Origin: Dysgonomonas hofstadii
GTDB lineage: Bacteria; Bacteroidota; Bacteroidia; Bacteroidales; Dysgonomonadaceae
NCBI RefSeq assembly: GCF_014196915.1
Contig: NZ_JACIEP010000011.1
Span: 87,544 to 151,543 of the forward strand
Reading direction: 5' to 3'
Length of the DNA stretch: 64,000 nt
Part shown: in pieces, positions 1-64,000 of the stretch
Layout of the letters: the number at the start of each line of letters is the position of its first letter
How positions within the stretch are numbered: position 1 is the first letter of the stretch
The notes under the pieces: generated by a model
The model's database searches: none
What the model was told of the DNA's origin: nothing
Seen by the model: only the letters and a program-made list of their open reading frames with translations
Made by a program: the position numbers and the translations under genes

Positions 1-1566
<1,566 letters not shown>

Positions 1567-1570
1567 TCCT

Positions 1571-2110
1571 CTGATTAATGCCAATCAGTAGTTGAAATTA
1601 TGATTGTAATGAATAAATGTTCGTTTCTTTTCTACTACGTGCAATCGAAGATTGCTTGTGTTCCTTTTGCCCAAAGCCACAAAAGGAACCAAAAACGCTT
1701 TGGTGGCTCATCCTCCGTGCGACCCGTTACAGGCTCACGGGCTAAATGGAAAGATTGTCCTGTGGACGCTTTCCATTTCACGCCCCTTTCGCCTGACGGG
1801 TGCCCCGCACTACGGCTTAATGCCACCGGGCGAAGCCACCTCAAGGTAGGGTAATTCCCTGTCGTGCGTCAGCCTTCCGTGCATAGGTTCCTACGACGGG
1901 CACCTGTCCGGTGAAGACGGCGTGAAACCAAATATTGTCTGAGCCGCAGGCGAGTTTATTTGGTTTAGCCGGCAAGCCGTTGACAGGTCGGCGGGGAACC
2001 AAGCACTAGCCTTTTGTTTCGTTTTGGGCAATGCCAAAATGAAAAACAAACCCGAAGGGCGCGTTAGTAAAAACGAACATTTAAATCTAACTGCTGATTC
2101 GCATTATTAA
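1571..2110. repeat. GC-rich structured non-coding element with nested inverted repeats
   Basis: This roughly 500-base stretch fills the gap between two convergent genes and is visibly richer in G and C than its flanks. It is bounded by a perfect 12-base inverted repeat (1615-1626 AAATGTTCGTTT and 2071-2082). An imperfect inverted repeat continues outside it (about 1571-1594 against 2087-2110). Inside are further complementary pairs: 1641-1646/1650-1655, 1661-1669/1680-1688, 1667-1675/2023-2031, a 10-base pair at 1744-1753/1769-1778 and a 10-base pair at 1925-1934/1957-1966. Short open frames on both strands have no recognisable protein content. It could be a non-autonomous mobile repeat or a large structured RNA; from memory, related CAAAAGGAACC-type sequences recur in Bacteroidota genomes, but I could not check this. 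Confidence 0.6.
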
Positions 2111-2114
2111 TAAT

Positions 2115-2142
2115 AAAGCCCGAACTTCAGTTCCGGGCTTTA
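2115..2142. terminator. Bidirectional hairpin terminator
   Basis: AAAGCCCGAAC and GTTCCGGGCTTT form a stem with one bulged base and a four-base loop. It lies between the GH97 gene side and the convergent gene ending at 2167, and the T-rich flank is better on the minus strand. Confidence 0.6.
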
Positions 2143-2166
2143 CTCTAAATTATATCCTATTTATGA

Positions 2167-2706
2167 TTAAAGCATTTCATTCTTAGCATGTTCTTTTTCG
2201 GCTTTAAGTTTATCTTTCTCTGCTTTATATTTTTGCTTCAGGGCTTCTTTTTGAACTTTCTTTTCGTCTTTGCTAAGTGATGTATTGTTTTCAATTGCAG
2301 ATTTCTCGGCATCGTACTTGTCTTCCAGGGCATCTGCTTTGCTGTCGTAGCCATCCGACACCCCCTTCCTCACATTATCCAGGGATGTGTATTGGCCATG
2401 TTTCTTTTCCCACAAGCCAATCTGCTCTTTAGTTAAGATACTTTCTATTTCTTGTTTATGTTTAAGCGCCAGTTCTCTTTTTTTCTGTCCTTTTTCGTAT
2501 CCCGACAGAGAACGGTCTAGTCCAATCGCTTCGAATTTGGGACCTACTTCCTTTTTGAGTTGTTTAATTTTTGCTATTTGTTCCGATGAAAGCTGTAAAT
2601 CCCGGTAAGTTTCTATTCCTTTGTAATAATTCTCGTTCTGTGTCGATTGTGCATGCGAGAATAGGGCTAAAGTACTAACTAGTAGTATCAGTAAAACTTT
2701 TTTCAT
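2167..2706 (-). CDS. Small periplasmic helical protein (Spy/CpxP or LTXXQ-like)
   Basis: A 179-residue exported protein. Residues 1-19 form a signal peptide ending SHA before QSTQ. The mature part is almost entirely charged alpha-helix, with two LTXXQ-like segments (LSSEQIAKIKQLKKE near residues 39-53 and LTKEQIGLWEKKH near 91-103), followed by a lysine/glutamate-rich coiled coil to the end. These features resemble Spy/CpxP-type periplasmic proteins, which act as chaperones or stress sensors in enterobacteria. The resemblance is by pattern only and the role here is unknown. It is a single gene, convergent with GH97 and separated from it by the structured element. The next gene diverges at 2818. 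Confidence 0.6.
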   Translation of the reverse strand: MKKVLLILLVSTLALFSHAQSTQNENYYKGIETYRDLQLSSEQIAKIKQLKKEVGPKFEAIGLDRSLSGYEKGQKKRELALKHKQEIESILTKEQIGLWEKKHGQYTSLDNVRKGVSDGYDSKADALEDKYDAEKSAIENNTSLSKDEKKVQKEALKQKYKAEKDKLKAEKEHAKNEML

Positions 2707-2817
2707 AATGTGTTGGTTTGATTAGATAATTAGTTTGTCATTTCTGGTAATAATTTACATAGCTAAGACACTGGCAGTAACGAAAGGTTTTCCTATTTAA
2801 CTATTTATAACATAAAA

Positions 2818-3642
2818 ATGATATATAACAAAATGAATTTAATAGATACAAATGATATAAATCTCTTGCAGTTCAACCTATTTCCTAGCGAAAGAATATT
2901 CCATTTTTCTACTACGATTCAAGGTGGGGTAAGCAAAGGTAGTTATGCTACATTCAATCTTGGATTCTATTCGGGAGACAATCCTGAGAATGTGCATGAA
3001 AACCGTTACAGGCTGGAATCGGCAGCAGATGTAGAGCATGGTAATTTATTTATTCCTTACCAGACACATAGTGATAAAATATGCATTATAGATGAAGCTT
3101 TCTTATCTCTAAAAGATAACGACAGATACTTAAAGCTGAACGAAGTCGATGCCGTTATTACAGACCGGAAAGGTGTCTGCATTGGTGTAACGACGGCCGA
3201 TTGTGTCCCTGTGTTAGTATATGATCCGGTGAAAAATATACTGGCAGCAGCGCATGCCGGGTGGAAAGGAACCGTCACTAAAATCGTGTATAAAACGATT
3301 CTGGCGATGATGGCGCATTTCGGTTGCGATCCCCGTTCCTTACTGGCAGGAATAGGCCCTTGCATTTCTCAAACGCATTTTGAAGTGGGGGATGAGGTTA
3401 TCGATACATTTCAAAATGCGGGCTTCCTCATCGATGCTATCGCCTACCGGAATGATGATTCGGGTAAAATGCATATCGATTTGGAAAAGACGAATAAGAT
3501 GATTTTGACAGAATCGGGTGTTCTTCCCGAAAATATAGAGCTTGCCGGTCTTTGCACTTATTCCAACCCCGGATTGTTCTTCTCTGCCCGCCGCCAGACT
3601 ATACATTCGGGCAGAATGATAACAGGTGGGGTTTTAAGATAA
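2818..3642 (+). CDS. pgeF: PgeF/YfiH family laccase-domain protein
   Basis: A 274-residue protein of the YfiH/YlmD family (multicopper polyphenol oxidase fold), known as peptidoglycan editing factor PgeF and in some members as a purine nucleoside phosphorylase/deaminase. The metal-binding triad is intact: H84 in YQTHSDK, C129 in TTADCVPV and H146 in AHAGWKG. The family C-terminal motif CTYSNPGLFFSARR is also present. There is no signal peptide, so it is cytoplasmic. ATG at 2818 is used; an in-frame ATG at 2833 is an equally possible start. Agmatine deiminase follows 39 bases downstream, but a -7-like box between them suggests it may be transcribed separately. Confidence 0.88.
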   Translation: MIYNKMNLIDTNDINLLQFNLFPSERIFHFSTTIQGGVSKGSYATFNLGFYSGDNPENVHENRYRLESAADVEHGNLFIPYQTHSDKICIIDEAFLSLKDNDRYLKLNEVDAVITDRKGVCIGVTTADCVPVLVYDPVKNILAAAHAGWKGTVTKIVYKTILAMMAHFGCDPRSLLAGIGPCISQTHFEVGDEVIDTFQNAGFLIDAIAYRNDDSGKMHIDLEKTNKMILTESGVLPENIELAGLCTYSNPGLFFSARRQTIHSGRMITGGVLR

Positions 3643-3649
3643 TTATTCG

Positions 3650-3657
3650 TACTTTTG
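3650..3657 (+). promoter_or_regulatory. Candidate -7 box TACTTTTG upstream of aguA
   Basis: TACTTTTG fits the Bacteroidota -7 consensus TAnnTTTG and sits 24 bases before the agmatine deiminase start. No convincing -33 TTTG is seen at the usual spacing. Confidence 0.35.
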
Positions 3658-3681
3658 TTTGTGAAATAAAATGCTTGAAAA

Positions 3682-4725
3682 ATGAAACATCATATATTTT
3701 TCCCGCCCGAATGGTATCCTCAGAGCGCTGTACAACTCACGTGGCCGCATGCCGATACCGATTGGGATTATATGCTCGAGGAAGTAAGTGAATGTTATGT
3801 GAAGATCGCAGCAGAGATATTGCGAAGACAAAAGCTTATAATTGTTTGCCGTGACGAAGGATTGGTAAAATATCAGTTGCAGGATTATAAAGAATTATTT
3901 GATAATCTTACAATCGTGGAACTTTCAACAAACGATACCTGGGCGCGGGATCATAGTGGTATTTCTGTCCTGAAAAACGGAGAAAAATATATCTATGATT
4001 TTACATTCAATGGCTGGGGGTTAAAATTTGCTTCCAACTACGACAATCAGATAACCCGGGGACTGTATGCCGCGAAGGTTTTTAAACAGGATGCTGTTTT
4101 AGAGAATAAGAAAGATTTTGTTCTCGAAGGAGGAGCCTTGGAATCGGACGGTAAAGGGACGCTATTGACGACCAGTGAATGTTTGCTTTCTCCCAATAGG
4201 AACTCTTATCTGTCGAAAGAAGGAATCGAAGACTATCTGAAAGAAACATTCGGGCTCGATCGTGTGCTTTGGCTCGATTACGGGTATATGGACGGAGACG
4301 ATACCGATAGCCATATAGATACATTGGCCCGTTATTGTGACGAGCATACGATTGCCTACGTAAAATGTAATGATCGGGATGATGAACATTGCGAAGCCCT
4401 GAATAAAATGGAAGAGCAGTTGAAAACATTTACAGATTATAAAGGCGATCCGTATAAACTGATTCCCCTGCCGATGGCAAAGGCTGTTTATGATGAAGAT
4501 AATACCCGCCTGCCCGCTACCTATGCCAATTTTTTAATAATGAACAATGTCGTTCTGCTGCCGTTCTATAATGATAAGGAACGGGATGAAGAAGCGAAAA
4601 ATCAGTTGCAAAAAGCTTTTCCCGGCAGGGAGGTAATAGGTGTAGATTGCTCTGCGCTCATTCGTCAGCATGGTTCGTTACATTGTATAACCATGCAATA
4701 TCCGGAAGGATTTATAAACAGTTAA
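3682..4725 (+). CDS. aguA: Agmatine deiminase (PAD-Porph family)
   Basis: A 347-residue cytoplasmic enzyme of the Porphyromonas-type peptidylarginine deiminase family. The length and the lack of a signal peptide fit agmatine deiminase, which converts agmatine to N-carbamoylputrescine and ammonia, rather than the secreted gingipain-associated PAD. Family motifs are visible: NDTWARDHSG (near residue 91), FNGWGLKF, LEGGALESDG, DGDDTDSHIDT and the catalytic cysteine C335 in GSLHCITMQ near the C-terminus. The next-step enzyme, N-carbamoylputrescine amidase, lies two genes downstream on the same strand, so both steps of agmatine-to-putrescine conversion are encoded here. Speaking against other guanidine-modifying enzymes is the full conservation of the agmatine deiminase motifs. 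Confidence 0.9.
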   Translation: MKHHIFFPPEWYPQSAVQLTWPHADTDWDYMLEEVSECYVKIAAEILRRQKLIIVCRDEGLVKYQLQDYKELFDNLTIVELSTNDTWARDHSGISVLKNGEKYIYDFTFNGWGLKFASNYDNQITRGLYAAKVFKQDAVLENKKDFVLEGGALESDGKGTLLTTSECLLSPNRNSYLSKEGIEDYLKETFGLDRVLWLDYGYMDGDDTDSHIDTLARYCDEHTIAYVKCNDRDDEHCEALNKMEEQLKTFTDYKGDPYKLIPLPMAKAVYDEDNTRLPATYANFLIMNNVVLLPFYNDKERDEEAKNQLQKAFPGREVIGVDCSALIRQHGSLHCITMQYPEGFINS

Positions 4726-4795
4726 CAGCCAACAGTTATCAGTTAACAATATCGTAATTTTGAAAACTTGTTTACTGGTATCTTGTCTACTCGTT
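4719..4795 (+). repeat. Short intergenic repeat segment shared with 15392-15430
   Basis: From the end of aguA into the gap run near-repeats of CAGTTAAC and then a 13-base string AAACTTGTTTACT (4764-4776). That string recurs exactly at 15392-15404, and the sequence after it is similar in both places (GTATCTTGTCTACTCGT against GTATCTCGTTTACTTGT). Confidence 0.45.
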
Positions 4796-4823
4796 AACTA
4801 ATATTATTTGTAACTATAAAAAT

Positions 4824-5048
4824 ATGAAAGATCAGAAAGCTTTATTATTCAGATGTCTACATAATGATGTGCCGGCAATGGTATTCTCGGGAAATGACAT
4901 TCTTTTCCTGCCTCTGCTGAGACGTTATTATGAAGACGCGAAGGAAGCGGGATGTGATAGGGCGTTTTTGGATGATATATTATTAAGAATAGAAGAGTTT
5001 GAAAAACATATCGAGATGTCTCCCGATACCATCAAACTGCCGGATTAA
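4824..5048 (+). CDS. Small conserved-looking protein between aguA and aguB
   Basis: A 74-residue acidic protein that I do not recognise from a named family. It starts MKDQKALLFRCLHND, has a central helix rich in Asp and Glu, and ends EMSPDTIKLPD. It has no signal peptide and no membrane segment. Its placement between the two agmatine-pathway genes and on the same strand suggests co-expression with polyamine synthesis, but no function can be read from the sequence. The amino-acid composition and the uninterrupted frame are protein-like. It is separated from aguA by 98 bases and from aguB by 271 bases that contain a dispersed repeat. Confidence 0.6.
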   Translation: MKDQKALLFRCLHNDVPAMVFSGNDILFLPLLRRYYEDAKEAGCDRAFLDDILLRIEEFEKHIEMSPDTIKLPD

Positions 5049-5078
5049 TTTGATATTATATTTGCATTTTTTATTGAT

Positions 5079-5311
5079 AACTTTATCTATGTATGAAAGA
5101 GTTATAAATAATTGAGTTATAAATAATGAATGAAGAATTCAAGAATGTACTATTTTTACTTTGTGGCTTAGCGTCTTTGCGAGAGGTTTCATTTTCTAAT
5201 CTTATCATGCTAGAGCGAAGCGAAGCATCTAAAAAAGAAAGATCCTTCGTTCCTCAGGATGACAAAAGGCAAATCAAAAATTAAAATATGCGTCAACTTT
5301 GTCAACTTTTT
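5079..5311 (+). repeat. Modular intergenic repeat, copy A
   Basis: This fills the gap before aguB. It shares a 17-base string AACTTTATCTATGTATG (5079-5095) with 58723-58739. It shares a 19-base string AAGATCCTTCGTTCCTCAG (5239-5257) with the minus strand of 27725-27743, and a 20-base string (5291-5310, CGTCAACTTTGTCAACTTTT) with 58882-58901. Similar text recurs in all four copies in the window. The copy ends nine bases before the aguB start. No open frame of note lies within. Confidence 0.7.
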
Positions 5312-5319
5312 ACTGAATT

Positions 5320-6195
5320 ATGAAAATAGGAATAATACAACAGGCAAATGTAGCCGATGTCAACAAAAATAAAGAGCAGCTAAAAAGTAATATAAGAGAG
5401 GCTGCTAAGCAGGGTGCGGAGCTTATCGTTTTACAGGAGCTGCACAATTCGCTCTATTTCTGTCAGGTAGAAGATACAAATATATTTGATCTGGCAGAGC
5501 CGGTTCCCGGGCCTTCTACCGATGAATTCGGCGTTTTAGCGAAAGAATTGGGTGTAGTCATTGTTTTGTCCCTGTTCGAAAAACGTGCTCCCGGATTGTA
5601 CCACAATACAGCGGTAGTGATGGAAAAGGACGGGACAATCGCCGGAAAATACCGTAAAATGCACATACCGGATGATCCGGCCTATTACGAGAAATTCTAC
5701 TTTACTCCGGGCGACCTCGGCTTTCAACCAATCGATACCTCATTAGGTAAACTGGGTGTACTTGTCTGCTGGGATCAGTGGTACCCCGAAGCTGCCCGCC
5801 TGATGGCAATGGCAGGTGCCGACCTGTTGATCTATCCTACTGCTATCGGCTGGGAATCTACCGATACACAGGACGAAAAGGATCGTCAACTCGGAGCATG
5901 GGTAATATCGCAACGCGGACATGCTGTGGCCAATGGCCTGCATGTCGTTTCTGTTAACCGCACAGGCTATGAGCCCGATCCATCGGGACAGACGAATGGT
6001 ATTACTTTCTGGGGAAATAGTTTTGTCGCAGGCCCTCAGGGTGAGATCCTATGGCAGGGAAGTAACGATAAGGAAGAGGTACGGATTGTAGAAATAGACC
6101 TGAAACGTTCGGAGCAGGTACGCCGCTGGTGGCCATTCTTCCGCGACAGGCGTATCGATGCATTCGGAGATATCACCAAGCGGTTCAGAGATTAA
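5320..6195 (+). CDS. aguB: N-carbamoylputrescine amidase (nitrilase superfamily)
   Basis: A 291-residue carbon-nitrogen hydrolase with the Glu-Lys-Cys triad intact: E40 in LQELHN, K113 in YRKMHIPDD and C150 in LVCWDQWYPEA. The pattern CWDQWYPEAARLMAMAGA and the C-terminal RRWWPFFRDRRIDAFGDI are typical of AguB, which hydrolyses N-carbamoylputrescine to putrescine, CO2 and ammonia in the cytoplasm. The upstream agmatine deiminase supplies the substrate. The gene is preceded by a dispersed intergenic repeat that ends nine bases before the ATG, so its transcription signal may lie in the repeat or upstream of it. It is followed after six bases by an unrelated exported protein. Confidence 0.93.
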   Translation: MKIGIIQQANVADVNKNKEQLKSNIREAAKQGAELIVLQELHNSLYFCQVEDTNIFDLAEPVPGPSTDEFGVLAKELGVVIVLSLFEKRAPGLYHNTAVVMEKDGTIAGKYRKMHIPDDPAYYEKFYFTPGDLGFQPIDTSLGKLGVLVCWDQWYPEAARLMAMAGADLLIYPTAIGWESTDTQDEKDRQLGAWVISQRGHAVANGLHVVSVNRTGYEPDPSGQTNGITFWGNSFVAGPQGEILWQGSNDKEEVRIVEIDLKRSEQVRRWWPFFRDRRIDAFGDITKRFRD

Positions 6196-6201
6196 AATAG
6201 A

Positions 6202-6915
6202 ATGAAATTCTTTTATCTGACATTGTTTCTTTTACTTTATCTATTTCCCTGCAATATAAATTCGCAGGAGCAAGGATCAGTATCTCTACAAAAAAAGATC
6301 ATTCCATATTTAAAACCATATAACGAACTGAAAAAAGAAACACTGGAAAAACGGGATGATTTTTACAAACAATGCCAACAGGCTAATAATAAAGACAGTA
6401 TAATAACTGAAGCTCAAAAATATCTTTTAAAGGTATCTGATAATTTCTTCCGTTCATGGTACAATACCCCGTGGACATTCCACGGTCATAGCCAGATACC
6501 CGGAGTAGGAAGTATTGCCTGTGGGTATTTTGTTACTACCACACTCAGGGACATGGGCTTTAATATTCCCCGCATAAAGTGGGCGCAACAGGCTTCGGAA
6601 TACCTGATAAAGAAAATCAGTTCTGATATACAACGTTTTCATAAGAAACCAATGAATGAAATCATAGACTATATCGAAAGAAAAGGTGAGGGGTTATACG
6701 TTGTGGGATTGGATCAGCATGTAGGATATATCTATTATACAGGAGGCAAAATGTCTTTTGTTCATGCAAACTACTACCGCCCGAAAATCGGAGTGATGTC
6801 CGAACCTCTGACAGGGAGGAATCCATTGAATGATTCGAAATACAGGATTATTGGTAAAATCTTTGACAGGGAGATGGTAAAGAACTGGATAATGAATACA
6901 CCTTATTCGGAATAG
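6202..6915 (+). CDS. Exported protein, possible NlpC/P60-like cysteine peptidase
   Basis: A 237-residue protein with an N-terminal hydrophobic signal (residues 1-21, ending INSQ). I do not recognise a named family. The order of features resembles papain-like/NlpC-P60 enzymes: a cysteine at the start of a helix (C107 in GSIACGYFVTTTLRDMGF), a histidine leading a strand (H173 in GLDQHVGYIYYTGG) and a further polar residue after the next strand (H188 or N190 in FVHANYY). If active, it would act in the periplasm or at the surface, for example on peptidoglycan or a peptide. It lies 6 bases after aguB and 4 bases before an MFS transporter, so the three probably share a transcript. Confidence 0.5.
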   Translation: MKFFYLTLFLLLYLFPCNINSQEQGSVSLQKKIIPYLKPYNELKKETLEKRDDFYKQCQQANNKDSIITEAQKYLLKVSDNFFRSWYNTPWTFHGHSQIPGVGSIACGYFVTTTLRDMGFNIPRIKWAQQASEYLIKKISSDIQRFHKKPMNEIIDYIERKGEGLYVVGLDQHVGYIYYTGGKMSFVHANYYRPKIGVMSEPLTGRNPLNDSKYRIIGKIFDREMVKNWIMNTPYSE

Positions 6916-6919
6916 ATAA

Positions 6920-8116
6920 ATGCTGCAACCGGAAAAAAATAATAGACAATACTTATCCAAAGGCACTCTTTGGCTGATGACCATTGGGGCGGGGCTTGTT
7001 GTGGCAAATAATTATTACAATCAGCCTCTGTTGGGAATGATTTCACGTGAACTGGGCGAATCGGAAGCCGCTACAAGTAAGGTAGCTATGTTCACACAGG
7101 TAGGTTATGCGGCAGGGCTTCTGTTGATTATCCCGCTTGGCGATATGTTCAAACGTAAGCAGATAGTACTGATTGATTTTATTTTCATTATAGCCTCCCT
7201 TTTGGTATTTGCTTTTAGCCGTTCGTTACCTGTAATGGTTACTGCCAGCTTTTTTATAGGTTTGACTTCTGTCGTTCCTCAGATATTTGTTCCTATTGCG
7301 GCGCAACTTTCAAGACCTGAAGAGAAAGAGCGGAATGTAGGGATTGTGATGAGCGGTCTGTTGGTGGGGATTCTCGCATCACGGGTATTCAGCGGCATTG
7401 TAGGTGAATATCTTGGTTGGCGCGAGGTGTTCTATATCGCTACAGCCATGATGATTGTACTGGCTGCACTGATCGCGTGGCTTTTACCAGATATGCGTCC
7501 TACATTCGGTGGAACATACGGCCAGTTAATGGCATCCATTGCCCGCTATACAAAGGAGTTGCCCAGTCTCAGGCTTGCGTCCTTGAGGGGCGCTTTGGGT
7601 TTTGGCTCTTTCTCTATTTTCTGGACGACATTGACTTTCAGGCTCGAACAGGCTCCTTTCTTTCAGGGGAGTGATATTGCCGGATCGCTCGGATTAGTGG
7701 GTATTGCCGGGGCTTTGGCCGCTTCGCTGACAGGTTATATTGCAGGAAAAATCAATAAAAACACTATTATAACCATAGCCTGTATCCTTCTCATATTGTC
7801 ATGGGGGATATTTGGCATAGGGGGGAGTACCTATACCGGACTGATTGCCGGGATCATATTTCTTGATTTAGGCTTGCAGGCAATGCATGTGACAAACCAG
7901 ACTATTGTCTTCTCTACTCACCCTGAAGCTTCTAACAGACTGAATACAGTTTATATGGTGTCCTACTTCATCGGAGGATCTGTGGGTACCCTGATTGGCG
8001 GGCAGGCATGGCAATATTATGGATGGACTGGAGTTGTATCTGTCGGCGCTTTGTTTGTAATTTTATGTTTATTTGTGCATTTATTATTGTGCAATAAGCC
8101 GAAATTCAAAGAGTAA
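6920..8116 (+). CDS. MFS transporter, probable exporter
   Basis: A 398-residue protein with about 12 membrane segments and no signal peptide. The N-terminal segment VVANNYYNQPLLGMI and the loop-2 motif GDMFKRKQ are typical of the MFS drug/sugar efflux group (YnfM/AraJ-like). The substrate cannot be read from the sequence. It begins four bases after the exported protein gene and so probably belongs to the same transcript; an export role for a product of that protein or for polyamines is conceivable but not shown. The C-terminus ends in a short basic tail. Confidence 0.8.
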   Translation: MLQPEKNNRQYLSKGTLWLMTIGAGLVVANNYYNQPLLGMISRELGESEAATSKVAMFTQVGYAAGLLLIIPLGDMFKRKQIVLIDFIFIIASLLVFAFSRSLPVMVTASFFIGLTSVVPQIFVPIAAQLSRPEEKERNVGIVMSGLLVGILASRVFSGIVGEYLGWREVFYIATAMMIVLAALIAWLLPDMRPTFGGTYGQLMASIARYTKELPSLRLASLRGALGFGSFSIFWTTLTFRLEQAPFFQGSDIAGSLGLVGIAGALAASLTGYIAGKINKNTIITIACILLILSWGIFGIGGSTYTGLIAGIIFLDLGLQAMHVTNQTIVFSTHPEASNRLNTVYMVSYFIGGSVGTLIGGQAWQYYGWTGVVSVGALFVILCLFVHLLLCNKPKFKE

Positions 8117-8155
8117 TATTATATTTGTCAATTGTTAAAACCAATTGACACTATC

Positions 8156-8602
8156 ATGGAAGCGCAGTCACCCGAAAGAATCTATAGACAGGAACCTTTA
8201 CCAGACTTGAAAGAGTTAAGAGCATTTATCAGTTCGAAAAAAGCAATAAAAGCATTTGATTCTCTGTTGAAGTTTCTCGATAATAACTATAATTTTGAAC
8301 AACAGATTGTTTTCGGAGGCAAGAATTTCGGGGTTATGATACGTTATCGTAAAAACGGAAAGACACTTGTCTCTATTTTTCCCGAGAAAGATGCTTTCTC
8401 CGTTGTATTGGTATATGGGAAGAAGGAAGTCATTACATTTGAGGCCAACAGGGCTGTCTTCGATTCTTATATGACGGACATATTTGATAATACCCCTCAG
8501 CTACATGACGGCCGATGGATGCTTATTACGTTGAACGATAGTAAACTATTGCCCGAACTGGAGAAAATGATAATGATAAAGAAATCGATGAAGAAGCAGT
8601 AG
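8156..8602 (+). CDS. DUF3788 family protein
   Basis: A 148-residue soluble protein that fits the DUF3788 pattern (central FGVMIRYRKNGKTLVSIFPEKDAFSVVLVYGKKE, C-terminal DGRWMLI). The function is unknown; related folds are annotated as small stand-alone ligand-binding-like domains. The start is placed at ATG 8156 (MEAQSPERIY). An upstream in-frame TTG at 8132 would add eight residues but lies within five bases of a promoter-like TATATTTG (8120-8127), which favours the ATG. The stop codon abuts that of the convergent glycosyltransferase gene with no spacer (TAGCTA at 8600-8605). Confidence 0.65.
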   Translation: MEAQSPERIYRQEPLPDLKELRAFISSKKAIKAFDSLLKFLDNNYNFEQQIVFGGKNFGVMIRYRKNGKTLVSIFPEKDAFSVVLVYGKKEVITFEANRAVFDSYMTDIFDNTPQLHDGRWMLITLNDSKLLPELEKMIMIKKSMKKQ

Positions 8603-9451
8603 CTAGAATCTGTCCTTAAACCAATACTTTATAGCCCAGAGTCTTCTGTAAAGCTTCCTTAGTCTGAAACGGTGTTTATAGTGATATTTACTTGTATAGT
8701 ATTTATCTCGTCGTGCTTGTATGGGATAACTGTCTAATAATGACCAGTCTCGCTGAAAAATCTCATTTGTGGAGATTTCGGCAATTCCATATTTCTTTCC
8801 TAAGATGGAATATATGCTTTGGTCGTGGCGATTCTCTTTAAATCCCGGAAGATTAGGTATACGGGATGGTGAGTCGGTTGCCAGGGTGTAATCATCAAGA
8901 TACGCCTGATACCAGTCCTGTACGAATTGCATTACTACCGGGCTTTTCTTAAAGAATATAATGGTCGATTCGAATTGTGGGGTATGCGTATATGCTTTAT
9001 TATCATATACGTTATAATAGGCAAAGACATCGCCTTTTGTCCACTCATATTCGAAATAGAGTGTTTCGGGCATGCCGTTGTAGCTTTCCACCTGGCTTTT
9101 CACACCTAACATCCCTGTCGGCGTCTTTTCTACCATATCATAATATTCTAACAGACGTTTTCGGCCTTTCGGATTGAAATAGCAGCCTATATCCGAATAA
9201 AGGAGCACATCTCCTTCATCCATCTTTTCCAGTATCTTCAGAATGAAATATGGTTTCCAGCACCAGTAACCGAAACCACGGGAATAAGGGATCAGATAGC
9301 GTCCCCAGCGTTTATTAAAATCCTCATCCAGATCCTTTTCGCAAATAGTATATATCTCATCAAAGAGATTCATATCCTCCGCCATCTTCCTGAATCGGGG
9401 AAAACCTTCCGTGAGATAGTAACTACCAAATGTGCAGACCGCTCTTTTCAT
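8603..9451 (-). CDS. Putative glycosyltransferase (GT-A type)
   Basis: A 282-residue cytoplasmic protein. The segment SRGFGYWCWKPYFILKIL, a DXG/DXD-like motif in LLYSDIGCYFN, and ENRHDQSIYSILGKKY near the C-terminal third are a pattern seen in small glycosyltransferases that use nucleotide sugars. The acceptor and donor are unknown. The C-terminus is strongly basic (KYHYKHRFRLRKLYRR), which suggests association with membrane phospholipids. ATG at 9451 is chosen because a -7 box TATTTTTG on the minus strand (9470-9477) lies just upstream; a TTG at 9472 would overlap it. There is no sugar-pathway cluster nearby. Confidence 0.65.
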   Translation of the reverse strand: MKRAVCTFGSYYLTEGFPRFRKMAEDMNLFDEIYTICEKDLDEDFNKRWGRYLIPYSRGFGYWCWKPYFILKILEKMDEGDVLLYSDIGCYFNPKGRKRLLEYYDMVEKTPTGMLGVKSQVESYNGMPETLYFEYEWTKGDVFAYYNVYDNKAYTHTPQFESTIIFFKKSPVVMQFVQDWYQAYLDDYTLATDSPSRIPNLPGFKENRHDQSIYSILGKKYGIAEISTNEIFQRDWSLLDSYPIQARRDKYYTSKYHYKHRFRLRKLYRRLWAIKYWFKDRF

Positions 9452-9469
9452 CCTATTGTACTTATGATG

Positions 9470-9477
9470 CAAAAATA
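9470..9477 (-). promoter_or_regulatory. Candidate -7 box TATTTTTG for the glycosyltransferase gene
   Basis: On the minus strand TATTTTTG fits TAnnTTTG and lies about 19 bases before the ATG at 9451. It separates this gene from the large gene upstream. Confidence 0.5.
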
Positions 9478-9528
9478 GGGCATTTATCTGATTAATACTC
9501 TATTCTTCTTAGTTATATTATCTAATGT

Positions 9529-12500
9529 TTATTGCACAACTTCTACCCACATACCCGTAGTACGGCTTTGTTCTGTCGGACTGTACATGGCTTCGCATGC
9601 TACGGCAGGCAGATAGAATTTACCACAATAAGCAGCTTGTAATCTCACCTTGAACGACATAGAATAACCCATCCCGATGTTGAAGTACGTATACACCCTG
9701 TCGTCCCGTATGTCCTGATAGTTATACGAGCTGTTTTGCATATTTGCACCAGCATTAAACAGGCGGTTATTGAATATCTCCCATCCCGAAGCGAATATCT
9801 GGTTCAGATTCATATCTGTTAAATACTGTCCCGATATATTCTGGACAATCACACTTGCATAGAATTCCGTACCCTGTTTCAGTTTGGTTATATCCATATC
9901 CTTTCCGTTGTCATCCACATATTTCACAAACAGGTTGATACCTTCATTGATAGCAGGAGCCTTATCCTCCAACGGTTGGGTGCGTCCCAACAAACGTACA
10001 TAAAGTTTGCCTTCGCCTCTGTTCGTGAAGTTGATATCTATTTTCTGTTTAGGCTGTATCACTATTTCCTGGAATACCTTATTCGTATTCACAGTCTGTT
10101 GTTTCTCGCCATTTAGCGTCCATTCATATTTAATGTCGCTCTTACCCATTTTTTCAGCAAGTCGTGACATAGCTATAAGTCCGTAAGCTGCAGTTTGTGT
10201 AGTTACGTAACCACCGCTAAGGTGATCCGCAACATCGAATGAAAGTTCAAGCGCTTTCTCTACCCTATCGAGCAACAAGTACGTTTCCATTATCATAGCC
10301 CTGTCTCGTACTGTATTACCATACGTATTATTGCTGAATGAATATTTACTTACTTTATCGCTAACATTATTAGTCAACTGTATAGCCGCGTCTTTCTTGC
10401 CTGCCAGCACATAAGCTGCGGCCAGGCGCCAGCGTGCCTGTGTAGATAAACCTGTCATTTCTTTCAAGCGGTTCATCGCTCCCAATTCAGGTTCTCCGGC
10501 CAATGCCAGTGTATATAAACGGTAAGCCTGTTGCAGATCACTCATCGAATAACTGTAGTAAGAACTGTACAGGTCTTTCCTATCCCATGTTTGCGCCGAT
10601 TTCTTCTGGAATTGTTTCCACTTATTGATGACTGATGCAGGTACATCCCGACCTGAACGTTGTGCTTCTACAAGGAAGTGTCCTGCGTAGGTAGTTACCC
10701 ATTCGTTCGGATAGCGGTTGCCCGGCCAGTATGCGATTCCTCCGTCGCTGAGTTGTCGTGAAACAATGATGTTGATCGCTTCTTTGATGTGATTGTTTGT
10801 CAATTCTTTCTCGGCATTTGTCAAAGCTCGGAAGTTCTCTACATACAATAGAGGGAAACCTTTGGAAGTAACCTGTTCGGAACATCCGTGAGGATAGTAA
10901 CGAAGGAACTCGAGATGTTTGCCCAGGTCGATACCCGGCATACGCGAAACCTCCATGCGGGCCCAATCACCGTCCTTTATATCTTCGAATGTGAGGTTCA
11001 GATTAGCTGTGCCATTTGGATCTACTAACGACTTGGACGTCATTATCACATGCGGATTAGGGTTGCGTATTTCTATATCCACCGTTTCGGTAGCAGCTTC
11101 ACCGCCTCCGGTCGCTTTAATGACTACCTTTTCATATCCTGTTTTCTTACTCACTTTTACCTTGAAGTAAACCATCTTGTCACCTGTTTCGGCGAAAGAA
11201 ACGGATTTGGATTTACCATCGGTGAACTGGAATAGTCCGTTGGATTGGACGGTAACAGTTACATCCTTCACTTTCTTATCCATTGCGAATACGTTCACAG
11301 GCAAAAGGATCTCTTCTTCCGGTCCGGCTACACGTGGAAGTGTAGATAATATCATCAACGGATTGCGTACAGGTACGGTCTTTTCTGCATTGCCATAAGC
11401 GCCTTTCATATTTCCGGCAACAGCCATCACCCGAACAGAGCCGAAGTAGGATGGCAATGTTAGTTTATGTGTATCGGTTTTTCCTCCTTTCAGAGTGAAT
11501 GGCCCGATATATTTTACCACAGGTTTGAACCTGTTTACGTTATTTTTAGACGGATTCAGGGCTTCGTCTCCTCCGATACTCAATAGCGGCCCTATTTTTC
11601 CTGTTTGTGCACCTACCACAAGGTCGAACATATCCCATGTGCGCACACCCAAAGCCTGACGGGCATAGAAGTCACTCCATGCGTTCGGGGTTTTGAATGA
11701 GGTAAGATCAAGCAGTCCTTCGTCAACTATTGCCAATGTATAGGTCATATCCTTACCGTTCTTTTCCGATACGGATACAGAGAATTCTTTTTCAGGACGC
11801 AGTTCGTCCGGCATATTGATGACTGGAGTAAGTTTGGTCTCTTCATTTTCTACATTGATATTCAACACACCATACAAACGTATAGGCAGATCGTTGTCAG
11901 TCTGTGCATGAGGTTGCAGAAGTGTAGCGAATATATAGAAGTTAGGCGCCATCTCCTCGGTCACGGTGAGGGTATATTTTGTATCTTCTTTGGCATTGGT
12001 TGTCACCCATTCCTTCGATAATATTCTCGAACCATCTTCTATACTGATGAGCGCACGCCCTGCAGAACTCTTCGGTAAAGTGACAGTCACTTTTTCGCCT
12101 ACCTTATATGCTTGTTTATCGGTAGTGAAAGAAAGCATTGTCAGCCCTTCGGGGTCTTGTTTATCCGAACGTCCACGCCATGACGGCCAGTCTACATACA
12201 GTGTCCTGCCTGATATATGGCCTCCGTTTTTGTCCTCTACCATAATCAGATAGCGTCCCCATTCAGGATAGTCGACACGGAATTTCACTTTGGCCTTTCC
12301 TCCGTTTGTCGTAGAGATATTTTCATCGAGGATGACCTGAGTGGAAGTATTGTTTATATAAGAGGACAGATTGTCACTGGAGTTCCACCACCACGACCAT
12401 TTTATCTTATAGATCTTTACATGCAGACCCGAACGATTCACAGGTTGCCCTTTTGCATTGAGGGTAACAATATCGATCATGTTGTCTTTGTCTGTTTCCA

Positions 12501-15093
12501 TCCATCCGTAATACGAATCGGTCGGAGACTTAATGCCAATGTAAGCGGCAAATGGAGAGTATACAGATGTCTGGCTATAAAAGCTGGCATCGCCTCCTGT
12601 TTCGAATACACGGGAAACAAAATCGGCTTTCAACAATCCCGGTGCACCGGCTGCTTGTGGCAGATTTGCCCTTACAGTGGCATTCCCTGATGCATCCAAT
12701 TGCCCATCGAAGACTGTATATGTATCTGCCGTGAAATTCGACGCAGGATTACTGAAAGTATAATTTTCGTATCCTTTGAACGGACGGTTTGCCCTGCTCA
12801 ATGTCATTTCCACTTTCGCTTTCAGATTGGATGCCGGAGCACCGTGCAGCCATTGCGATGATAATGAGCTATTGAAAGTACCACTGCTGGCGTCTATCAT
12901 ATCGCTAACATCGAGGCGGACTTTCAGGCGGTTTGGTTTCACTGTTTCTATTTTCAGCGTTTTGTAGAACGTAACGCCACCCACTTTTACCCGTGCCTGC
13001 CAGTTTCCTGTAATGGCATTCGCATCGGTAGCCATACGGAACGGATAGAAATTTTCTTTTCCTCCATTCGATACATAACGTTGAGCCATTTGCCCGCGAG
13101 GAGTATATAGTTCAAGTGAAACAGGATGCCCTTCCGGCAATGTTTTGGCTTTATCTTCGAGGATGAAAGTTACAAAAATGGAGTCACCCGGACGCCACAC
13201 GCCCCGTTCCCCATAGATATATCCTTTTAGTCCTTTTTCCAGCCTTTTCCCACTTACATCGAAGTTACTTAACGACAGGGAGAGGTTGGATGTTACTTTC
13301 AGATATCCTTTCTCTTTTCCGTTGGTCGCAATCACAACGAAAGGCACGCCGTTCTTATACTCTATTTCGGCAAAACCATTTCCATCGGTAGTGCTACTGC
13401 CGATACGCTGCATCTGATAGTTGTAAATATCTACTGTAGCACCCGAAAGCGGGTTTGTCGTTAAAACATCAGTCACGGCAACCGTCATTTTCTTTTCGGC
13501 ACCCATCTTGGCTGTAATGCCTATATTAGAGGCCAATACCATACAGGTTACCGACGATTTTTCCATATAATAGGTTGGATGACAAGGATTATCCCTTTCT
13601 TTCCATACATAATTATTCCAGTCGCGTCCGTCATCGTAATAGTAATAACCCGGCCTGTCCCATTGAGCTTCTTCGGCTTCGGTTATTTCATCGAAGCGCT
13701 CAAGTGACGCTTCTTCCGGTATTTGCGGAATCATACCGTCGCATGGATAAAGCGAGTATTGTGCTTTTATCGAGAATTCGAGACGGTAGACCGCGCCCGG
13801 ATCTTGCTTGATCATCTTCGACAGGTCGAGCGAGAAGTTGTTCCATTCGCCGAGTTTAAGCGTCGGGTCGGAATCAAGCCGGATTCGTTTTTTCAGTATG
13901 AGCCGTCCGAAACGTTTAAGTTCGCTGTTTTCTCCAAAGTCATTCGATTGAAGATAACCCAGAATGTTATTCTCATATACTTTGATCACTTTCACATCTA
14001 CAGCCCATAGGTTGACTGCCTGAAAAGGAATAATCAGATTTTCGGAATTCGGAAGAATATTTCCCGCATTGACAAGCTTGATTTCCGGTTTGTTTTTTTG
14101 TATGACTACGGCTGCTGTATAATCTTCTTTCAACGGTTTGTTTCCGGCGCTTTTCAGCTCTTTGTGGATTTTCAGGTTTATACTTGTTCCACTGGTATTC
14201 TTATCCAGATAGATTCTCAATACATTTTTCTGGATGTCATAGGTAAAATTCTCTATTTCCCCCGGTTTGATAAGGCCTTGTATATTCTGGTTCAGGGATA
14301 AAGGATCGCTGAATGTAACTCTGATACACTCCTGCGGTGAATATTCGTTTATAACCTCCAGCACTGAAAAATCCTGTATCTTAGGGATATTTATTTTTAT
14401 ATCTTCGTTTCTTTTTACACCTACAGGATCACCCTTTATATGGAGTGTGTATTCAAAATCTTTATCTCCACGGCGAAGGCTGTCTATTAGCAGGTTGAAC
14501 CGTCCTTTTCCTTCGGCTGGCGTAACTTTTATTCTGGCATCTTTTGCATTTTCGCCCGAAAGGCTCAGCATTTTTTGTATATCTTCCACGTTCGCCCCGT
14601 CTGCCAGATTGAGATTGCCCTGCACGGCATTCCATAAAAGATCATTGTCTTTTATCGGAGAATAGGGATTCAGGTTGACGCTGAAATTCTGTTCAGGCAC
14701 ATGAAAACTGAAATTAAAATCTTTAAATTCACTATCTACCTTCAACACTTTATTCAGTAAAAAGTGTGCTTCATATTCCTGCCCGTTTTTTAATTCACCC
14801 GGATCGGGTACGAATTTTATCGTTCGCGAACTTGTCCAGAAGGCTTTCCCTTTGATAGACGGGGAGAATTTGAATAATTCCTGATCTACCTCTTTGTTCA
14901 ACTCCACAGTAGGGATGTCTTGAGTCAGTTCGATCTGTATTTCAGATGAAGATGATACCTGCCCGTAGGTAAATGCCGCAATATACTTAGCAAATTCAGG
15001 ATTGATATCCCGTGTGCCACTTCTCTTGCATGCATTGATGATGAAGAGACACGACAAAATAAAAATGGAGGAAAGGAGTAGATTTTTTTTCAT
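9529..15093 (-). CDS. Bacterial alpha-2-macroglobulin lipoprotein
   Basis: A 1854-residue lipoprotein with a signal peptide ending in the lipobox IINAC (C22). The order is: N-terminal macroglobulin-like beta domains with a BIG-type fold, central MG/bait-like region (KGYIYGERGVWRPGDSIFVTFILED near residue 635), then a thioester domain. The thioester motif CSEQ is intact at residues 1404-1407 (codon for C at 10882-10884) within YYPHGCSEQVTSKG, and the helical toroid that follows is complete. Such proteins trap proteases that breach the envelope. The usual partner PBP1C is not next to it; a glycosyltransferase follows instead. A dispersed intergenic repeat lies upstream. Length is typical for Bacteroidota members of the family. 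Confidence 0.9.
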   Translation of the reverse strand: MKKNLLLSSIFILSCLFIINACKRSGTRDINPEFAKYIAAFTYGQVSSSSEIQIELTQDIPTVELNKEVDQELFKFSPSIKGKAFWTSSRTIKFVPDPGELKNGQEYEAHFLLNKVLKVDSEFKDFNFSFHVPEQNFSVNLNPYSPIKDNDLLWNAVQGNLNLADGANVEDIQKMLSLSGENAKDARIKVTPAEGKGRFNLLIDSLRRGDKDFEYTLHIKGDPVGVKRNEDIKINIPKIQDFSVLEVINEYSPQECIRVTFSDPLSLNQNIQGLIKPGEIENFTYDIQKNVLRIYLDKNTSGTSINLKIHKELKSAGNKPLKEDYTAAVVIQKNKPEIKLVNAGNILPNSENLIIPFQAVNLWAVDVKVIKVYENNILGYLQSNDFGENSELKRFGRLILKKRIRLDSDPTLKLGEWNNFSLDLSKMIKQDPGAVYRLEFSIKAQYSLYPCDGMIPQIPEEASLERFDEITEAEEAQWDRPGYYYYDDGRDWNNYVWKERDNPCHPTYYMEKSSVTCMVLASNIGITAKMGAEKKMTVAVTDVLTTNPLSGATVDIYNYQMQRIGSSTTDGNGFAEIEYKNGVPFVVIATNGKEKGYLKVTSNLSLSLSNFDVSGKRLEKGLKGYIYGERGVWRPGDSIFVTFILEDKAKTLPEGHPVSLELYTPRGQMAQRYVSNGGKENFYPFRMATDANAITGNWQARVKVGGVTFYKTLKIETVKPNRLKVRLDVSDMIDASSGTFNSSLSSQWLHGAPASNLKAKVEMTLSRANRPFKGYENYTFSNPASNFTADTYTVFDGQLDASGNATVRANLPQAAGAPGLLKADFVSRVFETGGDASFYSQTSVYSPFAAYIGIKSPTDSYYGWMETDKDNMIDIVTLNAKGQPVNRSGLHVKIYKIKWSWWWNSSDNLSSYINNTSTQVILDENISTTNGGKAKVKFRVDYPEWGRYLIMVEDKNGGHISGRTLYVDWPSWRGRSDKQDPEGLTMLSFTTDKQAYKVGEKVTVTLPKSSAGRALISIEDGSRILSKEWVTTNAKEDTKYTLTVTEEMAPNFYIFATLLQPHAQTDNDLPIRLYGVLNINVENEETKLTPVINMPDELRPEKEFSVSVSEKNGKDMTYTLAIVDEGLLDLTSFKTPNAWSDFYARQALGVRTWDMFDLVVGAQTGKIGPLLSIGGDEALNPSKNNVNRFKPVVKYIGPFTLKGGKTDTHKLTLPSYFGSVRVMAVAGNMKGAYGNAEKTVPVRNPLMILSTLPRVAGPEEEILLPVNVFAMDKKVKDVTVTVQSNGLFQFTDGKSKSVSFAETGDKMVYFKVKVSKKTGYEKVVIKATGGGEAATETVDIEIRNPNPHVIMTSKSLVDPNGTANLNLTFEDIKDGDWARMEVSRMPGIDLGKHLEFLRYYPHGCSEQVTSKGFPLLYVENFRALTNAEKELTNNHIKEAINIIVSRQLSDGGIAYWPGNRYPNEWVTTYAGHFLVEAQRSGRDVPASVINKWKQFQKKSAQTWDRKDLYSSYYSYSMSDLQQAYRLYTLALAGEPELGAMNRLKEMTGLSTQARWRLAAAYVLAGKKDAAIQLTNNVSDKVSKYSFSNNTYGNTVRDRAMIMETYLLLDRVEKALELSFDVADHLSGGYVTTQTAAYGLIAMSRLAEKMGKSDIKYEWTLNGEKQQTVNTNKVFQEIVIQPKQKIDINFTNRGEGKLYVRLLGRTQPLEDKAPAINEGINLFVKYVDDNGKDMDITKLKQGTEFYASVIVQNISGQYLTDMNLNQIFASGWEIFNNRLFNAGANMQNSSYNYQDIRDDRVYTYFNIGMGYSMSFKVRLQAAYCGKFYLPAVACEAMYSPTEQSRTTGMWVEVVQ

Positions 15094-15139
15094 AATTGTA
15101 TATTTTGTGCCTTATATTGTGTTTTAAGTATTCTAAACA

Positions 15140-15147
15140 CAAATATA
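15140..15147 (-). promoter_or_regulatory. Candidate -7 box TATATTTG for the macroglobulin gene
   Basis: On the minus strand TATATTTG fits the Bacteroidota -7 consensus, about 47 bases before the ATG at 15093. No clear -33 TTTG is seen. Confidence 0.45.
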
Positions 15148-15210
15148 AAAGAATAAATGAAATAAAGTGAAGTTATTTTTCCATAAACAGCGTAAATAAG
15201 CTGTCGGAAA

Positions 15211-15437
15211 TTGCCAAAGTTTACAGAACTCACGTATGTTTTAGTTTTTATTTAGCCTTTGGTTGCTTTATCAAAACCTGACAAACCTGACAGATTATTT
15301 AGCCTTTAGCTGTTAGCTCATGGCTATTCGCTTTTTTGTTAAAACCTGACATTCCTGACACAATTTTTAGTTTAAATCCGATGAGACGAGGAAACTTGTT
15401 TACTTGTATCTCGTTTACTTGTCAACTTTATCCATGT
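15211..15437 (-). repeat. Modular intergenic repeat, copy D (diverged)
   Basis: The 436-base gap between the ZIP and macroglobulin genes contains on its minus strand a diverged form of the repeat end seen in copies A-C (AACTAAAACATACGT and TAAACTTTGGC). It also holds two direct units that each begin TATTTAGCCTTT (15249-15260 and 15296-15307) and end with CCTGACA-type strings, and the AAACTTGTTTACT string shared with 4764-4776. Nothing protein-like is seen here. Confidence 0.5.
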
Positions 15438-15529
15438 CAAAGATTGCTTCTATTGACTATAGATAAAGAATCAGAATAAAAATACAGATTTCAACTATTT
15501 AACTCGGAGAATTAAAATGATTATTGGGC

Positions 15530-16324
15530 TTACACGAACAAATAAAGGCTAAACGCCATAACCAGCATTCCGGCAACCAGTCCGGAGATAGAAAGGTGAT
15601 GTTCTCCATATTTTTCAGCACTCGGGAGAAGTTCGTCCAAAGAAATAAACACCATAATACCTGATACGGCAGCCAGCACGATCCCGTTCATGGCCGGAGT
15701 CCAGAACTGCATGAGGAACAGATAGGCGATCAAAGCGCCGAATGGCTCAGCCAGTCCCGATGCAAAGGAATACCAGAAAGCTTTTTTGCGACTGCCAGTG
15801 GCATGGTAGATCGGTACTGCCACGGCTATTCCTTCGGGGATATTGTGTATGGCAATGGCTATGGTGATTGGTATGGCTACATCAAGCGATCCAAGTGCAG
15901 AGGTAAAAGTAGCTATTCCCTCAGGAAAGTTATGTATGGCGATGGACATGGCTACTACTAATCCGGTACGTTTCAGTGCACTTTTCTTGTCCATATCTTC
16001 CACACCCTGTATTTCGTGCGGATTGAGCGATTCGGGTATCAGAAAGTCGATGAGGTTGATAAAGGCAATACCTCCAAAAAAAGCAAGGATAAGATATAAA
16101 GTTCCCATTTTGTCGCCGAAAACAGATATCAGTTCCTCTTTTCCCTGCGGTATCATCTCCATAAACGATACATAAAGCATAATACCTGCCGAAAAACCTA
16201 ATGACGCGCACAGGAATTTTGTGTTTGTATGCTTTGCCAGTAAAGCGATAAGGCTTCCTATACCGGTGGATAATCCGGCAATAGCGGTAAGGATAAATGC
16301 AAGCAATATATTCTGTTCGGTCAT
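15530..16324 (-). CDS. zupT: ZIP family zinc/divalent metal transporter
   Basis: A 264-residue inner-membrane protein with about eight membrane segments. The paired metal-site motifs of ZIP transporters are intact: HNFPEGIATF and HNIPEGIAVAVP. The overall pattern (FSAGIMLYVSFMEMIPQGKEEL) matches ZupT, which imports zinc and can carry iron or manganese. It is a single gene divergent from the glutamine amidotransferase at 16459. A NRAMP metal importer lies about 2.2 kb away on the opposite strand, so metal uptake genes cluster here. Confidence 0.9.
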   Translation of the reverse strand: MTEQNILLAFILTAIAGLSTGIGSLIALLAKHTNTKFLCASLGFSAGIMLYVSFMEMIPQGKEELISVFGDKMGTLYLILAFFGGIAFINLIDFLIPESLNPHEIQGVEDMDKKSALKRTGLVVAMSIAIHNFPEGIATFTSALGSLDVAIPITIAIAIHNIPEGIAVAVPIYHATGSRKKAFWYSFASGLAEPFGALIAYLFLMQFWTPAMNGIVLAAVSGIMVFISLDELLPSAEKYGEHHLSISGLVAGMLVMAFSLYLFV

Positions 16325-16458
16325 TGTTGTTTTTCAGATAGTTACCATAATAGATGCAAAGATACACATATTTTTAGCGAAAAGTTAAAATTAAAATGAG
16401 GTTTTAATCAGGAAGAGAATAAACATTTTGTAATTTTATAATCTAAAATTGCAACATA

Positions 16459-17106
16459 ATGGAAAAAATATGTACTGTTCACTATATTCAGCATGTCCCA
16501 TACGAAGGGTTGGGGTATATAGAAAAATGGGTAAAGGAAAAAGAGTATAACCTATCGGTGACAAAAATATATGAAGATCAGATTTTACCTGATATGTCGC
16601 AATTTGACATGCTGGTTGTCATGGGTGGGCCTATGGGTGTTTACGAAGAAGACAAATATCCCTGGCTGAAAAAAGAGAAAGCTTTTGTCCTTCAGGCCAT
16701 AGAGGCCGGGAAGACAGTGATCGGGATTTGTCTTGGCGCACAGTTAATCGCAAGTGCCCTGGGAGCGGATGTTTATCCGAACAAGGAAAAGGAAATAGGC
16801 TGGTGGCCTGTTGCCTTTACTGATTCTGTAGCACAGGAACTATTCGACAGTAAAGAAAAATATTTTGTGGCATTCCAATGGCATGGCGACACCTTCGATC
16901 TGCCCCCTTTGGATGGAGTCCGCCTTTTAGCCTCAAGTGAAGCATGCACTAATCAGGCATTTCTTTATAAGGAAAATGTGCTTGCCCTGCAATTCCACTT
17001 CGAAGTGACAGAAGAAAGCCGTGATGATATAATTGTCAACGGAAAAAGTGCATTCACAGAGGGTAAATACATTCAGACAGAAGAATATATACGTAACAAT
17101 GTGTAA
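16459..17106 (+). CDS. Class I glutamine amidotransferase-like protein
   Basis: A 215-residue cytoplasmic protein with the complete class I amidotransferase triad: nucleophile C91 in GICLGAQ, H180 and E182 in LQFHFEVTEE. The oxyanion loop MGGPMGVYE is present. It has no synthetase domain, so it is a stand-alone GATase1 of the GuaA-like/YfeJ type; the ammonia acceptor or the gamma-glutamyl substrate is unknown. It is followed after 59 bases by an MFS carrier and NRAMP transporter on the same strand, and may be transcribed with them. Confidence 0.83.
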   Translation: MEKICTVHYIQHVPYEGLGYIEKWVKEKEYNLSVTKIYEDQILPDMSQFDMLVVMGGPMGVYEEDKYPWLKKEKAFVLQAIEAGKTVIGICLGAQLIASALGADVYPNKEKEIGWWPVAFTDSVAQELFDSKEKYFVAFQWHGDTFDLPPLDGVRLLASSEACTNQAFLYKENVLALQFHFEVTEESRDDIIVNGKSAFTEGKYIQTEEYIRNNV

Positions 17107-17165
17107 TATATCCCGGAATCGAACAGGATGATTAAATCAATACTGGATAACTTCACTGAAAGATT

Positions 17166-18566
17166 ATGATACAATCTGAAACGAAAAAGAATACAGGCGC
17201 GCTATTATTTATATTGTGCCTGGGCTCTTCCTTAGTGCCATTTATGGGTTCGGCGCTGAACCTTGCATTGCCTTATATCAATAAAGACCTTTCACTCGAT
17301 GCCGTTATGTCGGGGTGGGTACCTACTTCATACATGTTATCCACAGCCATATTGCAGATACCATGTGCCCGGATCGCCGATATGATCGGACGGCGGAAAG
17401 TATTTATCTGGGGAGTAATTATCCTGACAATATTCTCTGTGCTAAGCGGATTGGCCACTACCGGAACAACACTGATTATTTACAGGTTCCTGTCGGGAGT
17501 GGGCAGTGCTATGATGTTCGGTACAAGTACTGCAATCCTTACCTCGTCTGTCCCTGCCGAAAAGAGGGGGATGGCTATGGGGACAATAGCGGCGACTGTT
17601 TATTTTTCGTTAGCAGCAGGACCTTTTATCGGAGGAATACTTACTCAGTATCTTAACTGGCACAGTATCTTTTTTGTGGCGGCGGCAGTCAGTCTTATTG
17701 TAGCGGTAGGAGGTATTATCGTTATAAAGGAGGACTGGAAAGAGGAAGTGAAAAGTAAGTTCGATGTTATAGGCTCTGTACTTTTTGCTATTTCGTTATC
17801 CGCTCTTATTTATGGTTTTGCCGAGTTACCTCATGTACAGGGTTTTGTCTGTATAGGAGTAGGGGTGATCGTTTTGTTGGTTTTCGCTTTTTATGAGAAG
17901 AAGCAGGAATATCCGGTATTCAATATCCGTGTTTTCCTTGAGAACAGGGTATTCCGTTTATCCTCCCTTTCGGCATTGATAAACTACTCGGCGACTTTTG
18001 CCATTTCTTTTATGCTGAGCCTGTATTTGCAGTATGTAAGAGGTCTGTCGCCACGGGATGCGGGACTTATACTGATTATACAATCAATCGTGCAAGCGTT
18101 CGCATCCTTGAAATCGGGACGGCTTTCAGATAAGATGTCAGCTACTTTTCTGGCGACTTTAGGGATGGGCATTATTGCCGTCGGACTGATTGGCCTATGC
18201 TTTATTTCTGAAACTACCAGTTATTACCTTCTCGGTGCTATTCTTTTCTTGCTGGGACTTGGTTTTGGTATTTTCTCTTCACCGAATACAAATATTATCA
18301 TGAGCTCGGTGGAAAAGAAGCACTATGGTCTGGCTTCCGCGACGATGGGTACGATGCGGCTCACAGGCCAGGCTTTCAGTATGGGAATTGCCATCATGGC
18401 AATTTCTATCATGGTGGGGAATGTAAAGCTTTCACCTGATGTACATGTTGGATTAATGAACAGTATGCGCATCACTTTTGTTATTTGTTTGGTTCTTTGC
18501 TGCTTCGGGATTTATGCATCTTCGGCAAGGGAGAAAAAGAAGGCCAGTGATATTACAGGAAAATGA
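17166..18566 (+). CDS. MFS transporter, DHA2 (EmrB/QacA-like) family
   Basis: A 466-residue membrane protein with about 14 predicted segments. The motifs LNLALPYINKDL, WVPTSYMLSTAILQIPCARIADMIGRRK and RFLSGVGSAMMFG match the DHA2 drug:proton antiporter group. The substrate is unknown. Its stop overlaps the NRAMP start by four bases (ATGA at 18563-18566), indicating translational coupling. No membrane-fusion partner (EmrA-like) is adjacent. Confidence 0.83.
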   Translation: MIQSETKKNTGALLFILCLGSSLVPFMGSALNLALPYINKDLSLDAVMSGWVPTSYMLSTAILQIPCARIADMIGRRKVFIWGVIILTIFSVLSGLATTGTTLIIYRFLSGVGSAMMFGTSTAILTSSVPAEKRGMAMGTIAATVYFSLAAGPFIGGILTQYLNWHSIFFVAAAVSLIVAVGGIIVIKEDWKEEVKSKFDVIGSVLFAISLSALIYGFAELPHVQGFVCIGVGVIVLLVFAFYEKKQEYPVFNIRVFLENRVFRLSSLSALINYSATFAISFMLSLYLQYVRGLSPRDAGLILIIQSIVQAFASLKSGRLSDKMSATFLATLGMGIIAVGLIGLCFISETTSYYLLGAILFLLGLGFGIFSSPNTNIIMSSVEKKHYGLASATMGTMRLTGQAFSMGIAIMAISIMVGNVKLSPDVHVGLMNSMRITFVICLVLCCFGIYASSAREKKKASDITGK

Positions 18567-19849
18567 AAAACTTATTCAAGAGACTAAAGCAGGAATACAA
18601 AACTATCAACAGAAGGCAAAAATCCAGCGCCTTCGAATTACTGAAATATATAGGGCCGGGCCTCTTGGTTACGGTCGGATTTATCGATCCCGGGAACTGG
18701 GCCTCGAATTTTGCTGCCGGATCGGAATTCGGTTATGCTTTGCTATGGGTAGTTACCCTGTCTACAATCATGCTGATTATTTTGCAGCACAATGTGGCGC
18801 ATCTGGGTATTGTAACAGGGTTGTGCCTTTCCGAGGCTGCAAATAAATACCTGCCACGCACAGGTTCACGTATTGTCCTGTGGTCGGCAATGGGTGCGTC
18901 AGTATCTACTTCGCTCGCCGAAATATTAGGAGGAGCTATCGCCTTGAATATGTTGTTTGACGTACCTATAAAGATAGGGGCTGTACTGGTTACAGTCTTT
19001 GTGTTCTTTATGACGTTTTCCAATTCGTACCGCAAGATCGAGCGCTATATCATAGCTTTCGTTTCACTGATAGGGCTTTCTTTTATCTATGAACTATTTC
19101 TTGTGGACATCGAGTGGGGCGAGGCTGCCAGGTCATGGGTTGTTCCTTCTGTTCCACAAGGCAGTATGCTGATCATCATGAGTGTGCTGGGTGCGGTGGT
19201 GATGCCCCACAATCTTTTTCTGCATTCTGAAATTATCCAGAGCCGCCAGTGGAATTTACAGGATGAAAAGGTGATGGAAAAACAGCTTAAATACGAATTT
19301 TTCGATACGTTTTTCTCTATGCTGATAGGCTGGGCGATAAACAGTGCTATGATCTTACTGGCAGCATCAACATTTTTTAAGCAGGGAATGGTAGTTGATG
19401 ATCTGCAACAGGCTCATTCCCTGCTGGAACCGTTACTGGGGAGCAATGCCGTTATTATATTTGCCGTAGCCTTGTTGTTTGCCGGGGTATCTTCTTCCAT
19501 GACATCGGGGATTGCTGCAGGGTCGATCTTTGCAGGGATGTACAACGAACCATACAATGTAAAGGATATTCATTCCCGTACGGGGATAGCCATATCTTTG
19601 GGTATAGGTTTATGTATTATTTTCCTGATAGGTGATCCTTTCAAAGGGCTTATAATTTCTCAGGCTGTATTGAGTATGCAATTACCTGTTACCGTATTTC
19701 TTCAGGTAAGGCTAACTTCTTCTAAAGAGGTGATGGGTAAGTATGCTAATACTCCATTTACCAAATTTTTGCTGTATGGTATCGCTACTGTGGTAACGTT
19801 CCTGAATGTATTATTGCTCGCCAGTTTTTTTGTAGATATAAAGTTATAA
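18563..19849 (+). CDS. mntH: NRAMP family Mn2+/Fe2+ transporter
   Basis: A 428-residue inner-membrane protein with about 11 segments. The metal-binding motifs are canonical: DPGN in segment 1 (D42, N45) and MPHN in segment 6 (M214-N217). The methionine indicates selectivity for transition metals over magnesium or aluminium. It is likely proton-coupled uptake of manganese or iron. It is translationally coupled to the MFS gene upstream. Its stop codon sits within a six-base palindrome TTATAA (19844-19849) that is also the stop of the convergent gene, so the two coding regions overlap by six bases. No MntR site or MntR gene is recognised nearby. Confidence 0.9.
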   Translation: MKNLFKRLKQEYKTINRRQKSSAFELLKYIGPGLLVTVGFIDPGNWASNFAAGSEFGYALLWVVTLSTIMLIILQHNVAHLGIVTGLCLSEAANKYLPRTGSRIVLWSAMGASVSTSLAEILGGAIALNMLFDVPIKIGAVLVTVFVFFMTFSNSYRKIERYIIAFVSLIGLSFIYELFLVDIEWGEAARSWVVPSVPQGSMLIIMSVLGAVVMPHNLFLHSEIIQSRQWNLQDEKVMEKQLKYEFFDTFFSMLIGWAINSAMILLAASTFFKQGMVVDDLQQAHSLLEPLLGSNAVIIFAVALLFAGVSSSMTSGIAAGSIFAGMYNEPYNVKDIHSRTGIAISLGIGLCIIFLIGDPFKGLIISQAVLSMQLPVTVFLQVRLTSSKEVMGKYANTPFTKFLLYGIATVVTFLNVLLLASFFVDIKL

Positions 19850-20803
19850 ACTATCGATGCTTTTCCTTAATCCGGTAAGATAAGGTATTTCTATATCATA
19901 CGGCTTAGCAGAAAGAATAACTTTGTCAAGCATGAACTTTATATCTTTAACTGAATGTTTCAGGTATCCGTCGAACATGGATGCCATGTCTTCATTGCTG
20001 AATATTTTTCTCATGACAGGGATACATATAAAGAACGGTAAGTAATACAACTGGTTGACTTTTTCCCGCTTCGGATTGATCCCTTTTCTTATACAAATGC
20101 CGAACCCTTCTCTGATAGCCTTTACAGTATCTTTAATAAGCTTTTTGTTTCCAAGGAAGTTTTTTGTCGTACCGCCTGAATTTATTATTCCTGCCGATAT
20201 TGCTGCTATAAATACATAATGAGGAACAAGCCAGTTTATTATCTGACCGGAGATAAAAGGTTTCAGGTTTACTTCATCTAAAATCCCGAAGAATATTTCA
20301 AGTTCGGGCGTTTTCTTCCCATCGGCATTGCCCAGCATCGTTTTCGAGTATTTTGATCCCGATATGATCGCGTCTAATATATTCCCGTTCCGTCCGCCGC
20401 CTGCCATAAACGGGAAACCATAAGAATATTGATGAGGTAATAAATATCCGGATATTTCGTCGAATTCGTCCCACAGATTCAGGAAGAATATAATATGTGC
20501 TTTACCAGCTGATTTAGACAATGAAGGTAATACGTCCATAAGATCGGCAGAACTTACAGTAATTAGTATATAGTCAAAATCATTGTCAGAAGATAGGTTC
20601 TCAATTACTTTTGGACAGAACATTGTTTCCGTTGTTTGTCTTTTTCCGCTTCTGTAGTCGGCACAACTGATATGTATGCCTTTATCTTTTATCTTTTCAG
20701 CCTTGCCTTTTCTTACCAAAAGGCTCACATCATGCCCGGCAGAGGAAAATTGGCAGCCGTAGGTGCATCCGATAACACCTGCTCCATAGATAAGTATTTT
20801 CAT
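19844..20803 (-). CDS. Ketopantoate reductase (PanE/ApbA)-like protein
   Basis: A 319-residue protein with an N-terminal NAD(P)-binding fold (ILIYGAGVIGCTYGCQFSSAGHDVSLLVR) and the ApbA/PanE domain order. PanE reduces ketopantoate in pantothenate synthesis, but the family includes paralogues of other function and the C-terminal half here is divergent, so the substrate is uncertain. It lies 12 bases after an AraC-type regulator on the same strand, which suggests inducible expression and argues against a constitutive biosynthetic role. It overlaps mntH convergently by six bases. Confidence 0.7.
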   Translation of the reverse strand: MKILIYGAGVIGCTYGCQFSSAGHDVSLLVRKGKAEKIKDKGIHISCADYRSGKRQTTETMFCPKVIENLSSDNDFDYILITVSSADLMDVLPSLSKSAGKAHIIFFLNLWDEFDEISGYLLPHQYSYGFPFMAGGGRNGNILDAIISGSKYSKTMLGNADGKKTPELEIFFGILDEVNLKPFISGQIINWLVPHYVFIAAISAGIINSGGTTKNFLGNKKLIKDTVKAIREGFGICIRKGINPKREKVNQLYYLPFFICIPVMRKIFSNEDMASMFDGYLKHSVKDIKFMLDKVILSAKPYDIEIPYLTGLRKSIDSL

Positions 20804-20815
20804 AATATATTTTTA

Positions 20816-21640
20816 TCAGGGCGTGGAATTCAGAAAAGCAGACCTGAACAATGCATGATAGCCGGAGTATGGATCACAATGAGACAGATACTCTCCGGGT
20901 GTGTGTCCCGAAAATTCTTTGAAATCCTTTATCAGATGCGACTTATCGTAATAATTACAATTGTCTGCCAATTGTTCCAGCGTTGTCGTTCTATTGCTTT
21001 GTATAATATAGGCTGCTTGCTGGAACCGTTTTATCCGTATATAATCTTTTGGATTAATCCCTACCTGATCATAGAATTTTCGTTTAAATTGCTTATATCC
21101 CAGGCATACGGTTTGTGCGAGGGATGAAATGTCATTTACACCGTTATGGATAGAATTTATTGTAGCGGCCAGTCTGTAGTCTTCTCTGTCCTGATTTTTA
21201 CACAGGCTTTTTATCAGAAATCTTTCGATTAATTCGATACATTTTCCGTTGTCCTCTGTTTCTGTCAATCTGTTTTCCAGTTCGGTCATCGATCTGTTCT
21301 TCAAATCTTCAACCGGTATATGCCTGTCGGTAATTTCACTCATTGCCATATCGAAAAACAACATAGCTCCTACCGGATGAAATATGACTGATATGAAATT
21401 TATTCTGCCATTAAAAACAAGTTTGCTGTACTGTGTAGACTGTCCGCTGATATATGAGACCGGTAATCTATTTCCATCCAAGAGATTGTTGTGTTTCGTT
21501 CTGTGGAAAGTCACTCCCGCATATCCGAAAGGTAGTAGTCTTTGATAACCTTTTGCTATATCATCTAATGATACAAACCAATATTGCTTTACAAAAGGAA
21601 TAAGCATAGGAGAGGGTTCTATGGCATAAAAACTATTCAT
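20816..21640 (-). CDS. AraC family transcriptional regulator
   Basis: A 274-residue regulator. Residues 1-150 form a sensor domain of the type found in AraC regulators from Bacteroidota (FVKQYWFVSLDD, LPFGYAGVTFHR, FHPVGAMLFFDM). Residues 160-265 form the double helix-turn-helix, including SSLAQTVCLGYKQFKRKFYDQVGINPKDYIRIKRFQ and DKSHLIKDFKEFSGHTPGEYL. The latter is the family signature. It probably controls its own gene and the dehydrogenase-like gene 12 bases downstream. The ligand is unknown. Confidence 0.87.
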   Translation of the reverse strand: MNSFYAIEPSPMLIPFVKQYWFVSLDDIAKGYQRLLPFGYAGVTFHRTKHNNLLDGNRLPVSYISGQSTQYSKLVFNGRINFISVIFHPVGAMLFFDMAMSEITDRHIPVEDLKNRSMTELENRLTETEDNGKCIELIERFLIKSLCKNQDREDYRLAATINSIHNGVNDISSLAQTVCLGYKQFKRKFYDQVGINPKDYIRIKRFQQAAYIIQSNRTTTLEQLADNCNYYDKSHLIKDFKEFSGHTPGEYLSHCDPYSGYHALFRSAFLNSTP

Positions 21641-21705
21641 AAAGCAAATTAAAACTTATTTTTCGGAAGATAAGGTGTAAAAAAAGGACTTTGTTGATTC
21701 CTTAT

Positions 21706-21915
21706 CTATTCTTCCTTTTGTTCCGTTTTTCTGGGCTTTATCAGAAAAGCAGCTAAAACCGAAATGCCAATAGCAATAAGTATGTGCCCCCCTAAAAGAG
21801 ATGCGGTAAAAACAAGCTCTCCACCATTGCGAAGAAGCTCTAAAAAACGCATGAGAAGGAAGGTGAAACTTGCCAGTCCCAGAAAGAAAAAAAATCTTCT
21901 AAACCAGTTTTTCAT
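21706..21915 (-). CDS. Small two-helix membrane protein
   Basis: A 69-residue protein starting MKNWFRRFFFFLG. It has two hydrophobic segments (about residues 7-22 and 33-53) and a charged tail ending KTEQKEE. I do not recognise a family. The ATG at 21915 leaves four bases after the upstream lipoprotein gene; a longer form from 21936 would overlap that gene. The two probably share a transcript. Confidence 0.55.
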   Translation of the reverse strand: MKNWFRRFFFFLGLASFTFLLMRFLELLRNGGELVFTASLLGGHILIAIGISVLAAFLIKPRKTEQKEE

Positions 21916-21919
21916 AATA

Positions 21920-22393
21920 TTATTCTGCCAGGTCAATACTCTTAGTTTTCAGGTATGATGTTTTTTTCGTTGTCGTTAAATCTGTTGTATATAGCATTGT
22001 CGCTTCAATATGGTTGATCAGCAATAAATATGAAACCTTAGTGGGAAGGCCCCCCACATTTTTTTCTATATCAAAAGTGATTACATAATCTTTACCAGTA
22101 CTGTCATATTCTTTGATTTCCCATTTGTTTATATCGTAAGTAGCCGAAAAGGTATATTTATTGTCTTCAATAGATTCTATAATCTGCACACTCCCTGTTT
22201 TATCCTCGTTAAAAGTAAAAACCGAACCTAAATCTTCAGAATTGCCATCCGTGGGGAAATTCTCAAAAACGGCGGGTTTCCATATTCCCGCTAAGAAGAA
22301 TTCGTACAATTCTTTCGTGTCAGGCTCTTCGGTGTCACTACTGCAACCAGCCAATAAAAAACTCAGTACTAAAAGGCTCAAAAGCTTTCTCAT
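21920..22393 (-). CDS. Lipocalin-like lipoprotein of unknown function
   Basis: A 157-residue lipoprotein. The signal peptide ends in the lipobox LLAGC (C17), followed by SSDTEEPD, an acidic run of the sort that can mark surface-exposed lipoproteins in Bacteroidota. The rest is strand-rich (WKPAVFENFP, GSVFTFNEDKTGSVQIIE, YTFSATYDINKWEIKEYD), which resembles the lipocalin-like or META-type small lipoproteins common in this phylum, but no catalytic or ligand residues can be assigned. A small membrane protein follows four bases after it. Confidence 0.6.
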   Translation of the reverse strand: MRKLLSLLVLSFLLAGCSSDTEEPDTKELYEFFLAGIWKPAVFENFPTDGNSEDLGSVFTFNEDKTGSVQIIESIEDNKYTFSATYDINKWEIKEYDSTGKDYVITFDIEKNVGGLPTKVSYLLLINHIEATMLYTTDLTTTKKTSYLKTKSIDLAE

Positions 22394-22511
22394 AATAAAT
22401 ATATTAGATTATATACGTGATGCAATTTGTTTTAAAATTAATAGAATATCAGCAAACATACAAATTCATAAGATAAAATAGTAGAATTGCGTGTGTCATT
22501 CTGAGCTTCAA

Positions 22512-22543
22512 TTTGATTTTATCTTGTCATTTTACTACTTTTG
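22512..22543 (+). promoter_or_regulatory. Promoter of thrC (TTTG - 20 - TACTTTTG)
   Basis: TTTG at 22512-22515 and TACTTTTG at 22536-22543 are separated by 20 bases, which fits the Bacteroidota -33/-7 promoter. The thrC ATG is 27 bases downstream. Confidence 0.65.
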
Positions 22544-22570
22544 TTGTTCATAATTTAGATTTTTGAAAAA

Positions 22571-23866
22571 ATGAAGTATTACAGCACGAATAAACAATCG
22601 CCGGAAGTTAGCTTGCAGGAAGCCGTTGTAAAAGGACTGGCTCCCGATAAAGGGCTTTATATGCCTGAAAAAATAAAAGTATTGCCAAAATCATTTTATG
22701 ATAATATCGGCAATATGACCTTTCAGGAAATTGCTTATAGCGTAGCCGATGCCTTTTTCGGGGAGGATGTAGAAGCGGATACTTTGAAGCAGATCGTTTA
22801 CGATACGCTGAACTTCGATACGCCTATGGTGCATGTAAACGATAATATTTATAGTCTGGAACTGTTTCATGGCCCTACATTGGCTTTTAAAGATGTCGGC
22901 GGCCGTTTTATGGCTCGTTTGTTGGGCTATTTCATCAAAAAACAGGGACAGACAGATGTGAAAGTGCTGGTTGCCACATCGGGTGATACAGGTAGTGCCG
23001 TGGCAAACGGATTTCTGGGAGTCGATGGCATCCATGTATATGTGCTTTACCCTAAAGGAAAGGTGAGTGCAATACAGGAATGCCAGTTCACTACTTTAGG
23101 GCAAAATATTACCGCTATAGAAGTAGATGGTACGTTCGACGATTGCCAGGCATTAGTGAAGATTGCTTTCCTTGATGAAGAATTGAATAAGAAACTGAAC
23201 CTGACTTCTGCCAATTCGATCAATGTAGCCCGTTTCCTGCCGCAGGCTTTCTATTATTTCCATGCTTATGCGCAATTGGCGAAGCAGGGTAAAACCGATA
23301 ATGTGGTTTTCTGTGTGCCTAGCGGTAACTTTGGCAATATCACGGCCGGACTCATCGCCAAACGTATGGGATTACCTGTTAAACGCTTTATCGCGGCAAA
23401 CAATAGTAACGATATTTTTTACGAATACCTGCAAACAGGTGAATATAATCCACGTCTGTCTGTGCAGACGATTGCCAATGCAATGGATGTAGGCGATCCG
23501 AGTAATTTTGTGCGGGTGCTGGATCTTTATGACCATTCTTTAGAAAAAATAAAGACAGACATTTCAGGTGAATGGTACAACGATGACAGTATAAGGAAAA
23601 CTCTGAAACAAACATATATCGATACCGGCTATTTGCTCGATCCTCATGGAGCATGCGGCTATCAGGCGTTGAAGGATCAGTTAAAACCCGATGAAACTGG
23701 CGTATTCCTGGAAACGGCTCATCCTGCCAAATTCCTTGAAACGGTAGAGTCTATTATCGGAGAGAAAATTGCTATTCCTGAAAAGTTGCAGGAATTTATG
23801 AAAGGCGAAAAGAAAAGTATCGGTATGGGTAAATCGTTCGATGAATTCAAGCATTTACTTCTTTGA
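22571..23866 (+). CDS. thrC: Threonine synthase
   Basis: A 431-residue PLP enzyme that converts O-phosphohomoserine to threonine. The PLP lysine is K107 in GPTLAFKDVGGRF, and the N-terminal signature YYSTNKQSPEVSLQEAVVKGLAPDKGLYMPE is typical of the Bacteroidota/E. coli-type enzyme. The VATSGDTGSAVANGF phosphate-binding loop is intact. Unlike many genomes, thrA and thrB are not adjacent in this window. The 3' end overlaps the convergent DNA glycosylase gene by 20 bases. A strong promoter lies just upstream, so it is probably transcribed alone. Confidence 0.95.
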   Translation: MKYYSTNKQSPEVSLQEAVVKGLAPDKGLYMPEKIKVLPKSFYDNIGNMTFQEIAYSVADAFFGEDVEADTLKQIVYDTLNFDTPMVHVNDNIYSLELFHGPTLAFKDVGGRFMARLLGYFIKKQGQTDVKVLVATSGDTGSAVANGFLGVDGIHVYVLYPKGKVSAIQECQFTTLGQNITAIEVDGTFDDCQALVKIAFLDEELNKKLNLTSANSINVARFLPQAFYYFHAYAQLAKQGKTDNVVFCVPSGNFGNITAGLIAKRMGLPVKRFIAANNSNDIFYEYLQTGEYNPRLSVQTIANAMDVGDPSNFVRVLDLYDHSLEKIKTDISGEWYNDDSIRKTLKQTYIDTGYLLDPHGACGYQALKDQLKPDETGVFLETAHPAKFLETVESIIGEKIAIPEKLQEFMKGEKKSIGMGKSFDEFKHLLL

Positions 23867-24347
23867 CAGCATCCAGTAGCAATTGCCATTTTTCCAGCTT
23901 TTGAGCAAAGGTTAAACGTGCATTAGCCGCACTGGGAGAGGGTAGGGTGATATATGTCCGCTCTTCGTCGAATCCTATATGTTTTCTGTAAAAATCTGCG
24001 GCTTTTGTTCCGGTAAAAAAGATGTATTTTATCTGTGGATATTCTCTGAATAAGGTCATAAAATCATTAGGAACTTCATTCTTTAAGTTGCTGTCGAGAC
24101 TGCCTTTACCTTCTGCGGAGTGAAGCACATCCCAGATCGCAATATTGTTTTCTGCTAATATGGCATTCTTTTCTTCGTAGTTATCAGGTAGAGGTTTTTC
24201 GAAAAGGGTGAAAATAAGCCGCCAGAACTGGTTTGTTTTATGGCCATACCGTTCACGTTTGCGCATCGATTCTTCGCTGGGCAGTGTGCCAAGTATCAAT
24301 ATCCGGCACTTTTCGTTAATGATCGGTTCAAAGCTTTCTTTTCTCAT
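23847..24347 (-). CDS. Uracil-DNA glycosylase superfamily, deoxyinosine/hypoxanthine glycosylase-like
   Basis: A 166-residue base-excision repair enzyme. The motif ILGTLPSEESMRKRERYGHKTNQFWRLI resembles UDG superfamily family 6 (hypoxanthine-DNA glycosylase) and the nearby Mug/TDG group. The second motif LPSPSAANARL near the C-terminus is the expected leucine-loop region. It would remove deaminated bases from DNA. It ends inside the thrC gene (20-base overlap) and its ATG is only three bases from the stop of the peptide transporter upstream, so it is probably transcribed with it. Confidence 0.78.
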   Translation of the reverse strand: MRKESFEPIINEKCRILILGTLPSEESMRKRERYGHKTNQFWRLIFTLFEKPLPDNYEEKNAILAENNIAIWDVLHSAEGKGSLDSNLKNEVPNDFMTLFREYPQIKYIFFTGTKAADFYRKHIGFDEERTYITLPSPSAANARLTFAQKLEKWQLLLDAVKEVNA

Positions 24348-24350
24348 CGT

Positions 24351-26099
24351 TTATCTTATTCCATGCATCATTTTCAATAGCCTGCGGGACAGGAAGAACA
24401 GTACAATAGATGCTGCCCCTGCCATGAATACGAAGAGCATAAAGAAGTCATACAAATTGGAAATCTGATACCCTAAAAATGTTTTAGGGTTCTCCATCTG
24501 TTTAGGCTCTAGTTCCCGTTGAATTTCTTCTTTCAGGTTTTTATCCTTTATTTCCGAAAATGCGATTTTATCAAAAGGCATCACCTCCACACCGTTTTTT
24601 TCAGATACTGATTTCTCGAAATTTTCAGGTAGTAACTTTAACATACTTTTTTCTGCGGCAGCTTTTACATCGGCGACTTCTATCAGTGGTTGCGGATAGT
24701 AACCACTCAAAGTCCCTGCGAATTTATTCGCCGTGGCTGTACTCAGATACCATATTGCCATCAGTAATGAAGCAAAACGGAGAGGAGCCAGTTTGTTCAC
24801 CATCGACAGACCTATGGGGGACAAACAAAGTTCGCCAAAAGTATGGATCACATACAGGCTTACAAGCCAGAGCATGCTGACTTTCACCCCCGGTGCCAGC
24901 CCTTTCACTCCAAACGCAATAACCAGATAGCCTATTGCAAGGAGAAATAATCCGATCGATTGTTTCATCGGAGAGGCGGGTTCTTTTCCTTTTCGTCCGA
25001 GTTTTGTCCAAAGGATTACGAATAACGGCGCAAATACAATTATAGCCAGTGCATTTACCGATTGGAAGTAAGAAGTCGGGATTGTCCAGTTGAACAATTC
25101 TAGATGTCGGTCGATCTGCGCTTCGGCAAAATAAGTGAGTGATGCTCCTGCCTGTTCGAAGGCTGCCCAGAAGAAGATTACAAAAAAGGCGATGATATAG
25201 ATCACCCAGATGCGGGAACGCTCAATCTTGGTTAATGATGGGTCGGAAATAATATATCCAGGTGCGGCAACAGCCAGTGAGTAAATGATGGAACCGAAGA
25301 AATCCGTATCTAAAACAACATAAAGGAGATAGAATAAAACAATCAGTATGGTAGCCCAGATGATGGCTATTTTTACCGGAGATTTGTCTGATTGTTTGTT
25401 CGTGTCATTTACGTCTGTTTTCTTTTCATCCTTGTTGTTGGGTATAACTCCAATCGAGTCGCCTGCCGGAGTCACCAGATATTTGTCTTTGAATAAAATG
25501 AATACGATCAGTCCGAGCAACATACCGATACATGCTGCCAGAAATCCCCACTTGAAATCTTCGGGATGACCTGTGTCCCCAAAGAATCCACAAATAAGCG
25601 GGGCTATGAATGAGCCTGTATTTACTCCCATATAGAAAATCGTATAGGCCGAATCTTTTCGGCTGTCACCGGGCGCATATAATTGTCCCACCATAGAGGA
25701 AATATTCGGTTTGAAAAACCCATTGCCGAATATGAGAAATCCCAGTCCCGAGAACATCAGCGTCGTAGCTAAACTTACATCTTTGAAAAACCAGCCTGAA
25801 AGGAACAATAAAAATTGCCCAACCGCCATCAGTAAGGCCCCTACCATTATGGAGCGGCGGTTGCCCCAATATCTGTCGGCTATATATCCGCCGATCAGCG
25901 GGGTTAAATATACCAGTCCTGTGTAGCTGCCATATATGCTGCTGCTGTATGCCGTGTCGAATAACAAAGCTTTCAGCATATACAAAGCGAATAATGCCCG
26001 CATGCCGTAATAGCTGAAACGTTCCCACATTTCGGTGGCAAAAAGCAGATAAATACCTTTAGGATGTCCTTTCTGTATAGCGTCTATTTCTTCCTTCAT
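24351..26099 (-). CDS. POT family peptide:proton symporter
   Basis: A 582-residue membrane protein with about 14 segments. The POT signature is clear near the N-terminus (FATEMWERFSYYGMRALFALYM, i.e. ExxERFxYYG) and in FFKPNISSMVGQLY and YMGVNTGSF. It imports di- and tripeptides with protons. A 100-residue-scale insert near residues 480-540 (AAAEKSMLKLLPENFEK to EEIQRELEP) is a soluble loop between late membrane segments and is seen in Bacteroidota members. The DNA glycosylase follows three bases later. A hairpin terminator separates it from the MFS gene upstream. Confidence 0.9.
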   Translation of the reverse strand: MKEEIDAIQKGHPKGIYLLFATEMWERFSYYGMRALFALYMLKALLFDTAYSSSIYGSYTGLVYLTPLIGGYIADRYWGNRRSIMVGALLMAVGQFLLFLSGWFFKDVSLATTLMFSGLGFLIFGNGFFKPNISSMVGQLYAPGDSRKDSAYTIFYMGVNTGSFIAPLICGFFGDTGHPEDFKWGFLAACIGMLLGLIVFILFKDKYLVTPAGDSIGVIPNNKDEKKTDVNDTNKQSDKSPVKIAIIWATILIVLFYLLYVVLDTDFFGSIIYSLAVAAPGYIISDPSLTKIERSRIWVIYIIAFFVIFFWAAFEQAGASLTYFAEAQIDRHLELFNWTIPTSYFQSVNALAIIVFAPLFVILWTKLGRKGKEPASPMKQSIGLFLLAIGYLVIAFGVKGLAPGVKVSMLWLVSLYVIHTFGELCLSPIGLSMVNKLAPLRFASLLMAIWYLSTATANKFAGTLSGYYPQPLIEVADVKAAAEKSMLKLLPENFEKSVSEKNGVEVMPFDKIAFSEIKDKNLKEEIQRELEPKQMENPKTFLGYQISNLYDFFMLFVFMAGAASIVLFFLSRRLLKMMHGIR

Positions 26100-26104
26100 C
26101 TTAT

Positions 26105-26131
26105 TGAAAAAGTCCGGTTGTGCCGGACTTT
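26105..26131 (-). terminator. Rho-independent terminator of the MFS gene at 26137
   Basis: AAAGTCCGG and CCGGACTTT form a perfect nine-base stem with a five-base loop. On the minus strand it is followed by T5, six bases after the MFS stop codon. Confidence 0.85.
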
Positions 26132-26136
26132 GAGTT

Positions 26137-27507
26137 TTATTTCTTAATATTTGGTTGTTCGAGCCCGTAGCCTTTTTTCTTGTCTTCGTGTTTCAGTAAG
26201 AATGCGACAAATAGGGCTAGTATGCCGAAGCAGGTGAAAATTATCATAGGGATGGTATAGTCGTAAAGGGTAGATATCTTTCCTTTGTCATCAATCTTTT
26301 CTCCTATTATGCAATATTTATTCAATACCCAGCCTATTAACAGAGGAACTCCACTGAGCCCTATATTTTGCACCCAGAAAATAAGACCGTAGGCTGTGCC
26401 AAGTTTGTTTTGCGGTATGATTTTGGGGACGGAAGGCCACATGGCTGACGGGACAAGAGAGAATGCAACGCCAAGTACTACCATAAGAATAGCTGCAAAC
26501 CACCAGTAGTTGAACGGCAGCGATAATAAGAAATGAACAATAATTAATAATATTGCACCTATTGCCATTATTGTAGCCCCTTTGCCTTTCTTGTCATATA
26601 TTCCGCCGAATAGAGGTGTTAACAACACTGTTCCAAAAGGTAAGATTAAAGGAATGAGCCCCGCGAGTTTTGGCTCGACGCTATATTTATTGATCATCAC
26701 CGATGTCGCAAATTTCAGGAATGGGAATACGGCAGAATAGAACAAGACACATAAAAGCGCAATAAGCCAGAATCCCTTGTTCCCGATGATGAAGAAAATG
26801 TCTTTAATCTTAAATGGTTCTTCAGGTTCTTCATCCATATCTTTCACAGAAGCATCCAGCCTTCTGTCCATTACGCAAAATACCAGGTAAGAAATAGTGC
26901 CTATGCATAAAAACGCTAATCCAAGCAGTATTGGTGCAGATAAACTACCCAAACCTTCAGCAAGGGGGATGGCTGTACCTATAGCCAGACCTGTGCCAAT
27001 TCGTGCTACTGCTACCTGAATACCCATTGCTAAAGCTATCTCGTGTCCTTTAAACCATCGGGCGATTACTTTTGTGACAGTGATCCCTGCGGTTTCTATA
27101 CCTACACCGAATATTGCAAATCCGATACTGGCCGAAATAACCTGTGATTTTATGCCGAAGACAGTTCCTGTGAATAGATCGGGATTGGCTACAGAATAAT
27201 ATTTCAAAGCACAACCTATTATCATTAGTGCGCAAGACATAATCCCTGTCCATCTTACTCCAAGTTTATCGAGTATTATGCCGCTGATAATGAGCATAAA
27301 CAACATAACGTTGAACCATCCGTATGCACTGGTGAAGATTCCGTATTCGTTGGCATCCCATTTTAATTCTACCTGTAACATATCCATCAACGGTGCCATT
27401 ACATCGGTAATGTAATATCCACAAAACATTGTAAAGGCGACAACGCAGAGAACAGTCCACCGGGCTGCTTTGGAGTCACTTAGTTTTTGTCTTAATATTT
27501 CGGTCAT
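26137..27507 (-). CDS. MFS transporter, MFSD1/peptide-carrier-like
   Basis: A 456-residue carrier with about 12 membrane segments. The N-terminal pattern FCGYYITDVMAPLMDMLQVELKWDANEYGIFTSAYGWFNV and LDKLGVRWTG, with the second-half FGTVLLTPLFGGIYDKKGKG, resembles the MFSD1-like branch, whose animal member carries dipeptides. The neighbouring POT transporter makes peptide uptake plausible, but the substrate is not shown by sequence. It is bounded by its own terminator downstream and a dispersed repeat upstream. Confidence 0.7.
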   Translation of the reverse strand: MTEILRQKLSDSKAARWTVLCVVAFTMFCGYYITDVMAPLMDMLQVELKWDANEYGIFTSAYGWFNVMLFMLIISGIILDKLGVRWTGIMSCALMIIGCALKYYSVANPDLFTGTVFGIKSQVISASIGFAIFGVGIETAGITVTKVIARWFKGHEIALAMGIQVAVARIGTGLAIGTAIPLAEGLGSLSAPILLGLAFLCIGTISYLVFCVMDRRLDASVKDMDEEPEEPFKIKDIFFIIGNKGFWLIALLCVLFYSAVFPFLKFATSVMINKYSVEPKLAGLIPLILPFGTVLLTPLFGGIYDKKGKGATIMAIGAILLIIVHFLLSLPFNYWWFAAILMVVLGVAFSLVPSAMWPSVPKIIPQNKLGTAYGLIFWVQNIGLSGVPLLIGWVLNKYCIIGEKIDDKGKISTLYDYTIPMIIFTCFGILALFVAFLLKHEDKKKGYGLEQPNIKK

Positions 27508-27545
27508 TTTTTTGAGTTTATAATATTTTTCGAATTTTAGTCATG

Positions 27546-27553
27546 CAAATGTA
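27546..27553 (-). promoter_or_regulatory. Candidate -7 box TACATTTG for the MFS gene
   Basis: On the minus strand TACATTTG fits TAnnTTTG about 39 bases before the ATG at 27507. No good -33 box is seen. Confidence 0.4.
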
Positions 27554-27611
27554 TAGAAAAGATTTATAAAACGTTCTTAGATAAGTAACAGAAAGTAGTT
27601 TTGAATATTTC

Positions 27612-27880
27612 AAAAGTTAAAAGTTGACAAAGTTTACGCATATTTTAGTTTTTGATTTCCTTTTTGTCATTGACTACATTTCATTCCGTCGAATTCGAAG
27701 AATCGGCGGAGCCAACAGTTGTTTCTGAGGAACGAAGGATCTTCCTTTTTTAGATGCCTCGCTTCGCTCTAGCACGACAAGATTAGAGAGTAGAATTCCT
27801 CGTAAAGACGCTAAGCCGCAAAGGATAATTATTAAATATTTAAACATTGAATCTTTAAATTTTCTATAGAGATAAAGTTT
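27612..27880 (-). repeat. Modular intergenic repeat, copy B
   Basis: On the minus strand this copy has the same module order as copy A: CTTTGCGGCTTAGCGTCTTT, then TCTAATCTTGTCGTGCTAGA, GCGAAGCGAGGCATCT, the exact 19-base AAGATCCTTCGTTCCTCAG (27725-27743) and AAAATATGCGTAAACTTTG. It fills most of the 417-base gap between dacB and the MFS gene, both on the minus strand. No open frame of note. Confidence 0.7.
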
Positions 27881-27924
27881 CCGTAAAAAGATGCAATATT
27901 TAACTATTATTAGCCCAATATGAA

Positions 27925-29370
27925 TTAAGGAAACAAAGCCAGTAAAAGATTGTCTATCCCTTTTGTTATCTGGCTGCGTTGCCCGGTGAATTTATTTACC
28001 ATGATGGTAAACGCATATTTCTTGTCTCCGTTTATATAATATCCGGCAAAGCATTGTACGCCGTATATGCTTCCGCTTTTCATAAATATTTTGCCTGCCA
28101 GCCGTGTTCCTCTCAGCCTGCTGCGAACTGTGCCGTCTTTTCCTGCCTGGGGTAATGATTCCAGAAATGTTTTTGCATTCTTACTTTTTGCCTGCATGTA
28201 AACCAGCAGGTCACACATAAAAGCCGGACTGACGGCATTAGACGGAGATAGCCCGCTACCGTCGAACATCATCAGCGCATCGGTGTTCAACCCTCTCGCT
28301 TTCCAGAGTTGGCTTGTTTTTTCGATGCCTTCGTCGAGGGCGGATGAGTATATATCTTTGTTCTTTGTCCGTCCTACGGTTCTTATCAGATGTTCGGCAT
28401 AATGGTTGTTGCTGCGTACATTCGTATCTTTTATTATATCCTTCAGCGGGAATGAGTTGTGTGTATAGAATATTTCTTCTGCGAAAGATGATCTTTCAGC
28501 AGCATACATTTGTCCGAGATATTTATCATAGGTTGTGTTTACTTCGGCGATATCCAAGCCTTCTTCTATGAGGCGGGTGGCCAGGGTTTGTCCAAGACAT
28601 AAGCCGGGATTGGGAATATCTCCCTTTATACTGAATGAGGTTTTTCCACCCGGAATATTTCCGGTGAGAAGCCGCTTCATCGAGCGGGGTTCACCATGTA
28701 TGTAGCCGTTGTCACGCCCGGAGGTGTTTGTCCGCAGTGTATTCGTAAATATGATATCCAGATGAGGCCGTATCTCTGTTATAATAGGGCAGGTATCTAT
28801 TCGTGTCGTGTTGAAATATAATTCATAGGTATTGTCGAAAATACTGATACCATATGCGGCAGCGGCATAATAGCTTCCCATATCCTGATATATCCATCGT
28901 TGAGAAACTCCGTCATATCCGAAATAATCGTCTATAACAGTGATATCTAATGATTGTGTTGTATCGATGTTTTGTTTTATCTGCTTTTCCCATTCAGATA
29001 AAAAAATAAAGGGGAAATTTTCGAGATGTTGTGTCCCCAGCGTAGGATCTCCGTAACCATGAATAAGCAAATGATTCTCTTTATCCTTATCTTTCGACAG
29101 AGTTGTTTTGTATCGGTAATCTGCCCCCAGTGTTTCCAATGCGGTTGCTGTTGTTATCACTTTTAGTATGGAAGCCGGAGTATATGATTTATCGGCATTA
29201 TGGCCATTTATCTGCTTACCCGTCATATCTTTTACACAAATGCCTACCGACGCGTGTTTCAATCCGGGGATATTAAGAAATTGCTGGATGGCGCTTTGCT
29301 TAGCTTGTGCATTTAAAATGTAAGGCGTTAAGAGTAAAAGGAGTAATAAATATTGAAACTTTGATTTCAT
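27925..29370 (-). CDS. dacB: D-alanyl-D-alanine carboxypeptidase/endopeptidase (PBP4, family S13)
   Basis: A 481-residue periplasmic protein with a signal peptide (residues 1-22, ending NAQA). The three active-site motifs of penicillin-binding proteins are present: SILK (S67, K70) in TPASILKVITTATAL, SNN in VRSNNHYAEHL and KSGS in FMKSGSIYGVQCF. The domain insertion between the first two motifs fits PBP4 type. It cleaves D-Ala-D-Ala ends or cross-links in peptidoglycan. It is divergent from the AI-2E family gene. A dispersed repeat lies just downstream. Confidence 0.92.
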   Translation of the reverse strand: MKSKFQYLLLLLLLTPYILNAQAKQSAIQQFLNIPGLKHASVGICVKDMTGKQINGHNADKSYTPASILKVITTATALETLGADYRYKTTLSKDKDKENHLLIHGYGDPTLGTQHLENFPFIFLSEWEKQIKQNIDTTQSLDITVIDDYFGYDGVSQRWIYQDMGSYYAAAAYGISIFDNTYELYFNTTRIDTCPIITEIRPHLDIIFTNTLRTNTSGRDNGYIHGEPRSMKRLLTGNIPGGKTSFSIKGDIPNPGLCLGQTLATRLIEEGLDIAEVNTTYDKYLGQMYAAERSSFAEEIFYTHNSFPLKDIIKDTNVRSNNHYAEHLIRTVGRTKNKDIYSSALDEGIEKTSQLWKARGLNTDALMMFDGSGLSPSNAVSPAFMCDLLVYMQAKSKNAKTFLESLPQAGKDGTVRSRLRGTRLAGKIFMKSGSIYGVQCFAGYYINGDKKYAFTIMVNKFTGQRSQITKGIDNLLLALFP

Positions 29371-29407
29371 CGTTTACAAATTGTTTCTGATAATTCGAAA
29401 AATAAAA

Positions 29408-29415
29408 TATCTTTG
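29408..29415 (+). promoter_or_regulatory. Candidate -7 box TATCTTTG upstream of the AI-2E family gene
   Basis: TATCTTTG at 29408-29415 matches the Bacteroidota -7 consensus. The nearest -33-like string TTTC (29384-29387) is 20 bases away. It favours the ATG at 29459 as the start. Confidence 0.55.
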
Positions 29416-29458
29416 TAAAGATATACTAAAAAGTTCAATCACCTTATTCCTTTCCAAT

Positions 29459-30601
29459 ATGTCATTAGGTCAGCCCTTTGAAAAACCTTTTACATTTGAT
29501 AGAGCTATTCGTTTGTTGATAAGTGTTCTGGCAATAGGTGCCAGCTTGTACTTTCTTTATATACTCAGGAATGTTTTATTACCTTTTTTTATCGCATGGT
29601 TGCTGGCATATATGTTAAATCCACTGGTGCGTTTTTATCAGAGGAAATTGAGACTGGCTCATTCTTTAGCGGTAATTCTTACACTATTGTCTGTGGCAGG
29701 GGCATTAACGCTTTTAGGCTTTATTCTGGTTCCGCTCATCGAAAACGAAATATGGCAGATAAATAATCTGATAGCCACTTACGATCTTAGTTCGATCAGC
29801 AAAAACGGTGTTCCGGTCAGTGTATCGGATCTTATCGCCCAGTATGTTGACTACAAGGAAATACAGGAAGCGTTGACAAAGGAAAATCTGGTCGAAATAT
29901 TTAAATTCCTGGGGCCGGCAGTAGAGTCCCTTTTCTCCAATACGGTTTCTTTCCTTCTGGGACTTACTGTAGTGTTTATTGTGATGCTTTATCTGATTTT
30001 CATCCTTCTCGATTATGATAAGATAAACGAGCTATGGCGCTACCTCATTCCTCCTAAATACCGTGAAGTAGTAGGCCGTATAACACTGGATGTGGAGACT
30101 AATATGAACCGTTATTTCCGTCACCAGGCATTTATTTGCTGCATTCTGGCGGTTCTATATGCCGCAGGGTTTCAGATAATAGGGTTGCCGATGGCTATTA
30201 TATTCGGTATTATTGTGGGACTTGTGCATATGATACCGTATTTGCAGGTAATAACATTCCCTCCGGCAATTCTTCTGTGTTGGCTGCATGCTTCGCAGAC
30301 TGACGATAGTTTTTGGGTGATGATAGGGCTTGTCGCTCTGATTTATGTCATTGTACAATGTATAATGGATTTGTTCCTTGTTCCCCGTATAATGGGTAAG
30401 GCTATGGGGCTCAACCCAGCCATTATATTGTTATCCCTATCGGTGTGGGGCTCGCTTCTTGGTGTCGTGGGAATGATTATCGCAATACCACTAACCACCC
30501 TGCTTCTGTCTTATTATAAGGAATTTATAGTGTCTGCCGAAAGGATACATGCAATGGGTAGCGCTCAGCAGGAATTTCATTTTGATGATGACAAGCCTTG
30601 A
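29459..30601 (+). CDS. AI-2E family transporter (PerM/YdiK-like)
   Basis: A 380-residue inner-membrane protein with seven or eight hydrophobic segments. The pattern RNVLLPFFIAWLLAYMLNPLV near the N-terminus, the long soluble helix after the third segment, and the late GIIVGLVHMIPYLQ, IMDLFLVPRIMGKAMGLNPAIILLSL and GMIIAIPLTTL segments are typical of the family. Members export autoinducer-2 or act as Na+/H+ exchangers; the function here is not shown. The ATG at 29459 (MSLGQPFEKPF) is chosen because a promoter box overlaps the longer reading. It is 62 bases from the next gene. Confidence 0.85.
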   Translation: MSLGQPFEKPFTFDRAIRLLISVLAIGASLYFLYILRNVLLPFFIAWLLAYMLNPLVRFYQRKLRLAHSLAVILTLLSVAGALTLLGFILVPLIENEIWQINNLIATYDLSSISKNGVPVSVSDLIAQYVDYKEIQEALTKENLVEIFKFLGPAVESLFSNTVSFLLGLTVVFIVMLYLIFILLDYDKINELWRYLIPPKYREVVGRITLDVETNMNRYFRHQAFICCILAVLYAAGFQIIGLPMAIIFGIIVGLVHMIPYLQVITFPPAILLCWLHASQTDDSFWVMIGLVALIYVIVQCIMDLFLVPRIMGKAMGLNPAIILLSLSVWGSLLGVVGMIIAIPLTTLLLSYYKEFIVSAERIHAMGSAQQEFHFDDDKP

Positions 30602-30627
30602 TTTTAAGCTAAATTTTAGTACCTTTG
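30598..30627 (+). promoter_or_regulatory. Promoter of the DUF3127 gene (TTG - 19 - TACCTTTG)
   Basis: TTG at 30598-30600 and TACCTTTG at 30620-30627 are separated by 19 bases. This fits the -33/-7 pattern and places the start at ATG 30664. The -33 overlaps the last codon of the upstream gene. Confidence 0.55.
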
Positions 30628-30663
30628 GGCTTCGAATTGAATAGAAAATATAAACTTAGGATA

Positions 30664-31041
30664 ATGCAATTAATAGCAAAACTGATTCAGGTATTGCCTG
30701 TGCAGACAGGTATGGGTAAAAACGGAGAATGGCGTAAACAAAGCATCATTTTGGAAACAGATGGAATGTATCCAAAAAAAGTTTGTGTTACCATTTGGGG
30801 AGATAAAATAAATGTAGCGGCCTTGCAAGAAGGGACTATGCTAGATGTACAGTTCGATGCGGAAAGCCGTGAATACAACGGAAACTGGTATACCGACCTG
30901 CGCGCATGGAAAGTAGATCCTGCGGGAATGGGAGAACAGGTTCCACCTGCGGCATATGGCGCGCAGAATCAACAACAGGCACCGGCAGCACCTCCTGTAG
31001 ACTTTACAAGTGGTGACGATGCTGACGACCTGCCTTTTTAA
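30664..31041 (+). CDS. DUF3127 family protein with SSB-like C-terminal tail
   Basis: A 125-residue protein. Residues 1-85 are a beta-rich DUF3127 domain (LIAKLIQVLPVQTGMGKNGEWRKQSIILE, VTIWGDKINVAAL, YNGNWYTDLRAWKVD), which resembles an OB-fold. A Gln/Ala/Pro-rich linker follows, and then an acidic tip DDADDLPF. This layout and the terminal DDLPF are very like bacterial single-stranded DNA-binding protein, whose tip recruits repair and replication partners. The function is therefore likely nucleic-acid related, but the family is uncharacterised to my knowledge. A good promoter lies just upstream. Canonical ssb is not in the window. Confidence 0.75.
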   Translation: MQLIAKLIQVLPVQTGMGKNGEWRKQSIILETDGMYPKKVCVTIWGDKINVAALQEGTMLDVQFDAESREYNGNWYTDLRAWKVDPAGMGEQVPPAAYGAQNQQQAPAAPPVDFTSGDDADDLPF

Positions 31042-31085
31042 TGTAATATTGAGTCAGAGTAACTCTATCGAAATAAATTTTTATT

Positions 31086-31137
31086 AATCGATGCCAAAAC
31101 AGAAAAGACAAAAACTCTTTTCCTTTTGGCATCGATT
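31086..31137 (+). other. Strong inverted repeat in the leader of the 31166 gene
   Basis: AATCGATGCCAAAA (31086-31099) and its exact complement (31124-31137) form a 14-base stem. The 24 bases between can add a further short AAAAG/CTTTT helix. There is no T-run after it, so it is not an ordinary terminator. It lies between the DUF3127 gene and the exported-protein gene at 31166, within the longest reading of that gene. It could be an RNA leader structure, a processing site or a binding site for a dimeric protein. Confidence 0.65.
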
Positions 31138-31165
31138 GGTTAAGACCTTAATACAATACCTTGAT

Positions 31166-32908
31166 ATGAAAAGAGTAAGCATGATTGCAGCTCTGTTGTT
31201 CTGCATCATTGTCAGCACACAAGCACAGGTTAAATATTCTTTCATCAGCATGAAAGAAAAATATACACTCAACCTTCCTCAGTTTGACATGTCTATACCT
31301 TTACCGGCCAAAGCCGGTTTCAGGACACCGCAGATTTCCGACAAAAAAGTAATGTTTGAGATAGATACTGAAACTGTCTATTGCTTCGATCTTGATAAGA
31401 TAGGGGAAGAAGAAGGGGCGGGGCTTTTTTCTTTTTCGGTTCCCGACTGTAATGAATATTATCTTTATATGGAGATAAGCCGGTTGCCCATTGCCAGTTT
31501 CTATAAGAAGAAAAGGGAACTTGCCCTGCAATCGGGTATAAAGCAGCTACCCGCTTTGAAAACAAAGCTGAATAAAGAAACCTATTCAATTTCCGAAAAT
31601 AGTATAGATTATCATTATATTCATCATGAAGATTTTTTGTTTTCGTTTTATATGAAGACAGAAGCTCCCGAAAAGATAAAAAAACAGTATCAGAATATTA
31701 TCAGGAACATACAATCGAAAGATCTGAGAAATCAACTGCGGAAATACGAGGATAGAATAAAATATGGTTATTTCGATAAAAAGAAAGATACATACGATCC
31801 CGAACTATATAAATTCTTGGTTTGGGAAGGTGTGAGGGAAAAGCAAAGCACTTATACATGGGATGTCTTCGATATACAGGCAACCATTCCTGCCGGTTGG
31901 AACTACCGAGTCAATGGCAGACAGATGCGGGAGTCGGGCGACGAGTCTGGTATCCGTATTGTAATGGATAGCCTCGATTTATACGATAACCCGATGATGA
32001 TGACATGGTTTAGATCTGATTCGCTCACATTTACTATCCGTAGCTATACCAAAGCATCGAATGTGAATATGGAAGATATGATAAAGCATATGGCCTCGAT
32101 GGTAAGCTATTCTGTGCAAAAGACAATAAACATTGATGGCATAGCTATGCCTGTAACGCTATATGGGACAGAGGAAATGGCCACTATCGATACCTATTAC
32201 GAAGCAAATGGGATTACTCACTGGTTGTCGTTCGGTGGAGTAACAGCGCAAACGATGCCTTTGGCAGACAGGATATTATCGTCAATAAAGATTGACCAGC
32301 CGCAACTTAAAGACAGAGCCTCGGGGAATGTCTGTAATACATTGGGCGGATGCTTCGGGATGAAAAAAGCTAAACCTGTTCAGTTAGACGTTCCATTGGA
32401 AATCCCATATATAGATGAGAGTAAGACAATGCTATGTATGCTACCCAATGTGAAAATGAAACTTCGTATATTAGGCCCTGATAACCAATGGTATTGTTCG
32501 GTAGGAAGTGATCGTGTGGAAATGAAAGACGGAGTGGTGGAAGCCGTGCCTGTAAATAATAGCGACAAAAGGTTGACTATTTATTCTATGAGCCCCGAAG
32601 GTGTCTACTACAATATATCTAAGTTACAGGATTCGCCAATGGACAGGAAAACATATACCGAGAATTTCAAGCGAGGATTCAGTTCATACAAAATGATTAC
32701 CGTATTGCATGCAAGCGTAACCTCTGTTAACGGCAAACCATGGAGTATCTGTATATACAAACAGAACGATCAATATATGGGGATGTTTGTCGCCGCTAAT
32801 TCGGAATATGAAATGCATATTGCCGCTACAGGCACAAGCTATGAAGAGATCGTGGGGAAAGCAGGATATATCCGTCTGGTTGAATTTTCTGATAGTGTTC
32901 TGCCCTAA
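31166..32908 (+). CDS. Large exported protein of unknown function
   Basis: A 580-residue protein starting MKRVSMIAALLFCIIVSTQAQ, a signal peptide cleaved near residue 21. The mature part is rich in strands with no family I can name. It shows two similar-looking halves: a lipid- or ligand-binding-like region (FDIQATIPAGWNYRVNGRQ) around residue 240 and a region with Cys pairs (GNVCNTLGGCFGMKK near residue 390). The start at ATG 31166 is set by the signal peptide; the frame is open further upstream but that stretch is the inverted repeat. It is preceded by the DUF3127 gene and followed by rpsO. The hairpin at its stop codon (32902-32918) may attenuate readthrough. Confidence 0.7.
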   Translation: MKRVSMIAALLFCIIVSTQAQVKYSFISMKEKYTLNLPQFDMSIPLPAKAGFRTPQISDKKVMFEIDTETVYCFDLDKIGEEEGAGLFSFSVPDCNEYYLYMEISRLPIASFYKKKRELALQSGIKQLPALKTKLNKETYSISENSIDYHYIHHEDFLFSFYMKTEAPEKIKKQYQNIIRNIQSKDLRNQLRKYEDRIKYGYFDKKKDTYDPELYKFLVWEGVREKQSTYTWDVFDIQATIPAGWNYRVNGRQMRESGDESGIRIVMDSLDLYDNPMMMTWFRSDSLTFTIRSYTKASNVNMEDMIKHMASMVSYSVQKTINIDGIAMPVTLYGTEEMATIDTYYEANGITHWLSFGGVTAQTMPLADRILSSIKIDQPQLKDRASGNVCNTLGGCFGMKKAKPVQLDVPLEIPYIDESKTMLCMLPNVKMKLRILGPDNQWYCSVGSDRVEMKDGVVEAVPVNNSDKRLTIYSMSPEGVYYNISKLQDSPMDRKTYTENFKRGFSSYKMITVLHASVTSVNGKPWSICIYKQNDQYMGMFVAANSEYEMHIAATGTSYEEIVGKAGYIRLVEFSDSVLP

Positions 32909-32925
32909 AAATGAGGGCTTAAATG

Positions 32926-32956
32926 TTTGTATATCAAAAAATAAATTTTATCTTTG
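32926..32956 (+). promoter_or_regulatory. Promoter of rpsO (TTTG - 19 - TATCTTTG)
   Basis: TTTG at 32926-32929 and TATCTTTG at 32949-32956 are spaced by 19 bases, an exact match to the Bacteroidota consensus. The rpsO ATG is 33 bases downstream. Confidence 0.85.
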
Positions 32957-32989
32957 CACCTCGTTTAAATAAATTATAAATAATAACGT

Positions 32990-33259
32990 ATGTATTTAGA
33001 TTCAGCTAAAAAGCAAGAACTCTTCGCAAAGTACGGAAAGTCTAACACTGATACTGGCTCGCCTGAAGCTCAGATAGCATTGTTTTCATACCGTATTTCG
33101 CATTTAACTGAGCACCTCAAGTTAAATAAGAAGGACTATAACACAGAAAGATCATTGAGACGCCTTGTAGGTAAACGTCGTCGTTTACTCGATTACCTGA
33201 TTGCAAATGATATCGAAAGATATCGCGCGATCATCAAAGAACTGGGCTTAAGAAAGTAA
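32990..33259 (+). CDS. rpsO: 30S ribosomal protein S15
   Basis: An 89-residue ribosomal protein that binds 16S rRNA and helps assemble the platform of the 30S subunit. The full S15 pattern is present: SNTDTGSPEAQIALFSYRISHLTEHLKLNKKDYNTERSLRRLVGKRRRLLDYL. The length is standard. It is expressed from its own strong promoter and ends at a Rho-independent terminator. In many bacteria pnp is adjacent; it is not here. Confidence 0.98.
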   Translation: MYLDSAKKQELFAKYGKSNTDTGSPEAQIALFSYRISHLTEHLKLNKKDYNTERSLRRLVGKRRRLLDYLIANDIERYRAIIKELGLRK

Positions 33260-33281
33260 TCTTTCGTGCGGAAAATTTATT

Positions 33282-33318
33282 AAGAGATTGTTTCTTTATT
33301 AGAGACAATCTCTTTTTC
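33282..33318 (+). terminator. Rho-independent terminator of rpsO
   Basis: AGAGATTGTTTC (33283-33294) pairs with GAGACAATCTCT (33302-33313) with at most one slip, followed by T5. Confidence 0.85.
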
Positions 33319-33349
33319 TTTGTATACATTTTAAAGTTAGAAAATTGCT

Positions 33350-34120
33350 ATGGAGAAGCTGACCATTATAAAAGTAGGAGGAAAGATAGTTGAAGAGGAA
33401 CAGTCCTTGCATCAACTATTATCCGGCTTTTCGAAAATCGAGGGATATAAACTTCTTGTGCACGGAGGCGGGCGTTCGGCTACAAAACTGGCCGAAAGGT
33501 TAGGTATTGAAAGCCATATGGTGAATGGCCGCCGGATAACAGACAAGGCCACACTGGAAGTAGTTACTATGGTATATGGAGGATTAGTCAATAAAAATAT
33601 AGTAGCGGGCTTGCAGGCTTTAGGCGTAAATGCTTTAGGCCTTACAGGTACCGACCTGAATATTATCCGTTCGGAAAAGCGTCCTGTGAAAGATATTGAT
33701 TATGGCTTTGTCGGAGATGTGAAAGAAGTGAATGGAGAAATGCTATCGAATCTTATCTCATTGGGTATTGTCCCTGTTCTGGCGCCATTGACACATGACA
33801 AGCAAGGCAACATATTAAATACAAACGCCGATACTATCGCAGGAGAAACGGCAAAAGGTTTGGCTCAGAAATTTGACGTGGAGCTAGTCTACTGTTTCGA
33901 GAAAAAGGGAGTTTTGATGGACGAAAACGATGATGATAGTGTAATTCCTGTTTTGAGAAAAGCTGATTTTGAAAAACTGATTGCGGAGAAAGTTATTCAG
34001 GGAGGCATGATTCCTAAACTGGAAAATGCTTTTGAAGCTTTAGATGCAGGTGTAAAAAAAGTAATCATTACCGAGGCTTCGCAAATAGGAAAAGAAACAG
34101 GAACAACTGTAATGATATGA
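33350..34120 (+). CDS. argB: N-acetyl- (or N-succinyl-) glutamate kinase
   Basis: A 256-residue amino-acid kinase for the second step of arginine synthesis. The N-terminal phosphate loop IIKVGGKIVE, the glycine-rich LVHGGGRSATKLAERLG, the NTNADTIAGETAKGL segment and the ATP-site ELVYCFEKKGVLMDENDD are as in ArgB. In Bacteroides species the arginine pathway uses succinylated rather than acetylated intermediates, so the acyl group may be succinyl; the sequence alone does not decide. It stands alone here, without argC or argJ. Arginine is the precursor of the agmatine pathway encoded at 3.7-6.2 kb. Confidence 0.92.
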   Translation: MEKLTIIKVGGKIVEEEQSLHQLLSGFSKIEGYKLLVHGGGRSATKLAERLGIESHMVNGRRITDKATLEVVTMVYGGLVNKNIVAGLQALGVNALGLTGTDLNIIRSEKRPVKDIDYGFVGDVKEVNGEMLSNLISLGIVPVLAPLTHDKQGNILNTNADTIAGETAKGLAQKFDVELVYCFEKKGVLMDENDDDSVIPVLRKADFEKLIAEKVIQGGMIPKLENAFEALDAGVKKVIITEASQIGKETGTTVMI

Positions 34121-34125
34121 TTGTA

Positions 34126-34162
34126 AAAAGAAGAAGGTATCCCGATTGACACCTTCTTTTAA
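34126..34162. terminator. Bidirectional terminator between argB and the POT-like gene
   Basis: AAGAAGGT (34131-34138) and ACCTTCTT (34151-34158) form a stem with A-rich and T-rich flanks on both sides, serving both convergent genes. Confidence 0.75.
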
Positions 34163-34170
34163 ATGATATT

Positions 34171-35667
34171 TTATCCTGTTACTTTCTTTGCATCCAACCG
34201 TTTTACTATGCGCCCGTAAATAATTAATGCTACTGCCGATACAAAACCAATGGCAAAAAATACATACCATAAATAATGGGCATTGGCTGTTGCCGCGGCG
34301 TAATCGGCGGCAAAGTTTGTTGAATTGGCAAACCTTTCGGATGTAGGATCAGGACAGAACTTTTCCAATAAGAATCCTGCGACTATAAAACTCACTAAAG
34401 ATGATACAAATGAGTGCAGGTGGCTAAATCCTAAATAAAGACCTTCTTCTCCTTTGGGCGACTGTAAGGAAAAATATTCGAGAAACCGAGGAGAAATGAA
34501 ACATTCGGCTAAAGCCTGGAATGCGATACCTATGATCAAAGTGAGAGTGACAGGGTGTATGGTAAACCATCCGAAAACAGATATAAGTTCTCCTCCCATC
34601 ATATTGCCGAACGACATTATCAGAGCTGAAAAAGGTATAATAAACATTCCGACCATAATGGATGAAAGCGCTGTACGCTTTTTCATAATGGTGGTAACAA
34701 GGTTTACCAGCAGGAATACAACAAAAGGATTCACATTGGCAATCCATCCGGGAGAAGCATCTGCTCCAACCATCCTGATGACATATTTTGGCATAGATGC
34801 GTACATCTGTTGCTGTACAATCCAGAATCCGCTGGTAATGAGGATGAGTGCTACAAGACGGCCGTTTTGGCATACCTTTATCAATGCTTTCCATATATCG
34901 GAAAAACTCTTACCCTGTCCTGCCGTTTGTGTGGATTTATACATGAAATAAACTACAACTAGTGCGATCAGTGTCATTGACGCAGAAAAGTAATTCAGAT
35001 AGACGAGACCCTGGTCCCCGATACTTTTACGTAATGGGTCTACTACGGTTTTACCTGTAAAGGCACCAATATTGACCATCATATAGAAAATAGCAAATCC
35101 TCTGGCTCTTGTATCTGCGGTTGTTTCTTTTGCTACGGTTCCTGAAATAACGGATTTTATGAAAGCCCCTCCAACAACAATAAATAATAATATAGGTACA
35201 ATAGTCCACTGTTGTGCGCTTTCCCTCAATCCTGTGAAACTGGTAAGCTGGTCGAAGTTTCCGACTCCGATCGATACAAAGAAAGACCTGAATGTTTCGA
35301 TGATCCAGCTGGAATTGTTTGCGTTTTCTCCTAATCCTACAGCATTCCCTGCTCCATAGGTAACAAGGCCTGCACTTTCTAGGAATGTAGGTACGAGCCC
35401 TAAAGCAAAATACCCTACGGTGAGTAAGGCAAAGGCGGTCATGATAGCATTACGGAAACCTATTTTATCGGAATATGCTCCCAGAAATGTAGGAAGAAAG
35501 TATAGTAATGCTGAAAATGTACCGGCAATGATTCCAGCTTCAACGTCGCTGAATCCCCAGATGTTGGATAGATATAAAGTTAACGAAATAAAAACAGCAT
35601 AGTACGCCAATCGCTCTAATAGTTCTACGGTATTAGCGACCCAAAAAGCTCTTGAAAATTTAGTCAT
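34171..35667 (-). CDS. POT/MFS family transporter
   Basis: A 498-residue membrane protein with about 12-14 segments. NTVELLERLAYYAVFISLTLYL keeps the ELLERLAYY core of the POT family motif and FYMMVNIGAFTGKTVVDPLRK resembles its fifth-segment region. It is more divergent than the peptide transporter at 24351, so it is likely a second oligopeptide carrier or a carrier for another substrate. It is a single gene convergent with argB and sharing its terminator. Confidence 0.77.
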   Translation of the reverse strand: MTKFSRAFWVANTVELLERLAYYAVFISLTLYLSNIWGFSDVEAGIIAGTFSALLYFLPTFLGAYSDKIGFRNAIMTAFALLTVGYFALGLVPTFLESAGLVTYGAGNAVGLGENANNSSWIIETFRSFFVSIGVGNFDQLTSFTGLRESAQQWTIVPILLFIVVGGAFIKSVISGTVAKETTADTRARGFAIFYMMVNIGAFTGKTVVDPLRKSIGDQGLVYLNYFSASMTLIALVVVYFMYKSTQTAGQGKSFSDIWKALIKVCQNGRLVALILITSGFWIVQQQMYASMPKYVIRMVGADASPGWIANVNPFVVFLLVNLVTTIMKKRTALSSIMVGMFIIPFSALIMSFGNMMGGELISVFGWFTIHPVTLTLIIGIAFQALAECFISPRFLEYFSLQSPKGEEGLYLGFSHLHSFVSSLVSFIVAGFLLEKFCPDPTSERFANSTNFAADYAAATANAHYLWYVFFAIGFVSAVALIIYGRIVKRLDAKKVTG

Positions 35668-35760
35668 TAGGTAGTAATAGAATTGTTAAAATTTAGACGA
35701 ATTGATACAAAAATAGTAAAATATTCCAAATAGAGAAGCTTTTTAACTATCGCTATGCTA

Positions 35761-36912
35761 CTATTTCACCTTTTTTAATTCTATACAGAAAGTTGTTCCG
35801 ACATCTATTTCAGATGATTTTACATAGATTTTTCCTCTATGGTACGATTCTATTATTCTTTTCGCTAGAGATAGTCCAAGTCCCCAGCCCCGTTCTTTTG
35901 TGGTGAATCCGGGATTGAAGATCGTTTTGAATTTAGATTTTGGTATTCCTTTTCCGGTGTCTTTGATGTCAAGAACAATATTTTTATCCGTTTCGGAGAG
36001 GATATAGGTAATCCTGCCTTGTCCTCCCATTGCATCCACCGCATTTTTTGTAAGGTTTTCTATTACCCAGCTTAATAGGGATTCGCTGACTTCGGCATAG
36101 AGTGGGGCGGATTGGAAGTGAGTTTCAAATATAACCTTTTTTGAAATCCTTTTTTCCAGGTATATAATTGTCCGTTGAATAAGTTCTTCTATATTCTCTT
36201 TTTTAAGGGCAGGGGCAGAACCTATTTTGGAAAACCGGTCGGTAATCATTTGCAGACGGTCTATGTCCTTTTCCATATCAGAAACTATCCCCTGATCAGC
36301 GTCTTTCAGTTTCAGGTATTCGATCCATGCCAGGAGGGAGGAGATAGGCGTGCCCAACTGATGGGCTGTTTCTTTTGACAGTCCTACCCATAATCTGTCC
36401 TGTTCCATGCGCATGGTCGTGAAAAGGGCAAAAAAGGCTGTAACCATAAAAATTAGTAATACCCCTATCTGTATATAGGGATATAATTGCAAGTGCTTTA
36501 GTGTATATGAATCGTCGTAATAAATATACTGATCGAAGTCTTCTACTTCTATAATGATAGGCTTGTGACTCTTCTCGAATTTCTTTGCTTTTTCCTTTAA
36601 ATAATCCTGTTCATTGACCGCCGGGAGATCGATATTGGCTGAAGTGTAGTAATTTTCTTTTTTGTCGTATAAAATAACGGGAATCGTGGTATTGCTGTTT
36701 AAGACCTGTACAACAAGATTCATATTCGGGTTTTCCATATCACTGGCAACCTCTTTTGTAGCCTCAGCCCAGATCTCCATTTTATTGCGTTCTTCTTTCG
36801 ACAGGTCTTTCACCAGGTAGTGAGATACAATAAGCGAACCGAAAGCTATTATTATAGCTATCGCAATAAAGAGATATCGCAAGAGAACCTTATTGTTTTC
36901 AACTATTTTCAT
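35761..36912 (-). CDS. Sensor histidine kinase (orphan)
   Basis: A 383-residue kinase. It has an N-terminal membrane segment (residues 11-30), an extracytoplasmic sensor of about 110 residues, a second segment (about 145-165), then a HisKA-like domain with H184 in SKETAHQLGTPISSLLAW. The ATPase domain is complete, with N-box ENLTKNAVDAM (285-295), G1 DTGKGI (318-323), F-box FKTIFNPGFTTK and G2 GWGLGL (342-347). No response regulator is adjacent, so its partner is elsewhere. The sensor domain has no family I can name. Maf follows after 129 bases upstream on the same strand. Confidence 0.88.
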   Translation of the reverse strand: MKIVENNKVLLRYLFIAIAIIIAFGSLIVSHYLVKDLSKEERNKMEIWAEATKEVASDMENPNMNLVVQVLNSNTTIPVILYDKKENYYTSANIDLPAVNEQDYLKEKAKKFEKSHKPIIIEVEDFDQYIYYDDSYTLKHLQLYPYIQIGVLLIFMVTAFFALFTTMRMEQDRLWVGLSKETAHQLGTPISSLLAWIEYLKLKDADQGIVSDMEKDIDRLQMITDRFSKIGSAPALKKENIEELIQRTIIYLEKRISKKVIFETHFQSAPLYAEVSESLLSWVIENLTKNAVDAMGGQGRITYILSETDKNIVLDIKDTGKGIPKSKFKTIFNPGFTTKERGWGLGLSLAKRIIESYHRGKIYVKSSEIDVGTTFCIELKKVK

Positions 36913-37041
36913 ATAAAATAAGTGAAAGAGTGTACTTCATGCTATATTTTAACGTTATAGTAACCTGTTGTTGTATACAGATAGACAACAAAAAGGTCTG
37001 CGGCCTTAAAGATAGTTGTTTTATCTGAGTAGAGGAGTTTT

Positions 37042-37623
37042 CTAAAAGTTTTTCAGTTCCCGGTAAAGCCGCTGTATAGGCAATCCCATTATATTGAAAT
37101 AAGAGCCGGATATATATTCCACGGCGATATAGCCAATCCATTCCTGCACACCGTATGCTCCGGCCTTATCCAGAGGTTTGTATTTTGATACATAATATTG
37201 TATTTCATCTTCTTCCAGATTGGCAAAGCGGACTTCCGACGATACGGCAAATATCTTTTGTTTCTTTTTAGTAGTAATGCAAACGCCTGTGATTACTTTG
37301 TGCGTTTTTCCGGACAGGTCACGGAGCATTTGCTTAGCATTTTCTTCATCTATGGGTTTACCATAAACCTTTCCATCAAGTAAAACAATGGTATCAGCTG
37401 TGATCAGCAGAGTATTATCCTGCATATAAGAGGTATAAGCATCCGCTTTCTCTTTTGCGATATAGGTAGCTATGTCATCTCCCTGCAAATCATTGGGATA
37501 TGATTCATCAATATCAGGTAATGTTTTTATCTCGTAATTAATATCCAGTCCGGATAGTAGTTCTTTCCTGCGGGGCGAATTAGAAGCGAGGATAACATGG
37601 TATTGAGACAGGTCGAGTATCAT
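37042..37623 (-). CDS. maf: Maf family nucleoside triphosphate pyrophosphatase
   Basis: A 193-residue protein. Family motifs are ASNSPRRKELL at residues 13-23, ADTIVLLDGKVYGKP near 75-89, and the C-terminal KAGAYGVQEWIGYIAVEYISGSYFNIMGLP. Maf proteins hydrolyse dTTP, UTP or modified nucleotides, which keeps the nucleotide pool clean and can arrest septation. It overlaps the Ogt stop by four bases (ATGA at 37620-37623), so it is translationally coupled to a DNA repair gene, which fits a joint housekeeping role. Confidence 0.92.
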   Translation of the reverse strand: MILDLSQYHVILASNSPRRKELLSGLDINYEIKTLPDIDESYPNDLQGDDIATYIAKEKADAYTSYMQDNTLLITADTIVLLDGKVYGKPIDEENAKQMLRDLSGKTHKVITGVCITTKKKQKIFAVSSEVRFANLEEDEIQYYVSKYKPLDKAGAYGVQEWIGYIAVEYISGSYFNIMGLPIQRLYRELKNF

Positions 37624-38084
37624 AAAGTATTTTTATAACGTTGTTCGAGATCCAGTAATTGTTTCTTAACTTCCAGTCCGTAAGCATATCCGCCCGGTTT
37701 GCCGCCTTCATTTACTACACGGTGACATGGGACTACGATAGCGAGATTGTTCTTCCCGTTGGCTGAGCCTACAGCCCTGCATGCTTTTTCGGAGCTTACG
37801 GCTATGGCTTCCGCCTTGTAGGACACAGTTTCTCCGTAAGGGATAGAAGACAGGTAATCCCAGGCTTTTTGTTGAAATTGCGTTCCTGATTGTTTCAGCG
37901 GAAGATCAAAATTCTTTCTCTTTCCTGTGAAGTACTCATTCAGTTGAGATATTGCTTTATTTAAAACCGGATTTGTTTCAGGCTCTTTTTCCGGTATTTT
38001 GTCTGCGATTCTTACAGAAGAGATGTAACCGTCATTCTCCTCTATTTCGATAACTCCTACGGGTGATTGTAAAAAAGCCTTCAT
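37620..38084 (-). CDS. ogt: Methylated-DNA-[protein]-cysteine S-methyltransferase
   Basis: A 154-residue O6-alkylguanine repair protein. The acceptor cysteine is C120 in VVPCHRVV, with the family helix QQKAWDYLSSIPYGETVSYKAEA and GSANGKNNLA before it. It transfers the alkyl group from DNA to itself. The N-terminal MKAFLQSPVGVIEIEE is canonical, so the ATG at 38084 is secure; this places its first 53 bases inside the 3' end of the acyltransferase gene upstream, in another frame. It shares a four-base overlap with maf downstream. Confidence 0.93.
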   Translation of the reverse strand: MKAFLQSPVGVIEIEENDGYISSVRIADKIPEKEPETNPVLNKAISQLNEYFTGKRKNFDLPLKQSGTQFQQKAWDYLSSIPYGETVSYKAEAIAVSSEKACRAVGSANGKNNLAIVVPCHRVVNEGGKPGGYAYGLEVKKQLLDLEQRYKNTL

Positions 38085-39096
38085 TTTTCTTTTTGGGTTT
38101 GTTTTCTCCTTTATACCAGCTCCAGTTTATCATCTGACGCAGCCTTTTTAGAAAACGTTTCGATGGTTTGTCCTGGAGGTAGGACTCTATATGGCGTTTT
38201 TTCTTTTCTTCGAGTATTTCATCCACGTTGATCAGTATGCCTGTTTCCTCCACATTGCCGAAAGTGTCGTTAACTGCCGTGCCGAATACTTTCATTTGGG
38301 GGGATAGGCTCATGTATGCATTTACTAATGGTGGAATATTAAGCCCAAGTCTGCGCACTGATGTGTTTAGTATCTTATAATCGTATTTGAATGTTTCCCC
38401 GTCAAACATCCGTTTCAGTTTCCGTTCGTTGGTTTCTATGTGCAAGGCCTGTTTTGGCCATACCAGCCTGTCGGGATCGGGAAAGTATTTGTTCAGGAAA
38501 TACAGGATCATATCCCGGGCATTGGTGTTGTATGTGTCGTACATCGTTACCTTGCCAAAGAAGTATTTCATTGACGGGTCGGCAACCGATAATGCACCCA
38601 ATCCGTCCCATAGATTATCCAGGGCAAAGATCCCTTTCGATCCAGCCAAAGTAGACTGATATTCGAGCGTAACGAAAGAGCGCCCTAATTCGAAAGTGTA
38701 TGGCAGGTACTCCTTGATAAACTTTTTAGAAAAATGGAATAAATGAGAAGTCGCGAGTACAGGCTCGTCATTCTTATCGAAGACAATATCGGGGCCGCAT
38801 ATAAACCGGTAACCTCCGATAATTTCTTCAGCATCGGGATTCCATACGATCAGTTGTTTGTACGGATTGTCCATCGTATCGTATTCGTCGATGTCTATGG
38901 CCTTTCCTGTGCCACCTCCATAATAGCGGAATGCGATCTCACGCAGGCGCCCTATTTCGCGCATCACATTGGGTGAATTGTGATGTGTGATTATATAGAT
39001 CTCGTTATTCGCCTTATTGGTTTTTCTCAGGAATTTGTCCCTTGTCAATTCGGCTTTCAGCAAATCTTTATTTATTGGTGAGATGATTGTTTCCAT
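38032..39096 (-). CDS. glsB: GlsB-like N-acyltransferase (GNAT/acyl-ACP type)
   Basis: A 354-residue acyltransferase of the OlsB/hemolysin-like type. The central pattern EIGRLREIAFRYYGGGTGKAIDIDEYD, YKQLIVWNPDAEEIIGGYRF and FELGRSFVTLEYQ is that of the Bacteroides glycine-lipid enzyme GlsB, which N-acylates glycine with a 3-hydroxy fatty acid. Its ATG follows immediately on the stop of the PlsC-like partner (TAGATG with no spacer). The C-terminal end (KKKNEGFFTITRRSYRNRGE) overlaps ogt by 53 bases. Glycine lipids are membrane lipids needed for stress tolerance in Bacteroides. Confidence 0.82.
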   Translation of the reverse strand: METIISPINKDLLKAELTRDKFLRKTNKANNEIYIITHHNSPNVMREIGRLREIAFRYYGGGTGKAIDIDEYDTMDNPYKQLIVWNPDAEEIIGGYRFICGPDIVFDKNDEPVLATSHLFHFSKKFIKEYLPYTFELGRSFVTLEYQSTLAGSKGIFALDNLWDGLGALSVADPSMKYFFGKVTMYDTYNTNARDMILYFLNKYFPDPDRLVWPKQALHIETNERKLKRMFDGETFKYDYKILNTSVRRLGLNIPPLVNAYMSLSPQMKVFGTAVNDTFGNVEETGILINVDEILEEKKKRHIESYLQDKPSKRFLKRLRQMINWSWYKGENKPKKKNEGFFTITRRSYRNRGE

Positions 39097-39930
39097 CTAT
39101 TGTTTGTTTATTTTCGCCAGAGAGTAAGATTTTTCTTTTACATATTCTGCCCATTGCCGGGTAGTTCTTGTGTTGTCGAACATGGTGTATGGAATTGGTT
39201 CGCCGACGGTGATAAAAAACGTTTCGCCTTTGTTCTTAAACATTTCATCAGGCAAAAAGATTAATTCTATATTAAATTTTATGCCTAAACGTTTCCTTAT
39301 GTTTGCAAATCTATAAAAGAAATTCGAATTTTTCCCTTCAAAGTGAACCGGAACTATATCTCTTTTCGATTCGATAGCTTTTTGTATGAAATTTTTCTGC
39401 CAGGGCAGATCTATTATTTTGCCTTTTTCTTTACGGGAGCATAAGCCTGCAGGGAAAGTTATAATTTGATCATCAGAATTATACGCATCGTTGATAGTCG
39501 CCGTACTTTCTTTCGATTGCTTGCCGTATTTGTTTACAGGGAGGAATATTGGTTGCAGGTTCTTGATGAAGTAAAGAACATCGTTTACCACATACTTTAT
39601 TTTTTTATCAAACTTTTCACCGATAACAGCTGATAAACAGATCCCGTCCAATCCCCCAAGCGGGTGATTCGATGCAAAAATATACCTTCCATTGGCCGGT
39701 ATATTTTCCAGTCCTTTAACATCCAGCTTCAGACCGAAATAGCCTACGACAGCTTCCATAAAGTCCACACCATATTTATTTGCATATATGGTGAGTATTT
39801 CATTGAGCTCGTTCAAATGGATCTTGCGTTTCAGATAATTTATAATAAAACGAGGTGTTTTGTTATAAATTCCCGGAGCCTTTTCCTGTAATACTTTATC
39901 CAGATCGAGTATCTGAGGTTCGTAATTCAT
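39097..39930 (-). CDS. glsA: GlsA-like PlsC-type O-acyltransferase
   Basis: A 277-residue membrane-associated acyltransferase with the motif FASNHPLGGLDG (HxxxxxD spacing) and the downstream FPAGLCSRKEKGKIIDLPWQKNF and PVHFEGKNSNFFYR blocks. This pattern is that of GlsA/OlsA enzymes, which add a second acyl group to N-acyl glycine or ornithine. With the adjacent GlsB it would complete a glycine lipid (flavolipin-type) synthesis unit. The gene order is glsA-glsB-ogt-maf on one strand. The start is the ATG at 39930; the thioredoxin gene is divergent. Confidence 0.82.
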   Translation of the reverse strand: MNYEPQILDLDKVLQEKAPGIYNKTPRFIINYLKRKIHLNELNEILTIYANKYGVDFMEAVVGYFGLKLDVKGLENIPANGRYIFASNHPLGGLDGICLSAVIGEKFDKKIKYVVNDVLYFIKNLQPIFLPVNKYGKQSKESTATINDAYNSDDQIITFPAGLCSRKEKGKIIDLPWQKNFIQKAIESKRDIVPVHFEGKNSNFFYRFANIRKRLGIKFNIELIFLPDEMFKNKGETFFITVGEPIPYTMFDNTRTTRQWAEYVKEKSYSLAKINKQ

Positions 39931-40036
39931 TCAAATATTCCTTTCAGCTTACAAAAGTAATGGATTTTATCTTATTATATACTTTTAAAAAACTATAAAT
40001 AGTTATCGATGTTAATATTTGATAGATCTTAGCTAT

Positions 40037-40044
40037 TATATTTG
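40037..40044 (+). promoter_or_regulatory. Candidate -7 box TATATTTG upstream of the thioredoxin gene
   Basis: TATATTTG matches the -7 consensus, 45 bases before the ATG at 40089. A TTTG at 40018-40021 is 15 bases away, shorter than usual. Confidence 0.5.
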
Positions 40045-40088
40045 TGAAGTTATTACTAATAGTGAGGAGTATTAAATTACATAGAATT

Positions 40089-40505
40089 ATGAAAAATAAG
40101 ATATTAGCCATTTTTTTATTGATGACGGGATTTGCTATATCAGGCTCATCTGTATATGCCAAAGATGGAGGAAAAGAGAAACCGTTGATAGTTATTCTTT
40201 CGTCATCCAATTATAAAGCAGAAACAGCTAAGGGGCTTGTCTTTGTTGACTTTTGGGCTGCCTGGTGCGGACCTTGCCGTCGTATAGCGCCCGTTCTGGA
40301 AGAGCTGGCAGGAGAGTATAAAGATTCGGTGAAAATAGGAAAACTGAATGTGGATAACTATAAGAAGTTTGCTATAGAGCAGGGAGTGGAGGCTTTGCCT
40401 ACAATTGTTGTTTATAAAGATGGGAAAGAGGTAGAGCGGGTTGTCGGTTTGGTGAAAAAAGAAAATTTTGTAGAACTTATAGAAAAATATTCGTGGAAGA
40501 AATAA
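40089..40505 (+). CDS. Periplasmic thioredoxin-family protein
   Basis: A 138-residue protein with a signal peptide (residues 1-24, ending SVYA) and a thioredoxin fold. The redox motif is C60-G-P-C63 in FWAAWCGPCRRIAPVLEELA, and the cis-proline loop is EALPTIVVYKDG. The secretory signal means it acts outside the cytoplasm, perhaps reducing or forming disulphides. The start at ATG 40089 is set by the signal peptide; an upstream ATG at 40044 would put basic residues before it. Its stop abuts that of the convergent cvpA with no spacer (TAATTA at 40503-40508). Confidence 0.87.
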   Translation: MKNKILAIFLLMTGFAISGSSVYAKDGGKEKPLIVILSSSNYKAETAKGLVFVDFWAAWCGPCRRIAPVLEELAGEYKDSVKIGKLNVDNYKKFAIEQGVEALPTIVVYKDGKEVERVVGLVKKENFVELIEKYSWKK

Positions 40506-40997
40506 TTATTTGATCCAGTCGAAGCGGAGATAAGGTATTACTGTCTTTGCCACTTCAGATATAAGGGGATAAGTGTAGGATTGGCTGCGCACATCCTCTT
40601 TTATTATTTTCTTATCCTGATCGAATTCTACAATAAGATTCAGTAATATACTTGTCAGTATAATCCATTTGGCTGCACAGAATACGGCTCCTGCCAGTCT
40701 GTTCAGTGTATTCATCGCCAGGGCATCCATAAATGATTCGATCATTTTTCCTGCGAGAAATAGTATAACGATAATGGCTATAAAAGCAATGATGTAAGAT
40801 AAGGGGCCTATGATATGAGGAGAGGCGTCTGTCAGTTTGATGAGTTCGGGAGCGATGAGTTCCGAAAGCTTTCCGGCAAAGATAGCGCCTAATATAAGGC
40901 CTGCGAGTGTGGCTACCTGCATGACCAATCCCGAGAAAAATCCTTTTATAAGGGTTATCAGTATTAATACGATAACGACTATATCAAACCAGTTCAT
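40506..40997 (-). CDS. cvpA: CvpA family membrane protein
   Basis: A 163-residue inner-membrane protein with four hydrophobic segments. The pattern MNWFDIVVIVLILITLIKGFFSGLVMQVATLAGLILGAIF is characteristic of CvpA, first noted in colicin V production and later linked to envelope homeostasis. The start is placed at ATG 40997; an ATG at 41006 adds three residues. Its stop touches that of the thioredoxin gene. rpmH lies 77 bases upstream on the same strand. Confidence 0.82.
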   Translation of the reverse strand: MNWFDIVVIVLILITLIKGFFSGLVMQVATLAGLILGAIFAGKLSELIAPELIKLTDASPHIIGPLSYIIAFIAIIVILFLAGKMIESFMDALAMNTLNRLAGAVFCAAKWIILTSILLNLIVEFDQDKKIIKEDVRSQSYTYPLISEVAKTVIPYLRFDWIK

Positions 40998-41074
40998 TGT
41001 GTCCATAAACAACAAAAGTAAGAATTAAAATTAATTCCTACTCTTTGTCGTATGCTTAAAAACGTTGTTCGTTC

Positions 41075-41230
41075 TTAGTTTTTAGGGTATTCGTCAGAAA
41101 CTGATAGTTTACTTCTGCCTTTGGCCCTGCGTGAAGCTAATACTCTGCGTCCGTTTGCAGTAGCCATTCTTGAGCGAAAACCATGTTTGTTTTTGCGCTT
41201 TCTGTTTGATGGTTGAAAAGTTCTTTTCAT
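41075..41230 (-). CDS. rpmH: 50S ribosomal protein L34
   Basis: A 51-residue, very basic protein, shorter than many gene-finding limits. The L34 sequence is clear: it begins [18 protein letters not shown], continues [24 protein letters not shown] and ends [10 protein letters not shown]34 binds 23S rRNA near the tunnel region. In many bacteria rpmH sits next to rnpA and dnaA; here neither is adjacent, so this locus is not the replication origin neighbourhood. It has its own promoter (41276-41306). Confidence 0.97.
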
Positions 41231-41275
41231 CGCTATATATATTTTCTGTTATTATTTCGTTTCAGATTCGGGTTG

Positions 41276-41306
41276 CAAAAATAGGATGTTTATTTAAAAT
41301 AAACAA
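41276..41306 (-). promoter_or_regulatory. Promoter of rpmH (TTG - 20 - TATTTTTG)
   Basis: On the minus strand, TATTTTTG at 41276-41283 with TTG at 41304-41306 fits -7/-33. A 17-base palindrome (41288-41304, GTTTATTT on its left arm) overlaps the spacer. Confidence 0.7.
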
Positions 41307-41310
41307 GTTA

Positions 41311-41820
41311 TTAACATTTTATTTTCTCAAAAACAATGAAACTGTAGGCATATTTATGCTTCTCATCTGACGGATGGTCTTCTCTGTTTACTTTTCTCCA
41401 TGTAGTAGAATCCACGGCGGGGAAGAAAGTGTCGGCTCCCTCAAATTTGTGATGGATACGTGTCAGATATAATTTATCCGCAAAATTGATAGCTTCTTTA
41501 TAAATTGTGCCTCCTCCGATGAAAAATATCTCAGGTTCATTCTTACATAATTTTATAGCTTCCTCGATGGATGAAACCATCTCGCAATTTTCGAAATGAA
41601 GATCCCTGTTTCCGGTAATCACTATATTTCTCCTGTTTGGCAAGGCCCCTTTAGGTAAGGATTCAAATGTTTTGCGCCCCATTATCACAGGGTGTCCTTG
41701 TGTGACGGATTTGAAATATTTCAGGTCGTTTGGCAGATGTACTAATAGGTTGCCGTTAATGCCTATTGCATTGCTTTCGTCTGTTGCTACTATAACGGAT
41801 ATTGTTGTATTATTAGTCAT
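41311..41820 (-). CDS. folA: Dihydrofolate reductase
   Basis: A 169-residue enzyme that reduces dihydrofolate with NADPH. Family motifs are IVATDESNAIGINGNLLVHLPNDLKYFKSVTQGHPVIMGRKTFESLP, and FFIGGGTIYKEAI with LTRIHHKFEGADTFFP. The conserved acidic residue of the active site is in LPNDLKYFK. The gene ends an apparent operon of cca, a GT4 glycosyltransferase and folA; it overlaps the GT4 gene by eight bases. thyA is not present here. Confidence 0.95.
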   Translation of the reverse strand: MTNNTTISVIVATDESNAIGINGNLLVHLPNDLKYFKSVTQGHPVIMGRKTFESLPKGALPNRRNIVITGNRDLHFENCEMVSSIEEAIKLCKNEPEIFFIGGGTIYKEAINFADKLYLTRIHHKFEGADTFFPAVDSTTWRKVNREDHPSDEKHKYAYSFIVFEKIKC

Positions 41821-42979
41821 TATTTATAATCTTGTTTAACGCTGGCTTTAATATACTGCTTACCTGAGAACTCCAGTGAAGCTTTAGTGTGTCAATATTA
41901 TCGTAGACATTTATTTCTCTTTCCTTCGCAGTGATTTCATTCAGTATGTTCGCCATTATTTGTGGATCATGCATATCGGTCAATATACCACAGCCATCAG
42001 CGATAACATTGCTTGCAGCTCCTACAGGAGTAGATATAATATAATTCTTAAAAAATTTGGCTTCATAAAGTACTAATCCTGAGCTTTCTGTCAGAGAAGA
42101 CAGGATAAATACTTTAGCTTTGTTATAAAACTCCCATAGCTCTTTTTTATCGTATATGGGGCCCATGAATATGATTTTCTCTTTCAAAAGAGGGTTTTCC
42201 TTGAAGAATTTATCTATATATGGTTTGAATTCTTCCTTAACCGGGCCTACAAGATAAGCCTTCCAGTCTTTAAAATCGATATTTTTCAGTCCTTGCAGTA
42301 AGAGGTCTGTATGTTTCTCATAAGTGCCTAATCGCCCAACTGTGATAAAAATGTTTTCCTTTTCTTCAAAAGATTTAGTTGTTATGCCCAGTTCTTTTAT
42401 TAAATCATCATCGCAACCGTTTTCGAAGAGTATGGTTTTATCCCTGAAATAGGGATTTAAGTCGTCTTTCAATAATAGATCCAGAGAATCAGAACTTTCG
42501 CAACAAAACAGATTTACTCTCTTAAAATAGGCCCGATAGAATATTTTCTTGAATCTTGCTTTTGCTCCCTTATCTTTGAAAAAGGCCGATACTCTTTCTA
42601 CCATGTAAGTAGGTATATCTAATTTGACAAATGAAATGCCTTTTGGATTGAGCAGCTTATACAATAAGGCTATTCGTCCCGACTTCATAAGTATGTATAG
42701 GGACATTAGTATATCTATCTTTTTTGCATTTTTGATTAAATACGCAGCTACTTTCAGAAAATAGATATGCGGACTTTTATTATCGCCATGTTTGATAGGG
42801 TGGAGGGTAATACCTCTGTACGTGCCTGGTAAATTTTGATTCGATCCGGTCTGAGGATATACTATAGTTACATTATATCCGCATTCTTTTTGTATATAAT
42901 AAGGCACAAGAAACACATCCCGTCCTAAATAATCATCATCGAAATGGTTGAGGATTAATGTGAAATTTTTCCTTTTCAT
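41813..42979 (-). CDS. Family 4 glycosyltransferase
   Basis: A 388-residue GT-B glycosyltransferase. The C-terminal half has the GT4 signature NIFITVGRLGTYEKHTDLLLQGLKNI, the nucleotide-sugar segment VFILSSLTESSGLVLYEAKFF (EX7E region) and PVGAASNVIADGCGIL. Donor and acceptor are unknown. The first half has the N-terminal Rossmann-like fold with YPQTGSNQNLPGTYRGI. It overlaps cca by four bases (ATGA) and folA by eight, so it is translationally coupled to two housekeeping genes, an unexpected setting for a surface-sugar enzyme. Confidence 0.82.
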   Translation of the reverse strand: MKRKNFTLILNHFDDDYLGRDVFLVPYYIQKECGYNVTIVYPQTGSNQNLPGTYRGITLHPIKHGDNKSPHIYFLKVAAYLIKNAKKIDILMSLYILMKSGRIALLYKLLNPKGISFVKLDIPTYMVERVSAFFKDKGAKARFKKIFYRAYFKRVNLFCCESSDSLDLLLKDDLNPYFRDKTILFENGCDDDLIKELGITTKSFEEKENIFITVGRLGTYEKHTDLLLQGLKNIDFKDWKAYLVGPVKEEFKPYIDKFFKENPLLKEKIIFMGPIYDKKELWEFYNKAKVFILSSLTESSGLVLYEAKFFKNYIISTPVGAASNVIADGCGILTDMHDPQIMANILNEITAKEREINVYDNIDTLKLHWSSQVSSILKPALNKIINND

Positions 42980-44475
42980 TTTTTTACAGGTTTTAATCCT
43001 ATTTTCTCCGCTTTCTTTAGTAAGTATTCATAAGCTGCGCCATATTCGTTTGGTATTACTCCGTCCATAATGGCGTCTTTGACAGATGATTTCAGTCGGC
43101 CGACTTCGGGGCTGGGTACCAGGCCGAATATATCCATTATTTCTTCTCCCGAAATAGGGGGCTGGAAGTTACGGATATGATCTTTCTCTTCAATATCTTT
43201 CAGTTTCTGTCTTACTACACCGAAGTTGCGAAGGTATCGTTTTACTTTCTCCGCGTTTTTAGATGTGATGTCGGCCTCACATAGTGTCATCAGATCTTCT
43301 ATGTCGTTACCCGCTTCGAAGAGCAATCTTCTTACAGCCGAATCGGAAATGTCTTCATCTACCAGTACCTGTGGGCGCATATGCAGGGTAACCATTTTTT
43401 GCACATACTTCATTTTTTCATTCAGCGGTAATTTCATCCGGCGAAAGATGCCCGGAATCATTTTCTCCCCGATGAAGTTATGATTGTGGAAAGTCCATCC
43501 CAGTTTATTATCCCAGCGTTTGGTAGCCGGTTTGGCAATATCGTGTAATATAGCAGCCCAGCGTAACCAAAGATTATCTGTTTTTTTCGCAATATTGTCT
43601 AGTACCGCAAGCGTATGATAGAAATTATCTTTATGGCCTACGCCATCTTTGGTTTCGGCTCCTTTCAGTGCTACCAGTTCGGGAAATATTATCGCTAAAA
43701 GTCCTGTCTGGTCTAGTTGCAGGAATCCGAGGGATGGTTTGGGGGATAATACTATCTTGTTCAGTTCATCGACAATGCGCTCTTTTGATATTATCTCTAT
43801 CCTGTCTTTATTTCGGGTGATGGCGTCGAATGTATCGGGTTCGATATCGAATCCCAGTTGCGAAGAGAACCGGATTGCTCTTAGCATTCTTAAAGGATCG
43901 TCGCTGAATGTAATATCCGGATCCAAGGGGGTGCGGATGATGAGATTTTTCATATCCTGAAGTCCGCCAAAAGGATCGAGTAATTCTCCGAAACGGTCTC
44001 TGTTCAGACAAACGGCCAGCGCATTGATCGTAAAATCGCGGCGGTTCTGGTCATCTTCCAGTGTTCCGTCTTCGACTATCGGTTTGCGTGAATCCCGCTG
44101 GTAGGATTCCTTGCGGGCACCCACAAATTCGACTTCCAGGTCTTTATATTTTATCTGGGCGGTTCCAAAATTTTTAAAAACAGATAATTTAGCCCCTTTA
44201 CCCAACTTTTGGGTGATGGCTTCGGCTAATTCGATGCCTTTTCCAACAGTGACTATATCAATATCCTTTGATGGGCGATGAAGGAAAATGTCTCTTACGT
44301 ATCCGCCAATGGCGTAACATTCCAATTGCATTTCGTCGGCTACCTGTGATATTGTCTCAAATATACTTGCCGAGAATTTCTCTTTCAGATCGTTATGTAT
44401 GTCTTTGGTATACAAAGCTATAATTTTTTGCTTATTGGTGAATTTGGTTTGCAAAGATAGTAATAATGCTTTCAT
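42976..44475 (-). CDS. cca: CCA-adding tRNA nucleotidyltransferase with HD domain
   Basis: A 499-residue enzyme that builds and repairs the CCA end of tRNA. The nucleotidyltransferase motif AIGGYVRDIFLHRPSKDIDIV (GGYVRD, D-x-D) is near residues 55-75, followed by RRDFTINALAV and DPLRMLRAIRF, and a C-terminal HD domain with AAILHDIAKP. ATG 44475 is the first ATG in frame. A promoter-like TATCTTTG lies inside this reading (44452-44459), so translation may begin downstream, for example at TTG 44415, where homologues align better. It is the first gene of a cca-GT4-folA transcript. Confidence 0.9.
   Translation of the reverse strand: MKALLLSLQTKFTNKQKIIALYTKDIHNDLKEKFSASIFETISQVADEMQLECYAIGGYVRDIFLHRPSKDIDIVTVGKGIELAEAITQKLGKGAKLSVFKNFGTAQIKYKDLEVEFVGARKESYQRDSRKPIVEDGTLEDDQNRRDFTINALAVCLNRDRFGELLDPFGGLQDMKNLIIRTPLDPDITFSDDPLRMLRAIRFSSQLGFDIEPDTFDAITRNKDRIEIISKERIVDELNKIVLSPKPSLGFLQLDQTGLLAIIFPELVALKGAETKDGVGHKDNFYHTLAVLDNIAKKTDNLWLRWAAILHDIAKPATKRWDNKLGWTFHNHNFIGEKMIPGIFRRMKLPLNEKMKYVQKMVTLHMRPQVLVDEDISDSAVRRLLFEAGNDIEDLMTLCEADITSKNAEKVKRYLRNFGVVRQKLKDIEEKDHIRNFQPPISGEEIMDIFGLVPSPEVGRLKSSVKDAIMDGVIPNEYGAAYEYLLKKAEKIGLKPVKK
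44452..44459 (-). promoter_or_regulatory. Candidate -7 box TATCTTTG inside the 5' end of cca
   Basis: On the minus strand TATCTTTG matches the consensus exactly but lies within the annotated coding start. It supports a later start for cca. No good -33 box was found at the expected distance. Confidence 0.45.
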
Positions 44476-44704
44476 CTTAATAAAATAAGGTAAAACAAAC
44501 AAAACATTTTTGAATTATATGGGGAATTTAAGAAAACCTTATTATCTTTATTTTGTTAATTGTAAATTAGGGGTTCACATATTTCGTTGATCTGGGTTAA
44601 ATCCAAATAATTTTATTAATGTTTTTTGTTAAAACAAAATAATTTGTAATTTGGTATCGAATTTGTGAATCAGACCCAGAACAATTCTATAAGGAGAAAA
44701 TATT

Positions 44705-45556
44705 ATGCTGAACGGTTTTAGAAATACAGTCGTGTTTCTGTTTGTTTTATATCTGTTTTTTGCTTGCGGAAAAAAGGATGAAGGAGCTTCATTACTTCTA
44801 AACAAAGCGAGGGAATTGTACCTGAATAAGGAGTATGCGTTGGCAAAACAAGAAATAGACAGCATGCATGTTTTATATCCTAAAGCTTTTGATGAGCGAC
44901 GTGCCGGGCTGGCCTTGCTGGATACGATAAGGCGTGCCGAAAATCATCAAACGATAACAGAATGTGATTCTCTGATTGTATTGTACTCTCCACAGTTGGA
45001 GAAGATGAAATCTCTTTTTTCCTATCAGCGGGATAAAAAATATCAGGAAGAAGGAACATATATTCCTAAAGAAAGTGTGGCAGGTGCTATAACCGGCACG
45101 ACATTACGTTCAGGTGTGGCAGAAGACGGCACCCTATATCTGGAAAGCGTATTTATCGGACAACAAAAACATAATCAGATAAAAGTATCTACCAAAGACG
45201 GATTTTTTACCCAATCGCTATCTGTAACAGATGATGGGTTGAATTATCGTTTTTCCAATATGGGAAAAAATTATGAAGTTATTCGTTTCTCCGGTTCCGA
45301 TGAGAACGGAATAGCAAAGTTCATTTATTCTAACCAAGATAAAGCTTTAACCCTTACATTGGAAGGTGCAAGCAAATACTCGTACATCCTATCACAAACT
45401 ATAAAATCTGCGGTTTCAAAATCTTTTCAATTGTCTACTATGATGCTTCAACTGGACAGCCTGAAAAAGGCAAAGGAAGAAGCCGAATTTAAAAACTATT
45501 ATTTAGAAAACGATAAAGGCAAAGTAAAAGAGGCTAAAGAGACAGCAGACATGTAA
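44705..45556 (+). CDS. Lipoprotein of unknown function with TPR-like N-terminus
   Basis: A 283-residue lipoprotein. The signal peptide ends in LYLFFAC (C21). Residues 27-75 form a TPR-like helical hairpin (LLNKARELYLNKEYALAKQEIDSMHVLYPKA), followed by a strand-rich domain (LYLESVFIGQQKHNQIKVSTKDGFF) and a C-terminal charged helix ending VKEAKETADM. It is of a type seen in many Bacteroidota, but I do not recognise a function. The Nudix-like regulator follows 17 bases after the stop, and may respond to or regulate the same pathway. Confidence 0.68.
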   Translation: MLNGFRNTVVFLFVLYLFFACGKKDEGASLLLNKARELYLNKEYALAKQEIDSMHVLYPKAFDERRAGLALLDTIRRAENHQTITECDSLIVLYSPQLEKMKSLFSYQRDKKYQEEGTYIPKESVAGAITGTTLRSGVAEDGTLYLESVFIGQQKHNQIKVSTKDGFFTQSLSVTDDGLNYRFSNMGKNYEVIRFSGSDENGIAKFIYSNQDKALTLTLEGASKYSYILSQTIKSAVSKSFQLSTMMLQLDSLKKAKEEAEFKNYYLENDKGKVKEAKETADM

Positions 45557-45573
45557 AAAAATGTCTTTAGCTT

Positions 45574-46353
45574 ATGGAAAATGAAAAGTCGCCTTTTGAT
45601 ACATTGGACCAAGGTAGAGAGATATTCATTCCGAATGTCTCTGTTGATTGTATTGTCTTAGGGTATCATGACGGAAGTCTGAAAACTTTGTTATGTAAAT
45701 TCAAGGTGAGTGAAAGCTGGATGCTTCCCGGAGGGTTTGTTGGTAAGGATGAGGATCCGGATGAAGCAATGCTCCGGATATTGAAAGACCGTACCGGGCT
45801 TGACAGAGTTTATTTGAAACAATTTTGCTTTTTCGGCAAGAAGACAAGGACTAACCTTGGTGAGCATGAAAAAATATTAAGGGAACTGAAGGTGAGGCCT
45901 GAAAATGGAAAATGGTACATGGACAGGTTTATCAGTCTTGGTTACTATTCGTTGATCAGGTACGATAAGGCCCGGGTGACGGTAAGAGAATATGAAGATG
46001 TAGACTGGTTCTGTCTGGATGAACTACCTCCTTTATATGGCGACCATAAGGAAATAATCGATACGGCAGTGCAGACTATACGTAAGCAAATAGGCTTTAT
46101 CCCTATAGGCTATGAACTATTGCCGGAAAAATTCACTATGCCTGAGTTGAGGAACATATACGAATCCTTATTAAACAGGGAACTGGACAGGCGGAATTTC
46201 CAGCGAAAAATGTTGTCGATAGGTTATATCACTCCACTGAATGAAACTCGCAGGGCAGGAGCACACAAGTCACCTAATCTGTATAGTTTTATAAAAGACA
46301 AATATGAAGAGGCCGAAAAATATGGAGTGCAGATAATGAGTAACAACTTTTAG
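45574..46353 (+). CDS. Nudix-domain transcriptional regulator with degenerate catalytic box
   Basis: A 259-residue protein with an N-terminal Nudix fold (about residues 20-145) and a C-terminal winged helix (about 160-235, FTMPELRNIYESLLNRELDRRNFQRKML), as in NrtR and AraR-type Bacteroidota regulators. The Nudix box is in register (G54, E60, R68, G75), but the REUxEE core reads RILKDR at 68-73, so two metal-binding glutamates are lost. Hydrolysis is therefore unlikely, and the domain probably senses a nucleotide or sugar effector. The target genes are not evident; the upstream lipoprotein gene is a candidate. Confidence 0.82.
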   Translation: MENEKSPFDTLDQGREIFIPNVSVDCIVLGYHDGSLKTLLCKFKVSESWMLPGGFVGKDEDPDEAMLRILKDRTGLDRVYLKQFCFFGKKTRTNLGEHEKILRELKVRPENGKWYMDRFISLGYYSLIRYDKARVTVREYEDVDWFCLDELPPLYGDHKEIIDTAVQTIRKQIGFIPIGYELLPEKFTMPELRNIYESLLNRELDRRNFQRKMLSIGYITPLNETRRAGAHKSPNLYSFIKDKYEEAEKYGVQIMSNNF

Positions 46354-46370
46354 TCTTTTATTTCCCCTGT

Positions 46371-46745
46371 TCATTTTTTGAAAACCAGATATACGGCAGC
46401 TACCAGAAAGATAAATGCGAGCAAATGGTTCCATTTCAGGGTTTCGGTTTTAAAAGCCAGCGTACTGAATAGCACAAATATTATGAGGGTGATCACTTCC
46501 TGAATAATCTTCAACTGCATCAGCGAAAACGGTCCGCCATTACCCTGAAAACCCAGCCGGTTGGCTGGAACCTGAAAACAATATTCGAAAAAGGCGATTC
46601 CCCAACTGATGAAGACCACTCCCAAAATAGGTAATGCGGCAAACCATGAGTATTCTTTCAGTTTCAGGTGTCCGTACCAGGCAAATGTCATAAAAATATT
46701 GGACACTATAAGTAGTAGTATTGTGTATAAGCCCGCTGTTTTCAT
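46371..46745 (-). CDS. DUF486 family small membrane protein
   Basis: A 124-residue protein with four membrane segments (MKTAGLYTILLLIVSNIFMTFAWYGHL, SWGIAFFEYCFQVPANRLGF, QLKIIQEVITLIIFVLFSTLAF, HLLAFIFLVAAVYLVFKK). The pattern is that of DUF486, a small family related to the DMT superfamily. Function unknown. It is convergent with the Nudix regulator with 17 bases between. Confidence 0.8.
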   Translation of the reverse strand: MKTAGLYTILLLIVSNIFMTFAWYGHLKLKEYSWFAALPILGVVFISWGIAFFEYCFQVPANRLGFQGNGGPFSLMQLKIIQEVITLIIFVLFSTLAFKTETLKWNHLLAFIFLVAAVYLVFKK

Positions 46746-46829
46746 ATTTTTTGTTTAAATTCGATTATATTTTGCGGCGCAAAAGTAAACCAATTTTTGA
46801 GATTTATATCTTCTTTTCGTATAAATTCT

Positions 46830-46837
46830 TATCTTTG
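46830..46837 (+). promoter_or_regulatory. Candidate -7 box TATCTTTG upstream of the PD40/TPR gene
   Basis: TATCTTTG is an exact match to the common form of the Bacteroidota -7 box, 31 bases before the ATG at 46868. It favours this start over a longer frame. Confidence 0.6.
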
Positions 46838-46867
46838 AAACCGTTAATTAGTTATAAGGTTATCCAT

Positions 46868-48295
46868 ATGAAACGATTGATTATTTATATACTGTTTTCA
46901 GTTACTATATTCCCTTTTGCTTTTTCACAAACCCTGGCCGAAGCCAAAGCTTTGTACCTGAAAGGAGAGTTTGCCAAGGCGCTACCTGTATTCGAAGCCG
47001 AATATAAAGCAAAACCCACCGATGCTAACCTGAACCAATGGTACGGGGTCTGCCTGTTCGAAACGGGAGGAGATATGGTTAAAGCCGAGGAGTGTTTGTC
47101 GGTTGCTTCGAAAAAGAAAATAAGAGATTCCTTTTATTATCTGGGGCAAATCTACACAAAAGAATTTCGCTTTACAGAGGCAAAGCAAGCTTTCGACACC
47201 TTTGAGTCCATGTTGAAGAAGAATGATAATGAATTCAGGGAAAATCTGGAGAATAAGAGAAAAGTCCTGTCGCGCCTGCACCGGGTAGTCTCCAGTACAG
47301 AAGACATTCAGATTATCGACAGTGTGGTTGTTGATAAATCCGCTTTTCTGTCTGCTTATAAATTGAGCCATAGTTCGGGACGCATGGAATATTTCAATAA
47401 GGTATTCTCTGCGAATAAGCCTGTTTCATCTACTGTCTACTTCAATGAAAAGGAAACCAAGATATACTATGGACAACCCGACAAAAGTAGTGTATACACT
47501 CTTTTTTCAATGGAAAAGCTGATTGATGGATATGGTAATGAAAAGCAACTGTCGGCAACAAACTTCGGATTGACAGGAGATGTTAATTATCCGTATGTAA
47601 TGCCTGATGGGGTAACTATATATTTCGCGGCAAAAGACTATGACTCTTTGGGCGGATACGACCTGTTCGTTTCGCGTTACAATATGAATAACGATACTTA
47701 TCTGGCACCAGAACGGTTAAATATGCCATTCAATTCGATGTATAACGATTATCTGATGGTTGTGGATGAAGAAAAAGGGGTGGGATGGTTTGCCTCCGAC
47801 AGGTTTCAGCCTGAAGATAAAGTCTGCGTATATACTTTTATCCCGAATCCGACCGTGAAAATAGTGGAGAGCGATGATGAGAAGTACATGGCCGACAGAG
47901 CCCGTATATCCTCAATCAGGAGTTCATGGGGCGAAGGAAAAGACTATTCAGCACTCATTGCATTGGCGCGTACGGCACCTAAAGAACAGGCAAAAGAAGT
48001 ACGGGACTTTGAATTTGTAATAAATGATGAGTACACATACTACAAGCTTGCGGACTTTAAGAACAAAACAGCTCGTGATACATATTACAGGGTAATTCAA
48101 ATGAAAGCGGATGAAAGCAGGTTGAAGCGCCAACTGGAAGAAATGCGCAGTACATATAGCAAAGCGGCTGAAGCTACCCGGCGAAACATGACAAATGATA
48201 TATTGACTGTTGAAAAGCAGCTGGAAAGTATCAGCAAAGAGATGCCTGACCTGGAAATGCTGGCCCGTAATCAGGAAATAGAAAGTAATAAATAG
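46868..48295 (+). CDS. Exported TPR and PD40 beta-propeller protein
   Basis: A 475-residue protein with a signal peptide (residues 1-20, ending AFSQ). Residues 22-120 hold TPR-like repeats (EAKALYLKGEFAKALPVFEAEYKAKPTDANLNQWYGVCLFETGG). Residues 170-340 hold PD40-like blades (YPYVMPDGVTIYFAAKDYDSLGGYDLFVSRYN and GWFASDRFQPEDKVCVYTF). The C-terminal 90 residues form a coiled coil. Similar proteins in Bacteroidota often carry an OmpA domain and bind the cell wall, but none is visible here. It probably acts in envelope organisation. A terminator follows. Confidence 0.78.
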   Translation: MKRLIIYILFSVTIFPFAFSQTLAEAKALYLKGEFAKALPVFEAEYKAKPTDANLNQWYGVCLFETGGDMVKAEECLSVASKKKIRDSFYYLGQIYTKEFRFTEAKQAFDTFESMLKKNDNEFRENLENKRKVLSRLHRVVSSTEDIQIIDSVVVDKSAFLSAYKLSHSSGRMEYFNKVFSANKPVSSTVYFNEKETKIYYGQPDKSSVYTLFSMEKLIDGYGNEKQLSATNFGLTGDVNYPYVMPDGVTIYFAAKDYDSLGGYDLFVSRYNMNNDTYLAPERLNMPFNSMYNDYLMVVDEEKGVGWFASDRFQPEDKVCVYTFIPNPTVKIVESDDEKYMADRARISSIRSSWGEGKDYSALIALARTAPKEQAKEVRDFEFVINDEYTYYKLADFKNKTARDTYYRVIQMKADESRLKRQLEEMRSTYSKAAEATRRNMTNDILTVEKQLESISKEMPDLEMLARNQEIESNK

Positions 48296-48315
48296 TAGAA
48301 CTATGTTATATATAG

Positions 48316-48348
48316 GAAAGGTCTCTGTATACAGGGACCTTTTTTATT
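48316..48348 (+). terminator. Rho-independent terminator of the PD40/TPR gene
   Basis: AAAGGTCTCTGTA pairs with TACAGGGACCTTTT with one mismatch, followed by T6. It begins about 20 bases after the stop codon. Confidence 0.85.
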
Positions 48349-48457
48349 TCTTCTTTTTTCATTTGTTTTTGTAATACGCAAGGTTCTTTAACAATTGAGG
48401 GGGTATTTCTGTTGCCCTCGTTAAACTAATTTAAAGTGTTAAAATTTGACTCCCGAT

Positions 48458-48491
48458 TGTTTGGAATATTGCCAAACACCCCATATCTTTG
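48458..48491 (+). promoter_or_regulatory. Promoter with palindrome for the candidate small RNA
   Basis: TTTG at 48460-48463 and TATCTTTG at 48484-48491 are spaced by 20 bases. A perfect inverted repeat TGTTTGG (48458-48464) / CCAAACA (48472-48478) overlaps the -33 and fills the spacer, like an operator for a dimeric repressor. Confidence 0.75.
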
Positions 48492-48496
48492 TAATG

Positions 48497-48567
48497 TGTT
48501 TTTCATAGTATTAGATTTAAGGTTAACAATGAAGATTGGTTGTCGTGATGACAACCTTTTCTTTTTT
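48497..48567 (+). ncRNA. Candidate small RNA or terminated leader
   Basis: About 70 bases run from the predicted start point of the promoter to a Rho-independent terminator: GGTTGTC (48538-48544), loop GTGAT, GACAACC (48550-48556), then T-rich 48557-48567. No convincing reading frame exists in it; a short one begins at ATG 48529 but runs through the terminator. It could be a stand-alone small RNA or an attenuated leader of the glycan genes 430 bases downstream. I have a memory of similar units in Bacteroidales genomes but cannot check it. Confidence 0.6.
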
Positions 48568-49004
48568 ATAGTGATTATACAAATATATAATTGGCCATAG
48601 TATAGTCATACAATTGTCACCATAGGCTAATATAATACCTTTCTCAGAGCCAACCAACTCTCACATATAGTGATTTTGTAGCTAAGTATGCCGTGGATTT
48701 AATTAGAATGATCTTACTATTGAACGGGACATAAGAGAACTTCTAACATCTTAATTATTACAGGTCTTTAGAATATTAAGATAATAGAAAATATATAAAA
48801 GGAATAAAAATTAAATAGAATTTAAATGTGATTATTTATTATTTTATTAGCTTTGTTCCCTGAGACGGATAAAATAGACATTCTTACCAAATTACATTAA
48901 TAATCGGTTAACTAAACCTAATTGTAGTTTCATTGTTATACAATGGAGTTATAAGTAATTTGTGTTTTTTTTGTAGAAGAGAAGGCAAAATATAAGATTT
49001 ATGT
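48568..49004 (+). other. Long AT-rich non-coding leader before the glycan-export genes
   Basis: These 437 bases hold no open frame of note. The only recognisable signal is a -7-like box TAGCTTTG at 48848-48855, about 150 bases before the ATPase start; no clear -33 goes with it. The stretch is visibly richer in A and T than the gene before it. It may be a long untranslated leader, as found upstream of surface-glycan genes in Bacteroides, or the remains of a lost gene such as the export permease. Confidence 0.4.
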
Positions 49005-50273
49005 ATGCTTGAGACAGTTATTAAGATAGAGAACATTTCAAAATTATATCGTTTGGGGACTATTGGCACAGGAACAGTCAGTCACGATTTGAATAGGTGG
49101 TGGCACCTGGTCAGGGGGAAGGAAGACCCCTATCTGAAAATAGGAGAAGTGAATGACCGCTCTAAAAAATCCGAAAATAAATATGCCTGGGCGTTGAAAG
49201 ATATTAATTTGGAAGTTAATAGAGGGGATGTGTTAGGTATAATTGGAAAAAACGGAGCAGGAAAATCAACACTTCTGAAACTTCTGTCCAGAGTTACCGC
49301 TCCAACGACAGGTACCATTAAGGCAAAAGGCAGAATAAGTTCATTACTTGAGGTCGGAACTGGATTCCATCCTGAGCTTACAGGACGTGAAAATATCTAT
49401 ATGAATGGTGCCATCATGGGAATGTCCAAAAAAGAGATAACAAGTAAATTAGATGAAATAATAGAATTTGCAGGAGTTGAAAAGTATATAGATACTCCCA
49501 TCAAACGCTATTCTTCAGGTATGAAGGTCCGTCTTGGCTTTGCTGTAGCAGCACATCTCGATCCTGAAATATTAATTGTAGATGAAGTCCTTGCTGTCGG
49601 TGATGCCGACTTTCAGAAAAAAGCCATAGGAAAGATGCAGGACGCTTCTTCAATAGAAGGGCGCACAGTGCTGTTTGTAAGCCATAACATGACGGCGATT
49701 AAGAATTTATGTAAAACAGGAATTGTTTTATCTGATGGCTTCATTAAATATTCGGGAGAAATAACAGATGTTGTGGACTTTTATTTGTCGGATCAAACAA
49801 ACAGCGGTATAATAAACAATGAATGGACTTATGAAGATGCTCCCGGCTTGGATAAAATAAAAATAAAGGCGGCATATATAAGGTATGCCGGGAATAAACT
49901 GACAATTAATGTCCCGTTCAATATTATTACTGAGTTTTGGTGTTTGGAGGAAGGTTTCCCGGTAAATGTGAGTATGCACCTGTACGATAAAAGCGGAACA
50001 TGTATTTTTAATCTGACTACAGAGAACAAACCTTTGCAGAAAGGGTTGTATAAGGCGGAGTTTTTCATCCCAGCAAATCTGATGAATGATGGGGATTATT
50101 ATGTGAGTAATATGTTTGTTTCACAATCACAATGTTATTTTGATCATAGACATGCGAATTCATTTGAAATATTAGAAGACAGAAGCATTTCAGGTTGGCA
50201 CGGTAAATGGAAAGGGGTATTAAGGCCAACATTTATAAAGAATGATTATAGAATGCTTGAATCAATAAAATAA
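49005..50273 (+). CDS. Wzt-like ABC transporter ATPase with C-terminal sugar-binding domain
   Basis: A 422-residue ATPase of the type that exports O-antigen or capsule polysaccharide. Walker A is GKNGAGKST (81-89), the signature is YSSGMKVRLG (169-178), and Walker B is ILIVDE (189-194). The N-terminal extension before Walker A (about 40 residues) and the C-terminal beta-sandwich (about residues 260-422) are as in Wzt, whose C-domain recognises the glycan end. The usual permease partner Wzm is not next to it: upstream is 700 bases of non-coding DNA and downstream are an ATP-grasp gene and a GT2 gene. The ATG at 49005 is chosen over an out-of-frame ATG at 49001. Confidence 0.88.
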   Translation: MLETVIKIENISKLYRLGTIGTGTVSHDLNRWWHLVRGKEDPYLKIGEVNDRSKKSENKYAWALKDINLEVNRGDVLGIIGKNGAGKSTLLKLLSRVTAPTTGTIKAKGRISSLLEVGTGFHPELTGRENIYMNGAIMGMSKKEITSKLDEIIEFAGVEKYIDTPIKRYSSGMKVRLGFAVAAHLDPEILIVDEVLAVGDADFQKKAIGKMQDASSIEGRTVLFVSHNMTAIKNLCKTGIVLSDGFIKYSGEITDVVDFYLSDQTNSGIINNEWTYEDAPGLDKIKIKAAYIRYAGNKLTINVPFNIITEFWCLEEGFPVNVSMHLYDKSGTCIFNLTTENKPLQKGLYKAEFFIPANLMNDGDYYVSNMFVSQSQCYFDHRHANSFEILEDRSISGWHGKWKGVLRPTFIKNDYRMLESIK

Positions 50274-50326
50274 GCTTTCTTTTTCTAAAAAAGGTTTAAT
50301 TATTACACTTTCACAAAGTACAAAAG

Positions 50327-51334
50327 ATGAATATATTACTTACCTCTGTAGGGAGGAGAACTTATTTGATAGAATATTTTAAAGGCACGTTAAGAGGAAA
50401 AGGTCTTGTTTTTGCCTCAAACAGTGTTCTGACTCATTCGTTGAAGCATGCCGATCGCTATACGATCACACCACAGATTTATGATAAAGAGTATATAACG
50501 TTTCTTATCGATTATTGTCTGAGAAATAAAATAAAAGCTGTTATTTCCTTGTTTGATATAGATCTTCTTATTCTGGCCAGAAATGAAAAAGAATTTCGGG
50601 CAAATGGGATAAGGCTATTAATTCCGGATGAAAATACAGTTGCTATTTGTAATGACAAATGGCTGACATATAAATTTCTTAATTCGATCGATATAACCAC
50701 GCCCCAAAGTTATGTTTCACTACCGGAGCTGAAAAATGATATTGAAAAAGGCTTAATAAATTATCCATTAGTACTTAAACCCCGATGGGGCTCAGGATCG
50801 TTAGGAATGTTTCATATTAATAATAAGGAAGAATTATCCGTATTATATGATAAGGTTTATTGTGAAATTTTCGGATCATACCTGAAACATGAGTCGGAGC
50901 AAGACCCGGCATCTTGTATCTTGATTCAGAAGGAAATAAAAGGGCCGGAATACGGGTTGAATGTATTGAATGATCTGGAAGGGAACTATGTGACAACGAT
51001 TGTTGTACAGAAAATATTGATGCGGGCAGGAGAAACGGATGTCGCCGAAATTGTCGATAATTCTATGTTTTTGAATATTAGTAAGAAACTTTCAGAATCT
51101 TTCCGTCATATTGGCATTATGAGTGTCGATTGTATCGTATCCGAGAACGGAGATATATTTGTTGTGGAAATGAATTCACGATTTAGCGGACATTATCCGT
51201 TTGCCCATATTGCGGGGGCTAATTTCCCTGCCCAGATTATAAAATGGCTTGAAGGAGGTGCTACCGACCATGGGTTAATTTCCGCTTCTGTAGGTGTTAC
51301 CGGATGTAAAGAACTTGAGCCTGTTATTTTATGA
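50327..51334 (+). CDS. ATP-grasp domain protein (PylC/CarB-like)
   Basis: A 335-residue protein with an N-terminal Rossmann-like pre-ATP-grasp region (NILLTSVGRRTYLIEYF) and a central ATP-grasp fold: CNDKWLTYKFLNSIDITTPQSYV, YPLVLKPRWGSGSLGM (ATP loop), ILIQKEIKGPEYGLNV and the metal-binding VVEMNSRFSGHYPF. Such proteins ligate a carboxylate to an amine. In surface-glycan clusters they are thought to add amino acids to sugars. The partner substrate here is unknown. It ends one base before the GT2 gene and lies 53 bases after the Wzt-like gene, so the three form a unit. Confidence 0.8.
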   Translation: MNILLTSVGRRTYLIEYFKGTLRGKGLVFASNSVLTHSLKHADRYTITPQIYDKEYITFLIDYCLRNKIKAVISLFDIDLLILARNEKEFRANGIRLLIPDENTVAICNDKWLTYKFLNSIDITTPQSYVSLPELKNDIEKGLINYPLVLKPRWGSGSLGMFHINNKEELSVLYDKVYCEIFGSYLKHESEQDPASCILIQKEIKGPEYGLNVLNDLEGNYVTTIVVQKILMRAGETDVAEIVDNSMFLNISKKLSESFRHIGIMSVDCIVSENGDIFVVEMNSRFSGHYPFAHIAGANFPAQIIKWLEGGATDHGLISASVGVTGCKELEPVIL

Positions 51335-51335
51335 A

Positions 51336-52307
51336 ATGAAGAAATCGGAGACTCCAGTTGTAAGCATCTGTTGTTTGACATATAATCATGAACGGTTTAT
51401 ACGTCAATGTTTAGATGGATTTTTAATGCAAAAAACATCTTTCCCTTTCGAAATACTAATTCATGATGATGCTTCGACAGATAGTACGGCTTCGGTTATT
51501 AGAGAATATGAAGAGCGATATCCCGGCATTATAAAACCGATATACCAGAAAGAAAATCAATATAAGAAAGGTATTGCGAACACTCCTACATATCAATTTC
51601 CACGTGTCAGAGGTAAGTATATCGCATTTTGCGAGGGCGATGATTATTGGATTGATGAATATAAGTTACAGAAGCAAGTCGATTTTTTAGAAAGCCATCC
51701 TGACTATAGCTTATGTAGTCATAGATTTAAAATTTATGACAAAGAGGAGAATGTGTGGGAGCCCGAGTGGAAATATTATAAAGAAATATTTGCCGGAAAT
51801 CCTGATGGAGTCTCTTTTTCTCTGGAGGAAAATTTCCTTAGGCATTGGCTGACCAAGGTATTAACTGTCGTTGTAAGAAAAGATAGCATAGTTCATGTGG
51901 ATTTTTTGCCGTTTACATATTTTAGAGATGTGCATTTATTCTATTATGCTTTAAAAGGAAGTAAAGGTTTTTGCCTGAACTTTTTCGGGGGTGTTTATAA
52001 CAGGCATTTCGGTGGAGTTTATGGTAAAGTGACCAATAAAGTCAATAGTGATTATCGTGTTTATAAAGACCTGCTTGCAAAGAACAAGTCTGATGCTGTA
52101 TTGAAGAAGATATTTCGGGCGGCTGTAATAAAAAAAGTATATGCAGATGTCTTGGATCCTGAAATATCACTAAAATATACTTTAAAGATCGCTTTCGAAT
52201 CTATTGTTTATAGTGGTGATATTAAAACTTCCGTCCATGCCTTCCGACGTATATTCAGGGATCGTTTGTGGAGGATAAAACGATTTATTATCAGATTTGT
52301 TAAATAA
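51336..52307 (+). CDS. Family 2 glycosyltransferase
   Basis: A 323-residue cytoplasmic GT-A enzyme. The N-terminal VSICCLTYNHERFIRQCLDGFLMQKTSFPFEILIHDDASTDST is the GT2 signature, and the catalytic-acid segment YIAFCEGDDYWIDEYKLQKQVDFLE is intact. The C-terminal third is basic and probably contacts the membrane. The ATG at 51336 follows the ATP-grasp stop after one base; a GTG upstream would lie inside that gene and is less likely. It likely transfers a sugar to the glycan exported by the Wzt-like system. Confidence 0.85.
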   Translation: MKKSETPVVSICCLTYNHERFIRQCLDGFLMQKTSFPFEILIHDDASTDSTASVIREYEERYPGIIKPIYQKENQYKKGIANTPTYQFPRVRGKYIAFCEGDDYWIDEYKLQKQVDFLESHPDYSLCSHRFKIYDKEENVWEPEWKYYKEIFAGNPDGVSFSLEENFLRHWLTKVLTVVVRKDSIVHVDFLPFTYFRDVHLFYYALKGSKGFCLNFFGGVYNRHFGGVYGKVTNKVNSDYRVYKDLLAKNKSDAVLKKIFRAAVIKKVYADVLDPEISLKYTLKIAFESIVYSGDIKTSVHAFRRIFRDRLWRIKRFIIRFVK

Positions 52308-52441
52308 TCCCCCGAAAAGACCATTGTGTCTTGATTGTTTTGGCTTGCGTGTATGCTGGTTCTTGAAAATGGGTTATGCAATACACAATACTTGATATGC
52401 CCTTGATGTATTTGTAATTTCTGTTGTATGATATCCTGTTT

Positions 52442-52461
52442 TTATTTTCGAAAATAAAAGA
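52442..52461. promoter_or_regulatory. Perfect 20-base palindrome upstream of the GSCFA gene
   Basis: TTTTATTTTC and its complement GAAAATAAAA abut without a spacer. It lies in the 227-base gap between the GT2 gene and the GSCFA gene, 74 bases before the latter's ATG. It could be a dimer-binding operator; the lack of a loop makes a terminator unlikely. Confidence 0.5.
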
Positions 52462-52534
52462 AAACTCCTTTCTATATTCATACCCGACTAATGTGATTAT
52501 TTTATACTTTTACTCATCAAAAATATAGATCAGA

Positions 52535-53515
52535 ATGGAGTTCAGTACTAAGATAAATATCCCAAAATCAGATATAGATATATCCCACAAACACAGGGTG
52601 TTGATGTTTGGTTCGTGCTTTATCGAAAATATAGGGAAAATACTTGTCGATAATAAATTCAATGTAAATCTTAATCCTTTCGGTATTTTGTACAATCCTG
52701 CTTCAATTGCCCGCGCGTTGTATATGCTTTTAGATAATTATGAGTTTACAGAAAAAGATATTTTTGAACATAAAGGGCTTTTTAATAGCTTCTATCATCA
52801 TGGTAGTTTCTCCGATACAGATAAGGAGAACTATTTAAGTAAGATAAATCAAAGTACGAAGCAGGCGGTGGATGATTTGAAAAAATCAGATGTCCTTATT
52901 ATAACCCTTGGTACTTCTTACGTATTTCGCCATAAGGATAAAGATATTGTAGTAGGTAATTGTCATAAATTGCCTGCTGCTGATTTCATCAGGTACAGGC
53001 TCACTGTAAGTGAGATTGTTGATGAATGGACTGTTTTGATCAAACAGATAAGGCAGCAAAACCCCGAAGTTAAAATTATATTTACAGTGAGCCCTATCCG
53101 GCATATGAAAGATGGAGCACATGATAACCAGCTAAGTAAGTCAGTGCTCTTGCTGGCGGTCGATGAGCTTTGTAAAACAGATTACGGCTCCCTTTATTTC
53201 CCTTCTTATGAAATTGTATTGGACGAATTACGTGACTACCGCTTCTACAACGAAGATATGATTCATCCCAGTGATACCGCAATAAAATATATATGGGAGA
53301 GATTTTCAGATACTTATATCAGTCAGGAGACAAAATCTATCATAGATGAATGGAATAAAATCTATCTGGCGTTGAATCATCGTCCAATAAATTCTCAAGG
53401 TGATGAGTATAAGCATTTTTTAAGGCAAACTTTGTTAAAGCTTAAAGCATTCAAGGATAAATATCCATACATTTGTTGTGCGGAAGAAATATCCATATTA
53501 GAAAATAGATTGTAG
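52535..53515 (+). CDS. GSCFA domain protein
   Basis: A 326-residue cytoplasmic protein of the GSCFA family, named after its motif, seen here as FGSCFIENIGKILVDNKFNVNLNPFGILYNPASIARAL. A second block is IIFTVSPIRHMKDGAHDNQLSK, and HPSD near the C-terminus (MIHPSDTAIKYIWERF) suggests an SGNH-like hydrolase with Ser-His chemistry. In Bacteroidota it is commonly next to the MurF-Alr gene, as it is here with 10 bases between, so a role in peptidoglycan precursor metabolism is likely, but the reaction is unknown. Confidence 0.85.
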   Translation: MEFSTKINIPKSDIDISHKHRVLMFGSCFIENIGKILVDNKFNVNLNPFGILYNPASIARALYMLLDNYEFTEKDIFEHKGLFNSFYHHGSFSDTDKENYLSKINQSTKQAVDDLKKSDVLIITLGTSYVFRHKDKDIVVGNCHKLPAADFIRYRLTVSEIVDEWTVLIKQIRQQNPEVKIIFTVSPIRHMKDGAHDNQLSKSVLLLAVDELCKTDYGSLYFPSYEIVLDELRDYRFYNEDMIHPSDTAIKYIWERFSDTYISQETKSIIDEWNKIYLALNHRPINSQGDEYKHFLRQTLLKLKAFKDKYPYICCAEEISILENRL

Positions 53516-53525
53516 TGTTTTTGTA

Positions 53526-55994
53526 ATGAAATATTCTATACAGAAAATAGCCAGTATACTGGATGCAATGACTGCCGGTCTCGATGATTCGGAAATAAGT
53601 ATATTGCTGACAGATAGCCGGCAGGTATTTTTTCCTGCCGAAACATTGTTTTTTGCTTTGCCAACAAAGAATAATGACGGGCATAAATATGTGAGCGAGC
53701 TATACGAACTGGGTGTTCGCAATTTTGTCGTTTCACATTTGTCTCCCGAGTGGGACGAACTGAATGCCAATTTTCTTGTGGTAAGTAATACACTGGCAGC
53801 GCTGCAACGTATAGCGGCATATCATCGTTACCAGTTCGATATACCGGTTATAGGCATTACGGGAAGCAATGGGAAGACCGTGGTTAAAGAATGGTTGTAT
53901 CAGATACTCCATTACGACTTTAATATCACACATTCACCACGTAGTTACAATTCGCAGATAGGAGTACCCCTGTCGGTGTGGCAGATGGATGACCGCACTG
54001 AATTGGGCGTTTTTGAGGCCGGCATTTCTCAACCCGAAGAAATGTCGAAACTGGAAGCTGTGATCCGTCCGACAATCGGAATATTAACTAATATCGGTCA
54101 GGCACATCAGGAAGGCTTCAAATCGATGAAACAAAAATGCCTCGAAAAACTTGAACTCTTTATCAACTGTGATGTGATTATCTGCGAAGAAGAAAATGAG
54201 TTGATAGACGAATGCATGGAGATTGCCTGCCTGTCTCATAAACGTCTTACCTGGTCGCGGAAAGGTTCGCCCGAAAGCCCTTTATACGTTATGAAGGTGC
54301 ACAAGGGAGAGTTTAGTACTACTATTCAATATGCTCTGTTGGGAATGGTGTCCAAATTTACAATCCCTTTTACTGATGACGCTTCCATAGAAAACGCGAT
54401 ACATGTGCTGGCGACAGCCGTCTATCTGCATATCCCTATTGATGAGATAAATAAGCGGATGGAGACTTTAGAACCCGTGGCTATGCGCCTCGATGTCCGT
54501 CAGGGAAAGAATAACTGTGTGCTTATTAATGACTCCTACAACTCTGATATAAATTCATTAAATATAGCCCTGGACTTTTTAGCACAGCGGGCTACGATAA
54601 GCGACCGGAAGAAAGTTATTATTATATCGGATATACCTCAGTCGGGACTAAAGCTGAAAGAACTATACTATCTGGCATCTAATCTGATGATCAATAAAAA
54701 GATCGATTTGTTGATCGGCATCGGTAAGGAGATCTCGGCTCACAAAGATATGTTTAAAGGAATAGAAAGCCATTTCTTTAATGCGACAGAAGATTTTATC
54801 CATTCCAATATCTGGGGTAACTTTCAGGATATGTTTATTTTGCTCAAAGGAGCAAGGAGCTTTTCTTTCGAAAGTATAAACAAATTGTTGGAGGTAAAGA
54901 CTCATGAAACAGTTCTCGATATAGACTTGGATGCTATAGTTCACAACTATAAGTTCTATCGGTCGAACCTGAAGCCAAATACAAAGATGATTTGTATGGT
55001 AAAGGCCGATGGCTATGGTACCGGAGCTGCGGAAGTGGCAAAGACCTTGCAATATCACAAATGTGATTATCTGGCGGTAGCTGTGGCGGAAGAAGGTGTT
55101 TTCCTGAGAAAACAAGGGATAAAGGTTCCTATAATCGTATTGAATTCTGAAGTTGGTGGCTTCGAAGAACTAGCCACTTATTCACTTGAACCGGAAGTCT
55201 ATAATTTCAGGATACTCGATGCCTTTATTAAGGAAGCCAAGTTGCAGGGGATTACCAATTATCCGATACATCTGAAGATAGATACAGGAATGCATCGTCT
55301 CGGCTTTACAGAAGAAGATGTCCCTGAACTAATGAGCCGTATACAGAATCAAACAGGAGTGCGCATCCAGTCGGTATTTTCACATCTGGCCGCCAGCGAG
55401 AGCTGGAACTTCGATGAGTTTACGCTGGAGCAAATAAAAACATTTAAAAAAATAGCAAAGGTAATAGAGCAGAATTGTCATTATCCAATAATGAAACATA
55501 TTCTCAATTCGGCGGGGATAGAACGTTTCCCCGAAGAGCAGATGGATATGGTGCGTCTGGGGATAAGCCTTTACGGGGTCAGCGCCAGCGGTCTCGAAGG
55601 ATTGAGGAATGTTTGCACTCTAAAAACAACCGTTCTGCAAATAAAGCATATAAAAGCCGGAGAAACGGTAGGCTATGGGCGTAAAGGCCATTTCGACCAT
55701 GATGCCACAATTGCTACTATTCGCATTGGATATGCCGACGGGCTTAGCCGCCAGTTTGGCAATGGAGTGGGGAATGTTGTGGTAAATGGCCATACAGTAC
55801 CTATTGTCGGCAATATTTGTATGGACCTGACAATGATAGATGTGAGTGGCATAGATGTAAAGGAAGGTGATTCGGTTATTATTTTCGGAGAAAACCCGTC
55901 TGTTATAGATCTCGCTAAACAAATCGGTACAATCCCTTACGAAATACTCACTTCCATATCGAACCGCGTGAAGCATATATATTACAAAGAGTAG
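53526..55994 (+). CDS. Bifunctional MurF ligase/alanine racemase
   Basis: An 822-residue fusion. The first about 450 residues are MurF, which joins D-Ala-D-Ala to UDP-MurNAc-tripeptide; its ATP loop is GSNGKT at 113-118 and it has a complete Mur ligase central domain with INDSYNSDINSL. The rest is alanine racemase, with the PLP lysine K493 in ICMVKADGYGTG and the C-terminal IRIGYADGLSR and VGNICMDLTMIDVSG blocks. The fusion makes its own D-alanine for the ligase and is standard in Bacteroidota. It is co-transcribed with the GSCFA gene and ends at a strong terminator. Confidence 0.95.
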   Translation: MKYSIQKIASILDAMTAGLDDSEISILLTDSRQVFFPAETLFFALPTKNNDGHKYVSELYELGVRNFVVSHLSPEWDELNANFLVVSNTLAALQRIAAYHRYQFDIPVIGITGSNGKTVVKEWLYQILHYDFNITHSPRSYNSQIGVPLSVWQMDDRTELGVFEAGISQPEEMSKLEAVIRPTIGILTNIGQAHQEGFKSMKQKCLEKLELFINCDVIICEEENELIDECMEIACLSHKRLTWSRKGSPESPLYVMKVHKGEFSTTIQYALLGMVSKFTIPFTDDASIENAIHVLATAVYLHIPIDEINKRMETLEPVAMRLDVRQGKNNCVLINDSYNSDINSLNIALDFLAQRATISDRKKVIIISDIPQSGLKLKELYYLASNLMINKKIDLLIGIGKEISAHKDMFKGIESHFFNATEDFIHSNIWGNFQDMFILLKGARSFSFESINKLLEVKTHETVLDIDLDAIVHNYKFYRSNLKPNTKMICMVKADGYGTGAAEVAKTLQYHKCDYLAVAVAEEGVFLRKQGIKVPIIVLNSEVGGFEELATYSLEPEVYNFRILDAFIKEAKLQGITNYPIHLKIDTGMHRLGFTEEDVPELMSRIQNQTGVRIQSVFSHLAASESWNFDEFTLEQIKTFKKIAKVIEQNCHYPIMKHILNSAGIERFPEEQMDMVRLGISLYGVSASGLEGLRNVCTLKTTVLQIKHIKAGETVGYGRKGHFDHDATIATIRIGYADGLSRQFGNGVGNVVVNGHTVPIVGNICMDLTMIDVSGIDVKEGDSVIIFGENPSVIDLAKQIGTIPYEILTSISNRVKHIYYKE

Positions 55995-56021
55995 TTCTTT
56001 TTTATTATTTACTTAACTGAA

Positions 56022-56077
56022 TATTCACCTCTGAATAAAGGATTAAATAAACCTTATTCAGAGGTGAACCTTTTTTA
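56022..56077 (+). terminator. Strong Rho-independent terminator of the MurF-Alr gene
   Basis: TTCACCTCTGAATAAGG-type arms (about 17 pairs, 56024-56041 and 56052-56068) are followed by T6. Confidence 0.93.
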
Positions 56078-56116
56078 CTACTGAATGTTAAATTATTATG
56101 AAAATGAACATGGATA

Positions 56117-56147
56117 TTTCATATTAGTAAAAAGTATCTTATTTTTG
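56117..56147 (+). promoter_or_regulatory. Promoter of the efflux operon (TTTC - 19 - TATTTTTG)
   Basis: TTTC at 56117-56120 and TATTTTTG at 56140-56147 are spaced by 19 bases. It is 55 bases before the TolC-like start and after the strong terminator. Confidence 0.65.
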
Positions 56148-56201
56148 CGGTGTGAAATATAGTTGCATAGGCAATCAAATTAAAGTTAATAACTTAACAA
56201 T

Positions 56202-57596
56202 ATGATAAAAAGGTACTCCGGCATTCTTCTTTTTTTTATTCTGCTATGTAGTACACCCGCTGTTGCGCAACAGTTGCTGACACTAGAAGAGTGCCGGCGG
56301 CTGGCAATAGAGAATAACAAGTCTCTCAAGATTGCGACAGAGCAGGAGCGGATCGCGTATTATAATAAGAAGGATGCTTTAAGTAAATTCTTCCCCGAAA
56401 TACAATTTGTCGGGGCCTATCTACACAATCAGAAGAATCTGCATCTGATATCTTCTTCTACTATTGCCGCCATTCCATCCGAACTTACAATTCCTCTGCC
56501 AAGCGGAAATGTTTCCTTGCCACTCGGCGATGTTAAAGATGGTCTCTATGATTTGGGAACACTGGATATCAGAAATGTATGGGTAGGGGGTTTCAATCTC
56601 ACTCAGCCAATATTTATGGGAGGTAAGATTGTTGCATACAATGATCTTCGTAGTTATGCCCAGGAACTGGCCAAAACAATGAAAGAAACCCAGATGACAG
56701 ATGTAATAATTGAGGTTGACAATGCCTATTGGCAGGTAGTATCTGTGGCAAGTAAGAAAAAACTGGCAGAATCGTATGTGCATTTGATGCAAAAAATGGA
56801 TTCGGATATTTCGGCGATGGAAGAAGAGGGTGTTGCAACTAAGGCAGACCGCCTTTCGGTAAGTGTAAAACTGAACGAAGCCGAGATGACATTGACTAAG
56901 GCCGAAAATGGATTGAGTCTGGCGAAAATGCTCTTGTCGCAAATATGCGGGCTTGAAATAAGTGATGCTATAACATTGAAGGACGAGAATGTCGAAGATA
57001 TCCCTCTTTCATACGAGGCTGCTGTTGTTCCAAATATTGATGAGGCACTGACAAACAGGACAGAAGTCAGGAGTCTCGAACTGGCAACAAAAATATATCA
57101 GAAACAAGAAAAGATCGCATTGGCTGATTTTATGCCGAATGTTGCATTGACTGCAAATTACCTGTGGACAAACCCCAGCTCATTTGACGGACTGGAAAAG
57201 AAATTTGGGGGAATGTGGAATGTCGGCGTGATGGTAAAAGTTCCGTTAAATTTTTTCTCCAGTTCTGCGAAATTAAATGCAGCCAAGGCGGAAACCCGTA
57301 TTAAACAATATGAGTTGGCAGATGCAAAAGAAAAAATCACATTACAGATAAATCAATCCAATTACAAACTAAATGAAGCTTATAAAAAACTGAACTCGGC
57401 AAAGAGAAATTCAGAAAAAGCAGATGAGAATTTGCGTTATGCAAATGCTGGGTTCGAAGAGGGCGTTATTGCAGCTTCGGACGCTATGGCAGCCCATACC
57501 GCATGGATGTCGGCTCATTCAGAATTGATAGAGGCTCAGATAGATGTCGTTCTTTGTCAAATTTATCTGAACAAAGCATTAGGTCGTAAATTATAG
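56202..57596 (+). CDS. TolC family outer-membrane efflux protein
   Basis: A 464-residue protein with a signal peptide (residues 1-23, ending AVAQQ). The mature part begins with LTLEECRRLAIENNKSLKIATEQERIAYYNKKDALSKFFPEIQFVGAYLHN, as in TolC/OEP proteins, and has two long helical repeats and beta-barrel strands (LTANYLWTNPSS). It would form the outer-membrane channel of a tripartite exporter with the HlyD-type adaptor and the two ABC-2 permeases downstream. No lipobox is present. It is the first gene of the operon. Confidence 0.9.
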   Translation: MIKRYSGILLFFILLCSTPAVAQQLLTLEECRRLAIENNKSLKIATEQERIAYYNKKDALSKFFPEIQFVGAYLHNQKNLHLISSSTIAAIPSELTIPLPSGNVSLPLGDVKDGLYDLGTLDIRNVWVGGFNLTQPIFMGGKIVAYNDLRSYAQELAKTMKETQMTDVIIEVDNAYWQVVSVASKKKLAESYVHLMQKMDSDISAMEEEGVATKADRLSVSVKLNEAEMTLTKAENGLSLAKMLLSQICGLEISDAITLKDENVEDIPLSYEAAVVPNIDEALTNRTEVRSLELATKIYQKQEKIALADFMPNVALTANYLWTNPSSFDGLEKKFGGMWNVGVMVKVPLNFFSSSAKLNAAKAETRIKQYELADAKEKITLQINQSNYKLNEAYKKLNSAKRNSEKADENLRYANAGFEEGVIAASDAMAAHTAWMSAHSELIEAQIDVVLCQIYLNKALGRKL

Positions 57597-57694
57597 CCCC
57601 CTGTCCCCCAAGGGGGAAATTGAGTGAAGGAATTATGTATAAAATAAATAAAATACTCTCGATAAAGCCTCCCTTTGGGGAGGTTGGAGGGGCC
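57596..57694. repeat. Palindromic REP-like repeat between efflux genes
   Basis: Two G/C-run modules face each other: GCCCCCTGTCCCCCAAGGGGGA (57596-57617 region) and, inverted, CCTCCCTTTGGGGAGGTTGG. Each is a hairpin (CCCCC-AA-GGGGG at 57605-57616; CCTCCC-TTT-GGGGAGG at 57668-57683) and the two pair with each other. Such units are frequent between genes in Bacteroidota. It lies in the 111-base gap before the adaptor gene. Confidence 0.7.
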
Positions 57695-57707
57695 AATTAA
57701 AAAAAAT

Positions 57708-58700
57708 ATGGATACAGAAAATAAAAAGTCGGGTTCAAAGTTAATCCCAATCTTGATTTTTGCTGCAGTTATTATAGTTGTGGGGCTCTATGGCTTCTTT
57801 TTCCTGAATCAGGAAGATAATATCATTCAGGGAGAAGCCGATGTTACTGAGGTTCGTATATCCAGTAAGGTGCCTGGCCGTATAGAACGGTATCTGGTAG
57901 AAGAGGGCAGTTATGTGAAAAAGGGCGATACGCTGGCTGTGCTTAGTATCCCCGATGTGGAAGCCAAACTGGCCCAGGCCACTGCCGCCGAGCAAGGAGC
58001 TGCCGCCCAGAACCAGAAAGCTATAAAAGGAGCCCGTGTAGAACAGATACAGGGAGCTTTTGAGATGTGGCAGAAAGCAAAAGTAGGGGTAGATATAGCT
58101 CAAAAATCTTTCACCCGTGTACAGAATCTTTTTGATAAAGGAGTTGTTACAGCTCAGAAGCGGGATGAAGTACAAGCTCAACTTGATGCTGCTATTGCAA
58201 CGGAGAAGGCGGCGAAATCTCAATACGATATGGCTGTGAACGGAGCCGAACGTGAGGACAGGGAAGCTGCGCTGGCTATGTTGCAAAGGGCTAAAGGGGC
58301 TGTTGCGGAAGTAGAATCATATATAGCCGAAAGTTATCTGATATCTCCGATCGACGGAAAAATATCGGAGAAGTTTCCGAATGAAGGAGAACTAGTCGGC
58401 TCGGGTGCGCCTATAATGAATGTGGCAAAGCTGGATGATAAATGGGGCTCTTTCAACATTCGTGAAGACAGGTTGAAGAACTATAAAGATATAGGTACTA
58501 CCTTCAAGGCTTATGTGCCTGCACTGGATCAGGAGGTGGAGATGACTGTTTATTATGTCAAAGATCTTGGTTCGTACGCTGCATGGAAGGCAACTAAGAT
58601 CACAGGCCAGTACGACCGCAAGACCTTTGAAGTAAAAGCCCGTTTTAAGGATGCGTCAGTGGATGTGCTTCCGGGGATGTCACTTATAGTGAAAGAGTAA
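57708..58700 (+). CDS. HlyD family membrane-fusion (adaptor) protein
   Basis: A 330-residue protein with one N-terminal membrane anchor (residues 10-32) and no signal peptidase site. The barrel-sandwich/lipoyl halves are GRIERYLVEEGSYVKKGDTLAVL and SYLISPIDGKISEKFPNEGELVGSG, with a coiled-coil hairpin between. This is the periplasmic adaptor linking the TolC-like channel to the inner-membrane permeases. The ATG at 57708 is the first after the palindromic repeat; a longer reading would translate the repeat. Confidence 0.9.
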   Translation: MDTENKKSGSKLIPILIFAAVIIVVGLYGFFFLNQEDNIIQGEADVTEVRISSKVPGRIERYLVEEGSYVKKGDTLAVLSIPDVEAKLAQATAAEQGAAAQNQKAIKGARVEQIQGAFEMWQKAKVGVDIAQKSFTRVQNLFDKGVVTAQKRDEVQAQLDAAIATEKAAKSQYDMAVNGAEREDREAALAMLQRAKGAVAEVESYIAESYLISPIDGKISEKFPNEGELVGSGAPIMNVAKLDDKWGSFNIREDRLKNYKDIGTTFKAYVPALDQEVEMTVYYVKDLGSYAAWKATKITGQYDRKTFEVKARFKDASVDVLPGMSLIVKE

Positions 58701-58722
58701 TTTAATTGCATAATTTATAAAG

Positions 58723-58903
58723 AACTTTATCTATGTATGGAAAGAGTTATAAATTATGAGTTATAAGTTATGAGATATTATTCGACAAGGCAAAGCGGAG
58801 TTAATGAAGTATTCAAAAATATACTGCTTTTATTTTTGCGACTTTGCGAGGGATTCCAGGCAAATAAAAAATTGAAATATACGTCAACTTTGTCAACTTT
58901 TAA
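58723..58903 (+). repeat. Modular intergenic repeat, copy C
   Basis: It shares AACTTTATCTATGTATG (58723-58739) and CGTCAACTTTGTCAACTTTT (58882-58901) with copy A, but has a different middle and lacks the GATCCTTCGTTCCTCAG module. It fills the gap between the adaptor and the first permease gene, ending 20 bases before the ATG. Confidence 0.7.
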
Positions 58904-58922
58904 CAATCGCTATACACAATAA

Positions 58923-60092
58923 ATGGATTACGGAACAGGCATATTAGCTATATTTAAAAGAGAATGGATGCGTATAATCTCCTCAAAAATATGTATTTGG
59001 GGGATATTTGTTACGCCTTTATTGTCTATGATCATTTTGGTGTGGATGATGGATAGCGGACTGCCATCCCGTATTCCCATTGCTGTGGTCGATCTGGATA
59101 ATACTGCTACTTCACGTACATTGATCCGTCAGCTGGATGCTTTCGAAAAAACAGATGTGAAATATAAAAGCCTGTCATTTAAAGAAGCCCGCGAGATGAT
59201 GGAACGTATGGAGGTATATGCTGTTCTTACTATACCCAAAGATTTTTCGAAAGACGCAGTATCGGGTAGCCGTCCTAAACTTGTATATTATACGAATAAT
59301 GCATTCCTGATATCCGGCTCGCTTCTGTTTCAGGACCTGAAGACAGTGACTACGCTGGCTTCTGCGGCAGTGGGGTTGCAGACGGCCGAAGCTAAAGGAT
59401 TTACCGAAAATCAGATAATGCCTATCCTGCAACCGATCACCATAGATTCGCATCCTATAGGCAACCCGTGGCTGAATTATTCGGTATATCTCAATAATGT
59501 GATATTACCCGGTATATTGCAGCTTATAATATTACTGTTTACAGTATCGGCACTTGGTTCCGAAATTAAATCGGGTACAGGGCGCAGGTTGCTGGCGATG
59601 GGAAATGATTCCATATTAAAAGTTATAATAGGGAAATTGGCGCCATATACAATTGTATATACAGGTATAGCCCTGTTCTTTATGTCAATAATGTATTACT
59701 ATAATCAATTCCCTTTACACAGCGGATTTTGGCCTATGTTTCTCAATTATCTCTGTCTGATCCTTGCTGCGCAGGGTGGAGGAGTCATTTTAATGGGGAT
59801 ATTCCGCAATTACAGGCTTGCGCTTAGTATTGGCAGCCTTATCGGGATGATTTCATTTTCTATAACAGGGTTCTCATTCTCAACATTGGCTATGGATGGT
59901 AGTCTGAACGCAGTGAGTAATTTCTTCCCTTTACGTCACTTCTTCCTTATCTATGTCGATCAGGCATTGAACGGAATACATTTCGGATACTCCATGTACC
60001 GGTATGCGGCGTTACTGGCGTTTGTCCTGTTGTCTATGTTCTTTTTCGGTGTAGTGAAAAGACTGTTGAGGGATAATGTGTATGAATCATAA
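58923..60092 (+). CDS. ABC-2 type permease (first of two)
   Basis: A 389-residue inner-membrane protein with the ABC-2 layout: one N-terminal segment, a large periplasmic domain (about residues 45-170, IPIAVVDLDNTATSRTLIRQLDAF) and five C-terminal segments (from NVILPGILQLIILLFTVSALGSEIKSGTGRRLL). It resembles YhhJ/YbhR-type exporters that work with HlyD-like adaptors. It forms a pair with the next gene (17 bases between). No ATP-binding subunit is in the operon. Confidence 0.87.
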   Translation: MDYGTGILAIFKREWMRIISSKICIWGIFVTPLLSMIILVWMMDSGLPSRIPIAVVDLDNTATSRTLIRQLDAFEKTDVKYKSLSFKEAREMMERMEVYAVLTIPKDFSKDAVSGSRPKLVYYTNNAFLISGSLLFQDLKTVTTLASAAVGLQTAEAKGFTENQIMPILQPITIDSHPIGNPWLNYSVYLNNVILPGILQLIILLFTVSALGSEIKSGTGRRLLAMGNDSILKVIIGKLAPYTIVYTGIALFFMSIMYYYNQFPLHSGFWPMFLNYLCLILAAQGGGVILMGIFRNYRLALSIGSLIGMISFSITGFSFSTLAMDGSLNAVSNFFPLRHFFLIYVDQALNGIHFGYSMYRYAALLAFVLLSMFFFGVVKRLLRDNVYES

Positions 60093-60109
60093 AATGGGGT
60101 TATAACAGC

Positions 60110-61312
60110 ATGAAAAAGCTTTTACTCGATATATATTATGTGTGGATAAACGAACTGAAACTCGTTTTTCGCGACGAGGCTGTCATTCTTCTGTTCTTTG
60201 TCGTGCCGTTTGCTTATCCTATTGTCTATAGCTTTATATATAATAATGAAACAGCCCACGAAGTAAAAGTTGTTGTGGTAGATGATTCGCATTCGGCTTT
60301 ATCCCGTGAATTTAAACGGAAAGTAGATGCTACGGCCGATGTCAGTGTGATCGGATATGCTACCGATATGGAAGAAGCCCGTGAAGCAATGAGAAGAAAA
60401 GAGGCTTACGGCATCATGTATATCCCTGCCGATTTCAGCCGGAAGATAAATACACAACAACAAACATCGGTGAGTGTATATGCCGATATGAGCAGCCTTT
60501 TGTTCTATAAGGCCATGCTTTTAAGTGCGACGGAGGTGTCTCTGGATATGGGAGCCGATATCCGTGTCGCAGAAACAGGAGGAGGAAGCCAGGAACAGGA
60601 TGCGACCGTACGGCAGACTGTAGAAAGTCAGTGGATTACGTTGTATAATCCTCAGAACGGGTTTGCCAGTTTCCTTGTGCCTGCTATATTAATACTGATA
60701 ATACAACAAACCCTGTTGCTGGGAATTGCTACCATTGTAGGCACTCACAACGATAAGAAACGTTTTACAGTGGCGTCGCATACGGCGGACGGGAAAAATG
60801 TAGGTGCGGTCAAACTGACTATCGGAAAAGCATTTTGTTATGCCTCGTTATACATGTTGATCTCGGTCTGGGTATTGAGGGTTATACCATATCTGTTTAA
60901 ATTTCCGCAGATTGGCGATCCGTTGACCATAGGGGCATTCCTTATGCCATATTTGCTGGCCGCTACATTCTTTGGTATGACCTTATCTTATTTCTGTTCG
61001 CAGCGAGAGTTTGGTATGCCTTTGTTCGTATTTACCAGTGTGATATTTATTTTTATTTCGGGTATCTCGTGGCCATGGACAGCTATTCCCGAGCCGATAA
61101 AGGCAATTGCTAATATAATTCCGTCTACTCCGGGTATACACGGGTTCATAAAGATAAATACAATGGGAGCGACGCTTATTGAGGTCTGGCCTGAATATAT
61201 AATGCTATGGATACATGCGTTGGCGTATTGCATTACGGCCGTATTGATGTACCGGTGGTGGATACAGAATTACGACCCTAAGTATAAGGGTATGCTGAAA
61301 GTGAAAGGTTAA
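60110..61312 (+). CDS. ABC-2 type permease (second of two)
   Basis: A 400-residue inner-membrane protein with the same layout as the gene before it: LFFVVPFAYPIVYSFIYNNETAHEVKVVVVDDSHSALSREFKRKVDA, then C-terminal segments including QTLLLGIATIVGTHNDKKRFTV and GISWPWTAIPEPIKAIANIIPSTPG. The latter is typical of the ABC-2 family end. The pair probably forms a heterodimer driving efflux through the adaptor and TolC channel. Its stop is shared with that of the convergent gene (TTAA at 61309-61312). Confidence 0.87.
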   Translation: MKKLLLDIYYVWINELKLVFRDEAVILLFFVVPFAYPIVYSFIYNNETAHEVKVVVVDDSHSALSREFKRKVDATADVSVIGYATDMEEAREAMRRKEAYGIMYIPADFSRKINTQQQTSVSVYADMSSLLFYKAMLLSATEVSLDMGADIRVAETGGGSQEQDATVRQTVESQWITLYNPQNGFASFLVPAILILIIQQTLLLGIATIVGTHNDKKRFTVASHTADGKNVGAVKLTIGKAFCYASLYMLISVWVLRVIPYLFKFPQIGDPLTIGAFLMPYLLAATFFGMTLSYFCSQREFGMPLFVFTSVIFIFISGISWPWTAIPEPIKAIANIIPSTPGIHGFIKINTMGATLIEVWPEYIMLWIHALAYCITAVLMYRWWIQNYDPKYKGMLKVKG

Positions 61313-61611
61313 CCACCCTTCTTTTTGAAGAAATCGGTTATCTTTTCATATATTCTTACCATGCGCAAAGTCGATTCGGGTATTTCATAATCTTCTTTCC
61401 TGGCAAACCCACCCTCGATAAGGAATTCGATGGCACGCATGGCATCTTCTTCCCTGACCTGAAGTTTTATCCCTCCCATAGCATAAGGGTGCACCTGATT
61501 GATAAGTTCATCTTTAAGGTAGCAAAATATATCGTAGCTTTCCAGATAGGTTTTTGCAACGGCAAGCTCTCCGGGTATGTTTGAAGTCTTAATTGTTACA
61601 AGGTCATTCAT
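61309..61611 (-). CDS. DUF2007-like small protein
   Basis: A 100-residue cytoplasmic protein starting MNDLVTIKTSNIPGELAVAKTYLESYDIFCYLKDELINQVHPYAMGGIKLQVREEDAMRAIEFL, which is a typical DUF2007 pattern (putative signal-transducing protein). The C-terminus is lysine-rich. The ATG at 61611 is chosen; an upstream frame is unlikely because it runs into the terminator hairpin. It overlaps the convergent permease by four bases. Confidence 0.72.
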   Translation of the reverse strand: MNDLVTIKTSNIPGELAVAKTYLESYDIFCYLKDELINQVHPYAMGGIKLQVREEDAMRAIEFLIEGGFARKEDYEIPESTLRMVRIYEKITDFFKKKGG

Positions 61612-61648
61612 AATGGCATTTATTTTTATTCGGTTTATTATATAAAGA

Positions 61649-61692
61649 TAAAAAAATATGCTGAACCAAATGTGGACCAGCATATTCTTTTT
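61649..61692 (-). terminator. Rho-independent terminator of the acyl-CoA synthetase gene
   Basis: On the minus strand AATATGCTG (61686-61678) pairs with CAGCATATT (61663-61655), with extra CCA/TGG pairing in the loop, and is followed by T6. It separates this gene from the DUF2007-like gene. Confidence 0.88.
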
Positions 61693-61705
61693 GGTACTGA
61701 GTATA

Positions 61706-63763
61706 TTATTTTTCTACTCTGATTCTGGCGTCTACGGCTATTACCTTCTCTTCGTTGGCAAGGAGCGGGTTTATATCCATCTCTTTGATCTCAGGAGCAA
61801 AGCGAAGCATAACAGACAGGCGCACTATAATTTCGATAAACAGTTCTTCGTTCAGTCCTTTTTGCCCGCGTACTCCCTGAATTATTTTATATGCTCTTAA
61901 CGATCGTACCATCGATCGCGCCTCATTGAAGCTTAATGGAGCAAGCCCTGAAGCCACGTCTTTGAGTATCTCAACAAAGATTCCACCCAGGCCGCAAAGT
62001 ACAATGTGCCCGAACGTGGATTCGTATTTGGCTCCGATAAACAGTTCCTGCCCCGAAAGCATCGGTTGAATCATAACCGAGGTAGTATCAGGTATCTTCA
62101 TCAGACGATCGAATTCCAGAGCCAGATGTTCGTCGGAACGTATATTCAGAACAACACCACCTACATCCGATTTGTGGATAGGGCCTACGCATTTAGCTAC
62201 CACAGGATAGCCGATCTTTTGGCCAAAAGCTATTGCTGTTTCTTTCTTTGCAGTAACCAGTTCTTCTACCTGTGGTATACCTGCGGCGTCGAATAATTCC
62301 TTGATCGTATTACTTTCTATGTATCCGTTCGAAGCTCCATCTATGATATTGCGTATGCGTGGGATGTTTATTGGCATATCTTCTATCTTCCCCACAGAAG
62401 GAGGAGTCCATGATACGACTTTAGACAAGGCGTTGGCCAACGCATATTCATCGGTGAAGTTCACATGACCACGTTTTACAAAATCATCCATTTCCTTTGT
62501 GGCGGATATTACCGATGGTAGGATAGGGTATATAGGTAGTTTGCTGGTCTTAATTTTCTGGTCAAGCATTTCATAAGCTTCTGCAACATTACTTACCCCC
62601 GGATTACCGTATATCACAGCTATGCCATCTATCGCTTTGAAGTTTTTTTCACAGAAATCGATACAAAAGGCCATGTGCTCACCAGTTCCTGTTCCTATAA
62701 TATCTATCGGATTCGAAACCGCAGCTCCGGGTAGAAGATGTTTCTTCAGTTCGGCAGCAAGTTCTTTATCCATTTCGGGGACGTCTATATTCCCTTTTGA
62801 TAGAGCATCGGTCAGGATTACAGCCGGCCCTCCTGCTTGTGTGATAATGGCCAGATTACGTCCTTTCAGTTCCTTCATTGTTAGAACGGCGGCAACATTA
62901 GCGAGTTCTTCCCTTGAGAAACAGCGGATAATGCCTGCTTTTCTAAATAGTGCTTCCACAGCCGAATCGGAACTGGCAATAGCTCCTGTGTGAGACGAAG
63001 CTGCGCGGCTTCCCGAAGAAGAACTTCCCGACTTGATGGCAGCTATTTTGCACCCTTTTCTTATCAGTGATGCCGAATGCCTGAGAAAACGGTCTGGATC
63101 AGCTATTTTTTCCAGGTATAATAGTTTAATTTTAGAGCTGTTCTTAGGACTGAATTCGTTATCCAGATATTCCAGTATGTCTTCTACACCTACCTGGGCG
63201 GCATTACCTATCGACCATGCAGAATTGAATCTTAAGCCGATTCTCATCGCCGATTCTATTATATATGTGATGGTTCCTCCGGAACTGGATATGATATCTA
63301 CTCCCTGAGTATCCAGATTGGGTACAGGTTTTGTAAAGATGCTCTGATGTTTTGTATTGAAGAAACCGGAACAATTAGGCCCGATCATTAATACTCCGGC
63401 TCTGTTTGCAATATCCAATAGTTGTCTTTCCAGTATAGTCCCTTCATCAGATTCTTCACTGAATCCTGCCGAGAATACGATGAAAGCTTTGACGCCTTTC
63501 TCTTTTGCCAGATAATCCACAGCATGTATACATTGATTTGCCGGTATGGAAATAATTGCCAGATCGGTTTGTGGTATTTCTTCCATACTTTTATAAGCTT
63601 TCACTCCTTGTATAGCACCGCCTCTGGAATTTACAACATATAGATCTTTATCGAAAGTTCCGTTTACTAAATTATAGAGAACGCTACCTCCAGGTTTCAA
63701 AATGTTATCAGATGCTCCTACTACGACAATGCTTTTGGGGTTTGTTAACTTGTTATAGTCCAT
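61706..63763 (-). CDS. ADP-forming acetate/acyl-CoA synthetase (fused alpha-beta)
   Basis: A 685-residue protein with an N-terminal CoA-binding domain (SIVVVGASDNILKPGGSVLYNL), a ligase-CoA domain with the phosphorylated histidine H258 in AASSHTGAIASSD, and a C-terminal ATP-grasp domain (GYPVVAKCVGPIHKSDVGGVVLNI, MLSGQELFIGAKYESTFGHIVLCGLGG). It interconverts acetyl-CoA or another acyl-CoA, ADP and phosphate with the acid and ATP, so it can make ATP during fermentation. The alpha and beta parts are fused, as in many bacteria. It is a single gene with its own promoter and terminator. Confidence 0.92.
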   Translation of the reverse strand: MDYNKLTNPKSIVVVGASDNILKPGGSVLYNLVNGTFDKDLYVVNSRGGAIQGVKAYKSMEEIPQTDLAIISIPANQCIHAVDYLAKEKGVKAFIVFSAGFSEESDEGTILERQLLDIANRAGVLMIGPNCSGFFNTKHQSIFTKPVPNLDTQGVDIISSSGGTITYIIESAMRIGLRFNSAWSIGNAAQVGVEDILEYLDNEFSPKNSSKIKLLYLEKIADPDRFLRHSASLIRKGCKIAAIKSGSSSSGSRAASSHTGAIASSDSAVEALFRKAGIIRCFSREELANVAAVLTMKELKGRNLAIITQAGGPAVILTDALSKGNIDVPEMDKELAAELKKHLLPGAAVSNPIDIIGTGTGEHMAFCIDFCEKNFKAIDGIAVIYGNPGVSNVAEAYEMLDQKIKTSKLPIYPILPSVISATKEMDDFVKRGHVNFTDEYALANALSKVVSWTPPSVGKIEDMPINIPRIRNIIDGASNGYIESNTIKELFDAAGIPQVEELVTAKKETAIAFGQKIGYPVVAKCVGPIHKSDVGGVVLNIRSDEHLALEFDRLMKIPDTTSVMIQPMLSGQELFIGAKYESTFGHIVLCGLGGIFVEILKDVASGLAPLSFNEARSMVRSLRAYKIIQGVRGQKGLNEELFIEIIVRLSVMLRFAPEIKEMDINPLLANEEKVIAVDARIRVEK

Positions 63764-63791
63764 AAATGGGATATTAAAGTGTTATTTTGTA

Positions 63792-63799
63792 CAAAAATA
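63792..63799 (-). promoter_or_regulatory. Candidate -7 box TATTTTTG for the acyl-CoA synthetase gene
   Basis: On the minus strand TATTTTTG matches the -7 consensus 28 bases before the ATG at 63763. A TTTC 18 bases upstream could serve as -33. The rest of the window to 64000 shows no gene. Confidence 0.55.
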
Positions 63800-64000
63800 A
63801 TGTTTTTCTCATTTTGAGAAAGATAATGACTATATAATATAGAACATATAATTCTTAAATTGAGTTTAGTTTAATCCCAATCCTTTTACTATCCCCATTT
63901 TTCTGTCTTTTCTTTCTTTATTTTATGTTTAACAACATATTGTGATATAGGTATTTAGTTTATATGTCTAATATTGTTCTGAAATAAAAATAAAAAAAGG

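Follow-up and report, generated by a model that had tools for sequence, protein, structure and literature searches.

What is the GC-rich stretch of roughly 500 bases, full of nested inverted repeats, that separates two convergent genes of Dysgonomonas hofstadii? The initial annotation of the window (the whole 64,000-nt stretch of DNA analysed here, from contig NZ_JACIEP010000011.1) offered two answers, a non-autonomous transposon-like repeat or a large structured RNA, and took the region to be one folded unit. On balance, we think it probable that window positions 1579–2103 are a MITE-like transposable element built from two head-to-head folding units of about 200 nt, likely moved in trans by a putative transposase, and that the units have been selected for folding as DNA.

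The element and its copies

The element is 525 bp long and is bounded by imperfect terminal inverted repeats, TGCSAATCAGTAGTT (left, TGCCAATCAGTAGTT; right, as its reverse complement, TGCGAATCAGCAGTT). Its upstream neighbour is a GH97 glycoside hydrolase gene, assigned with Pfam and ending at 1566, and its downstream neighbour is a minus-strand ORF of 179 aa at 2167–2706 for which Pfam returned no family, an arrangement that agrees with the convergent genes first described. In 250-base windows, GC content rises to 0.54–0.58 inside the element versus 0.37–0.44 before and 0.38–0.40 after it, and the ORFs of at least 60 aa inside it measure 65–84 aa, none of them long; both the deviating composition and the absence of coding sense were thus correctly recognized. 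The perfect 12-base ends reported at 1615–1626/2071–2082 are present and one base longer (1614–1626/2071–2083, 13 nt, 100% complementary), and the nested internal pairs were recovered, including 1667–1684/2014–2031 (78% complementary) and 1776–1805/1898–1927 (80%). Since the outer imperfect arms reach 1579 and 2103, with direct repeats just outside, the interval originally singled out (1571–2110) is almost exactly the element plus its target duplication (Table 1). The RNA minimum free energy of 1572–2108 is -225.6 kcal/mol (z -11.3 on the plus strand, z -7.4 on the minus strand), and 1579–2103 folded as single-stranded DNA gives z -8.6 on the plus strand; none of 100 shuffles folded as well in any of these three tests.

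Table 1. Features of the 525-bp element and its flanks, in window coordinates
Feature	Position	Strand	Basis or remark
Left target-site duplication, TGATTAA	1572–1578		6/7 identical to 2104–2110; consensus TNANTNA over 26 copies
Left arm, type A: terminal inverted repeat TGCCAATCAGTAGTT and subterminal part ending TAAATGTTCGTTT	1579–1626	+	
Left folding unit, antisense	1627–1826	-	Iterated HMM match, E 2e-39
Long hairpin H1 of left unit	1708–1817	-	Match to covariance model R1, E 1.2e-18
Central spacer separating the two head-to-head units	1827–1870		Position between both unit matches
Right folding unit, sense: H1, H2 with loop GGCAATGCC, H3	1871–2075	+	HMM, E 7e-57
R1 match, right unit	1887–2001	+	E 1.1e-23
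H1 apical motif, CTGTYTGAGC/GNA/GCGAGTT			Right unit has TTGTCTGAGCCGCAGGCGAGTT, first base T for C
Right arm, type B: AAACGAACATTTA... to terminal inverted repeat AACTGCTGATTCGCA	2071–2103	-	
Right target-site duplication, TTATTAA	2104–2110		

A BLAST search of the element's own genome gave 78 matches, from which 44 loci, of a larger number existing, were picked for examination. A 21-nt apical motif, allowed up to three mismatches, also occurs 44 times in this genome versus 0 times for the reversed pattern. Relatives of the element were found in 20 of the 41 genomes searched, namely 18 of the 25 from Dysgonomonas itself and two, with weak matches (E 1e-4), in other families. The end pattern was present in 12 of the 25 genus genomes; its reversed control matched once in all.

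When 43 of the own loci were scanned for ends, 26 showed both ends 300–800 bp apart inside the mismatch limit. The 7-mers flanking these 26 copies agree at a mean of 5.96 of seven positions versus 4.57 with shuffled partners (maximum 5.31; 0 of 10,000 permutations as high), identity being 7/7 in seven copies, 6/7 in 13, 5/7 in four and 4/7 in two, and exact 7/7 duplications also occur in other genomes and species. Bases immediately beyond the 7-mers match in 16 and 19 of the 26 copies, so that a duplication of 9 bp in place of 7 is possible. With terminal inverted repeats and flanking 7-mers so far above the shuffled level, the element is MITE-like, occurring in many copies with 7-bp target duplications and no long ORF, and the transposon-like alternative of the initial annotation is upheld. 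As both ends are not shown by 17 of the 43 loci, part of the family is decayed or moves otherwise.

The 44 loci have no fixed gene context: neighbouring genes are divergent at 16, tandem at 20 (opposed to the gene direction in 13, along it in 7) and convergent at 8. According to a simple ORF caller, with ORFs shorter than 130 aa over the element ignored, 41 of the 44 loci overlap no called gene, and the remaining three overlap ORFs of 131, 131 and 265 aa.

Two inverted units, covariation and exchange

An iterated HMM of the right half recovers the left half of the same element on the opposite strand. The body of the element consists of two homologous units of about 200 nt placed head to head; each unit forms three hairpins, and a pseudoknot often involves one of these. 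R1, a covariance model of the long hairpin, found 78 units in the 44 own loci, 34 of which hold two units and 10 of which hold one; the order is minus-then-plus in all 34 two-unit loci. Across the whole window, R1 finds only the two units of this element. The notion of one folded unit thus stands as far as a single pair of enclosing arms is concerned, but inside the arms there are two inverted homologous units.

Covariation of the paired arms, proposed as a check when the region was first described, is strong. In alignment A1, which contains 50 of the 65 representatives selected among 154 distinct full-length units, 34 of the 41 predicted pairs carry double changes. Evaluated against the named structure, A1 has 95.0% of its cells paired versus 76.1% after shuffling, double-changed cells number 406 versus 122.1, and the covariation score is 0.555 versus 0.202, with none of 500 shuffles as high; these permutation figures are not tree-corrected, and the copies of the unit are related. 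Sliding the partners along A1 left 37–52% paired. A decayed gene or a chance palindrome, the first of which had been named as the fate of a region with no other copies and no covariation, has nothing in its favour beyond the absence of a long ORF; it is refuted by the 44 examined copies and by the covariation, and we give it practically no weight.

Unpaired features of the unit are conserved as well. The internal loop of H1, CTGTTTGAGC/GCGAGTT, is maintained, and in a survey of 187 unique units the triloop between GAGCC and GGCGAG was GNA in 40 of the 42 units of such form (GCA in 21, GAA in 11, GTA in 7 and GGA in 1; the other two have ACA). In many units, moreover, the H2 loop pairs with the sequence directly preceding H2, forming a pseudoknot. 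Tested genus-wide, at least five bases pair in this manner in 60 of 116 cases versus 27.3 when permuted (never more than 42 across 1000 permutations); roughly one unit in two has no pseudoknot at this length, including the window's own right unit type, with 3 bases.

The arms are of two types, a long A and a short B, and the core occurs in both orientations between them. Scored by the left unit, 24 own elements comprise nine of A-core-B, nine of B-core-A and three of B-core-B, and three more with one arm unassigned. The three bases at the arm/core junction of one side are complementary to those of the other side in 13 of 22 elements (0 of 10,000 permutations as good), one of the 22 being from another genome and the whole set showing about four variants only. 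Whole hairpins have also been swapped as modules between halves and between copies. Recombination or conversion between the two inverted units would explain both the flipped cores and the swapped hairpins, and this is how we are inclined to read them.

Several copies depart from the usual plan. A solo palindrome consists of two A-type arms without a core, with flanks that match at only 3/7 positions, and a search of the plasmid collection with solo arms returned four matches at chance level only (E 0.2–0.8). A composite element of 899 bp (L148, 1094–1992) carries apparently foreign sequence between A and B ends and has flanks that match at 4/7 only. Four own copies (L016, L020, L022 and L025) are without the usual arms, and three of these end in a short GGTCN...NGACC, complementary within each copy.

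Folding as DNA or RNA, and the presumed mobilizing protein

The unit could also be a non-coding structured RNA hitch-hiking on a mobile element, with each unit read outward from the centre. Along with the strong covariation, the internal loop and the recurrent pseudoknot are typical of functional RNAs. Four terminator-like hairpins were found around the element versus 1.0 expected, three of them inside it on the plus strand. With G-U pairs allowed, folding is better for the unit strand than for its antisense (-48.0 versus -26.4), and the G-T:A-C count for A1 is 84:15 (254:18 for RNase P), as RNA also predicts; these two results make a single-strand preference possible. To set against this, helices were defined without G-U, and G-T and A-C mismatches were counted, an excess of G-T being expected of folded RNA. 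The excess in the units is slight, at 27:14 in A1, 15:11 in A2 and 22:18 in A3 (21 distant plus 21 genus units), and at 8:5 and 9:4 for own copies alone in helices common to both strands. RNase P from the same order, treated by the same method, gave 97:7 (30 sequences, from 30 of the 39 genomes with a match), a ratio of 14 versus 1.2–1.9 for the units. G-T is, of course, the better mismatch in single-stranded DNA too. Since most of the RNase P-like G-U excess is missing from the units, it may be concluded with moderate confidence that they fold at the DNA level and not as RNA. GNA loops, for their part, give exceptionally stable DNA minihairpins, according to Yoshizawa et al. (1997), as cited in PMC7432603 and PMC6479982.

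Other observations also disfavour RNA. Rfam, at the gathering score, has no family matching the unit; at E ≤10 the window region yields just below-cut-off matches, the best with E 0.1, and at E ≤0.5 four viral contigs (see below) have no match at the unit. The units are opposed in every two-unit locus, with no fixed orientation to genes, and promoter-like matches to the sigma-70 consensus, the one promoter type covered, are at chance level and lie outside the element (2 versus 1.4 expected). We therefore regard a hitch-hiking RNA as rather unlikely, although the least unlikely of the alternatives, and the large structured RNA of the initial annotation is not supported as such and is probably wrong. 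Next in likelihood, and quite unlikely in our judgement, is an ordinary MITE in which no function is under selection and mutational processes alone, namely template switching together with gene conversion from one inverted half to the other, keep the hairpins intact. Such correction is expected to leave compensatory states with few wobble intermediates, and the flipping cores, the hairpins swapped between halves and copies, and the few junction variants, complementary within a copy in 13 of 22, all fit with it. Palindrome repair would not maintain unpaired features, however, and these recur beyond the genus: the internal loop is one, a CTTGAT/ATCAAG or CTTGAC/GTCAAG pseudoknot (CTTGAY/RTCAAG), present in 11 of 17 distant hairpins, is another, and there are viral equivalents. 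Single units without a detected partner also speak against this explanation.

In the mechanism that we favour, selection on DNA folding is combined with movement in trans. A putative transposase would recognize the element ends and move the element. Selection has probably acted on the ability of each unit, comprising the long hairpin with its conserved internal loop, the often-pseudoknotted hairpin and the third hairpin, to fold as single-stranded or cruciform DNA, and the folded unit would most likely be the recognition or replication structure used by a mobile-element protein.

As to the identity of that protein, no transposase lay between well-matched ends in 30 and 40 stretches around ends, and the sampled loci of the three families searched (DDE_Tnp_1, Transposase_mut and Y1_Tnp) held no autonomous parent with the same ends. 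There were no paired ends at 30 loci of DDE_Tnp_1 (of 73 matches; five loci had single weak end matches) or at any of the 13 loci of Transposase_mut, all of them in relatives, a family with no match in the own genome. Of eight ORFs situated between ends, seven with weak or mispaired ends, Pfam placed six in ordinary gene families; one matched nothing. The eighth, a 175-aa ORF beside a 228-bp element (G003; L237, 687–1211, minus strand), has transposase helix-turn-helix matches below the curated cut-offs.

Y1_Tnp deserves separate mention, since one alternative is that the elements are repeats of REP/BIME type, mobilized by a Y1 transposase of the IS200-like kind (RAYT). Intergenic inverted hairpin pairs do resemble BIMEs, and Y1_Tnp occurs in 10 of the 25 genus genomes, with two matches in the own genome. 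Four genomes, however, bear the element without any Y1_Tnp (G005, G007, G012 and G019, with 18, 11, 6 and 30 element matches, respectively), and no end within two mismatches was found at 20 Y1 loci (of 28 matches). Target duplications, which are not a known feature of Y1 transposition, also count against it. Given the misfit in distribution and the lack of ends, the Y1 transposase was rejected as the mover, and we consider a REP/BIME origin very improbable.

Comparison with known systems brings out what is distinctive here. The element shares with bacterial MITEs its short length, lack of a long ORF, terminal inverted repeats, A+T-rich target duplications, mostly intergenic location and many copies. 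Unlike MITEs, its interior consists of two inverted folding units that are also found in other families, it has two arm types with a core in either orientation, and no parent transposon was found in the sampled loci. Foldback and Mutator-like elements have long inverted repeats. The likeness to these (such as Tm1, PMC3169594) extends to inverted repeats of about 200 bp per side and to duplications of 7, perhaps 9, bp, but each repeat of our element folds into several covarying hairpins, and the Transposase_mut results given above separate it from Mutator-like elements. REP/BIME repeats with RAYT (GTAG/CGTC-tagged REPs, PMC3733652) likewise form inverted hairpin pairs, are mostly intergenic and are amplified within a genome; they are palindromes of 20–40 bp, in contrast to units of about 200 nt with three hairpins in an element with target duplications, and the Y1 transposase distribution does not match that of the element.

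The structure of integron attC sites is conserved more than their sequence in a DNA hairpin, and in this respect they resemble the present unit. To our knowledge, origins, attC sites and REP-type sites aside, long-term selection has been recognized for few secondary structures of DNA. STAXI is similar in being a repeated pseudoknot structure for which action as single-stranded DNA was considered possible by its authors (Weinberg et al. 2010; PMC2864571). In that paper, the UUCG tetraloops of STAXI are taken to favour RNA; the GNA loops and small wobble excess of the present unit provide an argument of the same kind in the opposite direction. STAXI (RF01728 in the table of that paper) has no match in the window. 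No published description of the element itself was found among the titles and abstract openings surveyed, which represent few of the subscription journals.

If the proposed reading is correct, the family would be an extensive natural collection in which DNA hairpins covary and DNA pseudoknots probably form, and it would offer a handle on the protein that reads the folded units. It would also account for an abundant, apparently unnamed intergenic repeat of the genus that RNA-motif searches could misread as non-coding RNA. Counting G-T versus A-C mismatches with RNase P as a control is a simple way of telling DNA folding from RNA folding. Two other comparisons were dropped. FopS sRNA (RF04319), which lies at window 48496–48568 on the plus strand (80.9 bits) with matches in all 25 genus genomes, is highly conserved (18 distinct among 30 sequences) and was discarded as a wobble control. 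A comparison of folding energy between strands of the whole element (mean difference -0.65 kcal/mol, 18 of 31 negative) was discarded because the unit is present in both directions in each element.

The unit beyond the genus

Within the order, R1 has matches at E ≤1e-4 in 15 of the 295 genomes, which belong to 11 of the 183 genera. Two of these genomes, from other genera of the same family, have at least 12 matches each, and one of the two has the same ends (L332, L344). At most of the distant loci fetched, the same ends are lacking. Across the phylum, a second model, R2, has matches in six of the 395 genomes: the own genome and five from one other family in the class, in which head-to-head pairs are again seen (G654, G385), as is a tandem triplet at L372 (G374) whose units repeat about every 293 bp. 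The unit is thus wider than the transposable element carrying it here and is presumably older. Elsewhere, L331 and L345 (G237) have three units about 800 bp apart, one of which is approximately 0.9 kb from the C-terminal portion of a transposase of the IS256 type (Transposase_mut).

The unit may also extend to phages. The apical motif was the sole criterion for selecting viral contigs, in sets of 12 and 4, which gave 17 sites in 16 contigs. The hairpin loop downstream of the motif pairs with at least four bases of the preceding sequence in 12 of 14 testable sites versus 7.7 expected by permutation (frequency 0.005); in contigs that hold the motif by choice, this downstream pseudoknot is the one real test, and the permutation is weakened by shared loops. 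The pseudoknot takes several versions (CTTGAT, CTTGAA, TGTGC, TCGCC and TTCGCC), and the mean hairpin score is 21.4 downstream versus 12.3 upstream. R2 scores on the viral units range from E 2.6e-7 down to chance. Two of the contigs, L417 and L430, encode major head proteins, that of L417 being of tailed-phage type, and L431 has a portal or head-tail adaptor match. GC content is 0.58–0.61 in L429–L431, and a 9-mer that we take to be the Pasteurellaceae-type uptake signal occurs eight times in L417, twice in L418, four times in L419 and five times in L426. Not all of these viral contigs look like Bacteroidota, and units are possibly present in phages of other hosts.

These findings allow a wider proposal, which we put forward tentatively: that the unit is an undescribed folding DNA module, composed of a long hairpin with internal loop CTGTYTGAGC/GCGAGTT and a GNA cap followed by a DNA pseudoknot, which has spread between bacterial phyla and phages and has been built as inverted pairs into the ends of transposable elements. 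Its spread across phyla is a lead and not a result. The plasmid collection held no match for the element, and searches with distant units gave no match for two in plasmids, for one in phages and for one in E. coli.

Some viral loci bear individual mention. In L426, an sRNA-Xcc1 (RF02221) match at 555–640 lies 3.3 kb from the apical motif and was taken as unrelated. Microviruses are single-stranded DNA phages, and one microvirus contig with replication initiation and head proteins (L428) contains a 22-nt apical motif; it was rejected as a unit, as the outer stem is unpaired and no pseudoknot hairpin comes after it. Another microvirus, from an unverified record (MT135430.1; L195, 1501–1543), has an intergenic 45-nt piece of the H2 hairpin that is 93% identical, with a possible third hairpin after it. 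Finally, a viral contig of 10.9 kb (L420) has three unit matches.
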